From the NCBI RefSeq assembly GCF_024380015.1, contig NZ_CP101508.1:62001-126000 (forward strand): a DNA stretch of 64,000 bases, written 5' to 3'. A program made the position numbers and the translations under genes. Positions 1 through 64,000 of the stretch are shown piece after piece. The number at the start of each line of letters is the position of its first letter. Position 1 is the first letter of the stretch. Source of the DNA: Photobacterium atrarenae (GTDB lineage: Bacteria > Pseudomonadota > Gammaproteobacteria > Enterobacterales > Vibrionaceae). Under the pieces are notes generated by a model. It worked only from the letters and a program-made list of their open reading frames with translations, did not search any database and was not told where the DNA came from.

Positions 1-172
1 TGGCTTCATCACTGAGCTCATAGTGATCATTGAGTCCGGCTGCCAGGCGCACTTTGCGCTTGATTTTCGCCAGGGTGTGCACGCTACCGGCCACTTCCCG
101 CACAATCCACATGTGGAAGCTGTTCGAGCCTAAGTCAATGGCGGCATACAACGGAGATACGGTTCTTTCCAT
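1..172 (-). CDS. gppA: GppA exopolyphosphatase / pppGpp phosphohydrolase, N-terminal part
   Basis: Only the first 57 codons are in the window; the rest lies before base 1. The visible N-terminus ([20 protein letters not shown]) contains the phosphate-binding loop of the ASKHA/Ppx-GppA fold ([13 protein letters not shown], residues 9-21). The family hydrolyses pppGpp to ppGpp and trims polyphosphate in the cytoplasm. The start ATG at 172 lies 9 bases after the rhlB stop on the same strand, so the two are probably cotranscribed, as in E. coli and Vibrio. Ppx and GppA are hard to separate from the N-terminus alone; the rhlB neighbourhood favours GppA. Confidence 0.85.
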
Positions 173-181
173 AAGCCTTGT

Positions 182-1498
182 CTATGATTGTTGCTGCTTT
201 TGCGGAGAGCGACGGCGATTGCGCTGACGCGACTGACCCTGGCCCTGACCTTTGCGCTGCGAGGAGCCGCGGCGGTTGCCACCCTGGCGTGGTGCACGTG
301 GCACGCTGACAGGCGCCGGCAAATCGGTTAGCAGCGCTTCACTGTCATATTTGGACAGTGGGATCGCATGTTCAATATATTGCTCGATGGCCGGCAGGTT
401 GATGGCATATTCCTCACAGGCGAAGCTGATGGAATGGCCGCTGGCGCCGGCACGACCGGTCCGGCCGATCCGGTGGACGTAGTCCTCGGCATCGTCAGGC
501 AGATCGTAGTTAAAGACGTGGGTCACCTGCGGAATATGCAGGCCACGGGCTGCAACATCGGTTGCCACCAGGATATCCACTTCGCCCTGGGTAAACTGCT
601 CCAGGATCCGCACGCGTTTTTTCTGCGGCACGTCGCCGGTCAGCAGGCCAACACGGTGTTGATCGGCGGCCAGGTGGGCCCAGATATCTTCACAGCGGTG
701 CTTGGTATTGGCAAAAACAATCGCGCGATCCGGCCACTCTTCCTCGATCAGGGTTTGCAGCAGGCGCATCTTTTCTTTGTTCGATGGGTAGAACAGCTCT
801 TCTTTGATCCGGTGGCCGGTTTTTTGCTCCGGCTCAACAATGACGCTTTCCGGGTTGTTCATGTGTTCAAACGCCAGCTCTTTCACCCGGTAGGACAGGG
901 TGGCAGAGAACAGCATGTTCATCCGTGCTTTCGGCGCCGGCATACGGCGGAACAGGAAGCGGATATCTTTGATAAAGCCCAGATCGAACATCCGGTCGGC
1001 TTCGTCCAGCACCACGACCTGGATTGAGCGCAGGTCAATCACGCGCTGCTTATAAAAGTCGATGATCCGACCGCAGGTGCCGATCAGAATATCGACGCCG
1101 TCTTCCAGGGTCTTCTGCTGCTTCTCATAGGCTTCACCACCATAGGCCAGGCCGGCTTTGAGGCCGGTGCTGTCCAGCAACGGTTTGGCATCATTGAAAA
1201 TCTGAATGGCCAGCTCGCGTGTAGGTGCCATAATGATGGCACGGGGGTGGTTTTGTTTACGTTCCTCCGGTGCCGGGTTCAATAGCAATTGGTTAAAAGT
1301 CGCTGTCAGGAAGGCCAGGGTCTTTCCGGTCCCTGTCTGCGCCTGACCAGCAATGTCTCGGCCGGTGAGCACTACCGGCAATGCCAGCGCCTGGATCGGC
1401 GTACAATGATGGAATCCTTTGGTTTCCAGTCCTTGTAAAACCAGGGGGTGTAATCCCAGGTCGGCAAATTTCTGCTCTGTGATATGAGTCGTCTTCAT
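182..1498 (-). CDS. rhlB: ATP-dependent RNA helicase RhlB
   Basis: 438-residue DEAD-box helicase. Visible motifs: Q motif (GFHHCTPIQ, about residues 28-36), Walker A AQTGTGKT (53-60), DEAD in [14 protein letters not shown] (about 165), SAT in LFSATLS (about 200), and motif [12 protein letters not shown] (about 343-352). A basic Arg/Gln/Ser-rich tail follows residue 400. RhlB unwinds structured RNA as the helicase of the RNase E degradosome. The gene is divergent from trxA and rho, the arrangement known in enterics and vibrios, and is followed by gppA on the same strand. Length matches the family. The identification is secure because tail type and context both agree with RhlB rather than RhlE or SrmB. 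Confidence 0.96.
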
Positions 1499-1611
1499 TC
1501 GTATAGAATATCAGCTTAGGGTTGCATTACGAAACGGATTCCATTCAAATAGAGCATCGATTTGCTGGTTAAAATCAAATCAGCCAACAAAATCAACCAT
1601 TGGAGTGGAAG

Positions 1612-1938
1612 ATGAGCGACAAGATTGTGCAGCTGACAGACGCAAGTTTTGAAAGCGATGTAATTAATGCTGCGGGCCCTGTTTTAGTCGATTTTTGGGC
1701 TGAATGGTGCGGGCCTTGTAAAATGATTGCCCCGATTCTTGACGAAATTGCGGATGAGTACGAAGGTAAGCTGACGATCGGTAAACTGAATATCGACCAA
1801 AACGCCGGCACGCCGCCGAAGTTTGGTATCCGTGGTATTCCGACCCTGCTGTTGTTCAAAGACGGCGGTGTGGCCGCGACAAAAGTAGGCGCCCTGTCAA
1901 AAAGCCAGCTGAAAGAGTTCCTGGACGCGAACCTGTAA
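1612..1938 (+). CDS. trxA: Thioredoxin 1
   Basis: 108-residue cytosolic thioredoxin carrying the redox-active WCGPC at residues 32-36 and the cis-proline region ([10 protein letters not shown]). It reduces protein disulfides and donates electrons to ribonucleotide reductase and methionine sulfoxide reductase. The ATG at 1612 is chosen because the protein then begins [10 protein letters not shown] like other TrxA proteins and a GGAG precedes it; an in-frame TTG at 1600 would add only four residues. It lies between rhlB (divergent) and rho (same strand), the standard gammaproteobacterial order. Confidence 0.97.
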
Positions 1939-1950
1939 GTGGCTTTCAGC

Positions 1951-1983
1951 AAACCATGCACAATTTCTCGTTGTGCATGGTTT
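1951..1983 (+). terminator. Perfect 13-bp hairpin between trxA and rho
   Basis: The 13-base arm AAACCATGCACAA (1951-1963) is exactly complementary to 1971-1983, with a 7-base loop. Only three T follow, so it is not a textbook intrinsic terminator. It begins 12 bases after the trxA stop and lies in the rho leader. It probably ends or protects the trxA message, or tunes read-through into rho. Confidence 0.6.
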
Positions 1984-2132
1984 GACTTCCGACTATGCTA
2001 GACGGACAGCGTGTTTAGTGCTAACTTATTGCACGTTAATCGTATAATCGTTCATTCCTTGACCAGCCCCATTGGTCGACACTATCTCAACTAACATAGA
2101 ACCCCATTTTGACTGACAAGAAACCCACCACT

Positions 2133-3398
2133 ATGAATCTGACAGAACTGAAAAACCAACCTATTTCCAAGTTGGTTGCGCTTGGCGAAAGCTTAGGACT
2201 CGAGAACCTGGCGCGTTTGAGAAAACAAGACATCATCTTCTCGATTCTCAAGCAGCATGCAAAAAGTGGTGAGGACATTTTTGGCGATGGTGTTCTGGAA
2301 ATCCTTCAAGACGGCTTCGGCTTCCTCCGCTCAGCAGACAGTTCTTATCTCGCCGGTCCAGACGACATCTACGTTTCTCCTAGCCAAATCCGCCGTTTCA
2401 ACCTTCGTACCGGTGATACCATTTCCGGCAAAATTCGCCCGCCGAAAGACGGTGAGCGTTACTTTGCGTTGCTGAAGGTGAACGAAGTTAACCACGACAA
2501 GCCGGATAACGCGCGAAACAAGATCCTGTTTGAAAACCTGACGCCGCTGCATGCCAATGATCGGATGCGGATGGAGCGCGGCAACGGCTCGACCGAAGAT
2601 ATTACCGCCCGTGTGCTGGATCTGGCCTCGCCAATCGGTAAAGGTCAGCGTGGTCTGATCGTGGCACCGCCGAAAGCCGGTAAAACTATGCTGCTGCAAA
2701 ACATTGCGCAGAGCATTGCTTACAACCACCCGGAATGTGAGCTGATGGTGTTGCTGATTGACGAGCGCCCGGAAGAAGTGACCGAAATGCAACGTCTGGT
2801 GAAAGGGGAAGTGGTGGCGTCGACCTTCGATGAGCCGGCCTCCCGTCACGTTCAGGTTGCGGAGATGGTGATCGAAAAAGCTAAGCGTCTGGTTGAGCAT
2901 AAGAAAGATGTGGTGATACTGCTCGATTCGATCACCCGTCTGGCCCGTGCCTACAACACCGTGGTGCCGTCTTCCGGTAAAGTCCTGACCGGTGGTGTGG
3001 ATGCCAACGCCCTGCATCGCCCGAAGCGTTTCTTCGGTGCGGCCCGTAATGTCGAAGAAGGCGGTAGCCTGACCATTATTGCCACCGCGCTGGTCGATAC
3101 CGGCTCGAAGATGGATGAAGTGATCTACGAAGAGTTCAAGGGTACCGGTAACATGGAACTGCACCTATCACGTAAGATTGCGGAAAAACGCGTCTTCCCG
3201 GCCATTGACTTCAACCGCTCCGGCACCCGTCGTGAAGAGCTGCTGGCGAAAGCGGACGAGCTGCAGAAAATGTGGATCCTGCGCAAGATTGTTCACCCGA
3301 TGAGTGAAACCGACAGCATGGAATTTTTGATCGACAAGCTGTCGATGACCAAGACCAACGATGAGTTCTTCGATGCGATGCGCCGCCAGAAGTCATAA
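2133..3398 (+). CDS. rho: Transcription termination factor Rho
   Basis: 421-residue hexameric RNA-dependent ATPase. Visible elements are the N-terminal helix-extension-helix (MNLTELKN...), the cold-shock-like RNA-binding fold with DGFGFLRS, Walker A in [12 protein letters not shown], Walker B in [16 protein letters not shown], and the R-loop segment. ATG 2133 gives the usual MNLTEL start; an in-frame TTG at 2109 would add eight residues not found in E. coli Rho. Rho ends untranslated transcripts and is autoregulated in E. coli through its leader. It stands alone behind a 194-base leader and is followed by a strong intrinsic terminator. Confidence 0.97.
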
Positions 3399-3426
3399 TT
3401 TCGTCGGCTGACTCACAGTTTATTTA

Positions 3427-3451
3427 AACGCCACCTCGTGTGGCGTTTTTT
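3427..3451 (+). terminator. Intrinsic terminator of rho
   Basis: Stem AACGCCAC (3427-3434) pairs with GTGGCGTT (3440-3447) around loop CTCGT and runs into a T tract to 3451. It sits 28 bases after the rho stop. Confidence 0.9.
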
Positions 3452-3657
3452 ATTGCCGGCGCTTGTCGCATAATCGGACACAGCAGTCGGTCAGTATGGG
3501 CGAAGAGGCAGCCAGGGTATTTCTCCGGTGATGTCATCTTCCTGTCATGCAGGTACGGTATACTGCAAGCGCCCGCAAGGAATGCCCGGAGCGCTGCCAG
3601 GATGGCGGTTGGCCGGACGCGGGACAGACATTCTCTATTCACCATAAGGAGGTGGTG

Positions 3658-4659
3658 ATGATGCGACAAACATGGAGCCTCATGTTGCTGTTGTTCGCAG
3701 GCAGTTTGCACCCGGCGGTTGCCGCGCAGGAAGTATCACAACAGCAACTGGACCAGGTGACGACATCGGCCCGGGTTCAGGATCGGGTCATGGCCCTGAC
3801 CAAATTGTACAATCGTAGTGACTTCCGGGCGCTGGAATTTAACCTGTCGCAGTTGCCGTTGTTGCAGCAGGAGGCGGTTCGGGCCCAGCTGGTCGCACAT
3901 GCGTTGGCGCACGGCGCGCTGGATCAGGCCAAGGCGGACTGGCTCCAGGCGCAGTCTGATCGCAAGCAGGCCTTTACCGTGGTGGAGCAGGGCGACGGTT
4001 ATCAGATCACCCAGTCTGCTTTTCACTATCCAACCCAGGCGCGCAGCCTGGTTCGCCAATGGCAGGAAACCCTGTTGGGTCAGGACATGGTGGCACAGGC
4101 CGAAGCCGGTGAGTTGGTGCTGTCGCGCTGGCTGGCCGGGGATCTCCATACCCAGCAAACCCGCCGTGATCTCTTTCTGCACTACCTGCCGCAACTCTCC
4201 GCCCAGGCGATCGCTGATCTGGTGGCCCAGTTTGCTTCTGACAGCCAGCTGATGTGGCTGCCGGATAACGGGGTGATTGCCAACCTGGCTGCTGCTTCCG
4301 GCGATCCGGCGATGTATCATCTGCTCTGGCGTCGCCGTACCGACCGCTACAGCCAGGCGGAGCTTAACCGGCTGGCAGCCAAAGCCCCGGCGCCGGCGGC
4401 TGTCGAGCAATTGATGGCAGCGACGATGAACCCTTCCCTGAAACCCCAGGCTTATAAAGCGCTGATCACGCTCAAGCCTTTACCGGCGGAGGCCCGCGCT
4501 TTCCTGGCCCAGAAACTGGATGAGGTCGATGACGGCCGTCTGGTGGCGTCGGAGCTGGCCCGTCACGGCTATAGCCAGTGGCTGACTCAACTGGCCGCGG
4601 ATAGCCGGAACCCGTTGCGGCAAAAGCACTTACAAGCAGCCTTGGCCCTCGAACCCTGA
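3658..4659 (+). CDS. Exported protein of unknown function
   Basis: About 333 residues. A strong ribosome site TAAGGAGG (3645-3652) precedes tandem ATG codons at 3658 and 3661, which fixes the start; upstream in-frame codons have no such site. The N-terminus is a clear signal peptide (MMRQTWSLMLLLFAGSLHPA, cleavage near AVAAQ), with no lipobox, so the product should be periplasmic. The mature part is rich in Ala, Leu and Gln and looks helical, reminiscent of repeat-solenoid proteins, with no catalytic motif I can name. It is a single gene between the rho terminator and ubiD. I do not recognise a family. Confidence 0.8.
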   Translation: MMRQTWSLMLLLFAGSLHPAVAAQEVSQQQLDQVTTSARVQDRVMALTKLYNRSDFRALEFNLSQLPLLQQEAVRAQLVAHALAHGALDQAKADWLQAQSDRKQAFTVVEQGDGYQITQSAFHYPTQARSLVRQWQETLLGQDMVAQAEAGELVLSRWLAGDLHTQQTRRDLFLHYLPQLSAQAIADLVAQFASDSQLMWLPDNGVIANLAAASGDPAMYHLLWRRRTDRYSQAELNRLAAKAPAPAAVEQLMAATMNPSLKPQAYKALITLKPLPAEARAFLAQKLDEVDDGRLVASELARHGYSQWLTQLAADSRNPLRQKHLQAALALEP

Positions 4660-4793
4660 CGCCTTGAACTGATTTTCCCAGTGTGCTCAGGTTAACAACT
4701 CGTTATAATGGCGCCCAATTCATTGCAGATCCCGGCTCGTGATGACAGCGTGCCGGGGTTTGGCGCGTTGGGGAAAACGAGAATCACGAGCCT

Positions 4794-6662
4794 ATGAAAT
4801 TCAAGGATCTGCGAGATTTTATCAACGAGCTGGAGCAGACCGGCGAGCTGATCCGGATCACTCATCCGGTGGACCCGGATCAGGAGATGACCGAAATCTG
4901 TGACCGCACCCTGCGGGCCGGTGGCCCGGCCCTGCTGTTTGAGAACCCGGTCGGCTACGGCATGCCGGTGCTGGCGAACCTGTTCGGAACCCCGAAGCGG
5001 GTTGCGCTCGGCATGGGGCGCGAGGATGTGCTCGAATTGCGTGAGGTCGGCAAATTGCTGGCGTATCTGAAAGAGCCGGAGCCGCCACGCGGCTTTCGCG
5101 ATGCGATTGATAAGCTGCCGCTGTTCCGGCAGGTACTGAACATGCCGGCCAAACGGCTGCGCAAGGCACCGTGCCAGGAGATTGTCTGGCAAGGCGATGA
5201 CGTCGATCTGGATAAAATCCCGGTGATGAGTTGCTGGCCCGGTGATGTGGCGCCGCTACTGACCTGGGGGCTGACGGTGACCCGTGGCCCGAACAAGAAG
5301 CGCCAGAATCTGGGCATTTACCGCCAGCAGAAGCTGGGGAAAAACAAGGTGATCATGCGCTGGCTGGCCCACCGGGGCGGTGCGCTGGATCTGCGTGACT
5401 GGATGGAAACCCACCCGGGTCAGCCGTTTCCGGTCTCGGTCGCTTTTGGCGCCGATCCGGCGACCATTCTCGGCGCGGTAACCCCGGTGCCTGATACCTT
5501 GTCTGAGTATGCCTTTGCCGGCTTGCTGCGCGGCAGCAAAACCGAGGTGGTCAAAAGTATCAGCAATGATCTGGAAGTCCCGGCCAGCGCGGAAATCGTG
5601 CTGGAGGGGTATATCGATCCCGAGGAGTTTGCTGACGAAGGGCCGTATGGCGATCACACCGGCTACTACAATGAAGTCGAGCGCCACCATGTGTTTACCA
5701 TTACTCATATCACGATGCGTAAGGATCCGATCTACCACAGTACGTATACCGGTCGTCCGCCGGATGAGCCGGCGGTGCTCGGGGTCGCACTCAATGAGGT
5801 TTTTGTACCGATCCTGAGTAAGCAATTCCCGGAGATCGTGGATTTCTATCTGCCGCCGGAAGGCTGCTCGTACCGGATGGCCGTGGTTACGATGAAAAAA
5901 CAGTATCCGGGTCATGCCAAGCGGGTGATGATGGGTGTGTGGTCGTTCCTGCGCCAGTTCATGTACACCAAGTTCGTGATTGTCTGCGACGAAGATGTTG
6001 ATGCGCGGGATTGGAACAGCGTGGTCCAGGCGATGACCACCCGGATGGAGCCGGTGCGTGATACCCTGATGATCGACAGCACGCCGATCGACTCGCTTGA
6101 TTTTGCTTCCCCCGTGGTGGGGCTGGGCTCGAAGATGGGTCTGGATGCGACCCGCAAATGGGACGCGGAAACTGCGACCACCCCGGTCGCTGACACGCCT
6201 GAGCCGACCGCGAACCCAACGGTTGACGGCGAGGCGATTGCCGGCACGATCCGGGCGCAATTTCCTGAGGTCGTGGATTGCTATCTGCCACCGGATGCTG
6301 CCGCAGGCGGCATGGTGATGGTCAGCATGAAGAAGACGGCGGCGGATCATGCCCGCCAGCTGATGGGTGGGATCTGGCCGATGCTAGAGGCTGCGCAGCT
6401 TGAAACCAAGTTTTTGATCCTCTGTGATGAGGATGTCAATGTCCGGGACTGGCATGATGTGATCTGGGCGGTGACGACCCGGATGGATCCGAGCCGGGAT
6501 ACCCAGATGAGCGAGCCGGGTCCGGGCTCGCGGATGAGCCTGGACGCGACCAATAAATGGCCGGGGGAAGTGCAGCGCGAGTGGGGCACACCGATCGCCA
6601 AAGATCCCAAGGTCGTAGCCAAGGTTGATGCGATCTGGGATGCGCTCGGCATCCCGCGCTAA
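4794..6662 (+). CDS. ubiD: 4-hydroxy-3-polyprenylbenzoate decarboxylase UbiD with duplicated C-terminal segment
   Basis: 622 residues, compared with about 497 in E. coli. UbiD removes the carboxyl group of the prenylated 4-hydroxybenzoate ring in ubiquinone synthesis, using the prenylated FMN made by UbiX. Residues 1-470 follow the classical enzyme ([51 protein letters not shown]). The segment from about residue 345 ([11 protein letters not shown] ... [12 protein letters not shown]) recurs from about 490 ([11 protein letters not shown] ... [12 protein letters not shown]). The second copy carries the normal family ending (PGEVQREWG...KDP), so the protein looks like a tandem duplication followed by divergence. 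I believe some other vibrio UbiD proteins are also long. ubiC and ubiA lie in the same window at 42-44 kb. Confidence 0.95.
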
Positions 6663-6738
6663 GCCGTGAGCAAGACGAACCGATAGCGACATCAACCGAA
6701 ACGACCGGCGTGACTGCCGGGTTAGATGAGTGACCGAT

Positions 6739-7002
6739 ATGCACCAAGTACGCCTGTTGCCGCACAACATTACGTTTCCTGCCGATGGGCAGGAGACGGT
6801 CTTGCAGGCAGCGCTCAACGCAGGCGTCGCGTTTCCCAATCGGTGTCAGGTCGGGGCTTGTGCCATGTGCCTGTGCCGTAAACGCTCTGGCGAGATAAGA
6901 TACCAGCTTGAACCTATGCTTACTGAGAATGAGCAAGCCGAAGGATGGATCTTTGCCTGCCAGGCGATGGCCAGGAGCGACTTGGTACTCCAGTTAGACT
7001 AG
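6739..7002 (+). CDS. Small 2Fe-2S ferredoxin-type protein next to fre
   Basis: About 87 residues forming a single plant-type ferredoxin domain. The cluster ligands are visible as RCQVGACAMC (Cys-x4-Cys-x2-Cys) and the distal FAC. ATG 6739 gives MHQVRLLPHNITF; a GTG at 6730 would add three residues and cannot be excluded. The gene ends 9 bases before fre and starts 76 bases after ubiD, so it is very likely cotranscribed with fre. The pairing with a flavin reductase that lacks its own Fe-S domain suggests it accepts electrons from Fre or a similar reductase; this is inference from context. Confidence 0.88.
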   Translation: MHQVRLLPHNITFPADGQETVLQAALNAGVAFPNRCQVGACAMCLCRKRSGEIRYQLEPMLTENEQAEGWIFACQAMARSDLVLQLD

Positions 7003-7011
7003 AGGAAAACA

Positions 7012-7722
7012 ATGTCAATACAATGCGAAGTAAAGTCAGTTGAACCGCTTGCGTGTAATACCTATCGTATTCTGCTGCAGCCTGAAGAAAAGCTGGATTA
7101 TAAAGCCGGCCAGTATCTGCTGGCGGTGATGGGAGAGAAAGACAAGCGCCCGTTCTCGATTGCCAGTAGCCCGTGCCGGGAAGGCGAGATTGAGCTGCAC
7201 ATTGGTGCGGCAGACCACAACCCGTTTGCGATGGAAGTGGTCGAAGCGATGCAAGCGGCGATGGCGGCGGGCCGTCCGTTTACCGTGGAAGCGCCGCATG
7301 GCGAAGCCTGGGTTCGGGAAGACAGTGACAAGCCGCTGCTGATGATTGCCGGCGGGACCGGGTTCTCCTACGTGCGCAGTATTCTGGATAACTGCCTGAG
7401 CCGCGGCGTCACCCAGCCGATTTTTGTTTACTGGGGCGGTCGGGATGAATGCCAGCTCTATGCCCATGAGGAGCTGGAAGCGCTGGCAGCCAAGCACAGT
7501 AACCTGACCTATGTGCCGGTGGTGGAAACGGCGCCTGAAGACTGGCAGGGCAAGGTGGGTAATGTGCTTGAAGCGGTCAGTGATGATTTTGTCAGCCTGC
7601 AGGCGTACGATATTTACCTCTGTGGCCGGTTTGAGATGGCCGGTGCCGCGCGCGAGCAATTTACGGCAGAGAAAGGTGCCGAGCGCGAACGGATGTTTGC
7701 CGACGCGTTTGCGTTCATCTGA
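7012..7722 (+). CDS. fre: NAD(P)H-flavin reductase Fre
   Basis: 236 residues, the length of E. coli Fre. The flavin-binding segment [12 protein letters not shown] and the NAD(P)H-binding [11 protein letters not shown] are visible, and the protein ends in the family-typical DAFAFI. Fre reduces free FMN, FAD or riboflavin with NAD(P)H in the cytoplasm; in luminous vibrios this enzyme supplies FMNH2 to luciferase, and in others it feeds ferric reduction. An AGAGGA site precedes ATG 7012. The gene is last of the ubiD-ferredoxin-fre run and is closed by a terminator. Confidence 0.95.
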
Positions 7723-7749
7723 TTCGGCTTGTGACAAACCGCGCAGCAA

Positions 7750-7774
7750 AAAGGCGAGTCTGAAACTCGCCTTT
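7750..7774. terminator. Bidirectional hairpin between fre and yigM
   Basis: AAAGGCGAGT (7750-7759) pairs exactly with ACTCGCCTTT (7765-7774) across a 5-base loop. It lies between convergent fre and yigM and can serve both strands. Confidence 0.8.
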
Positions 7775-7797
7775 GTCGTTATGAGCGGGTGGGCAAT

Positions 7798-8670
7798 TTA
7801 GGCTCGCGCCATCGCCACTTTGCGTTTGACCCAGGTTTCGTTGAGCCACAGCGAGGCGATGATGATCACCCCGCCGATGACGAGGCGCGGATAGTCAACA
7901 TCGCGGTTCCAGATCAGGATATTGACAATCAGGCCTGCCGGAACCAGGGCATTGTTCATAATCGCCAGGGCACCGGCGTTGACCAGGGTCGCCCCTTTGT
8001 TCCAGATAAAGTAGCCGAGGCCGGAGGCAACGATACCGAGGTAGAGCAGAATGCCCCACTGGGTGTCGGTGGTCGGCAGTTTGTCGGTGTTGCCGAACAA
8101 CAGGAACATCGGCAGCGCGACACAGATAGCGCCGAGGTAGAACAGGCCGAACACGGTATGCTGCGGCAGATCGGTCTGCTCCTGCTCCATGATCCGCTTG
8201 TAGCCGACCTGGCCAATGGCAAAGCACAGGTTGGCACCCTGAACGATGAAAAAGCCGAGGATGAAGTCTTCGTTAATTCCCTCGAATTTGATCACCGCCG
8301 CTCCCAGCACGGCAATGGCCGCCGTCAGCAGGTACCAGGCTGAGAACTGCTTGCGCAGCAGATCGTAAATCAGGGTGACGTAGATCGGGGTGAAAATGGT
8401 AAACAGCAGGACTTCCGGTACGCTGAGGTAGAGGAAAGACTGGTAGTAGAAACAGTACATCAGCCCGAGCTGGCAGGCGCCGACGAACATCAGTTTGAGC
8501 GCTAGTCTCAGGTGCAGGTGCTGTTTGCGCAGAAACGGCAGGAAAACCAGGGCAGCCAAGCTGACCCGGGTCAGGACCGAGAACCAGGCATCGACCTGTC
8601 CGGCCAGATAAACCCCGATCAGGCTGAATGAAAACGCCCATAGCAGGGTGACGGCAGATAAGTATCCCAT
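7798..8670 (-). CDS. yigM: YigM-type biotin transporter (DMT/EamA superfamily)
   Basis: 290-residue inner-membrane protein with about ten hydrophobic segments and two EamA repeats. Characteristic stretches (LLWAFSFS, VLTRVSLAALVFLPFL, GYKRIMEQ, GLGYFIWNKGATLVNAGAL) match my memory of E. coli YigM, also called BioP, which was shown to import biotin. It is therefore named more narrowly than the generic carboxylate/amino acid/amine transporter label. In E. coli yigM sits beside yigL and pldB; here those genes lie about 10 kb away, so the cluster is split. It is a single gene on the minus strand, convergent with fre. Confidence 0.82.
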   Translation of the reverse strand: MGYLSAVTLLWAFSFSLIGVYLAGQVDAWFSVLTRVSLAALVFLPFLRKQHLHLRLALKLMFVGACQLGLMYCFYYQSFLYLSVPEVLLFTIFTPIYVTLIYDLLRKQFSAWYLLTAAIAVLGAAVIKFEGINEDFILGFFIVQGANLCFAIGQVGYKRIMEQEQTDLPQHTVFGLFYLGAICVALPMFLLFGNTDKLPTTDTQWGILLYLGIVASGLGYFIWNKGATLVNAGALAIMNNALVPAGLIVNILIWNRDVDYPRLVIGGVIIIASLWLNETWVKRKVAMARA

Positions 8671-8820
8671 AACAACAATTCAATTTGGTTTCAGAACATG
8701 ATGCCGTCAGTGTACCTGATCCTTCGGCACTGAAATATCACAAATCTGAATTGCTTGAAGTCGTTCGGTTGGGGGATGTGATGGTGCGGGTGAGGGGGTG
8801 CCGACCGGGTGGCGAGGCGT

Positions 8821-8847
8821 AAAAAAGCGACCCCAGGGGATCGCTTC
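8821..8847 (-). terminator. Terminator downstream of uspA
   Basis: Read on the minus strand, an AAGCGATCC arm pairs with GGGTCGCTT and is followed by a run of six T. It lies 23 bases beyond the uspA stop. The 150 bases between it and yigM hold only the yigM promoter region; I see no gene there. Confidence 0.8.
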
Positions 8848-8869
8848 GCATATGCAGCTGGTACGTGGG

Positions 8870-9292
8870 CTATTTCAGCGGTACCATCAGCAAATCGACC
8901 GGGGTGCGGTTGATCAGCTGCTTGGCTGAAGAGAGCACTTTGCTCCAGAAGTCCTGGTGGTGGCCACACACAACCAGTTCGACATCAATATCGTTGATAG
9001 CAAGGCAAATTTCTTCACTGAGATCGCCGCTGCCGACCAGGGTATGGGACACCGGGTAGTTGGCTTTTTGAGCCAGCGCTTGCAGTTGCTTCTGGGCATC
9101 TTCCGCCATCCGATGCTGGGCTTCGGCCAGGTTTATATCAATCAGGCCGGTGTAGAGTTCGGCATAGTTCACATCAATATGGATCAGCGAGAGCTTGGCA
9201 TCCAGCGCTTTCGCCAGTTCGGCTGCTTTTGTCACCAGGGTAAAGCTGTCGTCAGACAGATCGACTGCCACCATAATGTGTTGATAGGCCAT
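8870..9292 (-). CDS. uspA: Universal stress protein A
   Basis: 140 residues of the UspA fold: MAYQHIMVAVDLSDDS at the start and VELVVCGHH near residue 108. The glycine-rich ATP-binding loop of ATP-binding Usp proteins is absent, as in classical UspA. UspA is induced by growth arrest and many stresses and is a soluble dimer. It is divergent from ftnA and uspB, which forms a small stress/iron block; in E. coli uspA and uspB are likewise divergent neighbours, without ftnA between them. Confidence 0.93.
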   Translation of the reverse strand: MAYQHIMVAVDLSDDSFTLVTKAAELAKALDAKLSLIHIDVNYAELYTGLIDINLAEAQHRMAEDAQKQLQALAQKANYPVSHTLVGSGDLSEEICLAINDIDVELVVCGHHQDFWSKVLSSAKQLINRTPVDLLMVPLK

Positions 9293-9510
9293 TCATTGCA
9301 CTCCATGTCATATGTTTGGGATCATGCTAGCATCGAACCGCGGCAAAAAATATCGGTCTGATCGCATCCTGACGGCAGCGTAAATATGGCGCGCGCTGAA
9401 AAGGATTGCTTTGAGTTGCATTCTCAATGTTGCATTGTGACAATGGCTTACCGGGGATTTCTTACCAATCCACGGGATTGGTATACACTAGAATAGATAG
9501 GAGTAGTGCG

Positions 9511-10038
9511 ATGCTAGCTCAGGCGATGGTTGAAAAACTAAACGAGCAAATCAACTTGGAGTTCTTTTCTTCGAACCTGTACCTGCAGATGAGCGCGTGG
9601 TGTGAAGACAAGGGGTTCGAAGGGGCGGCTGAGTTTTTGCGGGCCCATGCGGTGGAAGAAATGGAGCATATGCAACGTTTATTCACCTATGTGAGCGAGA
9701 CCGGCTCGATGCCGATCCTGGGTGCGATTGAAGCACCGAAGCATGAGTTTGCATCGCTTGGGGATGTATTCCGCGAAACATATGAACATGAGCAGTTTAT
9801 CACTCAGAAGATCAACACACTGGCTCATGTCGCGTTTACCACCCAAGACTACTCAACGTTTAACTTCTTGCAGTGGTATGTTGCAGAACAGCACGAAGAA
9901 GAAAAACTGTTTAAAGGTATCCTGGATAAGATTGAGCTGGTCGGCGAGGATGGTAAGGCTTTGTTCTTTATTGATAAAGATCTTGCTGTACTGGCCAAGG
10001 CTGAGTCGACATCCGTGATGGATACACCAGCTGGCTGA
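9511..10038 (+). CDS. ftnA: Non-haem ferritin FtnA
   Basis: 175 residues. Ferroxidase and iron-site residues of bacterial ferritin are visible: [16 protein letters not shown] (Glu 17), [10 protein letters not shown] (Glu 50, His 53), and [14 protein letters not shown] near residue 125. It stores iron as a 24-subunit shell in the cytoplasm. ATG 9511 is chosen because a TAGGAG site precedes it and the protein then begins [13 protein letters not shown] like other FtnA proteins; the longer open frame to 9427 has no support. It lies between uspA (divergent) and uspB (downstream, 74-base gap). Confidence 0.95.
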
Positions 10039-10112
10039 TCAGTGCCGGGGCGCCGCCAGGCGCCCTTTGCTTCGCCCGGCCAGCTGTGATGACACGTTGT
10101 TCGGGGGTTGTT

Positions 10113-10451
10113 ATGATCAGTGGTGATGCGCTTCTTTTAGCTCTCTTTTTTGTCGCAGTCGTGAATATTTCCCGCTATGTCAGTACGTTGAAAACACTTC
10201 TGGCGGTCATGCGCGAATGTGATCCATTGCTTTATCAGCAGGTTGACGGTCGCGGCTTCTTCTCCTCCCAGGGGAATGTATCGAAACAGATCCGCCTGTT
10301 TCACTACATTCGCAGCCAGCAATACCAAAATCACCATGACCCAATCTTCATGGAGAAGTGTGTGAAGGTTCGCAAGCTGTTCATTTTGGCCAGTACCTTC
10401 CTGATGGTCTTTTTCGTATCCATTTTTATCGTGGCCTACCTGGGTATTTAA
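10113..10451 (+). CDS. uspB: Universal stress protein B
   Basis: 112 residues with one hydrophobic segment at each end (residues 4-20 and 88-110), matching the two-helix membrane protein UspB. The central RECDPLLYQQVDGRGFF resembles E. coli UspB closely. ATG 10113 gives the family start MIS; upstream in-frame codons from 10086 lack a ribosome site. In E. coli UspB is RpoS-dependent and affects ethanol tolerance. Its partner uspA is divergent on the far side of ftnA. Confidence 0.9.
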   Translation: MISGDALLLALFFVAVVNISRYVSTLKTLLAVMRECDPLLYQQVDGRGFFSSQGNVSKQIRLFHYIRSQQYQNHHDPIFMEKCVKVRKLFILASTFLMVFFVSIFIVAYLGI

Positions 10452-10562
10452 TGATTTGCTCATAAATGTGTCACTTGCTGCATACATGATGTTTTTTCAT
10501 TGATTGAACAAAACGTTGCGATTAATTTATCGCCATTTGTAGCCAAACAATGAAAAGCGGTG

Positions 10563-11681
10563 ATGATGAACAGAGTGTATGCATGGTGGGCGGCCCTGGA
10601 GCGTGGGGTGAGTCAGGACTGGATGAGCAATGTGGGATTGCTGTTGTTGCTCAGTGCTTGCCTGTGGGGAGCCTGGCTGCTGCTCACCCGCCATTTGCTG
10701 GTTGCGGTCGGGAAAACCCGGCTGGTGTGGGATGACGCGCTGGTTCATGCGGTCCGGCGCCCGATCAGCTGGCTGATCTGGCTCTGGCCTGCCGCGTTCT
10801 CTCTGGGCGTGGTGATTGAAAACACCTCAGACTATCCGACTCAATTTCTCTCCGTCGTCCGCCACCTGATGCTGGTGTGGACTTTTATCTGGGTGCTGCT
10901 GCGGCTGATCACCAATGCCGAAGATGCGATCAGCGAGACGGCCAAGGATGTCACCACCATTAATGCGATCTCCAAAGTGCTGCGCCTGGTGGTGCTGGTG
11001 ATCGGCGGCCTGGTGATGATGCAGAACCTCGGCCTGAGCCTGTCGGGGGTGCTGACCTTCGGTGGGGTCGGTGGTTTGATTGTCGGTATGGCGGCGAAAG
11101 ACTTGCTGGCCAATTTTTTCGGCGCGATCATGATTTACTTCGATAAGCCGTTTAAACTGGGCGACTGGATCCGCAGCCCGGACCGCGAGATTGAAGGTAC
11201 TGTAGAGCGGATTGGCTTTCGGATGACGGTGATCCGGACCTTTGATAAGCGACCGTTGTATGTCCCCAATGCGGTGTTCAGTTCGATTGTGGTGGAAAAC
11301 CCGTCGCGGATGCTCAACCGTCGGATCAAGCAAAAAGTCGGGCTGCGCTATCAGGATGCCGCTGTGATTGAGGATGTGGTGGCCGATATCAAGGCGATGT
11401 TGCTGGCACATCCGGACATTGATACCACCCAGACGATGATCGTGAGCTTTGACAACTATGGCCCGTCATCGCTGGATATTCTGGTGTACACCTTCACCAA
11501 GACCACGCACTGGATCGCCTTTAAAGAGATCCAGCAGGATGTGATGTTGCAAATTGTCGAGATTGTTCAACGCCATGGCGCCGAATTTGCTTTTCCTACC
11601 TCAACGGTGCATTTGCCGGAAGCTGAAGCGGAGGTGCAAGCACACAGGGTGGCCAAGCCGGGCCGGTTGGCCCGGGTGTAA
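10563..11681 (+). CDS. MscS-family small-conductance mechanosensitive channel (YnaI-like)
   Basis: About 372 residues. Four or five hydrophobic segments precede the MscS pore helix (FGGVGGLIVGMAAKDLLANF, about 165-184) and the beta domain (DKPFKLGDWIRSPDREIEGT). The C-terminal cytoplasmic alpha/beta part follows. Such channels open under membrane tension and release solutes on osmotic downshock. The additional N-terminal helices make it closer to the YnaI/YbdG class than to the short MscS. Codons GTG 10560, ATG 10563 and ATG 10566 are adjacent, so the exact start is uncertain by one or two residues. It is a single gene with its own terminator. Confidence 0.9.
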   Translation: MMNRVYAWWAALERGVSQDWMSNVGLLLLLSACLWGAWLLLTRHLLVAVGKTRLVWDDALVHAVRRPISWLIWLWPAAFSLGVVIENTSDYPTQFLSVVRHLMLVWTFIWVLLRLITNAEDAISETAKDVTTINAISKVLRLVVLVIGGLVMMQNLGLSLSGVLTFGGVGGLIVGMAAKDLLANFFGAIMIYFDKPFKLGDWIRSPDREIEGTVERIGFRMTVIRTFDKRPLYVPNAVFSSIVVENPSRMLNRRIKQKVGLRYQDAAVIEDVVADIKAMLLAHPDIDTTQTMIVSFDNYGPSSLDILVYTFTKTTHWIAFKEIQQDVMLQIVEIVQRHGAEFAFPTSTVHLPEAEAEVQAHRVAKPGRLARV

Positions 11682-11764
11682 CATTGCGACACCGGTGCAG
11701 CTGGCGGCAGTCGTGACTGCGGGGTGGTATTCCGCGTCGGCCGCGGTAAAATAGCCAGGCTTTG

Positions 11765-11799
11765 AGGGATGCAAGCGCAGTGTGCTGGCATCCCTTTTT
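11765..11799 (+). terminator. Terminator after the MscS-type gene
   Basis: AGGGATGC (11765-11772) pairs with GCATCCCT (11788-11795) and runs into five T. It begins 84 bases after the channel gene stop. Confidence 0.85.
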
Positions 11800-11852
11800 C
11801 ATTGGCGGGCAAAAAGTGGCAACAGAAGGGTTGCGTGGTGAGCGGGACGGAA

Positions 11853-13040
11853 ATGGCAGAAAAGTTTGATGTAGTTGTGGTTGGGGCCGGTGCGGCAGGG
11901 CTGATGTGCGCAGCCGAAGCGGGCAAACGGGGCCGCTCGGTGCTGGTGGTGGATCATGGTAAGAAGCCGGGACGGAAGATCCTGATCTCCGGCGGCGGGC
12001 GCTGCAATTTCACCAATTATGATGTCACGGCCGGCAACTACCTGTGCCGCAATCCGCACTTTGTGAAATCGGCCTTGTCCCAGTACACCCAGTGGGACTT
12101 TATTGCCATGGTTGCCAAGCATGAGATTGCGTTCGAAGAGCGCGACCACGGCCAGCTGTTCTGTGAAGACTCGGCTAAAGACATCGTTAAGATGCTGCTG
12201 GCGGAATGTGATTTGCCGTCGGTGCAGCAGCGCTACCAGGTCGATGCCCATCAGATCGAACAAACCGAGACCGGCTTTCGCCTGATGCTCAATACCGACG
12301 CGGTCGAATGTGACTCGCTGGTGATTGCCACCGGCGGCCTGTCGATGCCGAAACTCGGCGCGACCCCGTTCGGATATCAGGTGGCTGAGCAGTTTGGCCT
12401 GTCTGTGGTGCCGACCACGGCCGGTCTGGTGCCGTTCACTCTGCATAAGGAAGAAAAAGAAGCTTACGCGGAGCTGTCCGGGATCTCGATCCCGGTGGTG
12501 GTGGAAGCGGCTGATGGCACAAGTTTCAAGGAAAGCCTGCTGTTTACCCACCGCGGCCTGTCCGGGCCGGTGATCCTGCAAATCTCCTCTTACTGGACGC
12601 CGGGCCAGGCGGTCACCATCGATCTGCTGCCGGCGCTGGACTTGCAGGAGACGCTTGGTGTGATGCGCGAGAAGCATCCGAACCAGAGCCTGAAAAACTC
12701 GCTGGCGCGGCTGCTGCCCAAACGGTTTATTGAAGTGTTGATTGAGCGGGGGGATATTCAGGATAAGCCACTCAAGCAACTGAACCCGAAAGAGGTTGCC
12801 GCTGTCGCGACCTATTTCCACCAGTGGCGGATTGCGCCGAACGGCACCGAGGGCTATCGCACCGCCGAAGTGACCCTGGGCGGGGTTGATACCGATGCGC
12901 TCTCGTCCAAGACCATGGAAGCCAAGCAGATCCCGGGGCTGTATTTCATCGGGGAAGTGATGGATGTCAGTGGCTGGCTCGGCGGCTACAACTTCCAGTG
13001 GGCCTGGAGTTCCGGCTTTGTCGCCGGCCAGCATGTGTGA
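11853..13040 (+). CDS. HI0933/YhiN-family FAD-dependent oxidoreductase
   Basis: About 395 residues. An FAD-binding Rossmann motif is at the start (VVVVGAGAAGLMCAAEAGKR), followed by the family motif GKKPGRKILISGGGRCNFTN, ATGGLSMPKLGAT near the middle, and the C-terminal GEVMDVSGWLGGYNFQWAW. HI0933-type flavoproteins are widespread and their substrate is not firmly established. ATG 11853 is the conservative start; GTG 11838 has a better spaced AGAAGGG site and would add five residues. It is a single gene flanked by terminators on both sides. Confidence 0.9.
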   Translation: MAEKFDVVVVGAGAAGLMCAAEAGKRGRSVLVVDHGKKPGRKILISGGGRCNFTNYDVTAGNYLCRNPHFVKSALSQYTQWDFIAMVAKHEIAFEERDHGQLFCEDSAKDIVKMLLAECDLPSVQQRYQVDAHQIEQTETGFRLMLNTDAVECDSLVIATGGLSMPKLGATPFGYQVAEQFGLSVVPTTAGLVPFTLHKEEKEAYAELSGISIPVVVEAADGTSFKESLLFTHRGLSGPVILQISSYWTPGQAVTIDLLPALDLQETLGVMREKHPNQSLKNSLARLLPKRFIEVLIERGDIQDKPLKQLNPKEVAAVATYFHQWRIAPNGTEGYRTAEVTLGGVDTDALSSKTMEAKQIPGLYFIGEVMDVSGWLGGYNFQWAWSSGFVAGQHV

Positions 13041-13077
13041 TGTGCTGAGCCCGTCATATTAATTGACAGAGATGTCG

Positions 13078-13111
13078 ATGCCCGGTCACACCCGTGTGGC
13101 CGGGCATTTTT
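13078..13111 (+). terminator. Terminator after the HI0933-type gene
   Basis: ATGCCCGG...CACA pairs with TGTG...CCGGGCAT across a CCCG loop, followed by TTTTTG. The 190 bases from here to the next gene contain a perfect 12-base palindrome TGACATATGTCA (13169-13180) and presumably the promoter of the lipoprotein gene. Confidence 0.85.
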
Positions 13112-13300
13112 GATCTGATGGCCTGCATAGAGGCTGATTCAGGCGCAGCGCATGGCCTTGTACGGATATGACATATGTCACGGCAAACTGCGAGCCGTCA
13201 CAAATACTCAACAAATTGCTGTGATGGTTCGTGCTTTTTGGTTGAATATGTCCTGTATGTTTTTTAGCCTAACCAAACAATAAAAAACAAGGTGCATAGA

Positions 13301-14713
13301 ATGGTCAGCAAACACAACAGTAAATATGCCATTATTCTGCCATGGGTCGCCGGCCTCGTCCTGGCCGGGTGTGGCGGTGGAGACAATAATAATTCGACCC
13401 CTACGCCGGGGACGGGTACACCAAATACAGTGGCGATTTCTGTGATTGACGGTTATCTGGGGGAGGCCCGGGTGTGCGTCGATCGCAACCATAACCGCAG
13501 CTGTGAGGCGGAGGAAAGGCTGGCGGCGACCACGAATACGCAGGGGGAGGTGGCGCTGGATAAAGCCGATACCCAATACGGGTTGATCGCGCAAATCAGC
13601 GCCGGAGAGACCCGGGACAGTGATCGGATCGGGTATGTCGCGAGCTCGTATCAACTCTATGCTTCAGCCGGCAGCGCCCAGGTGACGCCGTTTACCACCC
13701 TGGCGGCGTTGAAAGATGTGCCCATGTCGACGCTGGCCAGCGAGCTGGGTCTGGCTGAGTCTGTGATCGCCGGAGACTTTGTGGCTCAGAAAGCGACTCA
13801 CCCGGATGCGGTGTATGCCCATCTGCTGGCTCGCAGTTTAGTCCCGCAGCTGGCTCAGTCACTTGCTGAGAATGATGTCACAGCACTGGATACGGCACTG
13901 ACGCTGATCCGGGCTGAAGCGGATCGCCAGGTCAACCTGGGGACCGACCTCGACACCATTGAGGTGCGCATTGATCACCAGGGGCAGGCGGTCACCAAAC
14001 GGCTGACCGGGGATCTGGCCGGTTATCTGAGTAACAAGAGCTTCTGGTTTATTCCGATGACGAACGACGATTATCTCCCGGCGAAGGTGACGCTTAAAGA
14101 TCAAATCTATTCGTCGAGTCTGTTAGGACGCGATTTTCCCTATACGGTTGAAGACAATATCCTGCGCTTTTCCCGTTTCAGTGACACCTTTTTGTACGCC
14201 GACGACAATGTGGCCTTGAGTCTCAGTGAGGCCGGCCGACTGTGTCTGTGGTCTGAACAGAATTTTTGGGAACAGACGCTACCGCTGACCGAGGCGCGCT
14301 TTGCCGGAAAAACCTGGTATCACCTGCGTGATTTAGCGAAGAGTGACACTGAGATAAAGCCTGCCTTGACCCAACTTGATTTTGCTGAGAACGGCGCAGT
14401 GACCGTGACGCCGGATGGAGAGCCGGCCATTACCGGCAGCTGGGAGATGGTGGAATTAACCCTGACCGACAAGTCGACATTGCAGACCTTGAGAATTATC
14501 TTGCCGCCGGGGACGGATAGCCCGGGCCTGAATAAGGAAGAGCAATGGACGTTGGGTGCCGCGCTTGATGCCGGGGAGTTGATCATGGTGTTCAATGACG
14601 ACTCCACGCTGTTTGCTGATGATCTCCTGTTCCAGGATCCGGCGTTTGCCCGCGCAGTTGCTCAGCAATGGATCAAGGCTGCGGAAGGGCCGTTTGCGCC
14701 ATTCGACCGATAA
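13301..14713 (+). CDS. Putative lipoprotein with a calcium-loop-like segment
   Basis: 470 residues. The start ATG 13301 follows an AAGG site 8 bases upstream. A signal peptide with lipobox LAGC (residues 22-25) is followed by a Gly/Asn/Thr/Pro linker, so the mature protein should be a membrane-anchored lipoprotein. Around residues 50-75 the stretch VCVDRNHNRSCEAEERL resembles the Asp/Asn-rich loops of dockerin-like or EF-hand-like calcium-binding segments, followed by a short beta-domain pattern (TTNTQGEVALDKADT). The remainder (about 100-470) has no motif I recognise. It is isolated, convergent with the TetR/ALDH pair. Function unknown. Confidence 0.8.
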   Translation: MVSKHNSKYAIILPWVAGLVLAGCGGGDNNNSTPTPGTGTPNTVAISVIDGYLGEARVCVDRNHNRSCEAEERLAATTNTQGEVALDKADTQYGLIAQISAGETRDSDRIGYVASSYQLYASAGSAQVTPFTTLAALKDVPMSTLASELGLAESVIAGDFVAQKATHPDAVYAHLLARSLVPQLAQSLAENDVTALDTALTLIRAEADRQVNLGTDLDTIEVRIDHQGQAVTKRLTGDLAGYLSNKSFWFIPMTNDDYLPAKVTLKDQIYSSSLLGRDFPYTVEDNILRFSRFSDTFLYADDNVALSLSEAGRLCLWSEQNFWEQTLPLTEARFAGKTWYHLRDLAKSDTEIKPALTQLDFAENGAVTVTPDGEPAITGSWEMVELTLTDKSTLQTLRIILPPGTDSPGLNKEEQWTLGAALDAGELIMVFNDDSTLFADDLLFQDPAFARAVAQQWIKAAEGPFAPFDR

Positions 14714-14746
14714 TCGCTGCTCTACCTCGTCGCTGCAGGGAGTCGG

Positions 14747-15352
14747 TTAGCGGGACTGCGGCGACAACCCCCGCCATAACATCTCAAATGCGCTGTCCTG
14801 ATATTCGGGTTGCTCTGCCAGCGCCGGGTGCTCGGCGAACAGCCCGGCTGTGGCCAGGAAATGGCTGTGGCAAAAGTTGAGTACCAGGGGTTCCGGGTGT
14901 GGGGCGATCAGCCCCGCACATCGGGCCTTATCGAGTAATTCAAGCAACAAAGTCATTGAGGTCACCATCAGCTCGCGGTGTTGCTCACTGCTGCAGTAGG
15001 GGCTGTGAGCCATATGCTGCATAAACAGGATCTTGGCCGGGTTGTGTTGGGCCCAGCACAGTGCCTGCTGCCAGCAGTGCCTTACCTGATGTTCAAGCCC
15101 CTCCTGTGCCGACGCAGTCTGCATCGCCTGTCCGAGCTCGGTCTTGATCGCCTGATACAGGGCGATGACCAGCGCCTGTTTGCTGGCAAAATGGTGAAAC
15201 AGGGTACCGGTTGCCACATTGGCCTGCTTGGCGATGCTGGCGGTGGACGTGGCCTCGATCCCTTGCCGGGAAAACAGGGTCAGCGCGGCATCGAGGAGTT
15301 GTTTTTTCTTTTGGGTCATGGTGTTGCTGGTCATGGTGTTGTCGGACGTCAT
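14747..15352 (-). CDS. TetR-family transcriptional regulator
   Basis: About 201 residues. The N-terminal helix-turn-helix is clear (LLDAALTLFSRQGIEATSTA, then VATGTLFHHFASKQALVIAL), and the C-terminal ligand domain is divergent, as usual. The start is uncertain: ATG 15352 is used, with alternatives at 15382 or at internal Met codons before QKKKQLLDA. It lies 63 bases downstream of the aldehyde dehydrogenase on the same strand, so the pair is likely one transcript. A perfect 14-base palindrome stands before the dehydrogenase. Autoregulation through that site is the simplest model; the inducer is not evident. Confidence 0.87.
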   Translation of the reverse strand: MTSDNTMTSNTMTQKKKQLLDAALTLFSRQGIEATSTASIAKQANVATGTLFHHFASKQALVIALYQAIKTELGQAMQTASAQEGLEHQVRHCWQQALCWAQHNPAKILFMQHMAHSPYCSSEQHRELMVTSMTLLLELLDKARCAGLIAPHPEPLVLNFCHSHFLATAGLFAEHPALAEQPEYQDSAFEMLWRGLSPQSR

Positions 15353-15415
15353 GTCATACTCACGATGGCTGGATCTGATCATCCCGGCCCTGGTCGATGC
15401 AGGGCCGGGAAAGCA

Positions 15416-16852
15416 TTAGCGGAGAAAGAATGCTAGCATCAGCTTTTGCAGCCAGCCGCCGTAAGGCGGGGTGATGAGTTTGCCGGTGCTGAATTTGCCA
15501 CGGCTGAGTACGGTTTTGGCTTTGGAAAAAGTCAGAAACCCTTCCTTGCCGTGGTAATGACCCATCCCGGACGCGCCGATGCCGCCAAACGGGGCATCGT
15601 CGGCAGCGACGTGAAAGACAGTGTCATTGATACACATGCCGCCGGCATGGGTGGTGGTTTTCACTTGTTGCTGTAGTGCGGTGTCAAAACTCATCAGATA
15701 CATCGCCAGCGGACGTGGCTGCCGGCGCAGTGTGGCCAGGGTTGTCTCGAGATCCGAGTACGGGATCACCGGCAACAGCGGACCGAAAATTTCCTCCTGC
15801 ATTAGCTGCATGTTATCGCGGGTTTCAAGCACCAGATGGGTGATCATCCGGTGGCCTTGATCATCACGTGCATCAGGATGGCAGGGGAGCACCGTGGCAC
15901 CTTGCTGCTCGGCTTCCGCCAGCCAGCGGGTCAGGCGCTCATATTGCCGGGCGTTTACCACCGAGGTGTAATCTTCACTCGCGACGCCCTTGGGATACAT
16001 GGCCTGAAATTGTTGTTGGTATTCGGCAACAAATTCATCCCGTTTATCTTCCGGGACCAGGACGTAGTCCGGTGCGACGCAGATCTGTCCGGCATTGAGG
16101 CTCTTGCCGTAAATCAGGCGCTCCACCGCCAGGGGGATCGGCATATCCGGGGCGATCAGGGCCGGAGATTTACCGCCCAGCTCCAGGGTCACCGGGGTGA
16201 GATTGTCGGCGGCGGCGCGCATTACATGGCGGCCAACCTGGGTTGAGCCGGTAAAGAGCAGGTGATCAAACGGCAGCGCGCTGAAGGCGGCAGCAACGTC
16301 GGCTTCGCCTTCAATGACTGCGACTTCTTCGGGGGTAAACAAGTCGGCGAGCATCTTGCGCAGCACCTGGTTGGTGGCCGGGGTAAATTCGCTGAGTTTG
16401 ATCATCGCCCGGTTGCCCGCTGCCAGGGCGGTGATCAGCGGGCCCAGGCTGAGCATGACCGGAAAATTCCACGGCACGATAATGCCGACCACGCCCAACG
16501 GTTGGTAGATCACTTCGACCTTGGCCGGTACCAGCATGAGTCCGGAATGGCGTCGGGATGGCTTCATCCATTTTTTCAGATGCTTGCGGGTGTAGTTCAA
16601 TTGGGCGACACAGGGCAGGATGTCGGCGATCAGCGTGTCTTGGTGGCTGCGCCGGCCGTAATCCCGGCTCAGCGCCTCGCACAAGGCCTGCTTGTTTTTC
16701 AGCAGTGCGCCCTTGAGGGCTTTCAGGGCTTGCAGACGTTGTTCGAGTGACGGCATGGGCGCTGCGCGGAATGCGGCTTGTTGCGCGTGCAGGATCGTAT
16801 GGAGCTGTGCGTGGTCTGTGTCGTGAGTCGACAGTGTCTCGATCGCGGTCAT
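15416..16852 (-). CDS. Aldehyde dehydrogenase, coniferyl-aldehyde dehydrogenase type
   Basis: 478 residues of the NAD(P)-dependent aldehyde dehydrogenase superfamily. Visible: PWNFPVMLSLGPLITALAAG, the cofactor-binding LLFTGSTQVGRHVM, the catalytic glutamate in TLELGGKSPALI, the nucleophilic cysteine in NAGQICVAPDYVLV, and EEIFGPLLPV. The shortened length and the C-terminal GMGHYHGKEGFLTFSKAKTV are typical of the coniferyl/fatty aldehyde (CalB, ALDH3-like) branch, which oxidises hydrophobic or aromatic aldehydes. A hydrophobic tail (LQKLMLAFFLR) may allow membrane contact. It is the first gene of a pair with the TetR regulator. The substrate cannot be read from sequence. Confidence 0.92.
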   Translation of the reverse strand: MTAIETLSTHDTDHAQLHTILHAQQAAFRAAPMPSLEQRLQALKALKGALLKNKQALCEALSRDYGRRSHQDTLIADILPCVAQLNYTRKHLKKWMKPSRRHSGLMLVPAKVEVIYQPLGVVGIIVPWNFPVMLSLGPLITALAAGNRAMIKLSEFTPATNQVLRKMLADLFTPEEVAVIEGEADVAAAFSALPFDHLLFTGSTQVGRHVMRAAADNLTPVTLELGGKSPALIAPDMPIPLAVERLIYGKSLNAGQICVAPDYVLVPEDKRDEFVAEYQQQFQAMYPKGVASEDYTSVVNARQYERLTRWLAEAEQQGATVLPCHPDARDDQGHRMITHLVLETRDNMQLMQEEIFGPLLPVIPYSDLETTLATLRRQPRPLAMYLMSFDTALQQQVKTTTHAGGMCINDTVFHVAADDAPFGGIGASGMGHYHGKEGFLTFSKAKTVLSRGKFSTGKLITPPYGGWLQKLMLAFFLR

Positions 16853-16894
16853 AGCTTGTCCCCCGGAGTTCCGTTTCGGTGCGAATGTGGTAAA

Positions 16895-16908
16895 ACTGAC
16901 TAGTCAGT
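16895..16908. promoter_or_regulatory. Palindromic operator of TetR type before the aldehyde dehydrogenase
   Basis: ACTGACTAGTCAGT is a perfect 14-base palindrome centred about 50 bases upstream of the dehydrogenase ATG, in an otherwise AT-rich promoter stretch. Its size and symmetry fit a TetR-family dimer site. The neighbouring TetR gene is the obvious candidate; binding is inferred. Confidence 0.7.
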
Positions 16909-16955
16909 CGGTTTTATCAGTATAGCGGGGTTTTCTGAACCGGGCATAAATTGAT

Positions 16956-17534
16956 TTATTTTTTGCGATGGCCGCTTTGCTCGGCCGGAAAAGCCTCGAG
17001 AAAGGTTTGATAATAATGCGCCAGCTGCGCAGCTTGGCGGGATTCGCCGATGAGATCGAGCAGGGCAATTCCGGCTTCGCAGGTACAGAGGTTGCCTGCT
17101 TGCTGGTTGCGGCGCAGGGTGTAGCTTGAAGCTTTCGGTGCGTTCAGGCTCAGGCGCGGTATACCGGCCAGCCAGGGACTTTTGCGTACCATCTTGCGCG
17201 CTTCCTGCCAGGTCGCATCAAGCACAATAAACAGCGGCTGTTTGCCTTCGCTGGGCTGGAACGGCTCCGCCGGATGTTCAGCATCGGCGGGAAACAGCAG
17301 CCAGGGTTGCAGGTCCGGTTGGCGCAACTGGTCCAGCAGTGCCTGCGGCGGATGGACCCGATCCCAGACCTCGCGGCGACAATGGGGCAGGGTCCGCAGC
17401 ATCAGCGCGCCGGTATTGGTGGATTTGCTGAGCTCACGGGGATGAGTGAGCAGGACGAACCGGGCCTGGGTGCTCAGGGCCGGCTCAGCCGGGCAAATAC
17501 AATTGTAGTGAAATTGGCAGCGGGGGCAGGACAC
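16956..17534 (-). CDS. DTW-domain protein, tRNA-uridine aminocarboxypropyltransferase family
   Basis: 192 residues. An N-terminal zinc-type cysteine motif (MSCPRCQFHYNCIC) is followed by the TDD/DTW core: LTHPRELSKSTNTG, the signature FIVLDATWQEARKMVRKSPW, and LSLNAPKASSYTLRR. DTW proteins such as TapT (YfiP) transfer the aminocarboxypropyl group of S-adenosylmethionine to tRNA uridine (acp3U). Which tRNA position this paralogue modifies cannot be told. It is divergent from the EVE gene and shares an orientation with the ALDH/TetR pair, 103 bases away. Confidence 0.88.
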   Translation of the reverse strand: MSCPRCQFHYNCICPAEPALSTQARFVLLTHPRELSKSTNTGALMLRTLPHCRREVWDRVHPPQALLDQLRQPDLQPWLLFPADAEHPAEPFQPSEGKQPLFIVLDATWQEARKMVRKSPWLAGIPRLSLNAPKASSYTLRRNQQAGNLCTCEAGIALLDLIGESRQAAQLAHYYQTFLEAFPAEQSGHRKK

Positions 17535-17716
17535 GGGAGGGCTCTTCTCAGTTCAGGTGGCGGCAGTGTGGCATAGTTGGGTGTTGGGGGGCAATGCCCT
17601 CGATCCAGAACGCTCCGGGGGCGTCCCGGCTTGTGCGCGGTTGCGGCTATGGTAGGCTGAACGCCGGAATGTGTTTCACCTGCCGGGTTGACCGGCACTA
17701 GTCAGTGAGAGTGACG

Positions 17717-18175
17717 ATGGCCTATTGGTTATTTAAAACAGAGCCCGATACCTTTTCGATCGATACCCTGAAGCAGCAGGCGGTGTCCTGCTGGGAAGGG
17801 GTGCGTAACTATCAGGCGCGCAACATGATGCGCGATGAGGTGAAGCTTGGCGATCAGGTGTTCATTTATCATTCATCATGCAAAGATGTCGGGGTGGTCG
17901 GGATGGCGACTGTGGTGAAGGAAGCCTATCCGGATCACTTCCAGTTTGACCCGGAGAGTCCGTATTACGATCCCAAGTCGGACCCGGACAACCCGCGCTG
18001 GATCATGGTCGATGTGGAATACCAGCGCCACCTGCGGCTGGTGTCGCTTAAACGGATCAAAGCCAATCCGGCGCTGGCCGAGATGCCGCTGGTCAAGCGG
18101 GGCAACCGGCTCAGCATTATGCCGGTCACGCCGGCACAGTGGCAGGAAATCCTGTCGATGACCGGCCAGTTCTGA
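17717..18175 (+). CDS. EVE-domain protein
   Basis: 152 residues, all one EVE (PUA-like) domain beginning AYWLFKTEPDTFSID and containing WEGVRNYQARNMMRDEVKLG and VFIYHSSCKDVGVVGMA. This fold resembles YTH and ASCH domains and binds modified bases; in bacteria it occurs as free-standing proteins of unsettled role. ATG 17717 gives the conserved start MAYWLFKTEP; the in-frame upstream codon at 17705 has no family support. It is divergent from the DTW tRNA-modification gene, so a link with RNA modification is possible but unproven. Confidence 0.9.
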   Translation: MAYWLFKTEPDTFSIDTLKQQAVSCWEGVRNYQARNMMRDEVKLGDQVFIYHSSCKDVGVVGMATVVKEAYPDHFQFDPESPYYDPKSDPDNPRWIMVDVEYQRHLRLVSLKRIKANPALAEMPLVKRGNRLSIMPVTPAQWQEILSMTGQF

Positions 18176-18253
18176 CCGGCCCAACGGCTTGCCGCAGGAA
18201 GCTCCTCACCTGTGGCATTGCCGTGTTACAACCGGCTTGTGACCGCTGGCGGT

Positions 18254-19051
18254 TTACAATAAGTGCTCGGCTAGGTAACGGGCTACGGCTTCATCGCTGC
18301 TGCTGCCGATCACTCCGTTGTCCGGCAGTGCCCGTTTGACCTTCTCGTGGGCGGTGCCCATCACCAGGCCTTTGCCGGCCATGGTCAGCATTTCAACATC
18401 ATTCATCCCGTCGCCGAATGCCAGGCAGTCCGCTAGGGTGTGGCCTTTCTCTTTTGCCACCGCTTCCAGTGCATGCCCTTTGGAGACATTGGCATCCATC
18501 ACTTCCAGGCACCAGGGGGTCGAGAAAGCAATATTGGCACGATGGCCGAAGGTTTGCTTGAACTTCTCTTCCCACAATGCCAGCAGGTCATGATCCTGAT
18601 CGTCGCGAATAAAGAACACCTTGGCGACCCCGTCCAGCGGTGGATTGTCGACATCAAACAGCTGGTAAGTAAAGGATTGGTGGAAGTCCCTGAGATTTTC
18701 ATCTTCGGTGCTGATCAGCCAATCATCATTGCGGTAGATATGAATTTTCAGCGCCGGATCATGCTTGGCCATTTCGATCAGGCCCTGGATGACTTCCGGG
18801 TGCAGGTCCTGCTGAAAGATCACCTCGCCCTGGCAGTTGTGTACCCGGGCACCATTGGAGGTGATCATGTATGCCGGGATCCCCAGTTCATCGCGCATAT
18901 CCGCCACGTCAATGTGGTGGCGGCCGGTGGCAAAGATAAAGTCTTTGCCCTGCTGGTGGAGCCGGGTGAGGACGTCTTTGGTAAACGGGGTAATTTGATG
19001 GTCCGGGGTGAGCAGGGTTCCGTCCAGATCGGATGCGACAATTTTATACAT
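18254..19051 (-). CDS. yigL: HAD-superfamily Cof-type phosphatase YigL
   Basis: 265 residues. HAD motifs: VASDLDGTLL (residues 5-14, nucleophile Asp), the Thr/Ser motif ITSNGARVH, Lys in VSKGHALEAVAKE, and GDGMNDVEML. It follows E. coli YigL closely (FATGRHHIDVADMRDELG, YMITSNGARVH, FSTPWCLEVM). YigL dephosphorylates pyridoxal phosphate and sugar phosphates and takes part in relief of sugar-phosphate stress. It lies downstream of pldB on the same strand (97-base gap), the pldB-yigL order of enterics. No close hairpin follows. Confidence 0.92.
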   Translation of the reverse strand: MYKIVASDLDGTLLTPDHQITPFTKDVLTRLHQQGKDFIFATGRHHIDVADMRDELGIPAYMITSNGARVHNCQGEVIFQQDLHPEVIQGLIEMAKHDPALKIHIYRNDDWLISTEDENLRDFHQSFTYQLFDVDNPPLDGVAKVFFIRDDQDHDLLALWEEKFKQTFGHRANIAFSTPWCLEVMDANVSKGHALEAVAKEKGHTLADCLAFGDGMNDVEMLTMAGKGLVMGTAHEKVKRALPDNGVIGSSSDEAVARYLAEHLL

Positions 19052-19148
19052 GGCAACTCTCGGCTGAGTGAAACAGGCCCCCGATCGTGCGCCGGGGGAA
19101 CAACACGTTCAATCTTAAACCAGTTTGGCATTGAGAAAAGGGGTTAAT

Positions 19149-20150
19149 CTAGCTTTCGATTGTTTCCGCCTTCCGGAAATGGCTGATGGTGGCGCTCAGG
19201 ACGGGGTGGCGGTACTTGTCGACCTCGAACAGCAGCTCATGGCGGGCGCCTTCGATCACCTTGAGCTGGCAGTGACGCCCGGCCTGTTGCATGGTGTGAC
19301 AGAACAGGTTCTGGGCCTGGTTATCAACAATGTTGTCTTCGCTGCCCTGGAGCAGCAGGATCGGGGTGGTAATATCCGGTGCCCGGGCGATACAGCGCCG
19401 GGCGGCAGCCAGCCCCTGCCAAACCCAACGGGCACTCGGGCCGCCGATTTTTAGTTCCGGCTTTTGCTCATACAGATCCCGGAACCACTGGTAGCGGATC
19501 TGGCTCTGGCAGAGCGGGTTGTCGGCAAACGGCTTCGGGTAGTAGGGAACCTGGCCCGGGGCATAGCCGGGCTGGCGTTGCATCTGCTCGACCACCCGGG
19601 CCAGCGGCGAGGCGATCGGCTTCATCCAGTTGTTGATATGGATCCCGTGCATTGGGGCGCTGAGCACCGCACTGTCGATGAGGCCCGGATTTTCGGCCAG
19701 GAACAGGCTGGCAATGGTACCGCCCATCGAGTGTGCCAGCATGAAGTGCTGGCAGTAGTTGCGCGGGGCAATCTCGCACTCAAAGAAGGTCTTGAGATCG
19801 CTGACGTAGTCATCAAACTCTTCGATATGGCCCAGCTCGGTATCTTCGGCTAATCGGTCGGAGACGCCCTGGCCGCGGTGATCCAGGGCAAAGACGTCAT
19901 AGCCCTGCTGGACCAGATCATAAAACAGCTCCTGGTACTTCCAGTAGCTTTCGATCCGCCCGTTCACCACGATAATGGCTTTGTCGTGGTTGAAGCCGGT
20001 CAGGCTGACCCAGCCGACCTTGAGTTGGTCGACCCCCTCGAACATCCCTTCCTGGCGGCGCTGCCACAGCTCCGCCACCGGCCCGGCCATGGTTTCACGA
20101 AACTGCGATTCCTGGGAAAACTGAAAGTAATGTGGTGGTTGGACTGTCAT
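19149..20150 (-). CDS. pldB: Lysophospholipase L2 PldB
   Basis: About 333 residues of the alpha/beta hydrolase fold. Visible: DHRGQGVSDR after strand 4, the nucleophile elbow AHSMGGTIAS, LLLQGSEDNIVDN for the acid residue, and GARHELLFEVD for the histidine. PldB cleaves lysophospholipids at the inner membrane. ATG 20150 is preferred because a GAGA site precedes it, giving MTVQPPHYFQF; ATG 20165 would add five residues without a ribosome site. It is divergent from rhtB and upstream of yigL, so the rhtB/pldB/yigL block of E. coli is kept. Confidence 0.92.
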   Translation of the reverse strand: MTVQPPHYFQFSQESQFRETMAGPVAELWQRRQEGMFEGVDQLKVGWVSLTGFNHDKAIIVVNGRIESYWKYQELFYDLVQQGYDVFALDHRGQGVSDRLAEDTELGHIEEFDDYVSDLKTFFECEIAPRNYCQHFMLAHSMGGTIASLFLAENPGLIDSAVLSAPMHGIHINNWMKPIASPLARVVEQMQRQPGYAPGQVPYYPKPFADNPLCQSQIRYQWFRDLYEQKPELKIGGPSARWVWQGLAAARRCIARAPDITTPILLLQGSEDNIVDNQAQNLFCHTMQQAGRHCQLKVIEGARHELLFEVDKYRHPVLSATISHFRKAETIES

Positions 20151-20430
20151 GGCAATTCTCAACATCGCAAATCATTTAATCGTCAGGGAGCCGAGTGGAG
20201 AAATTCGGCAAAAATCTAAGCTTCATTATAACCTGCTTTTCTTTCCATCGGGGGGAGCTTCACCCGCAATGAGTGATCTGTTGTTAACCTCTGATGTTTG
20301 GTGGTCGCCATAAACAGGTTGGGTCGTTTATACTGCCGCGAGAGAATATATATCGTCGGGTGACGTAACGGATGAGGGTTCGGGATGAACGTTCGTGGTT
20401 GCGTCCGGCAGGCTATCGGGAGAGGGTATC

Positions 20431-21048
20431 ATGAGTGTGGAGATCTGGCTGGCTTATCTGGCAACAGCGGTCGTGTTCAGTCTGGCGCCCGGATCGGGCA
20501 CGGTGAACTCGATCAGCAACGGCATGGTTTATGGCTGGCGCAAATCCCTGGCATCGATTCTTGGCCTGCAGGTCGGGCTGGGAATCCATATTGTGCTGGT
20601 CGGCGTCGGCCTGGGGGCGATTGTAGCCCAGTCAGCAACTGCTTTTACGGTGATCAAATGGGTCGGGGTGGTCTATCTGATCTGGCTCGGGATCCAAAAG
20701 TGGCGTGAGCCGGCCCCAACCGCCGGTCAAGGTGCCAAAGGCGGTGCCAATGCCTGGCAGCTGTTTCGCCGGGCGGTGCTGGTCAACCTGACCAATCCGA
20801 AAAGCATTGTGTTTCTGGTGGCGTTGTTTCCGCAATTTATCGATCCCAACAGCTCGCAGTCGATGCAGCTGGCGGTGCTCGGGATCACCACCTTAGTGAT
20901 CGATGCGCTGGTGATGCTGGGGTATGTCACCCTGTCGTCCAGGCTCACCGATTATCTGCGCTCAGGGAAAATAATGGGCGCCCTGAACCGGGTGTTCGGC
21001 TCGATGTTTATCGGCTGCGGAGCGCTGCTGGCGACCGCAAAAGCCTGA
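20431..21048 (+). CDS. rhtB: RhtB-type homoserine/homoserine lactone exporter (LysE family)
   Basis: 205 residues with six hydrophobic segments. The LysE/RhtB signature is at the N-terminus (SLAPGSGTVNSISNGMVYGW), followed by LGLQVGLGIHIVLVGVGLGA and LVNLTNPKSIVFLVALFPQF. RhtB exports homoserine, homoserine lactone and some amino acids. ATG 20431 follows a GGGAGAGGG purine run. Its position opposite pldB matches E. coli. The 280-base divergent region holds both promoters; a TTTATACT near 20327-20334 is a plausible -10 for rhtB. I see no gene in it. Confidence 0.9.
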   Translation: MSVEIWLAYLATAVVFSLAPGSGTVNSISNGMVYGWRKSLASILGLQVGLGIHIVLVGVGLGAIVAQSATAFTVIKWVGVVYLIWLGIQKWREPAPTAGQGAKGGANAWQLFRRAVLVNLTNPKSIVFLVALFPQFIDPNSSQSMQLAVLGITTLVIDALVMLGYVTLSSRLTDYLRSGKIMGALNRVFGSMFIGCGALLATAKA

Positions 21049-21129
21049 GCAGGTCCAGATACCGGATATTTGTTATAATCGAAAACTCTTTCTTTATACC
21101 TTCACCAGTCAAGAGGCACTCCAGGCATT

Positions 21130-22389
21130 ATGTACTCTTATGTCGCACGCCAACCGATCTTTAACCGCAAGCAGCGCACGGTCGGTTATGAGCTGCTGTT
21201 TCGGGATGGCGAGAGCAACGCATTTCCGATGATCGAAGCGAACAAGGCGACATGTCGACTGCTGGTCGAAAACTATATGGCAGTCGGCGATAACCCGGCG
21301 ACCGCCGGTCAGCGTACCTTTATCAACTTTCCCCATGAAAGCCTGGTGCGCCTGTTGCCGTTGCTGCTGCCCAAACGCAAAGTGATTATCGAGGTGCTGG
21401 AAACCTGTACCCCGGACGAGGAGCTGTTTACGGCGATCAAGCATCTCTATCGCCAGGGGTATGTGATTGCGCTGGATGATTTTGAACTCGATCCGCAATG
21501 GCATCGGTTTCTGCCGTATGTCCACCTGATCAAGCTGGATTTCATGACGCTCGGAGCCGACAAGGCGTGTGCATATGTGCGCAAGCATCAGGACCGTAAG
21601 CTCAAGTTCCTGGCGGAAAAAGTGGAAACCCGGGCAGAGTTTGAGGCGGCGTCTGAGGCTGGGTTTCATTTCTTTCAGGGGTATTATTTCAGCAAGCCGG
21701 AGCTGATGAAGAACCGCCAGGTCCAGCCGGAGAAACTGACCACGGTGCGGCTGCTGCAGGAGATTTGCCGCGAAGAAGTAAACTTCCAGCGGGTCGAGCA
21801 AATTATTGCCAGTGATGTCTCGCTGTCCTACCTGTTGCTGCGTTATGTCAATACGGCGGCCCACCGCACGATTGAGCCGATCAGCTCGTTTCGTCAGGCG
21901 CTGGTATATCTGGGGGAAGAAAAACTTAAAATGTTTGTCAGTGCCGTGGCGACGGCGCATGCGGCGATCGATAAACCCAAAGAGCTCTATGCCCTGTCGC
22001 TGCAGCGGGCCCGGATGTGCGAGATGCTGGCCGTGAGCGGGCACTTGGCACCGATGAAGGAAAAAGCTTTCCTGACCGGTATGTTCTCGCTGCTTGATGC
22101 GTTGCTCGACAACACCCTGGCGCAGATCCTCGGGGTGTTGCCGCTCAGCCGGGAGGTCCGGGCGGCCCTGCTCCAGCGCAGCGGCGATCTGGGGTTGTTG
22201 CTCAACCTGCTGGACGCCTATGATCGGGCGGACTGGGAGGAGGTGAGTACGTGTTGTCAGGCGCTGTCGCTGTCGGAGACTTTGGTGGCCAAGACTTATC
22301 AGCAGGCGATGCAGTGGTCGCAGAACTATCTGGAGACTTCGGGCAGTCCGGCGGCGAGGCCGCCCGTCAAGCCCGGCCCGGAGAGCTAG
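21130..22389 (+). CDS. EAL-HDOD signalling protein (YuxH/CdgJ type)
   Basis: 419 residues. The N-terminal EAL-like domain (1-200) begins YVARQPIFNRKQRTVGYELLFRDGE, where YELLF replaces the canonical EALLR; later motifs read EVLE, ALDDFE, IKLDFM and FLAEKVET. The HDOD domain follows (205-400: DVSLSYLLLRYVNTAAHRTIEPISS). Such proteins govern motility and biofilm in vibrios (CdgJ) through cyclic-di-GMP turnover or by protein contact. The altered EAL motif leaves phosphodiesterase activity uncertain. It stands alone, 81 bases after rhtB, and ends in a strong terminator. Confidence 0.92.
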   Translation: MYSYVARQPIFNRKQRTVGYELLFRDGESNAFPMIEANKATCRLLVENYMAVGDNPATAGQRTFINFPHESLVRLLPLLLPKRKVIIEVLETCTPDEELFTAIKHLYRQGYVIALDDFELDPQWHRFLPYVHLIKLDFMTLGADKACAYVRKHQDRKLKFLAEKVETRAEFEAASEAGFHFFQGYYFSKPELMKNRQVQPEKLTTVRLLQEICREEVNFQRVEQIIASDVSLSYLLLRYVNTAAHRTIEPISSFRQALVYLGEEKLKMFVSAVATAHAAIDKPKELYALSLQRARMCEMLAVSGHLAPMKEKAFLTGMFSLLDALLDNTLAQILGVLPLSREVRAALLQRSGDLGLLLNLLDAYDRADWEEVSTCCQALSLSETLVAKTYQQAMQWSQNYLETSGSPAARPPVKPGPES

Positions 22390-22416
22390 CGGGTATGCCC
22401 GTGAAGTTTTGGTGAA

Positions 22417-22452
22417 AAAGCGGCAGCAGGCCTTACCTGCTGCCGCTTTTTT
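22417..22452 (+). terminator. Terminator after the EAL-HDOD gene
   Basis: AAAGCGGCAGCAGG pairs with CCTGCTGCCGCTTT across a short CCTTA loop and ends in six T. It starts 28 bases after the stop. Confidence 0.93.
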
Positions 22453-22496
22453 CTTTACAGTGGTTATTTTGGACTATACCAGTATGGAGCGGCGTG

Positions 22497-23393
22497 ATGT
22501 CGGGATTGGCATTGGGGTTGGTGGTGTTGTCGGCAGTGATCCATGCTGCCTGGAATTTGCTGGGAAAATCGCGCCGGCCCTCGCCGGCATTTTTTGCTGT
22601 GGCCAGCTTTGGCGCGGGTGGGCTGTTGTTGCCATTGATCGTGACCGTGCTTGGGACCGCCGCGTCGCTGCCGGGTGTGTTCTGGTGGGTGCTGCTTGGC
22701 AGCGGCTTCTGCCAGATGATTTATCTGGCCAGCTTAGCCCGGGCTTACCAGCAAGCGGATGTCGGGGTGGTGTATCCCATTGCCCGGGCCTTACCTGTGC
22801 TGATGGTGGCTGTGGTCAGTACCCTGTTGGGACAGTCGCTCCCGGTGCTGGTTTGGCTCGGGATGGGTCTGGTGACGGTAGGTTGTTTGTTGGTCCCGGT
22901 GGTGAGCTTTCGGCACTGGCGCTGGCAGGCGTATGGCCAGGCCGGGTGTGTGTGGGCTTTGTTGGCAGCACTGGGCACGGCCGGTTATTCCGTGTTCGAT
23001 GATCGGGCGCTGGCCATCATGGCCGGTCATTATCCGTCCTTCATGGCCCCCGCGCTGCTGGCTTTTACGTATTTGGGGATGCAGTTTGTGGTGACCGGCA
23101 GCTGGCTGATGCTGTGGTGCTGCCATCGTGAAGGGCGGCGGCAGTGGCGCCAGAGTTGGGCCGACTGGCGGGTTGCCCTGCTAACCGGTGTCATGATGGG
23201 CGGCACCTATGGCCTGGTATTGCTGGCGATGAGCCTGACTGAGAACGTCAGTTATGTGGTGGCCCTGCGTCAGCTCAGTATCCCGGTCGGTGTGGGGTTG
23301 GGGATCTGGCTGCTGCGCGAGCCGGCGCATCGCCCCCGCCTGATTGGTGCGGGTCTGGTGTGTGCCGGGCTGGTGGCGGTCTCCCTGAAATAG
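22497..23393 (+). CDS. EamA-family (DMT) transporter
   Basis: 298 residues with about ten hydrophobic segments and a duplicated EamA layout (ALGLVVLSAVIHAAWNLLGK at the start; second half from GTAGYSVFDDRALA). ATG 22497 has GGAG seven bases upstream; the adjacent GTG 22494 is less well spaced. Its closest look is to metabolite exporters of the drug/metabolite transporter superfamily, but the substrate cannot be read from the sequence. It is clearly different from the YigM-type protein at 7.8 kb. It is a single gene, convergent with the AbgT gene across a shared hairpin. Confidence 0.87.
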   Translation: MSGLALGLVVLSAVIHAAWNLLGKSRRPSPAFFAVASFGAGGLLLPLIVTVLGTAASLPGVFWWVLLGSGFCQMIYLASLARAYQQADVGVVYPIARALPVLMVAVVSTLLGQSLPVLVWLGMGLVTVGCLLVPVVSFRHWRWQAYGQAGCVWALLAALGTAGYSVFDDRALAIMAGHYPSFMAPALLAFTYLGMQFVVTGSWLMLWCCHREGRRQWRQSWADWRVALLTGVMMGGTYGLVLLAMSLTENVSYVVALRQLSIPVGVGLGIWLLREPAHRPRLIGAGLVCAGLVAVSLK

Positions 23394-23413
23394 CGGTGCG
23401 GCACTGCAATAAA

Positions 23414-23436
23414 AAGCCGGGACTGGGTCCCGGCTT
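23414..23436. terminator. Bidirectional hairpin between the EamA and AbgT genes
   Basis: AAGCCGGGAC (23414-23423) pairs exactly with GTCCCGGCTT (23427-23436) around TGG. A five-A run precedes it and T-rich sequence follows, so it can end both convergent transcripts. Confidence 0.85.
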
Positions 23437-23464
23437 GTTATTTGGTTTCGTCTCTCAGGGAGGG

Positions 23465-25063
23465 TTAGCCGCCGATGTTGTAGAAGGTCGCAGCACCCGG
23501 ACCGACCGGGATCCCCAGCACAAAGACCCACACGTAGAACATGATGCTCCAGCCCACGATGAAGACCATCGAGTAAGGCAGCATAGTCGAGATCAGTGTT
23601 CCCAGACCCAGGTTCTTCTGGTAACGGGTTGCCACAGCCAGGATCATCCCGAAGTAGCTCATCATCGGGGTGATGATGTTGGTCACTGAGTCACCGATCC
23701 GGTAGGCAGCTTGGATGGTTTCCGGCGCGTAGCCCACCAGCATCAGCATCGGGACAAAAATCGGTGCTGTCACTGCCCACTGGGCAGAAGCAGAGCCAAT
23801 CATCAGGTTGATAAAGCCACACATCAGGATGAAGGCGAAGAACAGTGCCGGGCCGGTCAGGCCGATAGATTGCAGGAAGTCTGCACCGCCGACGGCGAAT
23901 ACCTGGCCGAAGTTGGTCCACTTGAAGAAGGCGACAAACTGCGCGGCAAAGAAGACCAGCACAATGTACATGCCCATCGAAGACATCGATTTGGCCATGG
24001 CATCGATCACGTCACGGTCGTTCTTCATGGTGCCGACCACTTTGCCGTAGACAAAGCCCGGGATGGCGAAGAAGACAAAGATAAAGGCCACAATCCCTTT
24101 CAGGAACGGCGAGCCTGCAACCAGGCCGGTCTCCGGATGACGCAGGATGCCGTTTTCAGGCACGATAGTCAGGGCCAGCAGCGCCGAGACCACCAGGGCA
24201 GCCAGGCCGGCAGCCTTCAGGCCTTTCTTCTCCAGTGCGGTCAGTTTGCCCATTTTGTCATTGCCCAGATCTTCGCTGGCTTCTTCCGGGTTGTATTGAC
24301 CCAGTTTCGGCTCGACGATTTTCTCGGTGACGAAGGCACCCATAATCGTGATGGCAAACGTCGACGCGAACATGAAGTACCAGTTCACTTCCGGACCTAC
24401 GGTGTAGGTCGGGTCGATCATTTGCGCGGCAGTTTCAGTGATCCCGGACAGCAGCGGGTCAACCGTTCCCAGCAGCAGGTTGGCGCTGTAGCCACCGGAA
24501 ACCCCGGCAAATGCCGCAGCCAGACCTGCCAGTGGATGGCGGCCCAGTGAGTGGAACAGCATCGCAGCCAGCGGTACCAGAACCACGTAGCCCAGCTCAG
24601 AAGCTGTGTTGGAGACAATACCGGCAAAGACCACGACCAGTGTGACCATGCGGCGTGAAGCGCCCATCACCAGGCCGCGCATCGCAGAGGACAGCAGGCC
24701 GGAGTGCTCGGCAATGGCCACACCCAGCATGGCGACCAGGACGGTCCCGAGCGGGGCGAAGCCGGTGAAGTTCTTCACCAGGTTGGCGACGATTTTCTGT
24801 GCGCCGTCTTCGTTGAGTAGGCTGACCACATGGATCATGCCGTCCGCAGCACGGCCTGGTGCGCCTTCCGGACGCGGGTCAACAACCGATACGTCAAAAT
24901 AGCCGGCCACGCCTGATGCAATCAGGATTGCCAGACAGAACAGGGCAAACAGGGTTATCGGGTGTGGTAGCAGGTTGCCCAGCCATTCCACAGTGTCGAG
25001 AAAGCGGGTGAACAACGCTTTCTTGTTGGGTTGCAGTTTTTGTTGTGAAGCAGATGAGTGCAT
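23465..25063 (-). CDS. AbgT-family transporter
   Basis: 532 residues of a polytopic inner-membrane protein. Family sequence is plain: FLDTVEWLGNLLPHPITLFALF at the start, GVAIAEHSGLLSSAMRGLV, AFAGVSGGYSANLLLGTVDPLL, and a C-terminal ITPMMSYFGMILAVATRYQK. AbgT proteins take up p-aminobenzoyl-glutamate, and homologues such as MtrF export sulfonamides. ATG 25063 follows GGAGG at the correct distance; the adjacent GTG 25066 is the alternative. No aminohydrolase gene (abgAB) accompanies it, so a folate-catabolite role here is a family-based guess. It is a single gene. Confidence 0.9.
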   Translation of the reverse strand: MHSSASQQKLQPNKKALFTRFLDTVEWLGNLLPHPITLFALFCLAILIASGVAGYFDVSVVDPRPEGAPGRAADGMIHVVSLLNEDGAQKIVANLVKNFTGFAPLGTVLVAMLGVAIAEHSGLLSSAMRGLVMGASRRMVTLVVVFAGIVSNTASELGYVVLVPLAAMLFHSLGRHPLAGLAAAFAGVSGGYSANLLLGTVDPLLSGITETAAQMIDPTYTVGPEVNWYFMFASTFAITIMGAFVTEKIVEPKLGQYNPEEASEDLGNDKMGKLTALEKKGLKAAGLAALVVSALLALTIVPENGILRHPETGLVAGSPFLKGIVAFIFVFFAIPGFVYGKVVGTMKNDRDVIDAMAKSMSSMGMYIVLVFFAAQFVAFFKWTNFGQVFAVGGADFLQSIGLTGPALFFAFILMCGFINLMIGSASAQWAVTAPIFVPMLMLVGYAPETIQAAYRIGDSVTNIITPMMSYFGMILAVATRYQKNLGLGTLISTMLPYSMVFIVGWSIMFYVWVFVLGIPVGPGAATFYNIGG

Positions 25064-25588
25064 CACGACCTCCAGTTATCGTACTTATCCCATCAATGGG
25101 CACATCTCTTGTCGGTGGCGAAGGTTACGCTATTGTTAATGCAATAAACAAGATAAAATTATGTATAGATATTTTAAATGATGTTTTTTTGTCTGATTTT
25201 GGTTACTAAATTGATGCAATATACCGTTTCCTTTGGTGTTGATGGTGGCAATAATTGCTCATGATTATGAAAATGGTTGGTTATTAATCAATACCTTTGA
25301 GAACCAAGAAACAACGATTTATAAATTGGCCTGAAAATCAGATGTGATCGACCTCTCAAAAATGAAGATTGCCTCCCGTTCTGCACAGAAAATGAAACGG
25401 ATTGGTAACATTTACACGGCGTTCTGATCACCGTCACACCGAAGTTCAGACCGTTTGTCAGTTGATGGCCGGGGAGCAGGGGCGGTAGCACCGTTATGTC
25501 AGAAATCGGTCAAAGGCGACGGTTGCCCGGGAGGTGACGGGGGCGCAATGCTATAGTGGAAACAAACGGATGCAGGCTGGGGGAGTGG
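25064..25588. other. Intergenic region between the divergent AbgT and acyltransferase genes
   Basis: 525 bases without a convincing gene. The first 250 bases are AT-rich (long A/T stretches at 25135-25205 and 25275-25330) and probably carry the AbgT promoter. Short open frames on the minus strand lack ribosome sites and family resemblance. Confidence 0.6.
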
Positions 25589-26593
25589 GTGAGAGAGAAG
25601 GTTGTCTTTTTTGATGTGTTGCGCTGTGTGGCTGCGGTGGCCGTGGTCACAATCCATGTTCTCGGCCCTTATCGTGAGCAATTGGGTGTGATCAGCGACA
25701 GTGCTTGGAGCACGGCGGTTATTTTTAATAGCTTCAGCCGCTGGGCAGTGCCGATCTTTATTATGATCACCGGGGCGCTGATGCTCTCCGACACCCGCCC
25801 GTTTGAACCCGGCTATTATCTCCGGCGGCGGTTGGGCAAGGTCCTGATCCCGTTTCTGGTCTGGTCGCTGTTCTATGCCGGGCTCTCGGGCCTGAGTGCA
25901 GAGGGATATGATGCTGGACACGCCTGGGAGACGTTAAAACAGCTGCCCGTGCATGAAACCTATTATCACCTGGGTTTTTTCTATTACTTCATTCCGCTCT
26001 ACTTTGTGGTGCCGTTCTTGCGTTATTACGTCCAGCACACTGATCGGACGGGCACCATCGGTCTGACCTTGACCTGGCTGGTGATGACCACGCTGTACCT
26101 GATGTCGGTCGACGGGTTGTGGAGTGAGCAGCTGATCCTCTATAGCGGTTACCTGCTGCTGGGCTACTGCTTGTTTGTTTACCGCTGGCCTTTGCTGTCA
26201 TGGCTGTTAGTGCCGGGTATCGTTGCCTTGCTGCTGACGGCCTACATGGTGATCAGCCATAGCATGGCGGCGGAGGAGTACACAGTCGGCCGCTGGTTGT
26301 CTTATAAAACTCTTAATACCGCGCTCATTGCGGCGCTGATTTTTGCCCTGTGCCGCTACTGGAGCGCGCGAATGTCACCGCGCTGGCTGGCGGTTGCGGC
26401 CTTTGTCAGCCGTTATAGCCTGGGTATTTACCTGTTGCACCCGATCTTCTTATGGCCGGTACGCGCCTGGGACTGGTACTTCATCCACCCGCTGGTGATG
26501 ATCCCCTGCTGGACCCTGATCATTACTGCCCTGGCTCTGGGGGCCAGCTGGTTGCTGGCGCGTAGTCGCCTGACCGCGTGGCTGGTGCCCTGA
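25589..26593 (+). CDS. Acyltransferase 3 family membrane protein (WecH-like)
   Basis: About 334 residues with ten or so hydrophobic segments. The acyltransferase 3 signature is at the N-terminus (VVFFDVLRCVAAVAVVTIHV, containing the conserved His, then RWAVPIFIMITGALML and RRRLGKVLIPFLVWS), and SRYSLGIYLLHPIFLW stands near the end. This resembles E. coli WecH, which O-acetylates enterobacterial common antigen, and OafA-type enzymes. The start is taken at GTG 25589 just behind a GGGGGAG run; the upstream GTG 25556 remains possible. The target glycan is unknown, and no polysaccharide genes are nearby. Confidence 0.85.
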   Translation: MREKVVFFDVLRCVAAVAVVTIHVLGPYREQLGVISDSAWSTAVIFNSFSRWAVPIFIMITGALMLSDTRPFEPGYYLRRRLGKVLIPFLVWSLFYAGLSGLSAEGYDAGHAWETLKQLPVHETYYHLGFFYYFIPLYFVVPFLRYYVQHTDRTGTIGLTLTWLVMTTLYLMSVDGLWSEQLILYSGYLLLGYCLFVYRWPLLSWLLVPGIVALLLTAYMVISHSMAAEEYTVGRWLSYKTLNTALIAALIFALCRYWSARMSPRWLAVAAFVSRYSLGIYLLHPIFLWPVRAWDWYFIHPLVMIPCWTLIITALALGASWLLARSRLTAWLVP

Positions 26594-26614
26594 GCACAGC
26601 CTGATCGGTTTGTG

Positions 26615-26947
26615 CTAGTCGCGCTGGAGGGCGAAATGGCGGAAAGTCTGGCCCTGGTAGGTCAGGGTGCCCTGATCGCCGGGGTTGAGCGCATGGTAGT
26701 AGTGAACACCGACTTCGAACTCCCGTTTCGGGCCGCCTCGCAGCGGTTGCACGTAAATCCAGTAGGCTTCGCTGTCTTCCCCGGGCCGGGCACCGTCGAC
26801 AGCAGCGCTCTGTTTATCCAGGATCCGGACCGCCACACGTTTCTCCGGTGCCTGCTCGCCCAGCACATGGCGGCGGTAGATCCGAATCGTATAAAGCGCT
26901 GAGATGACCAATAACCCTGCCGCGATCAGAATGAGCTCAGTAGGCAC
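26615..26947 (-). CDS. yhhM: DUF2500 protein (YhhM-like)
   Basis: About 110 residues. One N-terminal membrane segment (ELILIAAGLLVISALYTIRI) is followed by a small beta-rich domain ending in FEVGVHYYHALNPGDQGTLT, which matches the DUF2500 family and E. coli YhhM (YHAL..GD.GTL.Y.G..F.SF). GTG 26947 is chosen because GGGAG lies six bases before it; GTG 26965 would add six residues. Function unknown. In E. coli yhhM adjoins yhhN; here yhhN is 1.7 kb away behind an inserted stretch. It is convergent with the acyltransferase gene. Confidence 0.83.
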   Translation of the reverse strand: MPTELILIAAGLLVISALYTIRIYRRHVLGEQAPEKRVAVRILDKQSAAVDGARPGEDSEAYWIYVQPLRGGPKREFEVGVHYYHALNPGDQGTLTYQGQTFRHFALQRD

Positions 26948-27222
26948 AGTTGACTCCCTGTTCACTCAATGAAGATGAATAGGGCGTATTATGAAAGAAG
27001 GGCAGTCTGGCGAGTACTTCGGGATGGAGAAACTGTGAGCTTCCCTGGCTTTCTCTGAAGTCGAGAGCACCGGATATACCTTGCGGTTATATTTACGCTG
27101 GAGCCCATCGGCTGAACGGTGGATTGATGCTTTTAAGTCTATGATTTAAATGAGTCCGTAAGGCTTGCATCTCGGCCGGGGCACGATATGTTAGGGAAGA
27201 GATGAGTCGAGAGGAGTTCGAT

Positions 27223-27588
27223 ATGGCGAATATTGAGTTAGTGGTGACACGGACGCGGCGGCTTGAGCGCTTACTCCGCCAGCACTATCATGCCGAAGGC
27301 AAAGGCCTGCATCAGCTGATCACCAGCTGTGAGCGGCGGCTGCCCCACGAAATTATTCCGACATTGCGCTTTGTCGCTACGGTGCGCAATAAAATTGTGC
27401 ATGAAGATGGGTATCAGTTGGATGATAAAGCCGGGTTTATCGCGGCGTGTAAGGCGTGTGAGGCCGAGCTGACCCCGCGCAGTGGTCGCTTTGTCTGGAC
27501 GATGGCAGCGCTGGTGGTGCTGGGCTTTACTGCCCTGGCACTGTGGTTTTACTCTGAAAATTGGCACCACATTCGTCTGCTGCCCTGA
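27223..27588 (+). CDS. Small DUF4145-like protein with C-terminal membrane anchor
   Basis: 121 residues. The body (residues 15-80) resembles the helical DUF4145 domain (LPHEIIPTLRFVATVRNKIVH, with the RNKxxH motif also seen in HEPN-type folds). A single hydrophobic segment near the end (WTMAALVVLGFTALALWFYS) should anchor it in the inner membrane. AGGAG six bases upstream supports ATG 27223; an in-frame ATG at 27202 would add seven residues. The RNKIVHE motif recalls the Rx4-6H motif of HEPN RNases, but no partner nucleotidyltransferase is present. Function unknown. Confidence 0.75.
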   Translation: MANIELVVTRTRRLERLLRQHYHAEGKGLHQLITSCERRLPHEIIPTLRFVATVRNKIVHEDGYQLDDKAGFIAACKACEAELTPRSGRFVWTMAALVVLGFTALALWFYSENWHHIRLLP

Positions 27589-27675
27589 GCCATGATGTTC
27601 AATCACGCCTCTCCCTGTCGATCCCGTGGCATCTTGCGCTGATGCACAACTCGTTTTATTCCCTGCAAAAATGAA

Positions 27676-27700
27676 AAAAGGTGCCAGAAGGCACCTTTTC
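27676..27700. terminator. Hairpin between the DUF4145-like gene and the 26-codon gene
   Basis: GGTGCC (27680-27685) pairs with GGCACC (27690-27695), flanked by A and T runs on both sides. It can end the plus-strand gene and also the small minus-strand gene that stops at 27719. Confidence 0.8.
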
Positions 27701-27718
27701 CTGAAAATTATTCGAGAC

Positions 27719-27799
27719 TTAGTAGATCACAGGCAGTGTCATGAGGCCAACAACGACGGCAATCATCATAAGCCCTTGTTTTTGGGAAGATGTAAACAT
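27719..27799 (-). CDS. 26-residue single-helix membrane protein
   Basis: The frame reads MFTSSQKQGLMMIAVVVGLM and then TLPVIY before TAA. An AAGGA site lies eight bases before the ATG, a plausible promoter (TTGATC / TAGTAT, 18-base spacer, near 27842-27871) lies upstream on the same strand, and a hairpin stands just after the stop. The polar first nine residues and the hydrophobic remainder give one membrane-spanning helix. It resembles the class of very small inner-membrane proteins such as E. coli YnhF in size and layout, but I cannot assign it to a family with certainty. It is below usual gene-calling cut-offs. Confidence 0.6.
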   Translation of the reverse strand: MFTSSQKQGLMMIAVVVGLMTLPVIY

Positions 27800-28384
27800 A
27801 GAAAAGATCCTTACTGTGCTGTTGTTGGTTAGATGGTAATCATACTAGCACCATTTTGTGGGTTTGATCAAGTTTAGTACTGTATTTGCGATAAAAAATA
27901 AATTTTATCGTGATGTTTTGCGCTTTTTATTGTGGTTTTTTATTGTGGTTGATTTTTGTTTGTCTCGGTTTTTCTCACTGATTCTTGTATTAACCTATTG
28001 ATATAATTTGTTTTTATTTTTGTTGTTATGTCCTTTTGGGTTGTCTGGTTTGGTTTTGTTTTATTTTTGGTGTGATATTTCTTATTGGTTTATCAGTTCT
28101 GTGAATCTCTTGGATTGGTGGCGGTTGGTGGTTGGGTTTTGCACATTGGTTTTGCGCTTTGGTGAATGAATATGCGTTGGTTGGCCATATCCACAAGTTG
28201 AGGTGCTCAGGATGGCATGATTTCATGGGTTTTTGATCGGGCGTTTAAAAGCATGTATTTTCTTATGTTGTTGTCATTAAACATCTTGATATTAAATGAC
28301 TTTATTGTTTTCTTATGCGTCATAATCACCCGGTGATTCCTTTGTTTGTGACCCGAAGTGATACTATGTTTTGTCTCATCGACT
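27800..28384. other. AT-rich, T/G-skewed intergenic stretch
   Basis: The plus strand from about 27900 to 28200 is strongly T and G rich with little A or C, unlike the balanced GC-rich flanks. It contains a perfect 8-base inverted repeat CGATAAAA/TTTTATCG (27889-27910) and a tandem near-repeat TTTTTATTGTGG (27924-27935 and 27937-27948). Open frames here have low-complexity translations and no ribosome sites. I see no gene. Confidence 0.7.
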
Positions 28385-28546
28385 CTATTCATCTTGCACG
28401 GCAGGCGTAAACGTTTGCTATTTGTCTGTTTGAGAACCTTGCGCCAGATGGCGGGAGTGAATCCAATGTGCTTGTCATTTTTTCTCTTTGGCGGCCAGTT
28501 GGCGCAAGCGGATGTAGGGGACAGTGTTTTTATAAGCGGGGTCTAG
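28385..28546 (-). pseudogene. Remnant of a dispersed repeat element with a decayed reading frame
   Basis: On the minus strand a frame is open from a TAG at 28544-28546 through PTSACANWPPKRKNDKHIGF and TPAIWRKVLKQTNSKRLRLP without a stop, continuing to about 28207 as low-complexity sequence. No start or ribosome site exists at the beginning. The plus strand nearby has GGGACAGT (28518-28525) with TATAAGC (28531-28537), and the reverse complements of both words recur at 28589-28604. I recall similar conceptual peptides in many Vibrionaceae intergenic regions, which suggests a transposon- or REP-type remnant; this is memory, not a search. A 6-base hairpin GTCTAG/CTAGAC (28541-28568) follows. Confidence 0.5.
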
Positions 28547-28627
28547 TTCTGACGGTTCGCCGCTAGACAATCCGAAATCGGTTCCTAAACTGTCCCTGCT
28601 TATAACTATAATGATATCGGTGATGTT

Positions 28628-29251
28628 ATGTGGGTTTGGTTAGCCATCTCATTTTCTGCACTTTTACATATAACTGCGGCATATTATGGTCCCAAATGGC
28701 AATATTATCTGTTTAAGCCGTTGACTATGGTACTGCTGCTGATCCTGGCCTGGCAGTCCGGGCTCGACAGTGTTTATCAGCAAGCGATCTTTATCGGCTT
28801 GATCCTGTCGACGTTCGGGGATGTGTTTCTTATGCTGCCCAAGGATCGCTTTATTCAGGGACTGGCGAGCTTTTTGCTGGCCCACACGGCGTACTCTGTG
28901 GCGTTCTGGAGTCAGGTGGACGGTCCGATGGTCTGGTGGTTGCCAGCCATGCTGGTAGGCGGCGGGATCATCGTCTTTTTACTGCTGTTGCCGTCACTGG
29001 GTGCAATGGTGCTGCCGGTCATGGTCTATATTGCGATGATCGTTCAGATGACTTGGGCCGCCGGGGAGTTCTGGTTGACGGTCGGCTCGACGGCTGGCTT
29101 GTTGGCACTGATTGGCGCATTGGTGTTTATTGTCTCGGATACGGTGTTGGCCGTGGATCGGTTTCGCGGTCCCTTCCGCGCATCCACGTCAGTGATTATG
29201 ACCAGCTATTACCTGGCGCAGTCTTTATTTGCGGCAACGCTGCTGGTGTAG
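28628..29251 (+). CDS. yhhN: YhhN/TMEM86-family membrane protein (lysoplasmalogenase type)
   Basis: 207 residues with about eight hydrophobic segments. The family motifs are LFKPLTMVLLL, LILSTFGDVFLMLP and FIVSDTVLAVDRFR with the two conserved Asp-containing segments. Eukaryotic TMEM86 proteins hydrolyse lysoplasmalogen; the bacterial YhhN role is not settled. Start ATG 28628 is 11 bases beyond the element remnant, so that insertion abuts the promoter. In E. coli yhhN follows yhhM; here they are separated by the AT-rich insertion. Confidence 0.87.
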   Translation: MWVWLAISFSALLHITAAYYGPKWQYYLFKPLTMVLLLILAWQSGLDSVYQQAIFIGLILSTFGDVFLMLPKDRFIQGLASFLLAHTAYSVAFWSQVDGPMVWWLPAMLVGGGIIVFLLLLPSLGAMVLPVMVYIAMIVQMTWAAGEFWLTVGSTAGLLALIGALVFIVSDTVLAVDRFRGPFRASTSVIMTSYYLAQSLFAATLLV

Positions 29252-29357
29252 CGGCGCAGTCGCGGTAGACAGCAGACGGCTGTTGCCCGGAGCCCGGTTG
29301 TTCGTAGGGGATTGTCGGGGGACAAGCCGTATGGCCGGATGCTGCAAAGGAGTCATG

Positions 29358-29669
29358 ATGGAGATATCCTGGGTTCGGGTGTATCAGGCGGCCAATAGCC
29401 TGGAGGCCCACAGTCTTAAGGGCATGCTCGAGAGCGAGCAGATTGAGGTGACGCTGAGCGGTGAAAGCCTGTCTGCCGGGGCGGGTGAGCTGCCGATGGA
29501 CGTGGTCCAGGTGTGCCTGTGGGTGCCAGAGACCCAGGTGACGCGGGCCAGAGCCAGGCTCAAAGCCTATGAAGCGGCCGGCGAGGTGGAATGGCAGTGC
29601 CCGGACTGCCGGGAGTGGAATAGCGGCCGGTTTGAGATCTGCTGGCAGTGTGGTGGCGAGAAACCCTAA
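29358..29669 (+). CDS. DUF2007 protein with C-terminal zinc ribbon
   Basis: 103 residues. The N-terminal DUF2007 (putative signal-transducing) domain shows WVRVYQAANSLEAHSLKGML, covering residues 5-24. A short zinc-ribbon follows at the C-terminus: WQCPDCREWN...CWQCG (two CxxC pairs). AAGGAG five bases upstream selects ATG 29358 over ATG 29355. DUF2007 domains have a ferredoxin-like fold and often occur with zinc ribbons; the function is unknown. It lies 106 bases after yhhN on the same strand and may share its transcript. Confidence 0.85.
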   Translation: MEISWVRVYQAANSLEAHSLKGMLESEQIEVTLSGESLSAGAGELPMDVVQVCLWVPETQVTRARARLKAYEAAGEVEWQCPDCREWNSGRFEICWQCGGEKP

Positions 29670-29775
29670 GCTAGAAACATAGTTTTGAAGTACCTGTTTC
29701 TTGCGCTGGGTCAAACCCCCTGGTGCTGGCTGTGTTTTAATCGGGTTCTCTGAATTAACCCAGGCGAGAATGACC

Positions 29776-30015
29776 ATGACTTCAATCCATGCCCACACGG
29801 TGCTCAACCTGCTCCTGGCCGCAGAAACCCCATATAGCGAGCAGTCTCTGCAGCAGGCGATCACAGCCGAATATGGCGAAGATGTTCGGTTTCACACCTG
29901 CAGCTTGCAAGATTTGACGCTAGAAGCGTTACTGATTTTTTTCCTTGAACGCGGCAAAGTCATTCGCGAAGGTGATGCCATTGTGGCCAACCCGGCGATG
30001 ATGTGCAGCCATTAA
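29776..30015 (+). CDS. yecH: YecH-family small metal-binding protein
   Basis: 79 residues. It matches E. coli YecH in MTSIHAHTVLNLLL at the start, in ARFHTC-like VRFHTCSLQDLT in the middle, and in the terminal MMCSH resembling KICRH. Conserved His and Cys residues (His 5, His 7, HTC at 43-45, C-terminal CxH) explain the annotation as metal-binding, but neither the metal nor the role is known. The ATG at 29776 is used because it aligns with the YecH start; ATG 29770 would add two residues. It is a single gene. Confidence 0.88.
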   Translation: MTSIHAHTVLNLLLAAETPYSEQSLQQAITAEYGEDVRFHTCSLQDLTLEALLIFFLERGKVIREGDAIVANPAMMCSH

Positions 30016-30172
30016 GCGCTCCCTCGTCGTAGTTTAAACCTTGCTCAGGTGGTAAAAAAGTCGCCACCTGAGTGCTCAGTTGTTATACTCACCTGCCGTT
30101 GCTCGGCTGTCTGGCCGATGCTTCTCATAATCCTTTTCTTCTGAATATTTTTCTCTGTTTGAGGTCTGCACT

Positions 30173-30766
30173 GTGGAAATTATCTCTGCAGCGGTCATGC
30201 TGTTTCTGATCATGGACCCGCTCGGCAATTTGCCGGTCATGCTGTCGATTTTGCGCCATATTGAGCCGAAAAGGCGGCGAATAATCATGATCCGAGAGCT
30301 CTTTATTGCGCTGGTGATCTTGTTGGCGTTCCTGTTCGGCGGCCAGAAAATGCTCAATTTTCTTCATGTCTCCACGGAAACGGTCAGTATTTCCGGTGGC
30401 ATTATTCTGTTTCTGATCGCGATTCGGATGATTTTCCCGACGCCGGGCGGAGTGACCGGGCTGGCCGCGGGCGAGGAGCCCTTTATTGTACCGATGGCAA
30501 TCCCGATGATTGCCGGGCCCTCGGTGCTGGCGTCGTTGCTGCTGCTGTCCAATCAGGAGCCGGGCCGGGTCGGGGATTGGGTGATCGCTGTGCTGCTGGC
30601 CTGGGGAGCAACCTTTGTGATTTTGATGTTCTACGAGGTGTTCAACCGCCTACTGGGAGAGAAAGGACTCAAAGCCGTGGAGCGGTTGATGGGGCTGTTG
30701 CTGATCATGATCTCGACCCAGATGTTTCTGGACGGGATCCGCAAGTTCTTCCAGTTGGGTGCTTAA
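30173..30766 (+). CDS. yhgN: MarC-family membrane protein YhgN
   Basis: 197 residues with six hydrophobic segments: MEIISAAVMLFLIMDPLGNL at the start, ETVSISGGIILFLIAIRMIF, EEPFIVPMAIPMIAGPSVLA, and ERLMGLLLIMISTQMFLDGI near the end. This matches E. coli YhgN rather than MarC or SnatA. The family is described as transport-like, but no substrate is established. GTG 30173 is the start, with GAGGT seven bases upstream. It stands alone, convergent with yhhL. Confidence 0.92.
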   Translation: MEIISAAVMLFLIMDPLGNLPVMLSILRHIEPKRRRIIMIRELFIALVILLAFLFGGQKMLNFLHVSTETVSISGGIILFLIAIRMIFPTPGGVTGLAAGEEPFIVPMAIPMIAGPSVLASLLLLSNQEPGRVGDWVIAVLLAWGATFVILMFYEVFNRLLGEKGLKAVERLMGLLLIMISTQMFLDGIRKFFQLGA

Positions 30767-30813
30767 GCGGCGAGTCATGGAAAGCGCGAGGCCTGTTAGG
30801 GCCCCGCGTTAGG

Positions 30814-31080
30814 TTACATCATGTGCTTGCGGCGAATATCGAGCAGGGCGAAAATGCCGAAAATCAAAATGGACCACTTTTCCCAGCGGCTCATTGAAAT
30901 TTTGTCGCCGAAGGCGCCGATAAAAATCAGCATCTGCAGGCCGTGCATCATCAGCAGAAAGCCGGTCATGATATACAGGGCCATCGCCGCGACGCCCGGG
31001 AAGGGATAGAAAATGTTGATGAGCAGAACCAGCCAGACAAAGCCGATGGCTGCTTTCGCCAGGGTAATAAGCGCTTTCAT
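30814..31080 (-). CDS. yhhL: DUF1145 membrane protein YhhL
   Basis: 88 residues with two or three hydrophobic segments (TLAKAAIGFVWLVLLINIFY, then MALYIMTGFLLMMHGLQMLI), matching DUF1145/YhhL. Its start codon overlaps the rsmD stop by four bases, so the two are translationally coupled, the order known in enterics. Function unknown. Confidence 0.9.
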   Translation of the reverse strand: MKALITLAKAAIGFVWLVLLINIFYPFPGVAAMALYIMTGFLLMMHGLQMLIFIGAFGDKISMSRWEKWSILIFGIFALLDIRRKHMM

Positions 31081-31682
31081 GTTGCGTCTCTCTCGTAGAG
31101 CCGGTAGCTGACTTGACCGGCGGTTTTTTCCTTGAATAAATGCCAGTGGGCCGGCGTTTCCGGCAAGCCCAGCTCTTTTTCCGCCTCAATGTAAATGATG
31201 GCCTTGGGGGCCAGCCAGCCATTGTTTTCCAGCCGTGCAATCACATCTTGCAGTAAATGCTTGCGAAAAGGCGGATCTATAAAGATGATATCAAATGGTG
31301 TGCCCGGTTTGTCGAGAAAAGCCAGGCTGTCGGTTTGATGGATACGGGCATTGTCAGCCCCCAGGGTCTGGCGGTTTTTTTCCAGTTGCGCAGCCGCCTG
31401 GCGATCCAGTTCCAGCATGGTGACGCTGTCGACCCCGCGGGAGAGGGCCTCGAAGCTCAGGCTGCCGCTGCCGGTAAACAGATCCAGGCAGTTCGCCTGA
31501 TACAAATCGGGGGCCAACCAGTTAAAGACGGTTTCTTTGACCCGATCGGTCGTTGGTCGGAGACCTTCAACATCGTGTACCGGCAGTTTGCGTCCGCGCC
31601 AGCGACCGCCGATGATCCTTACGACCCCTTCCCGGCGGTGATCGGGCTGATTTCGCCCGGATTGTTGCCTGCGTCTCGTCAT
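31077..31682 (-). CDS. rsmD: 16S rRNA (guanine966-N2)-methyltransferase RsmD
   Basis: 201 residues. The S-adenosylmethionine motif LDLFTGSGSLSFEALSRG and the catalytic N6/N2-methylase motif DIIFIDPPF are visible, after the family start VRIIGGRWRGRKLPV. It methylates G966 of 16S rRNA in 30S subunits. ATG 31682 starts MTRRRQQSGRNQ; the frame extends upstream to 31736 without a ribosome site and would overlap the ftsY promoter. The gene is divergent from ftsY and coupled to yhhL, as in E. coli. Confidence 0.94.
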   Translation of the reverse strand: MTRRRQQSGRNQPDHRREGVVRIIGGRWRGRKLPVHDVEGLRPTTDRVKETVFNWLAPDLYQANCLDLFTGSGSLSFEALSRGVDSVTMLELDRQAAAQLEKNRQTLGADNARIHQTDSLAFLDKPGTPFDIIFIDPPFRKHLLQDVIARLENNGWLAPKAIIYIEAEKELGLPETPAHWHLFKEKTAGQVSYRLYERDAT

Positions 31683-31766
31683 AGATTTATTCGACCGTTG
31701 AGAAAATGTTAGTATACAGCAGTTTTTAAGCTGCAAATTGTACCAATCAAGCTTTAGGATTTGCCA

Positions 31767-33113
31767 ATGGCAGAAAAAAAGAAACGCGGATTATTTTCGT
31801 GGCTGGGTTTTGGTTCCGAAGAACAGGCCGAGCAAACAGAGCAACAAGCCACCCAGGCTGAAGGGAAAGAACAGCAAGAGGCTGCGCCGGCGCTGACGCC
31901 GCAGGATGAAGCGACCGAGCAGCCAGCGCAGGAACAGTCCGCGCCAGACGCAGGGCTGCAAGAAACAAAACCAGCAGAAGCAAGCCATGACGAGACAGCG
32001 CAGGCCGATGTATCGGCAGCAAGTGCAGAGCCCGTCGCGGAGCGCAAAGCGCCGGCCTCTGAAGAAGCCACTGCGTCCGAAGCACCGGTTGACGCTGAAG
32101 TGGCCACGGTGGTCCAGGAGACAGCAACAGAAGATACGGCGGCAGAAAGCGAGCAAGGGCTGGCGGCTGCGGAGCAGGATAAACCGAAAAGTGAAGGTTT
32201 CTTCGCTCGCTTGATGCGTGGTCTGAAGAAAACCAAAACCAATATCGGTTCCGGCTTTGTCGGATTGTTCCGCGGCAAGCAGATCGACGACGATTTGTTT
32301 GAAGAGCTGGAAGAGCAACTGCTGGTGTCCGATGTCGGGATGGATACTACGCTCAAGATTATTGAGAGCCTGACCGAAAAAGCTGATCGCAAATCCCTGA
32401 AGGATGGCGAAGCCTTATACGGTTTGCTCAAAGAAGAGCTGGGTGAGATGCTGACGCAAGTCGAACAGCCACTGGTGATCGACACCACCCGCAAGCCTTA
32501 TGTGATCCTGATGGTCGGGGTCAACGGGGTCGGGAAAACCACCACTATCGGCAAGCTGGCCAAGCAGTTCCAGAGTCAGGGTAAATCTGTGATGCTGGCT
32601 GCCGGGGATACCTTCCGCGCCGCGGCGGTGGAGCAGTTGCAGGTGTGGGGCGAGCGCAATAATGTCCCTGTGGTTGCCCAGCACACCGGGGCCGACAGTG
32701 CGTCGGTGATCTTCGATGCCATCGAGTCGGCCCGCGCCAAAAATGTGGATGTGGTGATTGCCGATACGGCTGGTCGCCTGCAGAACAAGAGCAACCTGAT
32801 GGAAGAGCTGCGCAAGATTGTGCGGGTGATGAAGAAAGTCGACCCGCAGGCGCCGCATGAAATCATGCTAACGGTCGATGCCGGCACCGGGCAGAATGCG
32901 ATCAGCCAGGCCAAGTTGTTCAGCGAAGTGGCGCCGGTGACCGGGATCACCCTGACCAAGCTGGACGGGACCGCCAAGGGCGGGGTCATTTTTGCCATTG
33001 CCGATCAGTTCAACATTCCGATCCGCTACATCGGCATCGGCGAGGGGATCGACGATCTCCGTCCGTTTGCGGCCAATGAGTTTATTGAAGCACTCTTTAG
33101 TGACGAGGAGTAA
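31767..33113 (+). CDS. ftsY: Signal recognition particle receptor FtsY
   Basis: 448 residues. An acidic Glu/Ala/Gln-rich A domain (about 15-150) follows the N-terminal membrane-targeting motif KKKRGLFSWLGFG. The NG GTPase part shows G1 GVNGVGKTTTIGK (about 249-261), DTAGRLQNKSNLMEEL, and TKLDGTAKGG. FtsY docks ribosome-nascent-chain-SRP complexes at the translocon. ATG 31767 is used; the upstream TTG at 31761 adds only two residues. The downstream ftsE starts three bases after its stop, and ftsX overlaps ftsE, giving the classical ftsYEX operon. Confidence 0.97.
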   Translation: MAEKKKRGLFSWLGFGSEEQAEQTEQQATQAEGKEQQEAAPALTPQDEATEQPAQEQSAPDAGLQETKPAEASHDETAQADVSAASAEPVAERKAPASEEATASEAPVDAEVATVVQETATEDTAAESEQGLAAAEQDKPKSEGFFARLMRGLKKTKTNIGSGFVGLFRGKQIDDDLFEELEEQLLVSDVGMDTTLKIIESLTEKADRKSLKDGEALYGLLKEELGEMLTQVEQPLVIDTTRKPYVILMVGVNGVGKTTTIGKLAKQFQSQGKSVMLAAGDTFRAAAVEQLQVWGERNNVPVVAQHTGADSASVIFDAIESARAKNVDVVIADTAGRLQNKSNLMEELRKIVRVMKKVDPQAPHEIMLTVDAGTGQNAISQAKLFSEVAPVTGITLTKLDGTAKGGVIFAIADQFNIPIRYIGIGEGIDDLRPFAANEFIEALFSDEE

Positions 33114-33116
33114 ATC

Positions 33117-33785
33117 GTGATCCGGTTTCAGCAGGTCAGTAAAGCTTATCGGGGCGGGCGCCAGGCCCTGCAAAAAGTGGATTTCCACCTTCAACCGGCG
33201 GAAATGGCGTTTCTAACCGGGCACTCCGGTGCAGGTAAGAGTACCCTGCTGAAACTCATTTGTGCCATTGAACGGCCGAGTGATGGCCAGATTTTCTTCA
33301 ATGGCCATGATATTACCCGGATTGAAAATAAGCACATCCCGTTTTTGCGCCGCAATATCGGGATTATTTTCCAGGATCACAAGCTGCTGATGGACCGCAG
33401 TATCTACGACAACGTGGCCCTGCCGCTGCGGGTCGAGCTGGCCTCAGAAACCGAGATTAAACGCCGGGTGTCGGCGGCGCTGGATAAAGTCGGGCTGCTC
33501 GATAAAGCCCGCTGCCTGCCGCTGCAGCTCTCCGGCGGTGAGCAGCAACGGGTCGGTATCGCCCGCGCCGTGGTCAACAAGCCCCGGCTGTTGCTGGCCG
33601 ATGAGCCGACCGGGAACCTGGATGCGGCTCTGTCACAGCAGGTGATGCAGCTGTTTGAAGAGTTTAACCGGGTGGGGGTCAGCGTGCTGATGGCTACCCA
33701 TGATACCTCGCTGCTCAGTACCCACCATTATCGACGCCTGGACCTGCACCAGGGGCACTTGAGGGAGGTTGCTCGTGGCGCGTAA
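33117..33785 (+). CDS. ftsE: Cell-division ABC-transporter ATPase FtsE
   Basis: 222 residues. Walker A GHSGAGKS (35-42), Q-loop in [12 protein letters not shown], signature [14 protein letters not shown] and Walker [13 protein letters not shown] are intact. FtsE with FtsX forms a division-site complex that controls periplasmic murein hydrolase activation through EnvC. The start is GTG 33117, three bases behind ftsY; the protein then reads [11 protein letters not shown] like E. coli FtsE. The 3' end overlaps ftsX by 11 bases. Confidence 0.97.
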
Positions 33786-34701
33786 ACAACCCGGCTTTTT
33801 TGCCGTGCATAAGATGCAATGCATCGGGGCGCTGTCTGAGATGAAGCGACGGCCACTGGGCAATCTGCTGACTCTGGCGGTGCTGGCCTTTGCCCTCACG
33901 TTGCCGGCCAGTTTCTACCTGCTGGCGAAAAATATCACCTTGGTAGCCCAGGCCTGGCAGAGCCCGACCCAGTTAACTGTGTATCTGGCGCCGCAACTGC
34001 CGCAGAGCACGGCGACCCAGCTTACCGAGCAACTGGCCGCCTGGCCTGAAGTGGAAGACGTGCGCTATATCTCGCCGCAGCAGGGACTGGAAGAGTTTCG
34101 TGAGCAGGCCGGATTTGCCCAGGCGCTGACCCTGCTGGAGGAAAACCCGCTGCCGGCCGTGGTAGTGATCCGCCCGATCACGGCGTGGCAGGGCAATGAG
34201 CAGGCCACTCAGCTGGCGGCGAAGTTACGTGCCGAGCCGGATGTGGATGAAGTTCGGCTCGACAGTGACTGGCTGCAACGTCTGGCGGCGATCAAGTCGC
34301 TGGCCATCACGCTGGCCGCGCTGATCTCCGGCCTGATGTTGTTCTCGGTCTTCCTGATCGTCGGCAATACCCTGCGGTTGCAGGTCCTGAACCAGAAAGA
34401 TGAGATCCAGGTGATGAAGCTGGTGGGCGCTACCGACAGCTTTATTTTGCGTCCATACCTGTACACCGGGGCCTGGTATGGCCTACTGGGCGGGATCGCC
34501 GCTTGGGTGCTGGCGGCGATCATCACTATACTGCTAGATGGTGCGGTCGCGCAGTTGGCCACGCTGTATGACAGCGGGTTCCGGTTGGTGGGATTGAGCT
34601 GGGATGAAACCCTGATCCTGCTGATGACGGCTGCGTTTCTCGGGCTGCTGGCGGCCCGGTTATCGGCCGGACGCCACTTGAAAGAAATTGAACCTGTGTG
34701 A
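33775..34701 (+). CDS. ftsX: Cell-division membrane protein FtsX
   Basis: 308 residues with four hydrophobic segments, one near residue 35 (LLTLAVLAFALTLPASFYLL) and three in the second half, separated by the large periplasmic loop that contacts EnvC in other species. The conserved VMKLVGATDSFILRPYLYTG lies before the third segment. GTG 33775 is chosen, with GGAGG six bases upstream; TTG 33769 is less likely. Overlap with ftsE suggests coupling. rpoH follows 132 bases later with its own promoter region. Confidence 0.95.
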   Translation: MARKQPGFFAVHKMQCIGALSEMKRRPLGNLLTLAVLAFALTLPASFYLLAKNITLVAQAWQSPTQLTVYLAPQLPQSTATQLTEQLAAWPEVEDVRYISPQQGLEEFREQAGFAQALTLLEENPLPAVVVIRPITAWQGNEQATQLAAKLRAEPDVDEVRLDSDWLQRLAAIKSLAITLAALISGLMLFSVFLIVGNTLRLQVLNQKDEIQVMKLVGATDSFILRPYLYTGAWYGLLGGIAAWVLAAIITILLDGAVAQLATLYDSGFRLVGLSWDETLILLMTAAFLGLLAARLSAGRHLKEIEPV

Positions 34702-34833
34702 CGTTTCGGACTCTATAGATGGGCCATGTGACGGGAAATTACATGGCCGACTTGCAATGACGGCCACTTTGCGGGCATCATTACGGGTTATAGCAATGTT
34801 CCATCTGTATACAAAACACACGAGGTTTGTTGA

Positions 34834-35694
34834 ATGGCACAAGAAATGACTTCATTGGCGTTAGTTTCCTCAGACAGCCTGGACAGTTACGTTCAGAGTG
34901 TCAACAGCTACCCGATGCTGTCGGCGGAGCAGGAGCGTGAGCTGGCTGAGCGTCTGCATTATGATGGCGATATCGATGCGGCCAAGTCCCTGGTCATGTC
35001 CCACTTGCGCTTCGTAGTGCATGTCGCGCGCGGTTATTCCGGTTATGGCCTGCCGATGGCAGATCTGGTTCAGGAAGGCAACATCGGCCTGATGAAGGCG
35101 GTGAAGCGTTTCAATCCGGAAGTCGGTGTGCGCCTGGTGTCGTTTGCGGTCCACTGGATCAAGGCTGAAATTCACGAGTACGTGCTGCGCAACTGGCGGA
35201 TCGTCAAAGTCGCGACCACCAAAGCCCAGCGCAAATTATTTTTCAATCTGCGCAAGGCGAAAAAGCGCCTGGGCTGGTTCAATAACGACGAAGTCAACAT
35301 GGTTGCCGAGCAGCTCGGGGTCGATGCCAGCGAAGTCCGTGAGATGGAATCCCGTCTGGCGGCCCAGGATCCGACTTTTGAGAGCCCGGTCGATGATGAT
35401 GATCGCGACAGCGGCTTCAGCGCCCCGGTCTATTTCCTGGAAGATAAATCGTCCGACGTGGCCCTGAGTTATGAAGAGAATAACTGGGAGAGCCATGCCA
35501 CCAACCGGTTGTCGCAGGCGCTGGCCTGTCTTGATGAGCGGAGTCAGCACATTGTCCGCTCGCGCTGGCTGGATGAGCAGAAGACCACCTTGCAGGAGCT
35601 GGCAGAGCATTATGGCGTTTCTGCAGAAAGGATCCGTCAGCTTGAGAAAAATGCGATGAAAAAGCTCAAAGAAGCGGTGGGTGACAGCCTCTGA
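34834..35694 (+). CDS. rpoH: Heat-shock sigma factor RpoH (sigma 32)
   Basis: 286 residues. Region 2 ([40 protein letters not shown]), the RpoH box [17 protein letters not shown] and region 4 ([20 protein letters not shown]) are all present. Sigma 32 directs transcription of chaperone and protease genes; its synthesis in E. coli is controlled by an RNA thermosensor at the start of the coding region. ATG 34834 is preceded by GAGG. Position after ftsYEX is conserved. A strong terminator follows. Confidence 0.97.
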
Positions 35695-35731
35695 GGATCC
35701 TCAGGAAGTATCCACAATACTGAGCACAAGG

Positions 35732-35755
35732 AACCGGCCTAACGCCGGTTTTTTT
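35732..35755 (+). terminator. Intrinsic terminator of rpoH
   Basis: AACCGGC (35732-35738) pairs with GCCGGTT (35744-35750) and runs into seven T. It lies 38 bases after the stop. Confidence 0.92.
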
Positions 35756-35815
35756 GTGCCTGATTTCTGGGAACTAGTTCACGTTTTGGGGTTGAAACAG
35801 AGCTGTATACCAATC

Positions 35816-36150
35816 TTATCCACAGATTATGATCGGATCCGATCTACATATAGTGGATCCTTTTGGAAAAAAACACATTATCAACGCTATTCACAGACTT
35901 TTCCACAGCTGGTGATTGTTTGTCCGCTCTGCCCGCTACCGTGGTGTGAGCCATCGGCAGAGCCCTTGCCCTGTCTGTAATATCGTGTATGGGTTGTAGC
36001 TGCTGAAACCCCTACATTCTGTGCGAGGTTGTGAGTAACTTTGTGGGGTACAATAGGCACCAGCGCAGATACCCCGTGATCGCTGCGGCCGGGATCCCAA
36101 AACGGAGGATCATCACAGTTTCACGGCCGGCGCGGATCCTCGGGTGGATC
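35816..36150. other. Cluster of DnaA-box-like sequences and GATC sites between rpoH and glpE
   Basis: A perfect DnaA box TTATCCACA lies at 35816-35824. One-mismatch boxes stand at 35887-35895 (CTATTCACA), 35899-35907 (TTTTCCACA) and, reversed, at 36030-36038 (TGTGAGTAA). GATC occurs at 35831, 35836, 35841, 35856, 36078, 36093, 36108, 36135 and 36147, with a tenth at 36210 inside glpE; about one would be expected by chance in this length. The density resembles oriC or SeqA/DnaA-regulated loci, but no origin gene (mnmG, mioC, dnaA, rctB, parAB) is beside it. A candidate -10 TACAAT (36049-36054) for glpE lies within it. Confidence 0.6.
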
Positions 36151-36198
36151 GGCAATCCCATAACCCCAATGCTGGCGGCGCCAGCAGCAAGTAAGTGA
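36076..36198 (+). other. Possible 40-codon leader frame upstream of glpE
   Basis: A GTG at 36076 opens a frame to TGA 36196-36198 that ends eight bases before the glpE ATG (VIAAAGIPKRRIITVSRPAR at its start). Five of the GATC sites fall in this frame with ATC as an isoleucine codon. There is no convincing ribosome site, and the opposite strand is also open, so coding is doubtful. The hairpin GCTGGC/GCCAGC (36171-36185) lies at its end. Confidence 0.2.
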
Positions 36199-36206
36199 GG
36201 CAATCA

Positions 36207-36542
36207 ATGGATCAGTTCGAGCATATTTCGGTAGAGCAGGCATTTGAACTGCTGCAGCAACCGGATGCCGGGGCCGTACTGGCCGATATCCGGGATCCGC
36301 AGTCGTTTGGCCTGTCACATCCGCAGGCGGCGTTTCACCTGACCAACGACACTATGGTGACGTTTATGGAGCAGGTGGATTTCGAGCAGCCGGTGATCGT
36401 GATGTGTTATCACGGGATCAGCAGCCAGGGCGCGGCCCAGTATTTGATCAACCAGGGCTATGAGACGGTTTACAGCCTGGATGGCGGGTTTGAAGCCTGG
36501 CGCCGGCAGGCGTATCCTTGTCACCAGCAGGTATCATCCTAA
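36207..36542 (+). CDS. glpE: Thiosulfate sulfurtransferase GlpE
   Basis: 111 residues, a single rhodanese domain. The active-site loop reads [11 protein letters not shown] with the catalytic Cys 67, as in GlpE (Cys 65 in E. coli), and the tail has [14 protein letters not shown]. It transfers sulfane sulfur from thiosulfate to cyanide or thioredoxin in the cytoplasm. GTGAGG six bases upstream supports ATG 36207. glpG follows 11 bases later, preserving the E. coli glpEG pair. Confidence 0.95.
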
Positions 36543-36553
36543 CGGAGACGCAG

Positions 36554-37396
36554 ATGCATCGGTTAGCCGGATTGAACAACCCTCGCCTGGCCCAGGCATT
36601 CATCGATTATATGGCATCACGGGGGATCCCCCTGAGCCTGGCCCCGGAGCCGGAAGGGCGGTTTGCAATCTGGCTCGAAGACAGCCAGTACCTGGTGGAA
36701 GCTGAAGCGGAGCTTAACCTGTTTCTGGCCAACCCCAACGACAGCAAGTATCAGGCCGCCTCGTGGGCGCTGGCTGAGTCCCGCACGGCTAAATTCACTT
36801 ATCACAGCCCGGATCTGCTGACCCTGATCCGTGCCCGTGCCGGGCCGCTGACCCTGGCAGTGATGGTTGCTGCGATGGTGATTTACGGCTTGTGGCTGTT
36901 CGGGTTCGAGCAGCCGCTGTTTCGCTGGCTGCATTTTCCGCTGATGCAGGGAGATGAGTGGCAGCTGTGGCGCTTCTTCTCCCATGCCCTGATCCATTTC
37001 TCGACCCTGCATCTCCTGTTCAATTGCCTGTGGTGGTGGTTGCTGGGCGGCCAGCTTGAGCGTCACAGCGGCAGTACTAAACTGTTGCAGGTATTTCTGA
37101 TCTCGGCCCTGATTTCCGGTTTTGCCCAGTTCTGGTTTCATGGGTCGGGGTTCGGTGGTCTGTCCGGTGTGGTTTACGCGCTGCTGGGGTATCTGTGGTG
37201 GATGGGATGGCTGGTGCCCGAGCGTGGCCTGGCGATCCCCAAACCTTACGTGGTGTTTATGCTGGCGTGGCTGGTGATTGGTTTTGCCCAGCCGATGGGG
37301 ATGTCGATCGCCAACCAGGCGCACCTGTTCGGACTCATCAGCGGCTGCGTTATCGCCCTGGTCGACGGTAAGCTGCGTCGTCCGGCCCGGAGTTAG
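36554..37396 (+). CDS. glpG: Rhomboid intramembrane serine protease GlpG
   Basis: 280 residues. A cytosolic N-terminal domain (1-75) precedes six hydrophobic segments. Catalytic features are GGLSGVVYALLG (nucleophilic Ser), NQAHLFGLISG (catalytic His) and the oxyanion-region HLLFNCLWWW. GlpG cleaves membrane proteins within the bilayer; recent work links it to quality control of orphan membrane subunits. CGGAGA precedes ATG 36554. In E. coli glpR follows directly; here glpT is placed between glpG and glpR. Confidence 0.95.
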   Translation: MHRLAGLNNPRLAQAFIDYMASRGIPLSLAPEPEGRFAIWLEDSQYLVEAEAELNLFLANPNDSKYQAASWALAESRTAKFTYHSPDLLTLIRARAGPLTLAVMVAAMVIYGLWLFGFEQPLFRWLHFPLMQGDEWQLWRFFSHALIHFSTLHLLFNCLWWWLLGGQLERHSGSTKLLQVFLISALISGFAQFWFHGSGFGGLSGVVYALLGYLWWMGWLVPERGLAIPKPYVVFMLAWLVIGFAQPMGMSIANQAHLFGLISGCVIALVDGKLRRPARS

Positions 37397-37512
37397 GGGG
37401 CGCTCACCCCGCGTTTCTGTTTGCTGGGCTGGCCCGGTCGCGCCGTCGCCCGGGCACGTCCCTTCAGTTCATGTTTACGGAACCTGTTGATCCACATGGC
37501 TACCTCTGATAT

Positions 37513-37549
37513 TTCACAAAAAAGATAGAGTCATCGCTCTATTTGTGAA
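37513..37549 (+). terminator. Hairpin after glpG
   Basis: TTCACAAA (37513-37520) pairs with TTTGTGAA (37542-37549), with an inner ATAGAG/CTCTAT stem and loop TCATCG. No long T tract follows, so it may be a weak terminator or a regulatory palindrome ahead of glpT. Confidence 0.5.
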
Positions 37550-37587
37550 AAATTAACCTTCGTTTTTGATTCCTTTCACATTTATTT

Positions 37588-37644
37588 ATCTTCTTTCGAG
37601 CAATAATTTGCACATTGTGAGCATTATTGAGTATTTTCGCTCAT
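37588..37644 (+). promoter_or_regulatory. Candidate GlpR half-site cluster before glpT
   Basis: ATCTTCTTTCGAGCAAT (37588-37604) and ATTTTCGCTCAT (37633-37644) carry the TTCG/CGAGCA words of the glpD operator. They sit 63-119 bases before the glpT ATG. The symmetry is poorer than at glpD. Regulation by GlpR is expected from E. coli glpT but is inferred here. Confidence 0.4.
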
Positions 37645-37706
37645 CAATTTTTTGCGCTTTCGCAAACCATCGCTAACAAAACGACAACTTTTAAAGGAAC
37701 ATTTTC

Positions 37707-39065
37707 ATGTTTGGCATTTTTAAACCCGCCATGCATACGGATCGGCTATCGGACAGTCAGATCGATCCGGTGTATAAGCGCCTGCGCTGGCAACTCTTTT
37801 TCGGGATTTTCTTTGGTTACGCCGGCTATTATCTGGTCCGGAAGAACTTCAGTCTGGCGATGCCGCACCTGATTGAGGAGTACGGCTACAGCCGCGGCGA
37901 TCTGGGGGTGGCCCTGGCGGCGGTATCTATCGCTTACGGTCTGTCGAAGTTCCTGATGGGGAGCGTCTCGGATCGCTCGAACCCGAGGTATTTCCTCACT
38001 GCCGGCCTGACGATGTCGGCATTGGTCATGTTGTGCTTTGGCTTTATGCCCTGGGCAACCGGCAGTATTGCGGCCATGTTCATCCTGTTGTTCCTCAACG
38101 GCTGGTTCCAGGGCATGGGCTGGCCGGCTTGTGGCCGGACCATGGTGCACTGGTGGTCGCGCAAAGAGCGGGGTGAGATTGTCTCTATCTGGAACGTGGC
38201 CCACAACGTGGGTGGCGGTCTGATCGGTCCGATGTTCCTGCTGGGTCTGTGGGCGTTCAATGACGACTGGCGCGCAGCCTTCTATGTTCCGGCGTTTTTC
38301 GCGCTGCTGGTGGCGGCATTCACCCTGCTGGTGATGCGTGATACCCCGCAGTCATGCGGCCTGCCGTCGATTGAAGAGCACAACAAAGATTACCCGGACA
38401 GCTATGACGAATCTCACGAGCAGGAGATGACAGCCAAGGAAATCTTCTTCAAGTATGTCTTCAACAACAAGCTGCTGTGGTTCATCGCCATTGCCAACGC
38501 CTTCGTTTACCTGATCCGCTACGGGGTATTGGACTGGGCACCGGTTTACCTGAGCGAAGTCAAGCACTTCACTGTCGACAAGTCTTCCTGGGCATACTTC
38601 CTGTACGAGTGGGCCGGGATCCCGGGCACCCTGCTGTGTGGCTGGATGTCGGATAAGTTCTTCAAGGGCCGTCGTGCGCCGGCGGGTATCCTGTTTATGG
38701 CGCTGGTGACGATTGCGGTGCTGGTATACTGGTTCAACCCGGCCGGTAACCCGATGGTTGATATGATGGCACTGGTGGCGATCGGCTTCCTGATTTATGG
38801 CCCGGTGATGTTGATCGGTCTGTATGCGCTGGAGCTGGCACCGAAGAAAGCAGCGGGTACCGCTGCCGGTCTGACCGGCCTGTTCGGCTACCTGGGCGGC
38901 GCAGTTGCAGCGAACGCGATTCTGGGTTACACCGTGGACCACTTTGGCTGGGATGGTGGCTTTATGGTCCTGACGGCTGCATGTGGTCTGTCCATCTTCT
39001 TCCTGACCCTGGCGCTGATCGGTGAGAGCAAGCTCCATAAGGAAGCGGTTCAGGCGCAGGCGTAA
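37707..39065 (+). CDS. glpT: Glycerol-3-phosphate transporter GlpT
   Basis: 452 residues of the major facilitator organophosphate:phosphate antiporter group, with twelve hydrophobic segments. It tracks E. coli Glp[77 protein letters not shown] and [20 protein letters not shown]. It exchanges glycerol-3-phosphate for phosphate. An AAAGGA site precedes ATG 37707. No glpQ follows; glpR is next. A purine-poor AT-rich promoter stretch of 300 bases precedes it. Confidence 0.96.
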
Positions 39066-39123
39066 CAAAATGCGTGATTGAGATCGCCGTCATTGGCATC
39101 TTGGCAACGCACTAGGTAAGATG

Positions 39124-39154
39124 ACAAGGCTTCGCATTGGCGAAGCCTTGTTGC
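39124..39154 (+). terminator. Hairpin between glpT and glpR
   Basis: ACAAGGCTTCG (39124-39134) pairs perfectly with CGAAGCCTTGT (39141-39151) across loop CATTGG, with a short T-rich tail. It should reduce read-through from glpT into glpR, whose start is 21 bases later. Confidence 0.75.
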
Positions 39155-39174
39155 AATTAGGAGCCGCGTGAGCA

Positions 39175-39936
39175 GTGAAGCAAAGCAAACGTCATCAGGA
39201 AATCATCGATCTCGTTAAAAACCAGGGATACGTCAGCACTGACGATCTGGTGGAGCGTTTTAGCGTGAGTCCGCAAACCATCCGTCGTGACCTCAATGAG
39301 CTGGCGGCGGACAACAAAATCCGCCGGCATCATGGTGGAGCCACGATTCCGTCCAGCTCGGTCAATACCTCGTACAGCACCCGCAAGGTGATGCAACTGG
39401 CGGAGAAAGATCGGATTGCCCAGGCGATGGTTCAGCATATCCCGGACGGGGCCACCCTGTTTATTGATATTGGGACGACCCCTGAGGCTGTGGCGCGTGC
39501 ACTGCTTAACCACCATGATCTGCGGATTGTCACCAACAACCTCAATGTCGCCAGTATTTTGACTGGCAAGGATGACTTCCGGGTGATCCTGGCGGGCGGG
39601 GAAGTACGCAACCGCGACGGCGGGATTGTCGGCGAAGCGACCCTGGACTTTATCTCCCAGTTCCGGCTTGATTTCGGCATTATGGGGATCAGCGGGATTG
39701 ACCTTGATGGCTCGCTGCTGGATTTTGATTACCATGAAGTCCGGGTGAAGCAGGCGATTATTGAGAACAGCCGCTGTGTGATGCTGGGGGTCGATCATAC
39801 CAAGTTCGGTCGCAATGCGATGGTCAATCTGGGTGATATCAGTCAGATCGATATGCTGTTCACTGATCAGCGTCCGCCCGAAGCGCTCGACAAGTGCTTG
39901 GTTGAACACGAGATCCACCTCGAAATTATTAACTGA
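39175..39936 (+). CDS. glpR: Glycerol-3-phosphate regulon repressor GlpR
   Basis: 253 codons of the DeoR family. The N-terminal helix-turn-helix (YVSTDDLVERFSVSPQTIRR then DLNELAADNKIRRHHGGA) and the sugar-phosphate-binding domain (LFIDIGTTPEAVARAL, VTNNLNVA, GGEVRNRDGGIVGEAT) match GlpR. It represses glp genes until glycerol-3-phosphate binds. GTG 39175 is the only good start, although AGGAG lies about eleven bases upstream, rather far. It sits between glpT and glpD; the GlpR-type operator before glpD makes local control likely. Confidence 0.95.
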   Translation: MKQSKRHQEIIDLVKNQGYVSTDDLVERFSVSPQTIRRDLNELAADNKIRRHHGGATIPSSSVNTSYSTRKVMQLAEKDRIAQAMVQHIPDGATLFIDIGTTPEAVARALLNHHDLRIVTNNLNVASILTGKDDFRVILAGGEVRNRDGGIVGEATLDFISQFRLDFGIMGISGIDLDGSLLDFDYHEVRVKQAIIENSRCVMLGVDHTKFGRNAMVNLGDISQIDMLFTDQRPPEALDKCLVEHEIHLEIIN

Positions 39937-39964
39937 ACCATCTTCGACCCCCAATTGAATCTTG

Positions 39965-39996
39965 CGGGCTGCCCATCAAGGCAGCCCGTTTTTTTT
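39965..39996 (+). terminator. Intrinsic terminator of glpR
   Basis: CGGGCTGCC (39965-39973) pairs with GGCAGCCCG (39980-39988) and is followed by eight T. It lies 29 bases after the stop. Confidence 0.95.
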
Positions 39997-40073
39997 CTGT
40001 TCTTGTTATCTGTCTCATACTTATGTAACAAACCGAAAATATAAATGATGATCTTCGTCAACACATGATCTAT

Positions 40074-40093
40074 TATGTTCGTTATCGAGCATT
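40074..40093. promoter_or_regulatory. GlpR operator before glpD
   Basis: ATGTTCGTTATCGAGCAT within this interval is a near-perfect inverted repeat (ATGTTCG and CGAGCAT, one mismatch) and closely follows the E. coli GlpR operator pattern. It ends about 44 bases before the glpD ATG, where it would block the promoter. A further CGAGC/TTGAGCG half-site series follows to 40103. Confidence 0.72.
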
Positions 40094-40136
40094 TTTGAGC
40101 GTTTTTGAAATTTCTATTTTCGATTGAGGTGGGGAT

Positions 40137-41654
40137 ATGAGGGTAGCAACATCTGAAGTTCTGGATTTGATCGTCGTCGGCGGCGGGATTAACGGCGCAG
40201 GAATTGCCGCAGATGCAGCGGGCCGCGGCTTGAATGTCGGGCTGTATGAAGCCAATGACTTTGCTTCAGCCACGTCATCGGCCAGCTCCAAGTTGATTCA
40301 CGGTGGCCTGCGTTACCTGGAGCATTATGAGTTCCGCCTGGTCGGGGAAGCCCTGGCTGAGCGGGAAGTGCTGCTGCGCAAGATCCCTCATATCGCCCGC
40401 CCGATGCGATTTCGTCTGCCGCATCGGCCGCACCTGCGCCCGGCCTGGATGATCCGTGCCGGCTTGTTCCTGTACGATCACCTGGGTAAGCGGACGACGC
40501 TGCCGGCGAGCCAGGGCCTGAAGTTCGGTGCCGACTCGGTGCTGGTACCTGAAATCACGAAAGGTTTCGAATACTCAGACTGCTGGGTCGATGATGCGCG
40601 TTTGGTGATCCTGAACGCTATGGAAGTCGCAGCCCGTGGCGGCGAAGTCCGCAACCGCTGCAAAGTGGAAAAGGCTGAACAGGACGGCGAGCTGTGGAAA
40701 GTCGTCGTGCGCGATATGATCACCGGTGAGACCTTCGAGCGCCGTGCCCATGCCCTGGTGAATGCGGCTGGCCCTTGGGTGAAAGCATTCTACGATCAAA
40801 GCCTGGATACCCCGTCGCCAAGAAATATCCGCCTGATTAAAGGCTCACACATTGTGGTGCCACGGGTCCATGATGAGCCGCAGGCCTATATTCTGCAAAA
40901 TGAAGATAGCCGGATTGTGTTTGTGATCCCGTACCTGGACCGTTTCTCGATAATCGGGACCACGGATGTCGAGTACAAGGGCGACCCGCGCGAAGTGGCG
41001 ATCGACGATAATGAAATTGATTACCTGCTGAAGGTGTACAACCACCACTTTACCCGCAAGATGGCGCGGGAGGATGTGGTCTGGACCTACAGTGGTGTTC
41101 GCCCGCTGTGCGATGATGAATCGGATTCGCCGCAGGCCATCACCCGCGACTATACGCTGGAGCTGGAGCAGGCCGGCAATCAGCCACCGCTGTTGTCGAT
41201 TTTCGGCGGCAAGCTGACCACCTACCGCAAGCTGGCAGAAGCGGCGATGACCAAGCTGTCGCCGTTCTTCCCGCAAATGGGGGCTGCCTGGACGGCGGAT
41301 GCGTTCCTGCCGGGCGGTGAAGCAAACTTTGACGGCCAGCAACTGGCGACGCAGCTGCAGCAACAGTGTCCGTGGCTATCTCGTTTTACCGCTGAGCGGA
41401 TGGCGACCAACTACGGTACCCGCGCCCTGACGCTGCTGGAAGGGGTCAGTGAAGAAGCTGAGATGGGTCAGCACTTCGGGGAAGGCTTCTATGCCCTCGA
41501 ACTGGACTACCTGATGAAGCATGAGTTTGTGCAGGAAGCTGAGGATGCCTTATGGCGCCGCAGCAAGCTGGGGCTTTACCTCAGTGCCGAGCAACAGCAG
41601 GCAGTGGCGGACTATATTGCGGTAAAGTACCCGGGACACTCGGCCGCGGCCTGA
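40137..41654 (+). CDS. glpD: Aerobic glycerol-3-phosphate dehydrogenase GlpD
   Basis: 505 residues. FAD-binding motif LIVVGGGINGAGIAADAAGR (11-30), the family signature SSKLIHGGLRYLEHYEFRLV, NAAGPWV, and SIFGGKLTTYRKLAE near residue 355 are present. GlpD oxidises glycerol-3-phosphate to dihydroxyacetone phosphate at the inner membrane and passes electrons to ubiquinone. GAGGTGGGG precedes ATG 40137. Located directly after glpR with its own operator; it is the catabolic outlet for GlpT-imported substrate. Ends at a strong bidirectional terminator. Confidence 0.97.
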   Translation: MRVATSEVLDLIVVGGGINGAGIAADAAGRGLNVGLYEANDFASATSSASSKLIHGGLRYLEHYEFRLVGEALAEREVLLRKIPHIARPMRFRLPHRPHLRPAWMIRAGLFLYDHLGKRTTLPASQGLKFGADSVLVPEITKGFEYSDCWVDDARLVILNAMEVAARGGEVRNRCKVEKAEQDGELWKVVVRDMITGETFERRAHALVNAAGPWVKAFYDQSLDTPSPRNIRLIKGSHIVVPRVHDEPQAYILQNEDSRIVFVIPYLDRFSIIGTTDVEYKGDPREVAIDDNEIDYLLKVYNHHFTRKMAREDVVWTYSGVRPLCDDESDSPQAITRDYTLELEQAGNQPPLLSIFGGKLTTYRKLAEAAMTKLSPFFPQMGAAWTADAFLPGGEANFDGQQLATQLQQQCPWLSRFTAERMATNYGTRALTLLEGVSEEAEMGQHFGEGFYALELDYLMKHEFVQEAEDALWRRSKLGLYLSAEQQQAVADYIAVKYPGHSAAA

Positions 41655-41671
41655 GTTGACGTAGCAAGATA

Positions 41672-41709
41672 AAGAAAAAGGCGCTCATCATGAGCGCCTT
41701 TTTCTTTTT
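41672..41709. terminator. Bidirectional terminator after glpD
   Basis: AAAAAGGCGCTCAT (41676-41689) is mirrored by ATGAGCGCCTTTTT, so A and T tracts flank a GC-rich stem on both sides. The 180 bases to the next gene contain a minus-strand open frame (to 41868) without a ribosome site that runs into glpD; I do not accept it. Confidence 0.93.
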
Positions 41710-41890
41710 ATTACAATGGCTTAGTTGAGACATCCGCAGTGAGTCACTGGCCAGACAGGCTTGTTCAAATGCTCGATAACTGCGTGAGAACTTTTGGTTG
41801 TCGAATAACGTCTTATCTAAAAATTCTGCCTTGTTCTCAAACACTTTTCCTGCGCTATTTCTGATCACTGATTTACTTTGATTGGTATTA

Positions 41891-42304
41891 TTATTGATAC
41901 AGGTACTTGGTAAACAGCAATTCGGTCAGGATGCGCTGGCGGGTTTCCATGATCAGCAGCTCGTTGACCTTGTTGAAGCAAGCCTGGCGGATCTCTTCGC
42001 GTCCGGCGAGTGATTTTATTCGTGCTTCCGGCTGCTCGCCGATGATGTTAATAATGGCATCACGGATCAGCGGTGCGTGGTGCTCAATCTCTTTGATCAG
42101 CGATGGGTCGGCGACCATTAAGTCGACCTGAAGGCGTAAGTAGCCTAATTTTTTTCCCTGGGTGACGTAGTTGGTGGTGATGTCTGGTTCCAGGGTGTAA
42201 TAGGTGTACAGTGGCGCAGCCGGGCCTTCATCATCAGCTGCCGCCTGAAATGGTGCCGTCAGGGCAGCCATACCCAGGGCAAGCGCAAAAAATAGTGGTT
42301 TCAT
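41891..42304 (-). CDS. FliL-like flagellar basal-body-associated protein
   Basis: About 137 residues. ATG 42304 gives a clear signal peptide (MKPLFFALALGMAALTAPFQ, cleaved near AAADDEG); ATG codons at 42316 and 42319 would add four or five residues. The mature part matches the FliL domain (YYTLEPDITTNYVTQGKKLG, YLRLQVDLMVAD, HHAPLIRDAIINIIG, RILTELLFTKYLYQ). True FliL is a membrane-anchored stator-associated protein. This copy has a cleavable-looking signal and no flagellar neighbour, so it may be a diverged paralogue. Convergent with glpD, divergent from ubiC. Confidence 0.85.
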   Translation of the reverse strand: MKPLFFALALGMAALTAPFQAAADDEGPAAPLYTYYTLEPDITTNYVTQGKKLGYLRLQVDLMVADPSLIKEIEHHAPLIRDAIINIIGEQPEARIKSLAGREEIRQACFNKVNELLIMETRQRILTELLFTKYLYQ

Positions 42305-42477
42305 TATGACACTCATCATGAATTTACCGCTTTCGGGCGGCGGTGAATGGTGTTCTTTCGATCGTAACGATATTCGTACCCGTTACGGCTTGCTACAATA
42401 GTGTTTCCTTATGGTAATCAATTAACACTGCGCGACCAAGCCTTTCCCAGTGCAGAGGTAGCGTTTTTATTAGAAAA

Positions 42478-43026
42478 ATGTCGAAATTCAAGCAGTTGTA
42501 CAAACCTTTATTGGATGATGCCCGCTGGCAGAGCCCGCAGGAGATCGCCATTGAAGGGACAGCGTTCGGGCCCTGGTTGCTTGAACCCGATTCGCTGTCG
42601 CGACGTTTTCAGCGATATTGCGAGCATTTTACCGTGACGCTGCTCGAGCAGCGCGTGATCGAGAATCAACAGTTGCAGCCCGATGAGCGGGCATTGCTCG
42701 GCGAGGCCGACTGCCTGCTGCGCAAAGTGGTGCTCAAAGGCGACGGGGTGCCCTGGGTCTTTGCCCGGACGCTAATCCCGCAGTCGACCCTGACCGGCCA
42801 GGAGCAGGATCTGGAGCAACTGGGTGAGATGCCGCTGGGGTTCCGGGTCTTTACCGACCGTAGCGCGCGTCGCGATGCGCTGGTGGTGGCCAACCTCCGG
42901 GATGACAAACATCCGCTGTGGGCCCGCCGTTCGCGGCTATGGGTCAATGACAAACCCATGTTGGTCGCTGAATTGTTTCTTGAACAAGCCCCGATTTATG
43001 CAAAGGAGACGCTCCGTTGGAATTAA
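42478..43026 (+). CDS. ubiC: Chorismate pyruvate-lyase UbiC
   Basis: 182 residues. Chorismate lyase features: [40 protein letters not shown] with the active-site Arg, and the late glutamate in [13 protein letters not shown]. It makes 4-hydroxybenzoate, the first ubiquinone-specific step, in the cytoplasm. The start ATG 42478 has only a weak ribosome site. The 3' end overlaps ubiA by ten bases, giving the ubiCA operon of E. coli. A TACAAT near 42394 is a plausible -10. Confidence 0.94.
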
Positions 43027-43877
43027 GCAAAGCAAAAGCTTTCTGGCAACTTGCGCGATTGGATCGCCCGATTGGGAGTTTGTTGCTGTTATGGCCGACC
43101 TTGTGGGCGCTGTTTTTGGCCGCGGACGGCTGGCCGGACCCCCAGGTGCTGGTGGTGTTTGTGCTGGGCGTGATTTTCATGCGGGCGGCGGGGTGTGTCA
43201 TCAATGATTATGCCGATCGTAACTTTGACGGCCATGTGAAGCGCACGGCGCAGCGGCCGATGCCGTCGGGAAAAATCTCTGAGCGCGAAGCCCTGGGGTT
43301 GTTCGGGTTTCTGATCTTAGCGTCCTTCTTGTTGGTGTTGACCATGAACGCCCTGACGATCCAGCTGTCGGTCATTGGATTGCTGCTTGCGGCGGCTTAT
43401 CCGTTTATGAAGCGCTATACCCACTTGCCACAGCTGGTGCTGGGCATGGCATTTGGATGGTCAATCCCAATGGCCTATGCAGCCCAGGCCGGTGAATTGC
43501 CAGCGACAGCCTGGTTGCTGTTCGTCGCCAATATTCTCTGGACGGTGGCTTACGATACCCAGTATGCGATGGTCGATCGGGATGACGATTTGAAAATCGG
43601 CATCAAATCGACGGCGATCCTGTTTGGCCGCTTCGACAAGCTGATCATCGGTTTGCTGCAATTGGGCACGGTGTTGCTGCTGATTGTGGTCGGTGCATTA
43701 CAGGGACTGCATCCGTTGTACTTCTGGGGTTTGTTGCTGGCATCTGCGCTGCTGGTTTACCAGCAAATGCTGATCCGTGGTCGTGAGCGAGAGCCCTGCT
43801 TTAAGGCCTTTCTCAACAATAACTACTTCGGTATGTTGGTGTGGCTGGGGATGGCGGTGAGTGTGGCGCTGGGATAA
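43017..43877 (+). CDS. ubiA: 4-hydroxybenzoate polyprenyltransferase UbiA
   Basis: 286 residues with about eight hydrophobic segments and both Asp-rich prenyl-diphosphate motifs ([15 protein letters not shown] near residue 62, and [20 protein letters not shown] near 182). UbiA prenylates 4-hydroxybenzoate in the inner membrane; UbiD at 4.8 kb acts next. The start is the rare TTG 43017 behind AAGGAG, giving [20 protein letters not shown], and it overlaps ubiC. No later ATG fits the family. In E. coli plsB lies just beyond, as here. Confidence 0.96.
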
Positions 43878-43904
43878 GCCAGTGACGCGATGGTAAGGAT
43901 TGAT

Positions 43905-43929
43905 AAAAAGCGCCGTCCGGCGCTTTTTT
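43905..43929 (+). terminator. Terminator of ubiCA
   Basis: AAAAGCGCCG pairs with CGGCGCTTTT around TC and continues with a T run. It begins about 28 bases after ubiA. The following 290 bases to the plsB terminator contain no gene I can support. Confidence 0.92.
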
Positions 43930-44216
43930 GATGGCTGCTGTTTTCCCGCAAAACTGCTTGCAAGCTGGCAACATTCGACGAAGGACCGGGTTTTGTGGTT
44001 GTCGTGATCCCCAAGCCGAATCACCTGGACATTCTGTGGTTTGCGACACCTGGGTTCTGGGTAGATTATAGTTTAAACTCAATAAAATCAGCTTGTTACA
44101 GGTTTTTTCGGTGTGGCTGAGCTGCCTGGTGGTGGGGGAGAGGTTGCCATGATCCACATGCTCTCAGAGCTGATCAACAGGTCTGTGGCAGGTATCGCTC
44201 GACAGTGCCGTGCCAT

Positions 44217-44243
44217 AAAAGAGCCGGCCCGAAGGCCGGCGCT
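44217..44243 (-). terminator. Terminator of plsB
   Basis: On the minus strand CGCCGGCC pairs with GGCCGGCT around TTCG, then four T follow. It lies about 30 bases beyond the plsB stop. Confidence 0.87.
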
Positions 44244-44271
44244 GTTTTTCAGGGGGAAGAGTGAGCGCGCC

Positions 44272-46722
44272 TTAGATTTCGGGCGTCATTTCTTCTCCTT
44301 TGTCTTCCCGGCTCATCACTGCCTGAATGGTCAGTTTCACTTCCGGCGATACCAGTGCGGCCAGCAGATCGGCCAGGGTTTCGACCGGGCGGGAAACGGC
44401 ATGGCAATCCTCATTCAGGTAGCCTTCGTTGCGCAGGGTTTTGACCAGGGTGGCAAAGACGCCCTTATCAAAGAACTCCGGCGCATTGATGCCGTGCAGT
44501 CGGCTTAACCGCTGGGCCATCATCTGGCTCTGTTGCTCCAGATCACTCTTCATCAGCTGCGGCTCGGAGCGCAGCAGGGTCAGGGCAATGGCATAACGCT
44601 GCAGCGTTTCGGTGATCGTCCGGGCCAGTAATTGCAGCGGACCGATGCGGGCGCTGTTGAGAGCCACTGTGTCCCCGTCGCGTAGGATCAGTCGCTGTCG
44701 CACCAGTTCATCAACCTGGGCATCAATCACCTCATTCAGCTCGGCTTTGCTGTAGCGCAAGAACAGCTCTGCTTTGAGGAACGGGTAGAGCCGCTCGACC
44801 TGCTCATGAATCGCACCGACGGACAAGTGCTGGTGCTGCACTACGATATGGGCGATCAGCGATGGCAACGCAAACAGGTGGATGATGTTGTTGCGGTAAT
44901 AGGTCATCAGGATCGATTGCTGGCGATCCAGCGACACGATATCGCCCAGGCTGTCGCGCTCGACAATAAACTTGTCCATGCTCAGGGCATGTTCGACCAG
45001 GACTGAGGTCTCATCAGTCGGAATGGTGCACTGCGATGAGTACGGCACATTACGCAGCAACTGCAGGTAACAGTCGATTTGCTGCTCCAGCTCTTCCCGG
45101 CTTAGGGCGCGCTGACGCGAGGCCAGCAGAGCCAGGGCACACAGGGTCAGGGCATTGGTCGCTGCGGCGTCATTGATGTGGGTCATCATTTTGTTGGCCA
45201 GATCATTGACCACCGGGTTGAGCCATTGCGGACGCTGCGGCTCGATCGGGTCGATATCCTGATGCCAGGTCGGGACTTGCTCGTTGAGGTAGCTGTTGAG
45301 CGGAATCGGCTCACCGAAGTTGACGTAGCCCTGGCCCAGGTTGCGCAGTTTGCGCAGGGTCCGCAGTACCTGACCAACGTTTTCCTTCTCTTTCCTTTTG
45401 CCGCGCAGCTCTTTGGCATAGGTGCCCACTTCCATCACGTGCTCATACCCGATATAGACCGGTACCAGGGTGACCGGCCGGTTCAACCCGCGCAGCATCG
45501 CCTGGATGGTCATCGACAGCATCCCGGTCTTTGCCGGTAACAGACGTCCGGTACGGGAGCGTCCGCCTTCGCTGAAGTACTCAACTGAATAGCCTTTGGC
45601 AAACAGCTCGGCCAGGTATTCGCGAAATACGGTTGAGTACAGGCGGTTGCCTTTGAAGCTGCGACGGATGAAAAACGCGCCGCCGCGGCGGAAAATCGGC
45701 CCGGCAGGGAAGAAGTTGAGGTTGATCCCGGCGGCAATGTGTGGTGGCACCATGCCTTCGCGATACAGTACGTAAGAGAGCAGCAGATAATCCATGTGGC
45801 TGCGGTGGCAGGGAACATAGACAATTTCATGGCCGTCCTGGGCCAGCTGGCGGACGCGTTGGGCATTGTGGACATTCAGGCCCTGGTAGAGCTTGTTCCA
45901 CAGCCAGCCGAGGAAGCGATCACCACGCTTGATCAGCGAGTAGGAGAAATTGGCGGCAATCTCTTCCATCATGTCGATGGCTTCTTTGCGCACTTTTTCG
46001 ATCGGTACATCGCGGCTCTGGGCCTCTTCGGTGACGACTTTTTCAATCGCTTTGGAAGCCAGCAGGCGCTTGAACAGCATATGGCGATCCGGCAGTTTAG
46101 GGCCGGAAGCTGCCAGTTGCTGACGGGAGAAGTGGATCCGGGCGACCCGGGCCAGCTTGTGGGCAATGGAGTCATCGGTGCCATGGCGATCGGCCATGTA
46201 GCGCAGTGATACCGGGGTGCTCAGGCGTACCATGCTGTCCCGGCCGCTGCCGAGCACGGCAACAAACTTTTCCGGCCCGTTGAGCGGGCGCAACGACGGC
46301 TTCTGGTTCTCTTCCCGGCCCGGCTTACGGCCCCAGAGAATGGCGGCCGGTACCACCTGAACATCCAGTTCGGGATCTTGTTTATGTTGCTCAAGTAATG
46401 CGGTAAACAGGGCCAGCGATGCTTTGGGCAGTTCGCCGTCCGAGCCGAACACGCTCGGGCCGTCAGCGACATAGACGAAGCGATCAAACAACTGGCCACC
46501 CAGCGCCAGCGGGGCCAGGGGGTCGGGCAAACCCAGCGTCAGGGCACTGCTGCGCAGGGTCATTAAATCCGTATTCGAGCGGAATGGCAGGATATAAATA
46601 ATAGGACGGGATAAGTCCAGTGCCAGATCCGCGACCGGGTCTGAAGGTATAGAATGAGTTTTGACCAACAGAGAAAGCGGCAAATTCAATACTTTTCGAT
46701 AAACTTTCTGCCAATTTGACAT
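44272..46722 (-). CDS. plsB: Glycerol-3-phosphate acyltransferase PlsB
   Basis: 816 residues, the length of the E. coli enzyme. The acyltransferase H-x4-D motif is [20 protein letters not shown] (near residue 305), followed by [19 protein letters not shown] and [20 protein letters not shown]. PlsB acylates position 1 of glycerol-3-phosphate at the inner membrane, the first step of phospholipid synthesis, drawing on the substrate also handled by the glp genes at 36-42 kb. The ATG at 46722 matches family length. It is divergent from lexA with 322 bases between, as in enterics. Confidence 0.96.
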
Positions 46723-46999
46723 ATATTTACTAGCCTCGAAATCCTAATGCGTGGCAAGGATAGCAGAAAATGCCACGTATGATGCGCTGAAATACCACAT
46801 CCTGATGGTGAAAGATCAGATTTCAGCAGATTTTGTGCTAACCCATTGTTTCTTTGTTGTAGAGATCAAGAGAGCCGGTGATTTCGGGGTAGAAGGCAGC
46901 GCGTTCGGAACACAGAGCCGACAGGCTGGACCAGCTGAGTAGCTATGGCCGGGAAAATTGCTCTTTTCGTAAACAATTGTCTTTTCAACTTTGTTAACA

Positions 47000-47035
47000 C
47001 TGGATATACTCACAGTGAACTGTATAAAAAGACAG
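47000..47035 (+). promoter_or_regulatory. Two LexA (SOS) boxes before lexA
   Basis: Box 1 CTGGATATACTCACAG (47000-47015) and box 2 CTGTATAAAAAGACAG (47020-47035) each show CTG-N10-CAG with an AT-rich core. They abut in tandem four bases apart and end nine bases before the lexA ATG, the same double arrangement as E. coli lexA. Box 1 has CTGG in place of CTGT. Confidence 0.92.
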
Positions 47036-47044
47036 GATAGAGCC

Positions 47045-47665
47045 ATGAAGCCGTTAACGCCGCGCCAACAAGAAGTCTTTGACTTGATCAAAGCCAGGAT
47101 TGAAGAGTCCGGAATGCCGCCAACACGCGCTGAGATTGCCCGTGAGTTGGGTTTCCGCTCGGCCAACGCTGCCGAAGAGCATCTCAAGGCGCTGGCCCGT
47201 AAAGAAGTGATCGAAATTATTCCCGGTGCATCCCGTGGGATCCGCGTGCTGGGCATGCACGGTGAGGATGCAGACCAGGGGCTTCCCCTGATTGGCCAGG
47301 TCGCGGCGGGTGAGCCTATCCTGGCTCAGGAGCACGTGGAAACCCATTATGAGGTTGACCCGGCCCTGTTTAAACCGCGTGCCGATTTCCTGCTGCGGGT
47401 GAACGGGATGAGTATGAAAGATATCGGGATTATGGATGGTGATTTGCTGGCCGTGCATAAAACCCAGGATGTCCGCAACGGCCAGGTCGTGGTGGCCCGG
47501 GTTGAAGATGATGTGACCGTGAAGCGCCTGGAGCGTCAAGGGGCTCAGGTATTGTTGCATGCCGAGAATGAAGCCTTTGCACCGATTGTGGTCGATCTCA
47601 ACCAGCAACAGCTGACGATTGAGGGCATCGCGGTCGGGGTGATCCGCAATACCGACTGGATGTAA
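47045..47665 (+). CDS. lexA: SOS repressor LexA
   Basis: 206 residues. The winged helix-turn-helix ([40 protein letters not shown]) is followed by the cleavage site Ala-Gly in [10 protein letters not shown] (near residue 88), the catalytic Ser in [14 protein letters not shown] and the Lys in [10 protein letters not shown]. LexA represses SOS genes and cleaves itself when RecA filaments form. ATG 47045 gives [11 protein letters not shown]. Unlike E. coli, dinF does not follow; it lies 10 kb away at 56.8 kb. Confidence 0.98.
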
Positions 47666-47698
47666 ACGCTCCGGCGTCCGCCCAGGAGACTCACTTGG

Positions 47699-47729
47699 AA
47701 ATCGTCAGGCAAAAACCTGGCGATTTTTT
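47699..47729 (+). terminator. Terminator of lexA
   Basis: AAATCGTCAGG (47699-47709) pairs, with one G-T wobble, to CCTGGCGATTT, and six T follow. It lies 34 bases after the stop. Confidence 0.85.
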
Positions 47730-47749
47730 GTCTCCGGGTCTTTACAAAG

Positions 47750-47768
47750 CTTAATGATAGTCATTATC
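47750..47768. promoter_or_regulatory. Fur box before the methyltransferase gene
   Basis: The 19 bases CTTAATGATAGTCATTATC match 16 of 19 positions of the classical Fur consensus GATAATGATAATCATTATC. A TTTACA (47741-47746) just upstream is a plausible -35, so the box overlaps the promoter of the gene starting at 47797. Confidence 0.82.
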
Positions 47769-47796
47769 ATCCACTCATGATCAGATGGAGATGATA

Positions 47797-48594
47797 ATGA
47801 CCAAAACTTCCCGTTACCACATCCCGACAGCGCTGCTGCAACCTTTATGGCTCCGGAGTCGCGAAAGCCTCGAGGATGATGGTCTGATCTATGATCCGGT
47901 TGCCGCCGCAGCGTGTAACCAGTGCCATTTAAAGCCGGACTGTCTCAGTGGCAACGTCAATGCCCGCCAGCTGCTGCACGCTACACTGACGTTGCAATGT
48001 GATCGTCTGGTTCAGCAATTTTTGCGTCGTCATCCCAATGGCTGGATCATCAATGTTGGTGCGGGTCTTGATACCCGGTTTTACCGGCTGGATAACGGCC
48101 GTTGCCGCTGGTTTGAGCTCGATACTGATGAGAACCTGTTGTGGCGTGAGCGCCTGTTCCACCGCAGCGAGCGTTACACCATGCGGCCGGGATCGGTCAC
48201 CGAGCTGTCTTGGCTGAAATCGCTGCCGGTGATGGGCAATGCACCGGTCCTGCTGCTGTGCGATCAGGCACTGCTGCAGTGCACGGAGACCGAGCTGGCG
48301 CATTTCGTTCAGCAAATTGGCTGCCACTTCAGCCAGATTGAAGTGTGCCTGGTGATTGCCGGGGATCGCTGTGGCTCAGCGCTGGCCGGTCGAATGGGGT
48401 CCGGACAGTACCAGCACGGCTACAAAGATCCGGTGCGCCAAATTCTGAGCTGGCTGCCGTGGAGCGAGGTGATCAGCAGTCACAGCCCGCTGGAACAAGC
48501 TTGTCCACGTTGGCGGCCCTGGCAGCGGTGGCTGGCAAAAGTGCCCAGCCTGAAATATCGCCTGACGCCGGTATTGGTTCATTTTCGGCTGTAA
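47797..48594 (+). CDS. Class I SAM-dependent methyltransferase, LCM/PPM1-like, Fur-controlled
   Basis: 265 residues. The fold resembles the leucine carboxymethyltransferase group: WLRSRESLEDDGLIYDPVAA near the start, the SAM motif WIINVGAGLDTRFYRL (near residue 85), and WFELDTDENLLWRE for the ribose-binding acid. A small cysteine cluster CNQCHLKPDC lies at about residues 40-49. GGAG six bases before ATG 47797 sets the start; two upstream ATG codons are closer to no site. The Fur box implies expression under iron shortage. Related proteins act on polyketides and other small molecules; the substrate here is unknown. It is a single gene after lexA. Confidence 0.85.
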   Translation: MTKTSRYHIPTALLQPLWLRSRESLEDDGLIYDPVAAAACNQCHLKPDCLSGNVNARQLLHATLTLQCDRLVQQFLRRHPNGWIINVGAGLDTRFYRLDNGRCRWFELDTDENLLWRERLFHRSERYTMRPGSVTELSWLKSLPVMGNAPVLLLCDQALLQCTETELAHFVQQIGCHFSQIEVCLVIAGDRCGSALAGRMGSGQYQHGYKDPVRQILSWLPWSEVISSHSPLEQACPRWRPWQRWLAKVPSLKYRLTPVLVHFRL

Positions 48595-48876
48595 TGACCG
48601 GACACGCATTGTTCCCCTTCCATATCTTGCCTTGAAACGACTCATTTCCTGCTTTTTACCGGTTCAGCAACAGGCATCCCGTCATCGGCGTCTGCGAACG
48701 CAGGCGGTTGATTTTTTTTAGCCATTTTTTTGCTGATCTTTTCCTTTTTGTCCTAAGTTGAATGTAAACAAAGTGTTAATCATGTTGGTGTGATTTTGCC
48801 TGCTGGACGGGCTGGCAAACCACACATTTTGCGCTGCGCTGGAATGGGTTGAGGCGCTGGAAAAGGAGGGATTGCG

Positions 48877-50028
48877 GTGAAAATTCGCAAATGGCTCTGC
48901 GGGTTACCGGCTGCCGGACTGGCATGGTCGGTGGCTGCCGAAACGGATTCGATGCGCTTGAACATGACGGCCGGGGTCACCGATGTCAGTCAGCGAGTCT
49001 ACGATCTTCACATGACCATTCTCTACATCTGCGTGGCTATCGGCATTGTCGTTTTCGGGGTGATGTTCTGGGCGATCCTTCATCACCGCAAATCAAAAGG
49101 GGCCGTTGCTGCCTCATTCCACGAAAGTACCAAGGTAGAAATCCTCTGGACCCTGATTCCGTTTGTGATCCTGATCCTGATGGCCATTCCGGCCACTCAA
49201 ACCCTGCTGGCGATGGAAGACACCACTGAGTCGGACATCACAGTGCAGATCACCGGTTCGCAATGGAAATGGCATTATCGCTATTTTGATGAAGATGTTG
49301 AATTTTACTCGCTGTTAGCAACCACCAGGGCGCAGATCGCCAATGAGCGGGATAAGCGTGACAATTATTTGCTGGAAGTCAACCGGCCGCTAGTGCTTCC
49401 GATTGGCAAAAAAGTGCGCTTTCTAATTACCTCACAGGATGTGATCCACTCCTGGTGGGTGCCGGATTTTGCGGTTAAGAAAGACGCCAACCCGGGTTTT
49501 ATCAATGAAGCCTGGACCCGGATCGACAAGCCGGGGGTCTACCGCGGCCAGTGTGCTGAGCTGTGTGGCAAGGACCACGGCTTTATGCCGATTGTGGTGA
49601 TAGCCAAGTCGCAGGATGAATACCAGCAGTGGCTGCAGGCCACCAAAACTGCCCAGCGGGCTGCGTATGAGGAAGAGCAGCGCCTGCTGGCGATGGAAAT
49701 GAGCATGGATGAGCTGATGAGCCTGGGTGAGCAGGTTTACGGCACCCGTTGCGCGATGTGCCACCAGATCAATGGCGAGGGGATCCCGGGTGCCTTCCCG
49801 GCGCTTGCCGGTCAGGGGGTCTCGATTGATCCGGCGCGTAAGCTCGAGCATATCAGCCTGGTCGTCCATGGCCGCAGCGGAACGGCGATGCAGGCGTTTG
49901 GCCCGCAATTGAGCCTGAAAGAGCTGGCGGCGGTGATCACCTATGAACGGAATGCCTGGGGCAATAACACCGGCGAGTCCGTACAGGCGGCGGAAGTGCA
50001 GGCTGTGATGGATGGCAAAGCGCTTTAA
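48877..50028 (+). CDS. coxB: Cytochrome c oxidase subunit II with fused cytochrome c domain
   Basis: 383 residues. The N-terminus is signal-peptide-like (MKIRKWLCGLPAAGLAWSVA), followed by two membrane helices (LYICVAIGIVVFGVMFWAIL and LWTLIPFVILILMAIPATQT). The CuA site is complete: His in SQDVIHSWWVPDF, then GQCAELCGKDHGFMP. A class I cytochrome c domain follows (CAMCHQINGEGIPG near residue 291, and a distal Met). The subunit receives electrons from cytochrome c on the periplasmic side. GTG 48877 follows AAAGGAGG. First gene of the cox operon. The 280 bases upstream (48595-48876) hold its promoter and no other gene. Confidence 0.96.
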   Translation: MKIRKWLCGLPAAGLAWSVAAETDSMRLNMTAGVTDVSQRVYDLHMTILYICVAIGIVVFGVMFWAILHHRKSKGAVAASFHESTKVEILWTLIPFVILILMAIPATQTLLAMEDTTESDITVQITGSQWKWHYRYFDEDVEFYSLLATTRAQIANERDKRDNYLLEVNRPLVLPIGKKVRFLITSQDVIHSWWVPDFAVKKDANPGFINEAWTRIDKPGVYRGQCAELCGKDHGFMPIVVIAKSQDEYQQWLQATKTAQRAAYEEEQRLLAMEMSMDELMSLGEQVYGTRCAMCHQINGEGIPGAFPALAGQGVSIDPARKLEHISLVVHGRSGTAMQAFGPQLSLKELAAVITYERNAWGNNTGESVQAAEVQAVMDGKAL

Positions 50029-50101
50029 TGGCATGTGGCTTCGGGCCAATGTTTTCAGGACACAGGTTTTTCATTCAGGGCAAGAGTTGAGGAGAACAGC
50101 G

Positions 50102-51712
50102 ATGACGGACATGTTGCGTGAGCAGGCCGGGGTGGCGGATGAACGGACAACCGAGCATGAACATCATGACCATCCTCAATCCGGGTTCAAGCGCTGGCTG
50201 CTGACGACCAACCATAAGGATATCGGCTCGCTGTACCTGATGTTTAGTTTTGCCATGTTCCTGATCGGCGGGGCAATGGCGATGGTGATCCGCGCTGAGC
50301 TGTTTCAGCCGGGGTTGCAGCTGGTGGAGCCGAACTTCTTTAACCAGATGACCACGGTGCATGGTCTGATCATGGTGTTCGGCGCGGTCATGCCGGCGTT
50401 TACCGGGCTCGCCAACTGGATGATCCCGATGATGATTGGCGCGCCGGATATGGCGTTGCCGCGGATGAACAACTGGAGCTTCTGGATCCTGCCGTTTGCC
50501 TTCACCCTGCTGCTGGCATCACTGTTTATGGAAGGGGGCGGGCCGAACTTTGGTTGGACCTTCTATGCCCCGCTCTCGACCACTTATAGCCCCGCCAGTA
50601 CCGGGCTGTTCGTGTTTGCCATCCATATCATGGGGATCAGCTCCATCATGGGGGCGATCAATGTGATTGTCACCATCGTCAACCTGCGGGCGCCGGGGAT
50701 GACTTATATGAAAATGCCGCTGTTTGTCTGGACCTGGCTGATCACTGCCTTTTTGCTGATCGCGGTGATGCCGGTGCTGGCCGGGGCTGTCACTATGGTG
50801 CTGACGGACAAATACTTCGGCACCAGCTTCTTTGATGCCGCCGGCGGTGGTGATCCGGTGATGTTCCAGCACATCTTCTGGTTCTTTGGCCACCCGGAAG
50901 TTTATATTATGATTTTGCCGAGTTTTGGTATTGTTTCGGCGATTATCCCTGCCTTTTCTCGTAAGAAGCTCTTTGGCTATAGTTCAATGGTCTATGCGAC
51001 GGCGTCGATTGCCGGGTTGAGCTTCCTGGTCTGGGCCCACCATATGTTTACCACCGGGATGCCGGTCGCCGCCGAGTTGTTCTTTATGTACTGCACCATG
51101 CTGATCTCGGTGCCGACCGGGGTCAAGGTCTTCAACTGGGTGGCGACCATGTGGCGTGGTTCGCTGACGTTCGAAGTGCCGATGCTGTTTGCGATCGCCT
51201 TTATCATTTTGTTTACCATCGGTGGCTTTTCCGGCTTGATGCTGGCGATCACCCCGGCGGATTTCCAGTATCACGATACCTACTTTGTGGTGGCTCACTT
51301 CCACTATGTCCTGGTCTCCGGGGCGATTTTCTCGATTATGGCTGCGGCCTATTACTGGCTACCGAAATGGACCGGGTACATGTTCGACGAGAAGCTGGCC
51401 AAGTGGCATTTCTGGTGTTCGGTGGTGTCGGTCAACATTCTGTTTTTCCCGATGCATTTCCTGGGGTTGGCCGGGATGCCACGGCGGATCCCCGATTACG
51501 CGCTGCAATTTGCGGATATCAATGCGGTGGTCAGTATCGGCGGCTTCCTGTTCGGCCTGTCGCAGCTGATCTTCCTGGCGGTGGTGGTGAAGTGCGTGCG
51601 TGGCGGACAGCAGGCGGCGGCCAAGCCCTGGGACGGGGCCGAAGGCCTGGAGTGGACGGTTGCATCGCCGGCGCCGCACCACACCTTTACCACTCCGCCC
51701 AAGATTGATTGA
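50102..51712 (+). CDS. coxA: Cytochrome c oxidase subunit I (aa3 type)
   Basis: 536 residues with twelve hydrophobic segments. Haem and CuB ligands are visible: MTTVHGLIMVFGAVMPAF (low-spin haem a His), WFFGHPEVYIMILPSFG (CuB His and the cross-linked Tyr), WAHHMFTTGMP (two CuB His) and VAHFHYVLVSG (haem a3 and haem a His). GAGGAG upstream of ATG 50102 sets the start; the frame remains open to 50012 without support. It catalyses oxygen reduction and proton pumping. ctaG follows 21 bases later. Confidence 0.97.
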   Translation: MTDMLREQAGVADERTTEHEHHDHPQSGFKRWLLTTNHKDIGSLYLMFSFAMFLIGGAMAMVIRAELFQPGLQLVEPNFFNQMTTVHGLIMVFGAVMPAFTGLANWMIPMMIGAPDMALPRMNNWSFWILPFAFTLLLASLFMEGGGPNFGWTFYAPLSTTYSPASTGLFVFAIHIMGISSIMGAINVIVTIVNLRAPGMTYMKMPLFVWTWLITAFLLIAVMPVLAGAVTMVLTDKYFGTSFFDAAGGGDPVMFQHIFWFFGHPEVYIMILPSFGIVSAIIPAFSRKKLFGYSSMVYATASIAGLSFLVWAHHMFTTGMPVAAELFFMYCTMLISVPTGVKVFNWVATMWRGSLTFEVPMLFAIAFIILFTIGGFSGLMLAITPADFQYHDTYFVVAHFHYVLVSGAIFSIMAAAYYWLPKWTGYMFDEKLAKWHFWCSVVSVNILFFPMHFLGLAGMPRRIPDYALQFADINAVVSIGGFLFGLSQLIFLAVVVKCVRGGQQAAAKPWDGAEGLEWTVASPAPHHTFTTPPKID

Positions 51713-51733
51713 ACGCGGATATCGGAGGCACCC

Positions 51734-52312
51734 ATGCGCAGGAAAGCAGATCCAAAGGACATGAAACCGGCATCCGCCGAGCAGCGCAAGCGTCGCTCGA
51801 TCTGGTCGTTGGTCGGCCTAGCACTGGGGATGTTCGGCTTCGCGTTCGCGCTGGTGCCGCTCTACGACGTGTTTTGTGATATCACCGGGATCAACGGCAA
51901 AACCGCCTCAACCCCGACCGCAGCCAGTGAGCGGATCGATACCTCGCGGCAGGTCACGGTAGAGTTTGTCTCGTATATCAACCCTGGCGTGCAGTGGACG
52001 TTTGAGCCGGAGGTACGGCGGATGATCGTGCACCCCGGACAGACGCAAACGGTGAATTATGCCGCGCGAAACCTGGCGCAGGAGGCGAGTATCGGCCAGG
52101 CAGTACCGTCGGTCTCACCGGGTCAGGGGGCCCAGTATCTCAATAAAATCGAATGCTTTTGTTTTAACCGTCAGCCGCTGGCGGCCGGGGAGTCAGCCCG
52201 GCTGCCGTTGGTGTTCTATGTCGACCCGGCGTTGCCGGCCGACATTCACACCCTGACGCTGGCGTATACCTTGTTTCAAGCCCCGTCGAGTGAGACGGCT
52301 CAAACCCAATGA
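51734..52312 (+). CDS. ctaG: Cytochrome c oxidase assembly protein CtaG/Cox11
   Basis: 192 residues. One N-terminal membrane helix (IWSLVGLALGMFGFAFALVP) is followed by a periplasmic immunoglobulin-like domain with the copper-binding CFCF motif (NKIECFCFNRQPLAAGE, near residue 140). Cox11/CtaG delivers copper to the CuB centre of subunit I. ATG 51734 follows ATCGGAGG. It lies between coxA and coxC, the normal proteobacterial order. Confidence 0.95.
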   Translation: MRRKADPKDMKPASAEQRKRRSIWSLVGLALGMFGFAFALVPLYDVFCDITGINGKTASTPTAASERIDTSRQVTVEFVSYINPGVQWTFEPEVRRMIVHPGQTQTVNYAARNLAQEASIGQAVPSVSPGQGAQYLNKIECFCFNRQPLAAGESARLPLVFYVDPALPADIHTLTLAYTLFQAPSSETAQTQ

Positions 52313-52321
52313 GGTGGCACG

Positions 52322-53224
52322 ATGGCAAATCCCTACAGCGAACATGATCAGGCAATCCAGCCTCCCCATGAACCTTATTACGTGCCGGCGACCAGTATCT
52401 GGCCGATTGTCGGGGCGGTGGCGCTGTTCCTGATTGCCCTGGGTGCCGGGGCCACGGTCGGTGGCTTGTTTGGTGGCCAGGGGCCGTGGATCCTGCTGGT
52501 CGGGGTCGGGATTTTGCTGCTGATGGTGGTGGGCTGGTTCCGGGATGTGATCCGTGAATCTATGGGCGGGCTGTACAGTCACCAGATGGATCGCTCGTTC
52601 CGTCAGGGCATGAGCTGGTTTATTTTCTCGGAAGTGATGTTTTTTGCCGCCTTCTTCGGTGCGCTGTTCTACGCCCGGATGATTGCCGTGCCCTGGCTCG
52701 GCGGGGCCGGCAATAACGCCATGACCCACGCGGTCCTATGGCCGGATTTTGTTGCTCAGTGGCCCTTGGTGGTAACGCCGGGCGGTACCACGACCGAGGC
52801 GATGGGGGCGCTCGGGCTGCCACTATATAACACGCTGATCCTGCTGACATCCTCGGTCACGGTGCATATTGCTCATACCGCGCTGGAGGAGGATAACCGG
52901 CCGCGCCTGACCTTGTTCCTGTTGCTGACTGTCTTGCTCGGCAGCCTGTTTGTCTACCTGCAGGGGGTGGAATATGTCCATGCCTATCATGAGTTGGGAT
53001 TGACCCTGGATGCCGGGGTGTATGGCAATACTTTCTTTCTGTTGACCGGATTTCATGGCATGCACGTGACCCTGGGGACGGTGATCCTGTTTGTGGTCTG
53101 GTTGCGGGTGCTGCGTGGCCACTTCTCGTCTGAGAAGCATTTTGCCTTCCAGGCCGGGGCCTGGTACTGGCACTTTGTCGACGTGGTTTGGCTCGGGCTG
53201 TTTGTGTTCGTGTATATCCTCTGA
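52322..53224 (+). CDS. coxC: Cytochrome c oxidase subunit III
   Basis: 300 residues with seven hydrophobic segments. Typical stretches are YYVPATSIWPIVGAVALFLI at the N-terminus, GMSWFIFSEVMFFAAFFGAL, YAYHELGLT-like VEYVHAYHELGLTLDAGVYG, FFLLTGFHGMHVTLGTVILF and WYWHFVDVVWLGLFVFVYIL. It stabilises the aa3 complex and the proton uptake path. Gap of nine bases from ctaG. It faces the minus-strand DUF2909 gene. Confidence 0.96.
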   Translation: MANPYSEHDQAIQPPHEPYYVPATSIWPIVGAVALFLIALGAGATVGGLFGGQGPWILLVGVGILLLMVVGWFRDVIRESMGGLYSHQMDRSFRQGMSWFIFSEVMFFAAFFGALFYARMIAVPWLGGAGNNAMTHAVLWPDFVAQWPLVVTPGGTTTEAMGALGLPLYNTLILLTSSVTVHIAHTALEEDNRPRLTLFLLLTVLLGSLFVYLQGVEYVHAYHELGLTLDAGVYGNTFFLLTGFHGMHVTLGTVILFVVWLRVLRGHFSSEKHFAFQAGAWYWHFVDVVWLGLFVFVYIL

Positions 53225-53247
53225 TGGTCGGTGGTTTATCTCGCCGG

Positions 53248-53454
53248 TCAGTAGGGACGGGGGTTGGGCGTGATATAGCCGGTGGCCAGCGCAATGAGCA
53301 GCAGGGCGAACAGCAATACTGAGATCAGCAGCCGCCGACCGAGGTGGCGGCTCATCGGTTGGCCCTCCCGGCCCTTGAGCATCACCGGCAACGCCCGGAA
53401 CAGGTTGAGGATGATGAAAATCAGCAGACAGACAGCAAGGGCTTTTAGCAACAT
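53248..53454 (-). CDS. DUF2909 small membrane protein
   Basis: 68 residues with two hydrophobic segments (ALAVCLLIFIILNLFRALPV and RRLLISVLLFALLLIALATG) joined by a basic loop (KGREGQPMSRHLGR). This is the DUF2909 family, which repeatedly occurs inside cytochrome c oxidase clusters; its role is unknown. GGAG six bases upstream supports ATG 53454. It is the only minus-strand gene within the cox cluster and is divergent from the SURF1 gene with 27 bases between starts. Confidence 0.87.
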   Translation of the reverse strand: MLLKALAVCLLIFIILNLFRALPVMLKGREGQPMSRHLGRRLLISVLLFALLLIALATGYITPNPRPY

Positions 53455-53481
53455 TGGCGCTCCATGGAATGACAGGTAAGT

Positions 53482-54168
53482 ATGCGACGGATTGGGTTCA
53501 TCTTTTTTACTGTGGTGGTCCTGGCGACATTGGTCAAGCTGGGGATGTGGCAAATGTCACGGGCGCAGGAAAAAGAGAGCCTCAGTGTGGCGCTGAAATA
53601 CCGGGGTGAGCAAACTTATTTCAGCCTGGCGAGTTTGCCGGGCGATCCGCGCTGGTACCGTCTGACCCTGCGTGGTCGCTTTGATCACCGCCAGGCGGTG
53701 TTGCTGGATAACCAGTTGTATCGGGGCCAGGCCGGCTATCATCTGCTGTATCCCTTTGCTGCCGAAGATGGCTGGGTATTGGTCAATCTGGGCTGGATTG
53801 CGGCACCGACCTACCGGGATCAGATCCCGGTCCTGCCCGAGCACCATGGTGAGATGCGGATCACCGGGGTGATTGCCCCGGCCTCAACCTTGCCGGAGCT
53901 GGCGGCGACAGTGCCGGAGCAGCTCGGGGCCGGGGGGCCGCTGCGGGTACAGAACCTTGATCCGGTTGAGTTGGGCGAAATGATGGGACTGGCTCTGCAG
54001 CCCTGGGTGCTGCAAATCGAGCCGGACAGTCCGGTGGCGTTGCAGCAGACCTGGACCCCGGTGGTGATGGGGCCGCATAAGCATTATGCCTATGCGGCGC
54101 AGTGGTTCCTGATGGCGCTGGCCATTGGGGTGGCCGCATGGTGGTGGCTGAGACGGAGCAAGGGATGA
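53482..54168 (+). CDS. SURF1-family oxidase biogenesis protein
   Basis: 228 residues with one membrane helix at each end (IGFIFFTVVVLATLVKLGMW and QWFLMALAIGVAAWWWLRRS) and a periplasmic domain between. SURF1 signatures: LGMWQMSRAQEKE, RWYRLTLRGRFDHRQAVLLD, GYHLLYPF and VLVNLGWIAAPTYRD. SURF1/ShyA helps insertion of haem a into subunit I. Its stop overlaps the start of the next gene (ATGA), so the two are coupled. Confidence 0.92.
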   Translation: MRRIGFIFFTVVVLATLVKLGMWQMSRAQEKESLSVALKYRGEQTYFSLASLPGDPRWYRLTLRGRFDHRQAVLLDNQLYRGQAGYHLLYPFAAEDGWVLVNLGWIAAPTYRDQIPVLPEHHGEMRITGVIAPASTLPELAATVPEQLGAGGPLRVQNLDPVELGEMMGLALQPWVLQIEPDSPVALQQTWTPVVMGPHKHYAYAAQWFLMALAIGVAAWWWLRRSKG

Positions 54169-54698
54169 AAAGATTCGGGAAGTTATGGTTGCTGCTCGCT
54201 GCATTTGCCCTGCCGGTCGGGTTGGCCCAGCTGATGTTGTCGATGCAGTGGTATCAGGGCGGAGTGACGAACCGAGGCCAGTTGCTGGACCCGCCGTTAA
54301 GCGCACCCGGGGTGGCTCAGGCAGGGCGCTGGCAACTGCTCTATGTGTTGCCGGATGACTGTGACGTGGCATGTGCTGGTGCGTTGTTTCATCTGCGTCA
54401 GATCCCGCAGGCGGTTGGAGCCGAGCGGGATCGGGTCGCGAGTTTGCTGTTGGTGAACGGTTCGGCCGGGCAAGATAATGAACTCCTGCGGGGATTGAAA
54501 GCGGCGACGGTTCCGGCGTCGTTGCTGAAGCGGTTGCAAGCGACCGAATATGGCGCGCAGGCGATTTATCTGGTCGATCCGCTCGGTAACATCCTGATGG
54601 CCTATCCGCTGGAAAGCGCTCAGCCGGCGATTCTGGCCCAGGGCAAAGATGTGCTGCGCGATCTGAAACGGCTGCTGAAAGTATCCAAAATCGGCTAA
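54165..54698 (+). CDS. Sco-like thioredoxin-fold protein of the cox cluster
   Basis: 177 residues. One N-terminal membrane helix (WLLLAAFALPVGLAQLMLSM) precedes a short thioredoxin-like domain. It has Cys-x3-Cys in LPDDCDVACAGALFHL (near residue 65) and the Sco-like strand AIYLVDPLGNILMAYP near residue 148. Sco proteins deliver copper to CuA with CxxxC plus a distant His; that His is not seen before IYLVDP, where the sequence reads YGAQ. It overlaps the SURF1 gene and precedes ctaA by nine bases. A thiol-redox or copper role in oxidase assembly is inferred from position and fold. Confidence 0.8.
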   Translation: MKRFGKLWLLLAAFALPVGLAQLMLSMQWYQGGVTNRGQLLDPPLSAPGVAQAGRWQLLYVLPDDCDVACAGALFHLRQIPQAVGAERDRVASLLLVNGSAGQDNELLRGLKAATVPASLLKRLQATEYGAQAIYLVDPLGNILMAYPLESAQPAILAQGKDVLRDLKRLLKVSKIG

Positions 54699-54707
54699 GG
54701 AGAGCCT

Positions 54708-55742
54708 ATGCGCTGGAGACGATATCAATACCTGGTGTATCTGACGTTGGTATGGTCGCTCGGGGTGATCGTTTTGGGGGCCTATACCCGCCTGACGGAG
54801 GCCGGGCTGGGTTGCCCGGACTGGCCCGGCTGCTACGGCTTTGCGGTCGTGCCGCAGACGCCGGCGCAGCATGTGCAGGCTCAGGCAGCATTTCCCCATG
54901 CGCCGCTGGAGATGGACAAGGCCTGGAATGAGATGATCCACCGCTATTTTGCCGGGGGGCTGGGGATCCTGATTTTAGTACTTAACCTGGTGGCCTGGCG
55001 CCACCGAGAGCTGCCGCGCGGGTTGCCGGCGCTGTTGTTGGGGCTGGTGGTTTTCCAGGCGTTGCTCGGGATGTGGACGGTCACCATGGCGTTGAAGCCG
55101 ATTGTTGTGATGGGACATTTGCTGGGCGGCTTTACTACTGCTGGTTTGCTGCTGCTGCTGGCAATGCGGGTGCGGCGCCGGGTCCGAGGCCACCCCGGAC
55201 GGGCCACGCCGGCAAGAAACATGGGGGGGCTGACTTGGCTGGCGGCCCTGGCGTTGCTGGTGACCCTGATCCAAGTTGCGCTTGGCGGCTGGACCGCTGC
55301 CAATTATGCCGCGGTGGTGTGTACCCAGCTCCCGGTCTGTGAAGTGGACTGGGTGCAGCAGTTTGATGCTTCGGCATTCCATCCGATCCAACCACCGCAC
55401 GACAGCTACCAGTACGGGGTGCTGAATTTCGAGCAGCGGGTGTCGATCCATGTCACTCATCGCCTGGGGGCGGTGGTCACGGCACTGGTGCTGGGTTTGC
55501 TGAGCTGGAAGTTGTGGCAGTCGGTCCGGCTGCGATCGCTGTCGCTGCTGGTGGGTGGGTTGCTGGCATTGCAATTGACCCTGGGGATCACCAATGTGGT
55601 CGCCAGCCTGCCGCTGATGGTCGCCGTGGGGCACAATCTGGTCGGCGTGCTGTTGTTGTTGACGTTGGTAGCGACCAATTACGCCATCTTCAGCTGTCGG
55701 GTACCGCCGGGGATGCACTTGAACATCGCAAGGGAGGGCTGA
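54708..55742 (+). CDS. ctaA: Haem A synthase CtaA/Cox15
   Basis: 344 residues with eight hydrophobic segments in two pseudo-symmetric halves. Visible: [40 protein letters not shown] and [13 protein letters not shown] in the first half, [20 protein letters not shown] and [20 protein letters not shown] in the second, supplying the paired haem-ligand histidines. It oxidises haem O to haem A. CtaB, which makes haem O, is encoded four bases downstream. Confidence 0.95.
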
Positions 55743-55746
55743 GCAG

Positions 55747-56673
55747 ATGGCAAAGTTATTTCAGACCGCGGGGCGGGCGCATGTCAAAGGAACCATGGTC
55801 CGGCCCGGCGCGTGGCAGGATTACCTGACCATGACCAAGCCCAAGGTGGTCGCGATGCTGCTCCTGACCGCTTTGGTCGGGATGTGCCTGGCGGTGCCCG
55901 GGATCCCGCCGCTCAAGGCGGTGGTGCTGGGGCTGGCTGGGATCGGCTTGCAGTCGGCAGCGGCGGCGGCTTTCAACCATGTCCTGGATCGCCGGTTTGA
56001 TGCCCAGATGGCGCGCACTCATCATCGGCCGTTGGCCAAAGGGCGGATTGCCACGGGTCGCGCTGTCGTTTTTGCAACCGTGCTGATGGTGTTCGGTTTT
56101 GTGTTGCTGTGGCAGCTCAATGCCCTGACCGCTTGGCTGACTTTTGCCAGCCTGGTGGGTTATGCGGTGGTGTATACCGTCTGGCTCAAGCACGCCACGC
56201 CGCAGAATATCGTGATTGGCGGTTTGGCAGGTGCAGCGCCGCCCTTGCTGGGCTGGACCGCAGTGACCGGGCAATTCGACCCTCACGCACTGTTGCTGGT
56301 GATGTTGGTCTTTACCTGGACTCCGCCGCATTTCTGGGCGCTGGCGATCCATCGCAAAGCGGATTATGCCCGGGCCGGGATCCCGATGCTGCCGGTCACC
56401 CACGGCATTGAATTTACCAAAACCATGGTGCTGCTCTATACCGTGATGCTGGTACTGGTCGGTTTGCTGCCCTGGCTGACCGGGATGAGCGGGCTGTTCT
56501 ACCTCGCGGGCAGCAGCGTGCTGAACCTGGGGTTTGTTGCTTATGCCCTGAAGCTCAAATTTGCCGATGCGCCGGGCCATGCCTGGGCCACGTTCAAGTA
56601 CTCGATCTGGCATTTGCTTGGCTTGTTTGTGGTATTGCTCGGCGATCACTGGTTGCTGGTCTTGCTGCGATGA
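55747..56673 (+). CDS. ctaB: Protohaem IX farnesyltransferase CtaB/CyoE
   Basis: 308 residues with about nine hydrophobic segments of the UbiA superfamily. The prenyl-diphosphate motif is [20 protein letters not shown] (near residue 78), and [20 protein letters not shown] lies in the second half. It attaches farnesyl diphosphate to haem b to give haem O. ATG 55747 is close behind ctaA. As the last gene of the oxidase run it is followed by an 8-base inverted repeat. Confidence 0.95.
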
Positions 56674-56727
56674 GTCGGTGCCTTTAACGCTGCTTCATAA
56701 TCCCAGTCCATGTAACCGGCTTCGGTC

Positions 56728-56750
56728 CGAAACTGCTCCTGGCAGTTTCG
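56728..56750. repeat. Inverted repeat between ctaB and dinF
   Basis: CGAAACTG (56728-56735) is exactly complementary to CAGTTTCG (56743-56750) around CTCCTGG. No T tract follows. CTG and CAG are seven bases apart, not the ten of a SOS box. It may be a Rho-assisted or weak terminator, or an operator of dinF. Confidence 0.6.
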
Positions 56751-56832
56751 TCGTTGCCGGCAAGCCGCTACACTGTCTGCCTGATTGAAACAGCCTGCCG
56801 ATACGCGGCGGGCAAAGCGTTTGAGGTTGAGA

Positions 56833-58179
56833 GTGCTGACTGCTTTAAGGGATTTGTCGCTACATCGCCAGGTGTTTTCCCTGGCCCTGCCGATGGTGTT
56901 GTCCAACATTACGGTGCCGCTGCTCGGGTTGGTCGATGCGGCAGTGATCGGCCATCTGGAGCATGCCTGGTTCCTCGGTGGGGTCGCGGTCGGCGGGACC
57001 ATGATCAATGTGACCTTCTGGTTGCTGGGATTTCTGCGCATGGCCACCACCGGCCTCAGTGCGCAGGCCTATGGTGCCGGTGACAAAGCCGCGCAGGCCG
57101 GTTATCTGATCCAGGGGCTGGCACTGGCTTGGCTGCTGGCGTTGATCCTGATTGTTATTCACCAGCCGCTGGCGGAACTGATTTTCCATTTCAGCAGTGC
57201 CAGCGCGGAAGTCAAAACCTATGCCGGGCAGTATTTCTCGATCCGGATTTGGGGCGCGCCCGCGGCTCTGGCCAATCTGGTGATCATGGGCTGGCTGCTT
57301 GGCACCCAGAACGCCCGCTTGCCGATGTGGCTGCTGATCATTACCAATGTGGTCAATATCCTGCTCGATCTGCTGTTTGTGCTCGGCTTTGGCTGGCAGG
57401 TACGCGGCGCTGCTGCCGCCTCGGTGATCGCCGATTATAGCGGGCTGGCACTGGGGTTGTGGTTTGTTGCCCGGCAATGGCGCGCCTATGCGTTGCCGGC
57501 GTTGAAAAGCCAGCTTGGCGCGGTACGCCATGGCATGGGGCGGCTGCTCAAACTCAATCGTGATATTTTCCTGCGCAGCCTCTGTCTGCAACTGGCGTTT
57601 TCCTTTATGACCTTCCACGGGGCCAGCCTCGGCGATACCGTAGTGGCCGCCAATGCAGTGCTGATGAGCTTTTTGATGCTGGTCTCCTACGCCATGGACG
57701 GGTTTGCCTATGCGATGGAGGCGATGGTCGGTAAGGCGATCGGCGCGCGCAGCCGCGAGCTGCTGGGGCGGTCGCTGATTGGCACCACCTTCTGGAGCCT
57801 GATCATCTCACTGCTGATGACCCTGGCCTTTGCCTGCTTCGGCCGCGACATTGTCAGCCTGATCTCCGATATCCCGGCGGTACGGGCGGAAGCGGCGCGT
57901 TATCTGCCGTGGCTGGCGGCAGTCCCGTTGGTGGCGATGTGGTGTTTTCTGCTCGATGGCATCTTTATCGGGGCTACGCGAGGGCGGGAGATGCGTAATA
58001 GCATGTTTCTGGCCACCAGCAGCTTTTTCATCACCTGGTGGTTGCTAATGGATTGGGGCAATCATGGCTTATGGGCAGCGATGCTGGTGTTCCTGGCGAT
58101 GCGTGGCGTTGGTCTGGCGATCGTGCTGGCCTACCAGTGGCAAAAGAATACGTTTCTGGCTGCTGAGGAAACCGGCTAG
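56833..58179 (+). CDS. dinF: MATE-family efflux protein DinF
   Basis: 448 residues with twelve hydrophobic segments. It resembles E. coli DinF: ALPMVLSNITVPLLGLVDAA, AVIGHLEHAWFLGGVAVGGT, MGWLLGTQNARLPMWLLIIT, LNRDIFLRSLCLQLAF and LLDGIFIGATRGREMRNSMF. MATE proteins export organic cations in exchange for H+ or Na+; DinF has been linked to oxidative-stress and bile-salt resistance in E. coli. GTG 56833 is the start, with GAGG six bases upstream. It is separated from lexA, and no CTG-N10-CAG box is seen before it. Confidence 0.9.
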   Translation: MLTALRDLSLHRQVFSLALPMVLSNITVPLLGLVDAAVIGHLEHAWFLGGVAVGGTMINVTFWLLGFLRMATTGLSAQAYGAGDKAAQAGYLIQGLALAWLLALILIVIHQPLAELIFHFSSASAEVKTYAGQYFSIRIWGAPAALANLVIMGWLLGTQNARLPMWLLIITNVVNILLDLLFVLGFGWQVRGAAAASVIADYSGLALGLWFVARQWRAYALPALKSQLGAVRHGMGRLLKLNRDIFLRSLCLQLAFSFMTFHGASLGDTVVAANAVLMSFLMLVSYAMDGFAYAMEAMVGKAIGARSRELLGRSLIGTTFWSLIISLLMTLAFACFGRDIVSLISDIPAVRAEAARYLPWLAAVPLVAMWCFLLDGIFIGATRGREMRNSMFLATSSFFITWWLLMDWGNHGLWAAMLVFLAMRGVGLAIVLAYQWQKNTFLAAEETG

Positions 58180-58317
58180 GCCCGATGAATTCATATTTCC
58201 TAACAACAAGTTAAGTTTTTTCAAGCGCTGTTGACCAAACTTTACACAAAAAAAGCCTATCTGCTACAGGATAAAATTGCTTAAAATGGTGGTTTTTTGA
58301 GCAAGTGGTAGTAGAGG

Positions 58318-58707
58318 ATGAGGAAAGCAGTAATCGGTCTGTTGTTGACAATCATAATGCTGGGCGGCGGTGCTGCCGAGGCGAGTCTGGTCGGGAAAAA
58401 GCTTCAGGTTACCGCGACCGCATACAACTCGGTCCGGGCCCAAACCAATTCGAATCCCACGCTTGCCGCCTGGGGCGATCGCCTCAAGCCCGGGATGAAA
58501 GTGATTGCGGTTTCCCGTGATCTGCTGCGTCTGGGGATCGGGCACGGCACCCGGGTGAAGATCTCCGGTCTGCCGGGAGAATATGTGGTAATGGACAAAA
58601 TGAACAAGCGCTGGACGCGCAAAATTGATATCTATATGGGTAAAGATATCCGGGCGGCGAAACAGTGGGGGCGCCGCAAAGTGACGATCACCGTGATCGG
58701 CTCCTGA
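58318..58707 (+). CDS. Exported 3D-domain protein
   Basis: 129 residues. A signal peptide (MRKAVIGLLLTIIMLGGGAA) is cleaved near EASLVG. The rest is a single 3D domain: TATAYNSVRAQTNSN, AAWGDRLKPGMKVIAVSRDL and GEYVVMDKMNKRWTRKIDIY, with the three conserved aspartates. This is the double-psi beta-barrel found in MltA lytic transglycosylase and in Gram-positive stationary-phase muralytic proteins. A cell-wall role is likely but unproven. AGAGG precedes ATG 58318. It is a single gene, convergent with nfuA. Confidence 0.87.
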   Translation: MRKAVIGLLLTIIMLGGGAAEASLVGKKLQVTATAYNSVRAQTNSNPTLAAWGDRLKPGMKVIAVSRDLLRLGIGHGTRVKISGLPGEYVVMDKMNKRWTRKIDIYMGKDIRAAKQWGRRKVTITVIGS

Positions 58708-58720
58708 CGGCTGAGCGTGA

Positions 58721-58749
58721 ATAGAGCGAGAGCCCGGCTCTCGCTTATT
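58721..58749. terminator. Hairpin between the 3D-domain gene and nfuA
   Basis: AGCGAGAGC (58725-58733) pairs with GCTCTCGCT (58737-58745) around CCG, extended by weaker AT pairs. It lies between convergent genes and may serve both. Confidence 0.75.
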
Positions 58750-58796
58750 CATACTTGGCGCGAGGCTCAGCGGTGGGCTGAGCAGCGTCGTCCGAT

Positions 58797-59375
58797 CTAG
58801 TAGTAAGAGTGTTCACCGCGGGCGTGTTCGGTGACATCGCGGACACCGGTCAGCTCGCCTTCAAACTGCGCCAGCAGCTCTTTTTCGATCCCTTCTTTGA
58901 GGGTCACGTCCACCATAGAGCAGCCGTTACAACCGCCGCCGAATTGCAGGATCGCCACCCCGTCTTCGGTGATTTCTGCCAGAGAGACATGGCCGCCGTG
59001 ACCGGCCAGTTGCGGGTTCACCTGGGTTTGGATCACATAATCCACACGCTCCATCAGCGGGGCATCGTCCGATACCTTGCGCACTTTGGCATTCGGCGCT
59101 TTCAGGGTCAGCTGCGAGCCCATTTTGTCCGTCACAAAGTCGATTTCAGCATCTTCCAGGAACGGCAGGCTGAGCTCATCAATGAACGCCGAAAACAGAC
59201 CAAACTTAATTTCGGTATCACTGGCTTCCACGGCTTCCGGCGGGCAGTAGGATACGCCGCACTCTGCGTTTTGCGTACCCGGATTAACCACGAATACACG
59301 GATATTGGTCCCTTCAGCCTGTTGGGCAAGAAGTTTGCCGAAGTGCTGCTCCGCACTTTCTGAAATAGTAATCAT
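58797..59375 (-). CDS. nfuA: Fe-S biogenesis protein NfuA
   Basis: 192 residues. A degenerate A-type domain ([20 protein letters not shown]) is joined to a Nfu domain with the CxxC cluster site ([20 protein letters not shown], near residue 150), and the protein ends RGEHSYY as in E. coli. NfuA carries 4Fe-4S clusters to client proteins, notably under oxidative stress or iron limitation. ATG 59375 gives [11 protein letters not shown]. It follows gntX on the same strand (149-base gap), with bioH divergent, as in enterics. Confidence 0.96.
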
Positions 59376-59524
59376 AGACACGACGTAATACCTGACTTAG
59401 TTAGTAAGATTAATTCTATTCTACTCCGAGATAGCCTTTGTATCATCCCCTAATCGTTTCGGCGATGGTTGCATCACATTTTACGGATGCGGCTGGTGAC
59501 TCTGCATATGGTCCGGGAAGTGGC

Positions 59525-60232
59525 TCAGCGGGACGTCTGGCCGGGCGCCGGCGTATAGCAGAGACAATAGATATCCACCTGCTGGCACCCATGCGCCAGC
59601 AGCAGCCGGGTCAGTTCGGCCAGGGTGCTGCCGGTGGTGATCACATCATCAACCAGCGCCACATGTTCGGGCAGCGCCCTTGTATTGAGTATAAAAGCCT
59701 GGTGCAGATTCTGCTGGCGCTCGCGACGGCTGAGTGCGCGTTGGGGCGGGGTATGCCGAACCCGCCTCAGTGCGTTGCCGTGACAGGTGCTGCCCAGTGC
59801 CCGGGCGACGGCCTGCGCTAGCAGGGTGCTTTGGTTGAAGCTACGGTGCAGCCGCCGGCGCCGATGCATCGGGACAGGGATCAGGACCGGAGCGGGGACG
59901 GTGATTTCGCGCGCCAGCAACTGACCCAGCGGCTCGGCCAGCCAGAACTTGCCGCTGAATTTAAGCTGGTGGATCAACTGGTTGAGCGGAAAATGGTATT
60001 CGCCGAGACGGTAGCACTGCTGCCAGGGCGGCGGGTCGCTCAGGCAACGGCCGCAGGCGCTGGTCGGGGTGGGTGTGGTGGCGCCGCAGCGGTGACAGTA
60101 GGGCGGCCGGGGAAAACGGGCCTGGCAATGCCGGCACCACAATAGCTCTTCCCGGCCCAGGGGGAGCTGGCACAGCTGACACTGGCGCGGCGTTCGGGCC
60201 ATCAGTTGGCCGAGCAGGCGATACAAATCCAT
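59525..60232 (-). CDS. gntX: ComF/GntX-family phosphoribosyltransferase-like protein
   Basis: 235 residues. An N-terminal zinc-ribbon region (CQLCQLPLGREELLWCRHCQ, YCHRCGATTP, CGRCL) is followed by a phosphoribosyltransferase-type fold with VALVDDVITTGSTLAELTRL at the PRPP-binding loop. Family members (ComF, GntX) are needed for DNA uptake and use in competent bacteria, including vibrios. It is transcribed towards nfuA and is divergent from bioH. Confidence 0.92.
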   Translation of the reverse strand: MDLYRLLGQLMARTPRQCQLCQLPLGREELLWCRHCQARFPRPPYCHRCGATTPTPTSACGRCLSDPPPWQQCYRLGEYHFPLNQLIHQLKFSGKFWLAEPLGQLLAREITVPAPVLIPVPMHRRRRLHRSFNQSTLLAQAVARALGSTCHGNALRRVRHTPPQRALSRRERQQNLHQAFILNTRALPEHVALVDDVITTGSTLAELTRLLLAHGCQQVDIYCLCYTPAPGQTSR

Positions 60233-60340
60233 TCACACCTCCGGAGCGGGGCTAGCAGACAGATTCGACCACCTGGTGCGATCAGAATGGGGGCCGGTTT
60301 GGTATGATAGCCGGTATTGCGGTTGATAGAGGAAGTGTAA

Positions 60341-61111
60341 ATGACAGCCAAGCTGCACTGGGAAACGGAAGGTCAGGGTTCGGATCTGGTTCTCATTCAT
60401 GGGTGGGGAATGAACGGGGCGGTCTGGCAGGCGCTGCTGCCGATGCTGACGCCGCACTTTCGGGTCCACCGGGTCGATCTGCCGGGATACGGCCACAGCC
60501 GCGATCTGGGCGCGAAAAGCCTTGAAGAAATGGCACAGCTGTTGCTTGAAAGTTCACCAGCGTCTGCAATCTGGCTCGGCTGGTCTCTGGGGGGACTGGT
60601 GGCCAAACAAGCGGCCCTGCTGGCTCCGGAACGGGTGAGCCAGTTGGTGACGGTGGCCAGCTCGCCGCGGTTTGCAGCCGAACACACATGGCGGGGGATC
60701 CAGCCGAAGGTACTGAGTGATTTTCAACGTCAGCTGAGCGAGGACTTCCAGTTAACGGTGGAGCGCTTCATGGCCTTGCAGGCGATGGGTAGTGCGACCG
60801 CGCGCCAGGATATCAAGCAACTGAAACAAGCGGTGTTCTCCCGCCCGCAGCCGTGCCCGCAGGCTTTGGCTGCTGGGTTGGACGTGTTGGCCGGGGTGGA
60901 TCTGCGTGAGCAACTGGGACAAATCACCCAGCCCTGGCTGCGCCTTTATGGTCGGCTCGACGGGTTGGTGCCGGTCAAGGTGGCCAGTGCGCTGGACGTG
61001 CTGGCACCGCAGTCGCAGCGGCAGATTTTTGCCGCGGCCTCGCACGCGCCGTTTATCTCGCATCCGGAAGATTTTGTCCGCACTGTTTGCGAGTTTGTCC
61101 AGGCGCCTTAA
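60341..61111 (+). CDS. bioH: Pimeloyl-ACP methyl ester carboxylesterase BioH
   Basis: 256 residues, alpha/beta hydrolase. The oxyanion segment VLIHGWGMNGAVW, nucleophile GWSLGGLVAKQAA (Ser near residue 81), acid in YGRLDGLVP and His in ASHAPFISHPEDFV complete the triad. BioH releases pimeloyl-ACP from its methyl ester in biotin synthesis. GAGGAAGT precedes ATG 60341. The divergent gntX-nfuA pair matches E. coli. The biotin importer YigM is encoded in the same window at 7.8 kb. Confidence 0.95.
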   Translation: MTAKLHWETEGQGSDLVLIHGWGMNGAVWQALLPMLTPHFRVHRVDLPGYGHSRDLGAKSLEEMAQLLLESSPASAIWLGWSLGGLVAKQAALLAPERVSQLVTVASSPRFAAEHTWRGIQPKVLSDFQRQLSEDFQLTVERFMALQAMGSATARQDIKQLKQAVFSRPQPCPQALAAGLDVLAGVDLREQLGQITQPWLRLYGRLDGLVPVKVASALDVLAPQSQRQIFAAASHAPFISHPEDFVRTVCEFVQAP

Positions 61112-61239
61112 TCCTGGGCGGCGGTCCTGGCGTTTCATGTTGTCATGTGTGAGGCAGATCGGTGCTTTTTTGCTCAACTTTTGCAGCCGGGTGCCGATAT
61201 ATATCAAATGGAGTTGCTCTGTGACGGAGAGGAGCCATA

Positions 61240-61620
61240 ATGACAATTGGAATTGTTGCAAAGACAACGGGCTACACCCCGGTTATTTTGAAGGCATCGC
61301 CCGCCATGCGGGGGGCGCAAACTGCAGCCCCTTCGGGTGAGTCGGCCAGAAGGACAGGTAACGGGGACGATACCGTCTCGCTTTCGAGCGAGGCGAAGCG
61401 ACGCCAGGGGGCCGAAGCCCGGCTAGAAGAGGCAAATAACAAGAATACAGAGGCTGGTGACATAGCCCAAACGACCAAGAAAGCGGAGTCGTTTGCCTAT
61501 GGGGCGCTAGGATTGGATCACCCCGATAGCGTGAAGCAACACGATGACGAGTACTATAGTGCCGGGCAGGGCTTGTCGGCATTGGGTACGGTGGCGACGG
61601 TGCTGCTGGCGGTGATCTGA
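61240..61620 (+). CDS. Small protein of unknown function between bioH and tex (first of two)
   Basis: 126 residues. A GAGAGGAG site precedes ATG 61240. The body is polar and low in complexity, rich in Ala, Glu, Lys and Gly. The stretch DDTVSLSSEAKRRQGAEARL resembles a short motif seen near the N-terminus of several bacterial hypothetical and secreted regulatory proteins. A hydrophobic stretch (GLSALGTVATVLLAVI) ends the protein and may lie in a membrane. I do not recognise a family. The next gene starts 37 bases later on the same strand. Confidence 0.75.
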   Translation: MTIGIVAKTTGYTPVILKASPAMRGAQTAAPSGESARRTGNGDDTVSLSSEAKRRQGAEARLEEANNKNTEAGDIAQTTKKAESFAYGALGLDHPDSVKQHDDEYYSAGQGLSALGTVATVLLAVI

Positions 61621-61657
61621 TGCCCCCATCAGCTGATGTCTGGAGATGTACATCAGC

Positions 61658-62119
61658 ATGATCGTTTCCCCTACACAAGCCGGCGCGCCGACGATTGCGC
61701 CGTCCGTGAACCCGCCGACCGAGCAGGTGGCGCGGGATAATCGTGTCCGTGAAAAAATCGTCCCGCCGACCCAGACGGCGGAGTCTGCGCGGGAAAAGCC
61801 GCTCAGCAGCGATGAGAAACAGCTGAAAAAACCGGCTTGGGATCCCAGTGAGCATCCGGATTATCACGAGGCGGCGGTACGCGAGCAGCAGTATGGTTAT
61901 CAGGATGACCTCGAGCAGTTAGTCAAGGCGTTGTCAGCCGACAGCTATATGGGTGATGTTAGTGAGCTGGGTTATTCGATGCATATTCAGCTGCCGCGCA
62001 ATTTACTCGAAGAGCTGGAAAAGATCAGTGAGACCGAGCGGATCAAAGGTGTGGTGGCCCACCGCTATGCCCAGGCGACGGTGCCCAACCCGCCGACGGA
62101 ATATCTGGTGATCCTTTAG
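61658..62119 (+). CDS. Small protein of unknown function between bioH and tex (second of two)
   Basis: About 153 residues. The N-terminal half is Pro/Thr/Glu-rich and probably disordered (IVSPTQAGAPTIAPSVNPPT, NRVREKIVPPTQTAESAREK); the second half (about 60-150) looks folded, with YQDDLEQLVKALSADSY, LPRNLLEELEKISETERIKG and a final strand NPPTEYLVIL. The start is uncertain between ATG 61658 and ATG 61646: GGAG lies at 61642-61645, far from one and touching the other. Both genes precede a bidirectional terminator. No function can be assigned. Confidence 0.72.
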   Translation: MIVSPTQAGAPTIAPSVNPPTEQVARDNRVREKIVPPTQTAESAREKPLSSDEKQLKKPAWDPSEHPDYHEAAVREQQYGYQDDLEQLVKALSADSYMGDVSELGYSMHIQLPRNLLEELEKISETERIKGVVAHRYAQATVPNPPTEYLVIL

Positions 62120-62165
62120 TGTATTGCCGGTATTGGCTGCAAATGGCGCCACGGGTCGGGATTAA

Positions 62166-62194
62166 AAAAGAGCCAGCATGATGCTGGCTCTTTT
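62166..62194. terminator. Bidirectional terminator between the unknown gene and tex
   Basis: AAAAGAGCCAGCAT (62166-62179) and ATGCTGGCTCTTTT (62181-62194) form a perfect inverted repeat around a single G, with A and T tracts on both sides. It serves tex on the minus strand and the small genes on the plus strand. Confidence 0.93.
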
Positions 62195-62227
62195 GGATCG
62201 GGGCATGAATAATTGCGATTGCCCGGA

Positions 62228-64000
62228 CTATTTTTTCCTGGCGTTGGCGAATGCGGCCGCGAAGGCGCCGCCCATGGCGCTGTTGCCGCCCTGATCGTTC
62301 TTACTCCGGGACTGGCGCTGCTCACGGGGTTGCTGGCGTTGGCCTTGCGGTTTGCGGCTCGTTTTTTCCTGGCCCGGCTCATCGTTGAGGCGCATCGACA
62401 GGCCAATTCGTTTGCGCTGCAGATCGACTTCCATCACCTTCACCTTGACGATATCGCCGGCTTTGACCACTTCGCGCGGATCAGAGACAAACTTGTCCGA
62501 CAGTGCAGAGATATGCACCAGGCCATCCTGGTGGACACCGATATCGACGAAGGCACCGAAATTGGTCACATTGGTGATTACCCCTTCCAATACCATGCCC
62601 GGGATCAGATCTTTCACCTCGTGAACACCTTCGGCGAAGGTCGCGGTTTTAAATTCCGGTCGCGGGTCGCGGCCCGGTTTGTCCAGCTCACTGATAATAT
62701 CAGTCACTGTCGGCAGGCCGAATTGCTCATTGGTATAGTCCGCAGGCTTCAGGCCTTTGAGGAAGTCACTGTTGCCGATGATTGCATCCAGCGCTTTGTC
62801 GTTCGCCGCAGCGATGTTTTTCACCACCGCGTAAGATTCCGGGTGCACCGCCGAGCTGTCGAGCGGGTTCTTGCCGTTCATGATGCGCAGGAAACCGGCA
62901 CACTGCTCGAAGGCTTTCGGCCCCAGGCGGGCGACCTTCTTCAGCGTGGTGCGGGCTTCAAAGCGGCCGTTTTCATCGCGGTAGTTGACGATGTTCTGGG
63001 CGATGGTGTTGTTCAGGCCGGCCACTCGGGTCAGCAGTGCCGCAGATGCTGTATTGACGTCCACGCCGACGGCGTTGACGCAGTCTTCGACCACGGCATC
63101 GAGCCGCTTGGCCAGCATGCTCTGGCTGACATCGTGCTGGTACTGGCCCACCCCGATCGATTTCGGATCGATTTTCACCAGCTCGGCCAGCGGATCCTGC
63201 AGGCGGCGGCCAATCGACACCGCGCCGCGCAGCGAGACGTCCAGGTTCGGGAACTCGTTGGCAGCCAGTTCGGAGGCTGAATAGACCGAGGCACCGGCCT
63301 CGCTCACCATCACGCTCTGGATCTTGAGGTTGTTGTCTTTGAGCAGGGTGGTGACAAAGCTGTCGGTTTCACGTGAAGCAGTACCGTTACCAATCGCGAT
63401 CAGATCGACGTCGTGTTTGGCGATCAGGGCCAACACCGTCGCTTCGGACTGGGCGACCTGGCGCTGTGGCTGGTGCGGGTAAATCGTCGCGGTATCGAGC
63501 AGCTTGCCGGTCTGATCGACGACCGCCACTTTACAGCCGGTCCGCAGACCCGGGTCCAGTGCCAGCGTGACGCGCGGGCCCGCTGGTGCAGCCATCAGCA
63601 AGTCTTTGAGGTTATCGGCAAATACCTGCATCGCGCCGTCTTCGGCTTTCTCGCGCAGGGCGCTCAGTAGCTCGGTTTCCATGTGCATCAGGATTTTGAT
63701 CCGCCAGGCCCAGCTGATCACCTGCTTGCGCCAGCTGTCGGCAGGCTGGGTACCGAGGGTGATGCCGTAGTGCTCGGCAATCATCACTTCGCAGTAGGAG
63801 CCGCGGGTGCCTGCTTCCTGGTTCGGGTCGGCGATGAGGGTCAGTTGCAGCACGCCTTCGTTGCGGCCGCGGAACAGGGCCAGGGCGCGGTGTGACGGAA
63901 TGTTTTTCAGTGCTTCGCTGTACTCGAAGTAATCTTTGAATTTGGCGCCTTCCTGCGCCTTGCCGTCGACGACCGTGGCGCTCAGCTCGGCCTGGTGTTG
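62228..64000 (-). CDS. tex: Transcription accessory protein Tex, C-terminal three quarters
   Basis: 590 codons are present; the 5' part runs past base 64000 in the same frame, which is open to the edge ([18 protein letters not shown]). The YqgF-like domain ([35 protein letters not shown]), helix-hairpin-helix segments ([36 protein letters not shown]) and the C-terminal S1 domain ([37 protein letters not shown]) are plain. A disordered Gln/Arg/Ser tail follows. Tex binds RNA and structured nucleic acid and affects transcription; its precise role is unsettled. It ends at a bidirectional terminator. Confidence 0.96.

Follow-up and report, generated by a model that had tools for sequence, protein, structure and literature searches.

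A conserved non-coding DnaA-box element between rpoH and glpE in Vibrionaceae: a candidate DnaA control site on chromosome 1

Two chromosomes are the rule in Vibrionaceae. The control of DnaA on chromosome 1 is, in our reading of the relevant parts of a review, known largely by analogy with E. coli (PMC6090056), and the same source mentions DARS-like sequences at the same location in V. cholerae. In E. coli, datA lies between glyVXY and queG; it is non-coding, contains several DnaA boxes and has no gene product. The DARS sites are compact three-box clusters in gaps between genes. Their boxes I and II are opposed, with starts given as 14 bp apart for both E. coli sites (PMC8682772), and the starts of boxes II and III are separated by 12 bp. 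The crtS site, for which a sequence pattern has been published (PMC5854411), is a non-coding site on chromosome 1 that is conserved in Vibrionaceae. DnaA boxes with dense GATC sites are found at oriC and at the dnaA promoter, and DnaA boxes together with NrdR boxes are found in the regulatory region of nrdA; the E. coli class Ia reductase genes are described as being regulated by both DnaA and NrdR (PMC4009431).

The stretch of DNA analysed here (the window) comprises 64,000 nucleotides of Photobacterium atrarenae, C1:62001-126000 of a 5.4-Mb genome in three contigs, and C1 starts with dnaA. Among named organisms, the nearest relatives of its GlpG belong to Photobacterium. An initial annotation had noted DnaA boxes and GATC sites between rpoH and glpE and had offered datA-like, DARS-like and crtS roles for them. 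About 100 bp of this gap, referred to below as the core, contain a distal DnaA box and a tandem triad of boxes. Does the core represent one of the known sites?

Known control sites in the same genome

The crtS proposal failed: the published pattern CAGnATATGTAACTnATGCTTTCGG, searched with up to three mismatches, matches the genome once, at C1:2656523 and with 0 mismatches, so that crtS differs from the core in both sequence and place. Candidates for DARS1 and DARS2 lie where they do in E. coli, as opposed pairs of the DARS1 kind about 530 bp upstream of uvrB and of the DARS2 kind in the rppH-mutH gap. The 12-bp spacing of DARS boxes II and III recurs in triad boxes 2 and 3 of the core, whereas the opposed arrangement of DARS boxes I and II differs from the triad, in which all boxes lie on the + strand. 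Over the whole genome, DARS-like opposed pairs with up to three mismatches occur at 30 places, compared with 7 for a control pattern. Pairs with one mismatch are present on chromosome 2 of this genome (G000) at C2:49569-49591, C2:965973-965995 and C2:1421331-1421353, the last of them beyond a putative nrdD.

A datA-like cluster of DnaA boxes follows queG (C1:3177508) and precedes tRNA-Gly, as in E. coli. The core differs from datA in its neighbours and its sequence; the core contains two paired GATC sites and a palindrome of the NrdR type, against a single GATC in the datA gap of E. coli. Given these candidates at E. coli-type neighbours, the core is neither datA nor DARS, although it may still work in a similar manner.

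The origin itself was taken as C1:3439463-3439651, a GATC-rich stretch with two perfect DnaA boxes. The core is flanked by rpoH and glpE and not by gidA/mioC, and by eye it is unlike the oriC stretch, which argues against a copy of the origin. The dnaA promoter (C1:3456586) occupies the end of the contig, ahead of dnaA. A pair of perfect DnaA boxes at a distance of 297 bp from each other was also seen at C1:1776915-1777220 in G000, near mid-contig and possibly on the terminus side. Finally, the core differs from the nrdA regulatory region in having no adjoining reductase gene and in carrying one full NrdR box and a half-site. Because crtS, DARS, datA, oriC and the dnaA promoter are all located elsewhere, the rpoH-glpE site is an additional DnaA-box locus; any role it has may be redundant next to the datA- and DARS-like sites of this genome. 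No description of a DnaA site between rpoH and glpE was found in the open-access papers searched.

Organization and conservation of the core

The two flanking open reading frames are named from established knowledge and the initial annotation, and we take them to be rpoH (VC0150 in V. cholerae) and glpE. The gap between them is 515 bp long; its features are collected in Table 1. The probable rpoH terminator was not among the results of the automatic terminator scan, and hairpins with T runs are found at the matching place behind rpoH in relatives. In the 5' to 3' direction, the core consists of a DnaA box, a GATC site, the palindrome CTAYATNTWG, a second GATC site, a variable spacer and then, in tandem, TTATCAACG, a weak box and TTWTCCACA.

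Table 1. Features of the rpoH-glpE region (positions in the window)
Feature	Position	Strand	Remarks
rpoH (sigma-32)	34834..35694	+	ORF; upstream neighbour; anchor for locus extraction in relatives
Further box GTATCCACA	35708		missed by the initial annotation
Probable rpoH terminator	35734..35756	+	inverted repeat and T run seen in the sequence
Conserved core element	35816..35912	+	about 100 bp, non-coding; model matches and pairwise identity
Distal DnaA box, perfect TTATCCACA	35816..35824	+	motif; TTACACACA-type in many Vibrio
GATC sites (n=10)	35831, 35836, 35841, 35856, 36078, 36093, 36108, 36135, 36147, 36210
Fixed GATC site 1	35836..35839		GATC at this column in 81/84 distinct gaps
NrdR-box-like palindrome GATCTACATATAGTGG	35841..35856		core CTACATATAG at 35844-35853; missed by the initial annotation
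Fixed GATC site 2	35856..35859		20 bp from site 1; GATC in 81/84 distinct gaps
Weak second NrdR-like half-site, left half alone	35873..35888	+	overlaps triad box 1; left columns mostly fit, right do not
Triad box 1, low-affinity TTATCAACG	35878..35886	+	missed by the initial annotation; among the most conserved parts
Triad box 2, CTATTCACA	35887..35895	+	1 mismatch to TTWTNCACA
Triad box 3, TTTTCCACA	35899..35907	+	fits TTWTNCACA
Reversed box TTACTCACA	36030-36038	-	1 mismatch to TTWTNCACA, 2 to TTATCCACA
TACAAT, candidate glpE -10	36049..36054	+	outside core; not in promoter scan results
Second GATC cluster, glpE leader	36078..36150		outside core
glpE (rhodanese)	36207..36542	+	ORF, also in relatives; downstream neighbour; ATG at 36207

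All motifs of the initial annotation were recovered: the perfect DnaA box, the two near boxes on one strand with starts 12 bases apart, the reversed box, and ten GATC sites, three of them spaced by 5 bp and three by 15 bp. The tenth GATC falls within the first codons of glpE. The reversed box had been described as having one mismatch, which is correct against the looser TTWTNCACA and incorrect against TTATCCACA. The motifs had been read as one cluster of 400 bp, of which the part at about 35816-35912 is conserved throughout the family, while the GATC run at 36078-36147 lies outside the conserved part. A block AAAACGGA.GATC.TCAC in the glpE leader (36085-36120) is common to some Photobacterium gaps among those listed.

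How unusual is this density of motifs? The 515-bp gap contains six boxes with at most one mismatch to TTWTNCACA, compared with a mean of 0.84 in shuffled sequences (reached in 4 of 5000 shuffles), and its 10 GATC sites compare with a shuffle mean of 2.0 (0 of 5000); the average of a 504-kb sample of the genome, 7.0 GATC per kb, would lead one to expect 3.6. The initial annotation had suggested a comparison of density in sliding windows, and in the 504-kb sample this gave a divided answer. None of 50,193 windows of 100 bp elsewhere reaches the box score or the joint score of the core, whereas 59 equal or exceed its number of GATC sites. With windows of 400 bp (n=49,503), 276 windows reach the GATC count, 21 the joint score (the top one being oriC) and none the box score. 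The core has the highest DnaA-box score of the sample, and its joint score at 100 bp is above those of the dnaA promoter and oriC. The density of DnaA boxes at the gap is thus exceptional and that of GATC by itself is not, the genome being GATC-rich. The perfect box is not enriched genome-wide, with 29 occurrences against 30 for the reversed pattern.

The alignment across Vibrionaceae that the initial annotation had proposed as a check strongly supports its view of a locus of the DnaA-box and GATC kind. At a cut-off of E<=0.001, a model of the core (R1) matches 295 of 296 Vibrionaceae genomes, which represent 12 of 13 genera; 290 genomes have a single match and five (G280, G545, G581, G583 and G591) have two. 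The second match lies within the same gap in G280, G583 and G591 and elsewhere in G545. The sole genome with no match at this cut-off, G445 (g116, 2.6 Mb), has NrdR, which counts against the reading preferred below. A search of 394 genomes of the order, with stricter filters that are able to lose weak matches, gave 34 matches within Vibrionaceae and seven weak ones outside. The latter have no rpoH or glpE in their 6-kb loci and are read as clusters of DnaA boxes. Within the limits of the search filters, therefore, the core behaves as a Vibrionaceae trait.

For a closer comparison, gaps were taken from Photobacterium, Grimontia and Vibrio loci, giving 109 gaps, 85 of them distinct (loci L075 and L102 gave none). 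Several genomes or contigs belong to the same or near-identical species, and the counts are of sequences and not of independent events. The core of about 100 bp aligns across gaps, the distance from the distal box to the first GATC varying by about 1 bp, while most of the gap is variable. In the five 20-bp bins of the core, pairs of sequences have a mean identity of 0.55-0.84, compared with 0.31-0.45 in bins outside it. When 83 distinct sequences were aligned on triad box 3 (L010 and L085 were left out), 27 columns were invariant. Columns were counted over 84 distinct gaps; in the 85th (L010/L038), the anchor pattern finds no fitting triad box 3. These two loci, from Photobacterium pectinilyticum, keep the distal box.

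Triad box 3 fits TTWTNCACA in all 84 anchored gaps, the anchoring having used box 3 itself. Triad box 1 is identical to TTATCAACG in 76/84. The conservation of both is partly by construction, because the alignment was anchored on box 3 and on a resemblance to TTATCAACG 21 bp upstream of it. Triad box 2 has at most two mismatches in 83/84 and at most one in 29/84. For the distal box, the GATC sites and the palindrome, conservation is independent of the anchoring. A distal box with at most one mismatch to TTWTNCACA is found 82-84 bp before triad box 3 in 75/84 distinct gaps, and in 34/84 it is a perfect TTATCCACA at exactly 83 bp. The two fixed GATC columns form a pair of the type found at SeqA/Dam-controlled sites.

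The core lies 97.8 kb from dnaA and, if C1 is circular, about 115 kb from oriC (ori1). Twenty genomes were chosen for this comparison because their core is near a contig end; in the 17 whose contig starts with dnaA, 90.6-172.6 kb separate the core from this gene, with the core on one side of it in 12 chromosomes and on the other in five. This position may simply follow from that of rpoH and is weak evidence.

The NrdR-box-like palindrome and reduced genomes

Between the two fixed GATC sites lies a palindrome that resembles the binding site of NrdR, for which a consensus box acaCwAtATaTwGtg is given (PMC4009431). The motif CWANATNTWG is found in 83/84 distinct gaps and shows the pattern C.A.AT.T.G of NrdR operators: the columns are conserved as C in 83, A in 83, AT in 84, T in 83 and G in 83 of the 84, and both W columns are exclusively A or T. 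The palindrome is conserved about as strongly as the DnaA boxes, and its free columns are those that are free in the NrdR box. Scored against the full 16-bp consensus, 71 of the 85 distinct gaps have a site above the cut-off. The pattern ACTAYATNTWGTG with up to two mismatches is not enriched in the genome (488 places, compared with 1654 for the reversed pattern).

The same type of motif recurs elsewhere in this genome. It is present in the promoter of an nrdA-type gene (C1:1104049-1105578), together with a perfect DnaA box at a distance of 83 bp, and before a gene at C2:1418579 whose start sequence led us to read it as nrdD. Upstream of nrdA, both G000 and E. coli have, in our reading, one well-formed and one half-formed NrdR box. 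The core, by position, is not a ribonucleotide reductase promoter, and nearly all gaps carry a single full NrdR-type box. For E. coli NrdR, the affinity is reported to drop 530-1000-fold when one of two boxes is mutated (PMC12051234). The search for a second box at the core yielded the left half-site alone, at a pitch of 32 bp, compared with an operator spacing of 15-16 bp. Two Vibrio loci, L086 and L088, have an extra box of the NrdR type (ACACTACATATAGTGT; ACACAATATATAGGGT), which precedes the core palindrome by exactly 74 bp, and L034 has a further one at 40 bp from the palindrome. In L209 and L068 the palindrome is kept despite the loss of a flanking GATC.

What is retained when the genome shrinks? 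In G552 (1.1 Mb) and G553 (1.0 Mb), a weakened triad is kept behind rpoH, before a convergent open reading frame that points towards rpoH; in G552 its boxes are TTATCAACG, TAATCCACA and ATATCCACA. Neither glpE nor glpG was found in the rpoH loci of these genomes (2.2 and 3.0 kb), a search of the 330 bp that follow rpoH gave no CWANATNTWG, and the GATC pair is absent there. These small genomes, too, do without the GATC pair, and thus GATC is not indispensable. NrdR is intact in six of eight genomes tested, and the exceptions are again G552 and G553: one has a 33-residue NrdR remnant containing a stop and the other has no NrdR match. The simultaneous loss of palindrome and NrdR may be a single event in related, shrinking genomes.

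A candidate DnaA control site and its alternatives

The explanation that we tentatively prefer is that the core is a non-coding DnaA control site on chromosome 1, of the datA/DARS class and separate from both, which would probably be marked by methylation and possibly be gated by NrdR. The solid part of the case is that the core is conserved throughout the family, that it is distinct from the known sites and that the triad is retained where glpE does not adjoin. To judge from the motifs, DnaA very likely binds to the core. Tandem low-affinity boxes beside a strong one give rise to directional DnaA assemblies. DnaA would accordingly assemble in one direction on the tandem triad of a low-affinity, an intermediate and a strong box, and would also occupy the distal box on the same strand, 82-84 bp or about eight helical turns upstream. 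At about 115 kb from ori1, the site would be doubled soon after initiation and would then draw off or inactivate DnaA; early copying of an ori-proximal site suits one that lowers the activity of DnaA once initiation has taken place. Paired GATC sites in the hemimethylated state are bound by SeqA, and the two sites 20 bp apart could let this protein mark the fresh hemimethylated copy. NrdR with ATP and dATP might bind and kink the DNA between the boxes, opening or closing the DnaA complex according to dNTP supply. Such kinking by NrdR is reported (PMC12051234), and it could bring the distal box and the triad together or apart. Since the weak NrdR half-site overlaps triad box 1, competition between NrdR and DnaA is also predicted.

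Could the core instead control a gene? DnaA and NrdR, which jointly regulate nrdAB, might do the same at the promoter of glpE (glpEG), with GATC methylation adding cell-cycle timing. This is rather unlikely in our judgement, and we favour control of replication over control of local transcription. In support of the idea, DnaA boxes and NrdR-type boxes stand together upstream of nrdA in both E. coli and G000, and a permissive pattern finds a -10-like motif before glpE in 72 of the 85 distinct gaps. Its distance from triad box 3, however, jumps between 77 bp (31 gaps) and 147-150 bp (37 gaps), with other values in four, and the triad lies 96-351 bp from the glpE start, against a variation of about 1 bp within the core. 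In this window, promoter scanning gave one match, on the - strand and at the level of chance (1 vs 0.8 in shuffles). The triad of G552 and G553, kept without adjoining glpE or glpG and before a convergent gene, argues against a glpE promoter element. By contrast, in L206 and L209 core and glpE are present, whereas about 1.5 kb of upstream sequence yielded no rpoH. This would fit a role for glpE, and the transcriptional reading keeps weight. A promoter for an unannotated small RNA or antisense transcript is very improbable: there is a sigma-70 match of 9/12 on the - strand inside the triad, but matches of this kind are at chance level, the core fold in this window is not unusual on either strand (z -1.25 and 0.11), no Rfam match lies within the window, and the region between the rpoH terminator and the core shows no family-wide conservation, though parts are conserved within Vibrio.

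If the core does act on replication, is NrdR needed? Plain titration of DnaA with sequestration by SeqA would account for the near-invariance of the triad and the GATC pair, the palindrome then serving another dimeric protein or the layout of SeqA and DnaA. The weak binding reported for single NrdR boxes (PMC12051234) fits this simpler scheme, as does the triad outlasting the palindrome in G552 and G553. The palindrome, however, matches the boxes in conservation and the NrdR box in its free columns, it outlives the loss of GATC in L209 and L068, and L086 and L088 have a second NrdR-type box at a fixed distance; we judge a scheme without NrdR to be rather unlikely, too. Least probable of all is that the core is crtS or some other RctB site through which chromosome 2 is tied to chromosome 1. 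The restriction of the core to Vibrionaceae and its GATC sites would suit such a site, whereas crtS itself is found intact elsewhere. The RctB ChIP-seq section, which lists part of the eight chromosome 1 regions, names other chromosome 1 sites and, among those listed, no rpoH site.

Returning to the DnaA control site, its gating by NrdR is possible in view of the palindrome. In the boldest version, which we regard as rather unlikely, the dATP sensor NrdR would meet DnaA away from the reductase genes, and dNTP supply would directly tune the availability of DnaA after initiation. The core would then be a nucleotide-gated, methylation-timed counterpart of datA that is confined to Vibrionaceae with their two chromosomes.

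A further non-coding DnaA locus that is present practically throughout the family, and is partly kept in genomes of 1 Mb, would open a new approach to the timing of replication. Were NrdR to bind to it, there would be a direct link from deoxynucleotide supply to the initiator; the literature, in the parts that bear on this, describes a link through the transcription of reductase genes. The core is small, usually present in a single copy and deletable, which makes the question readily testable.
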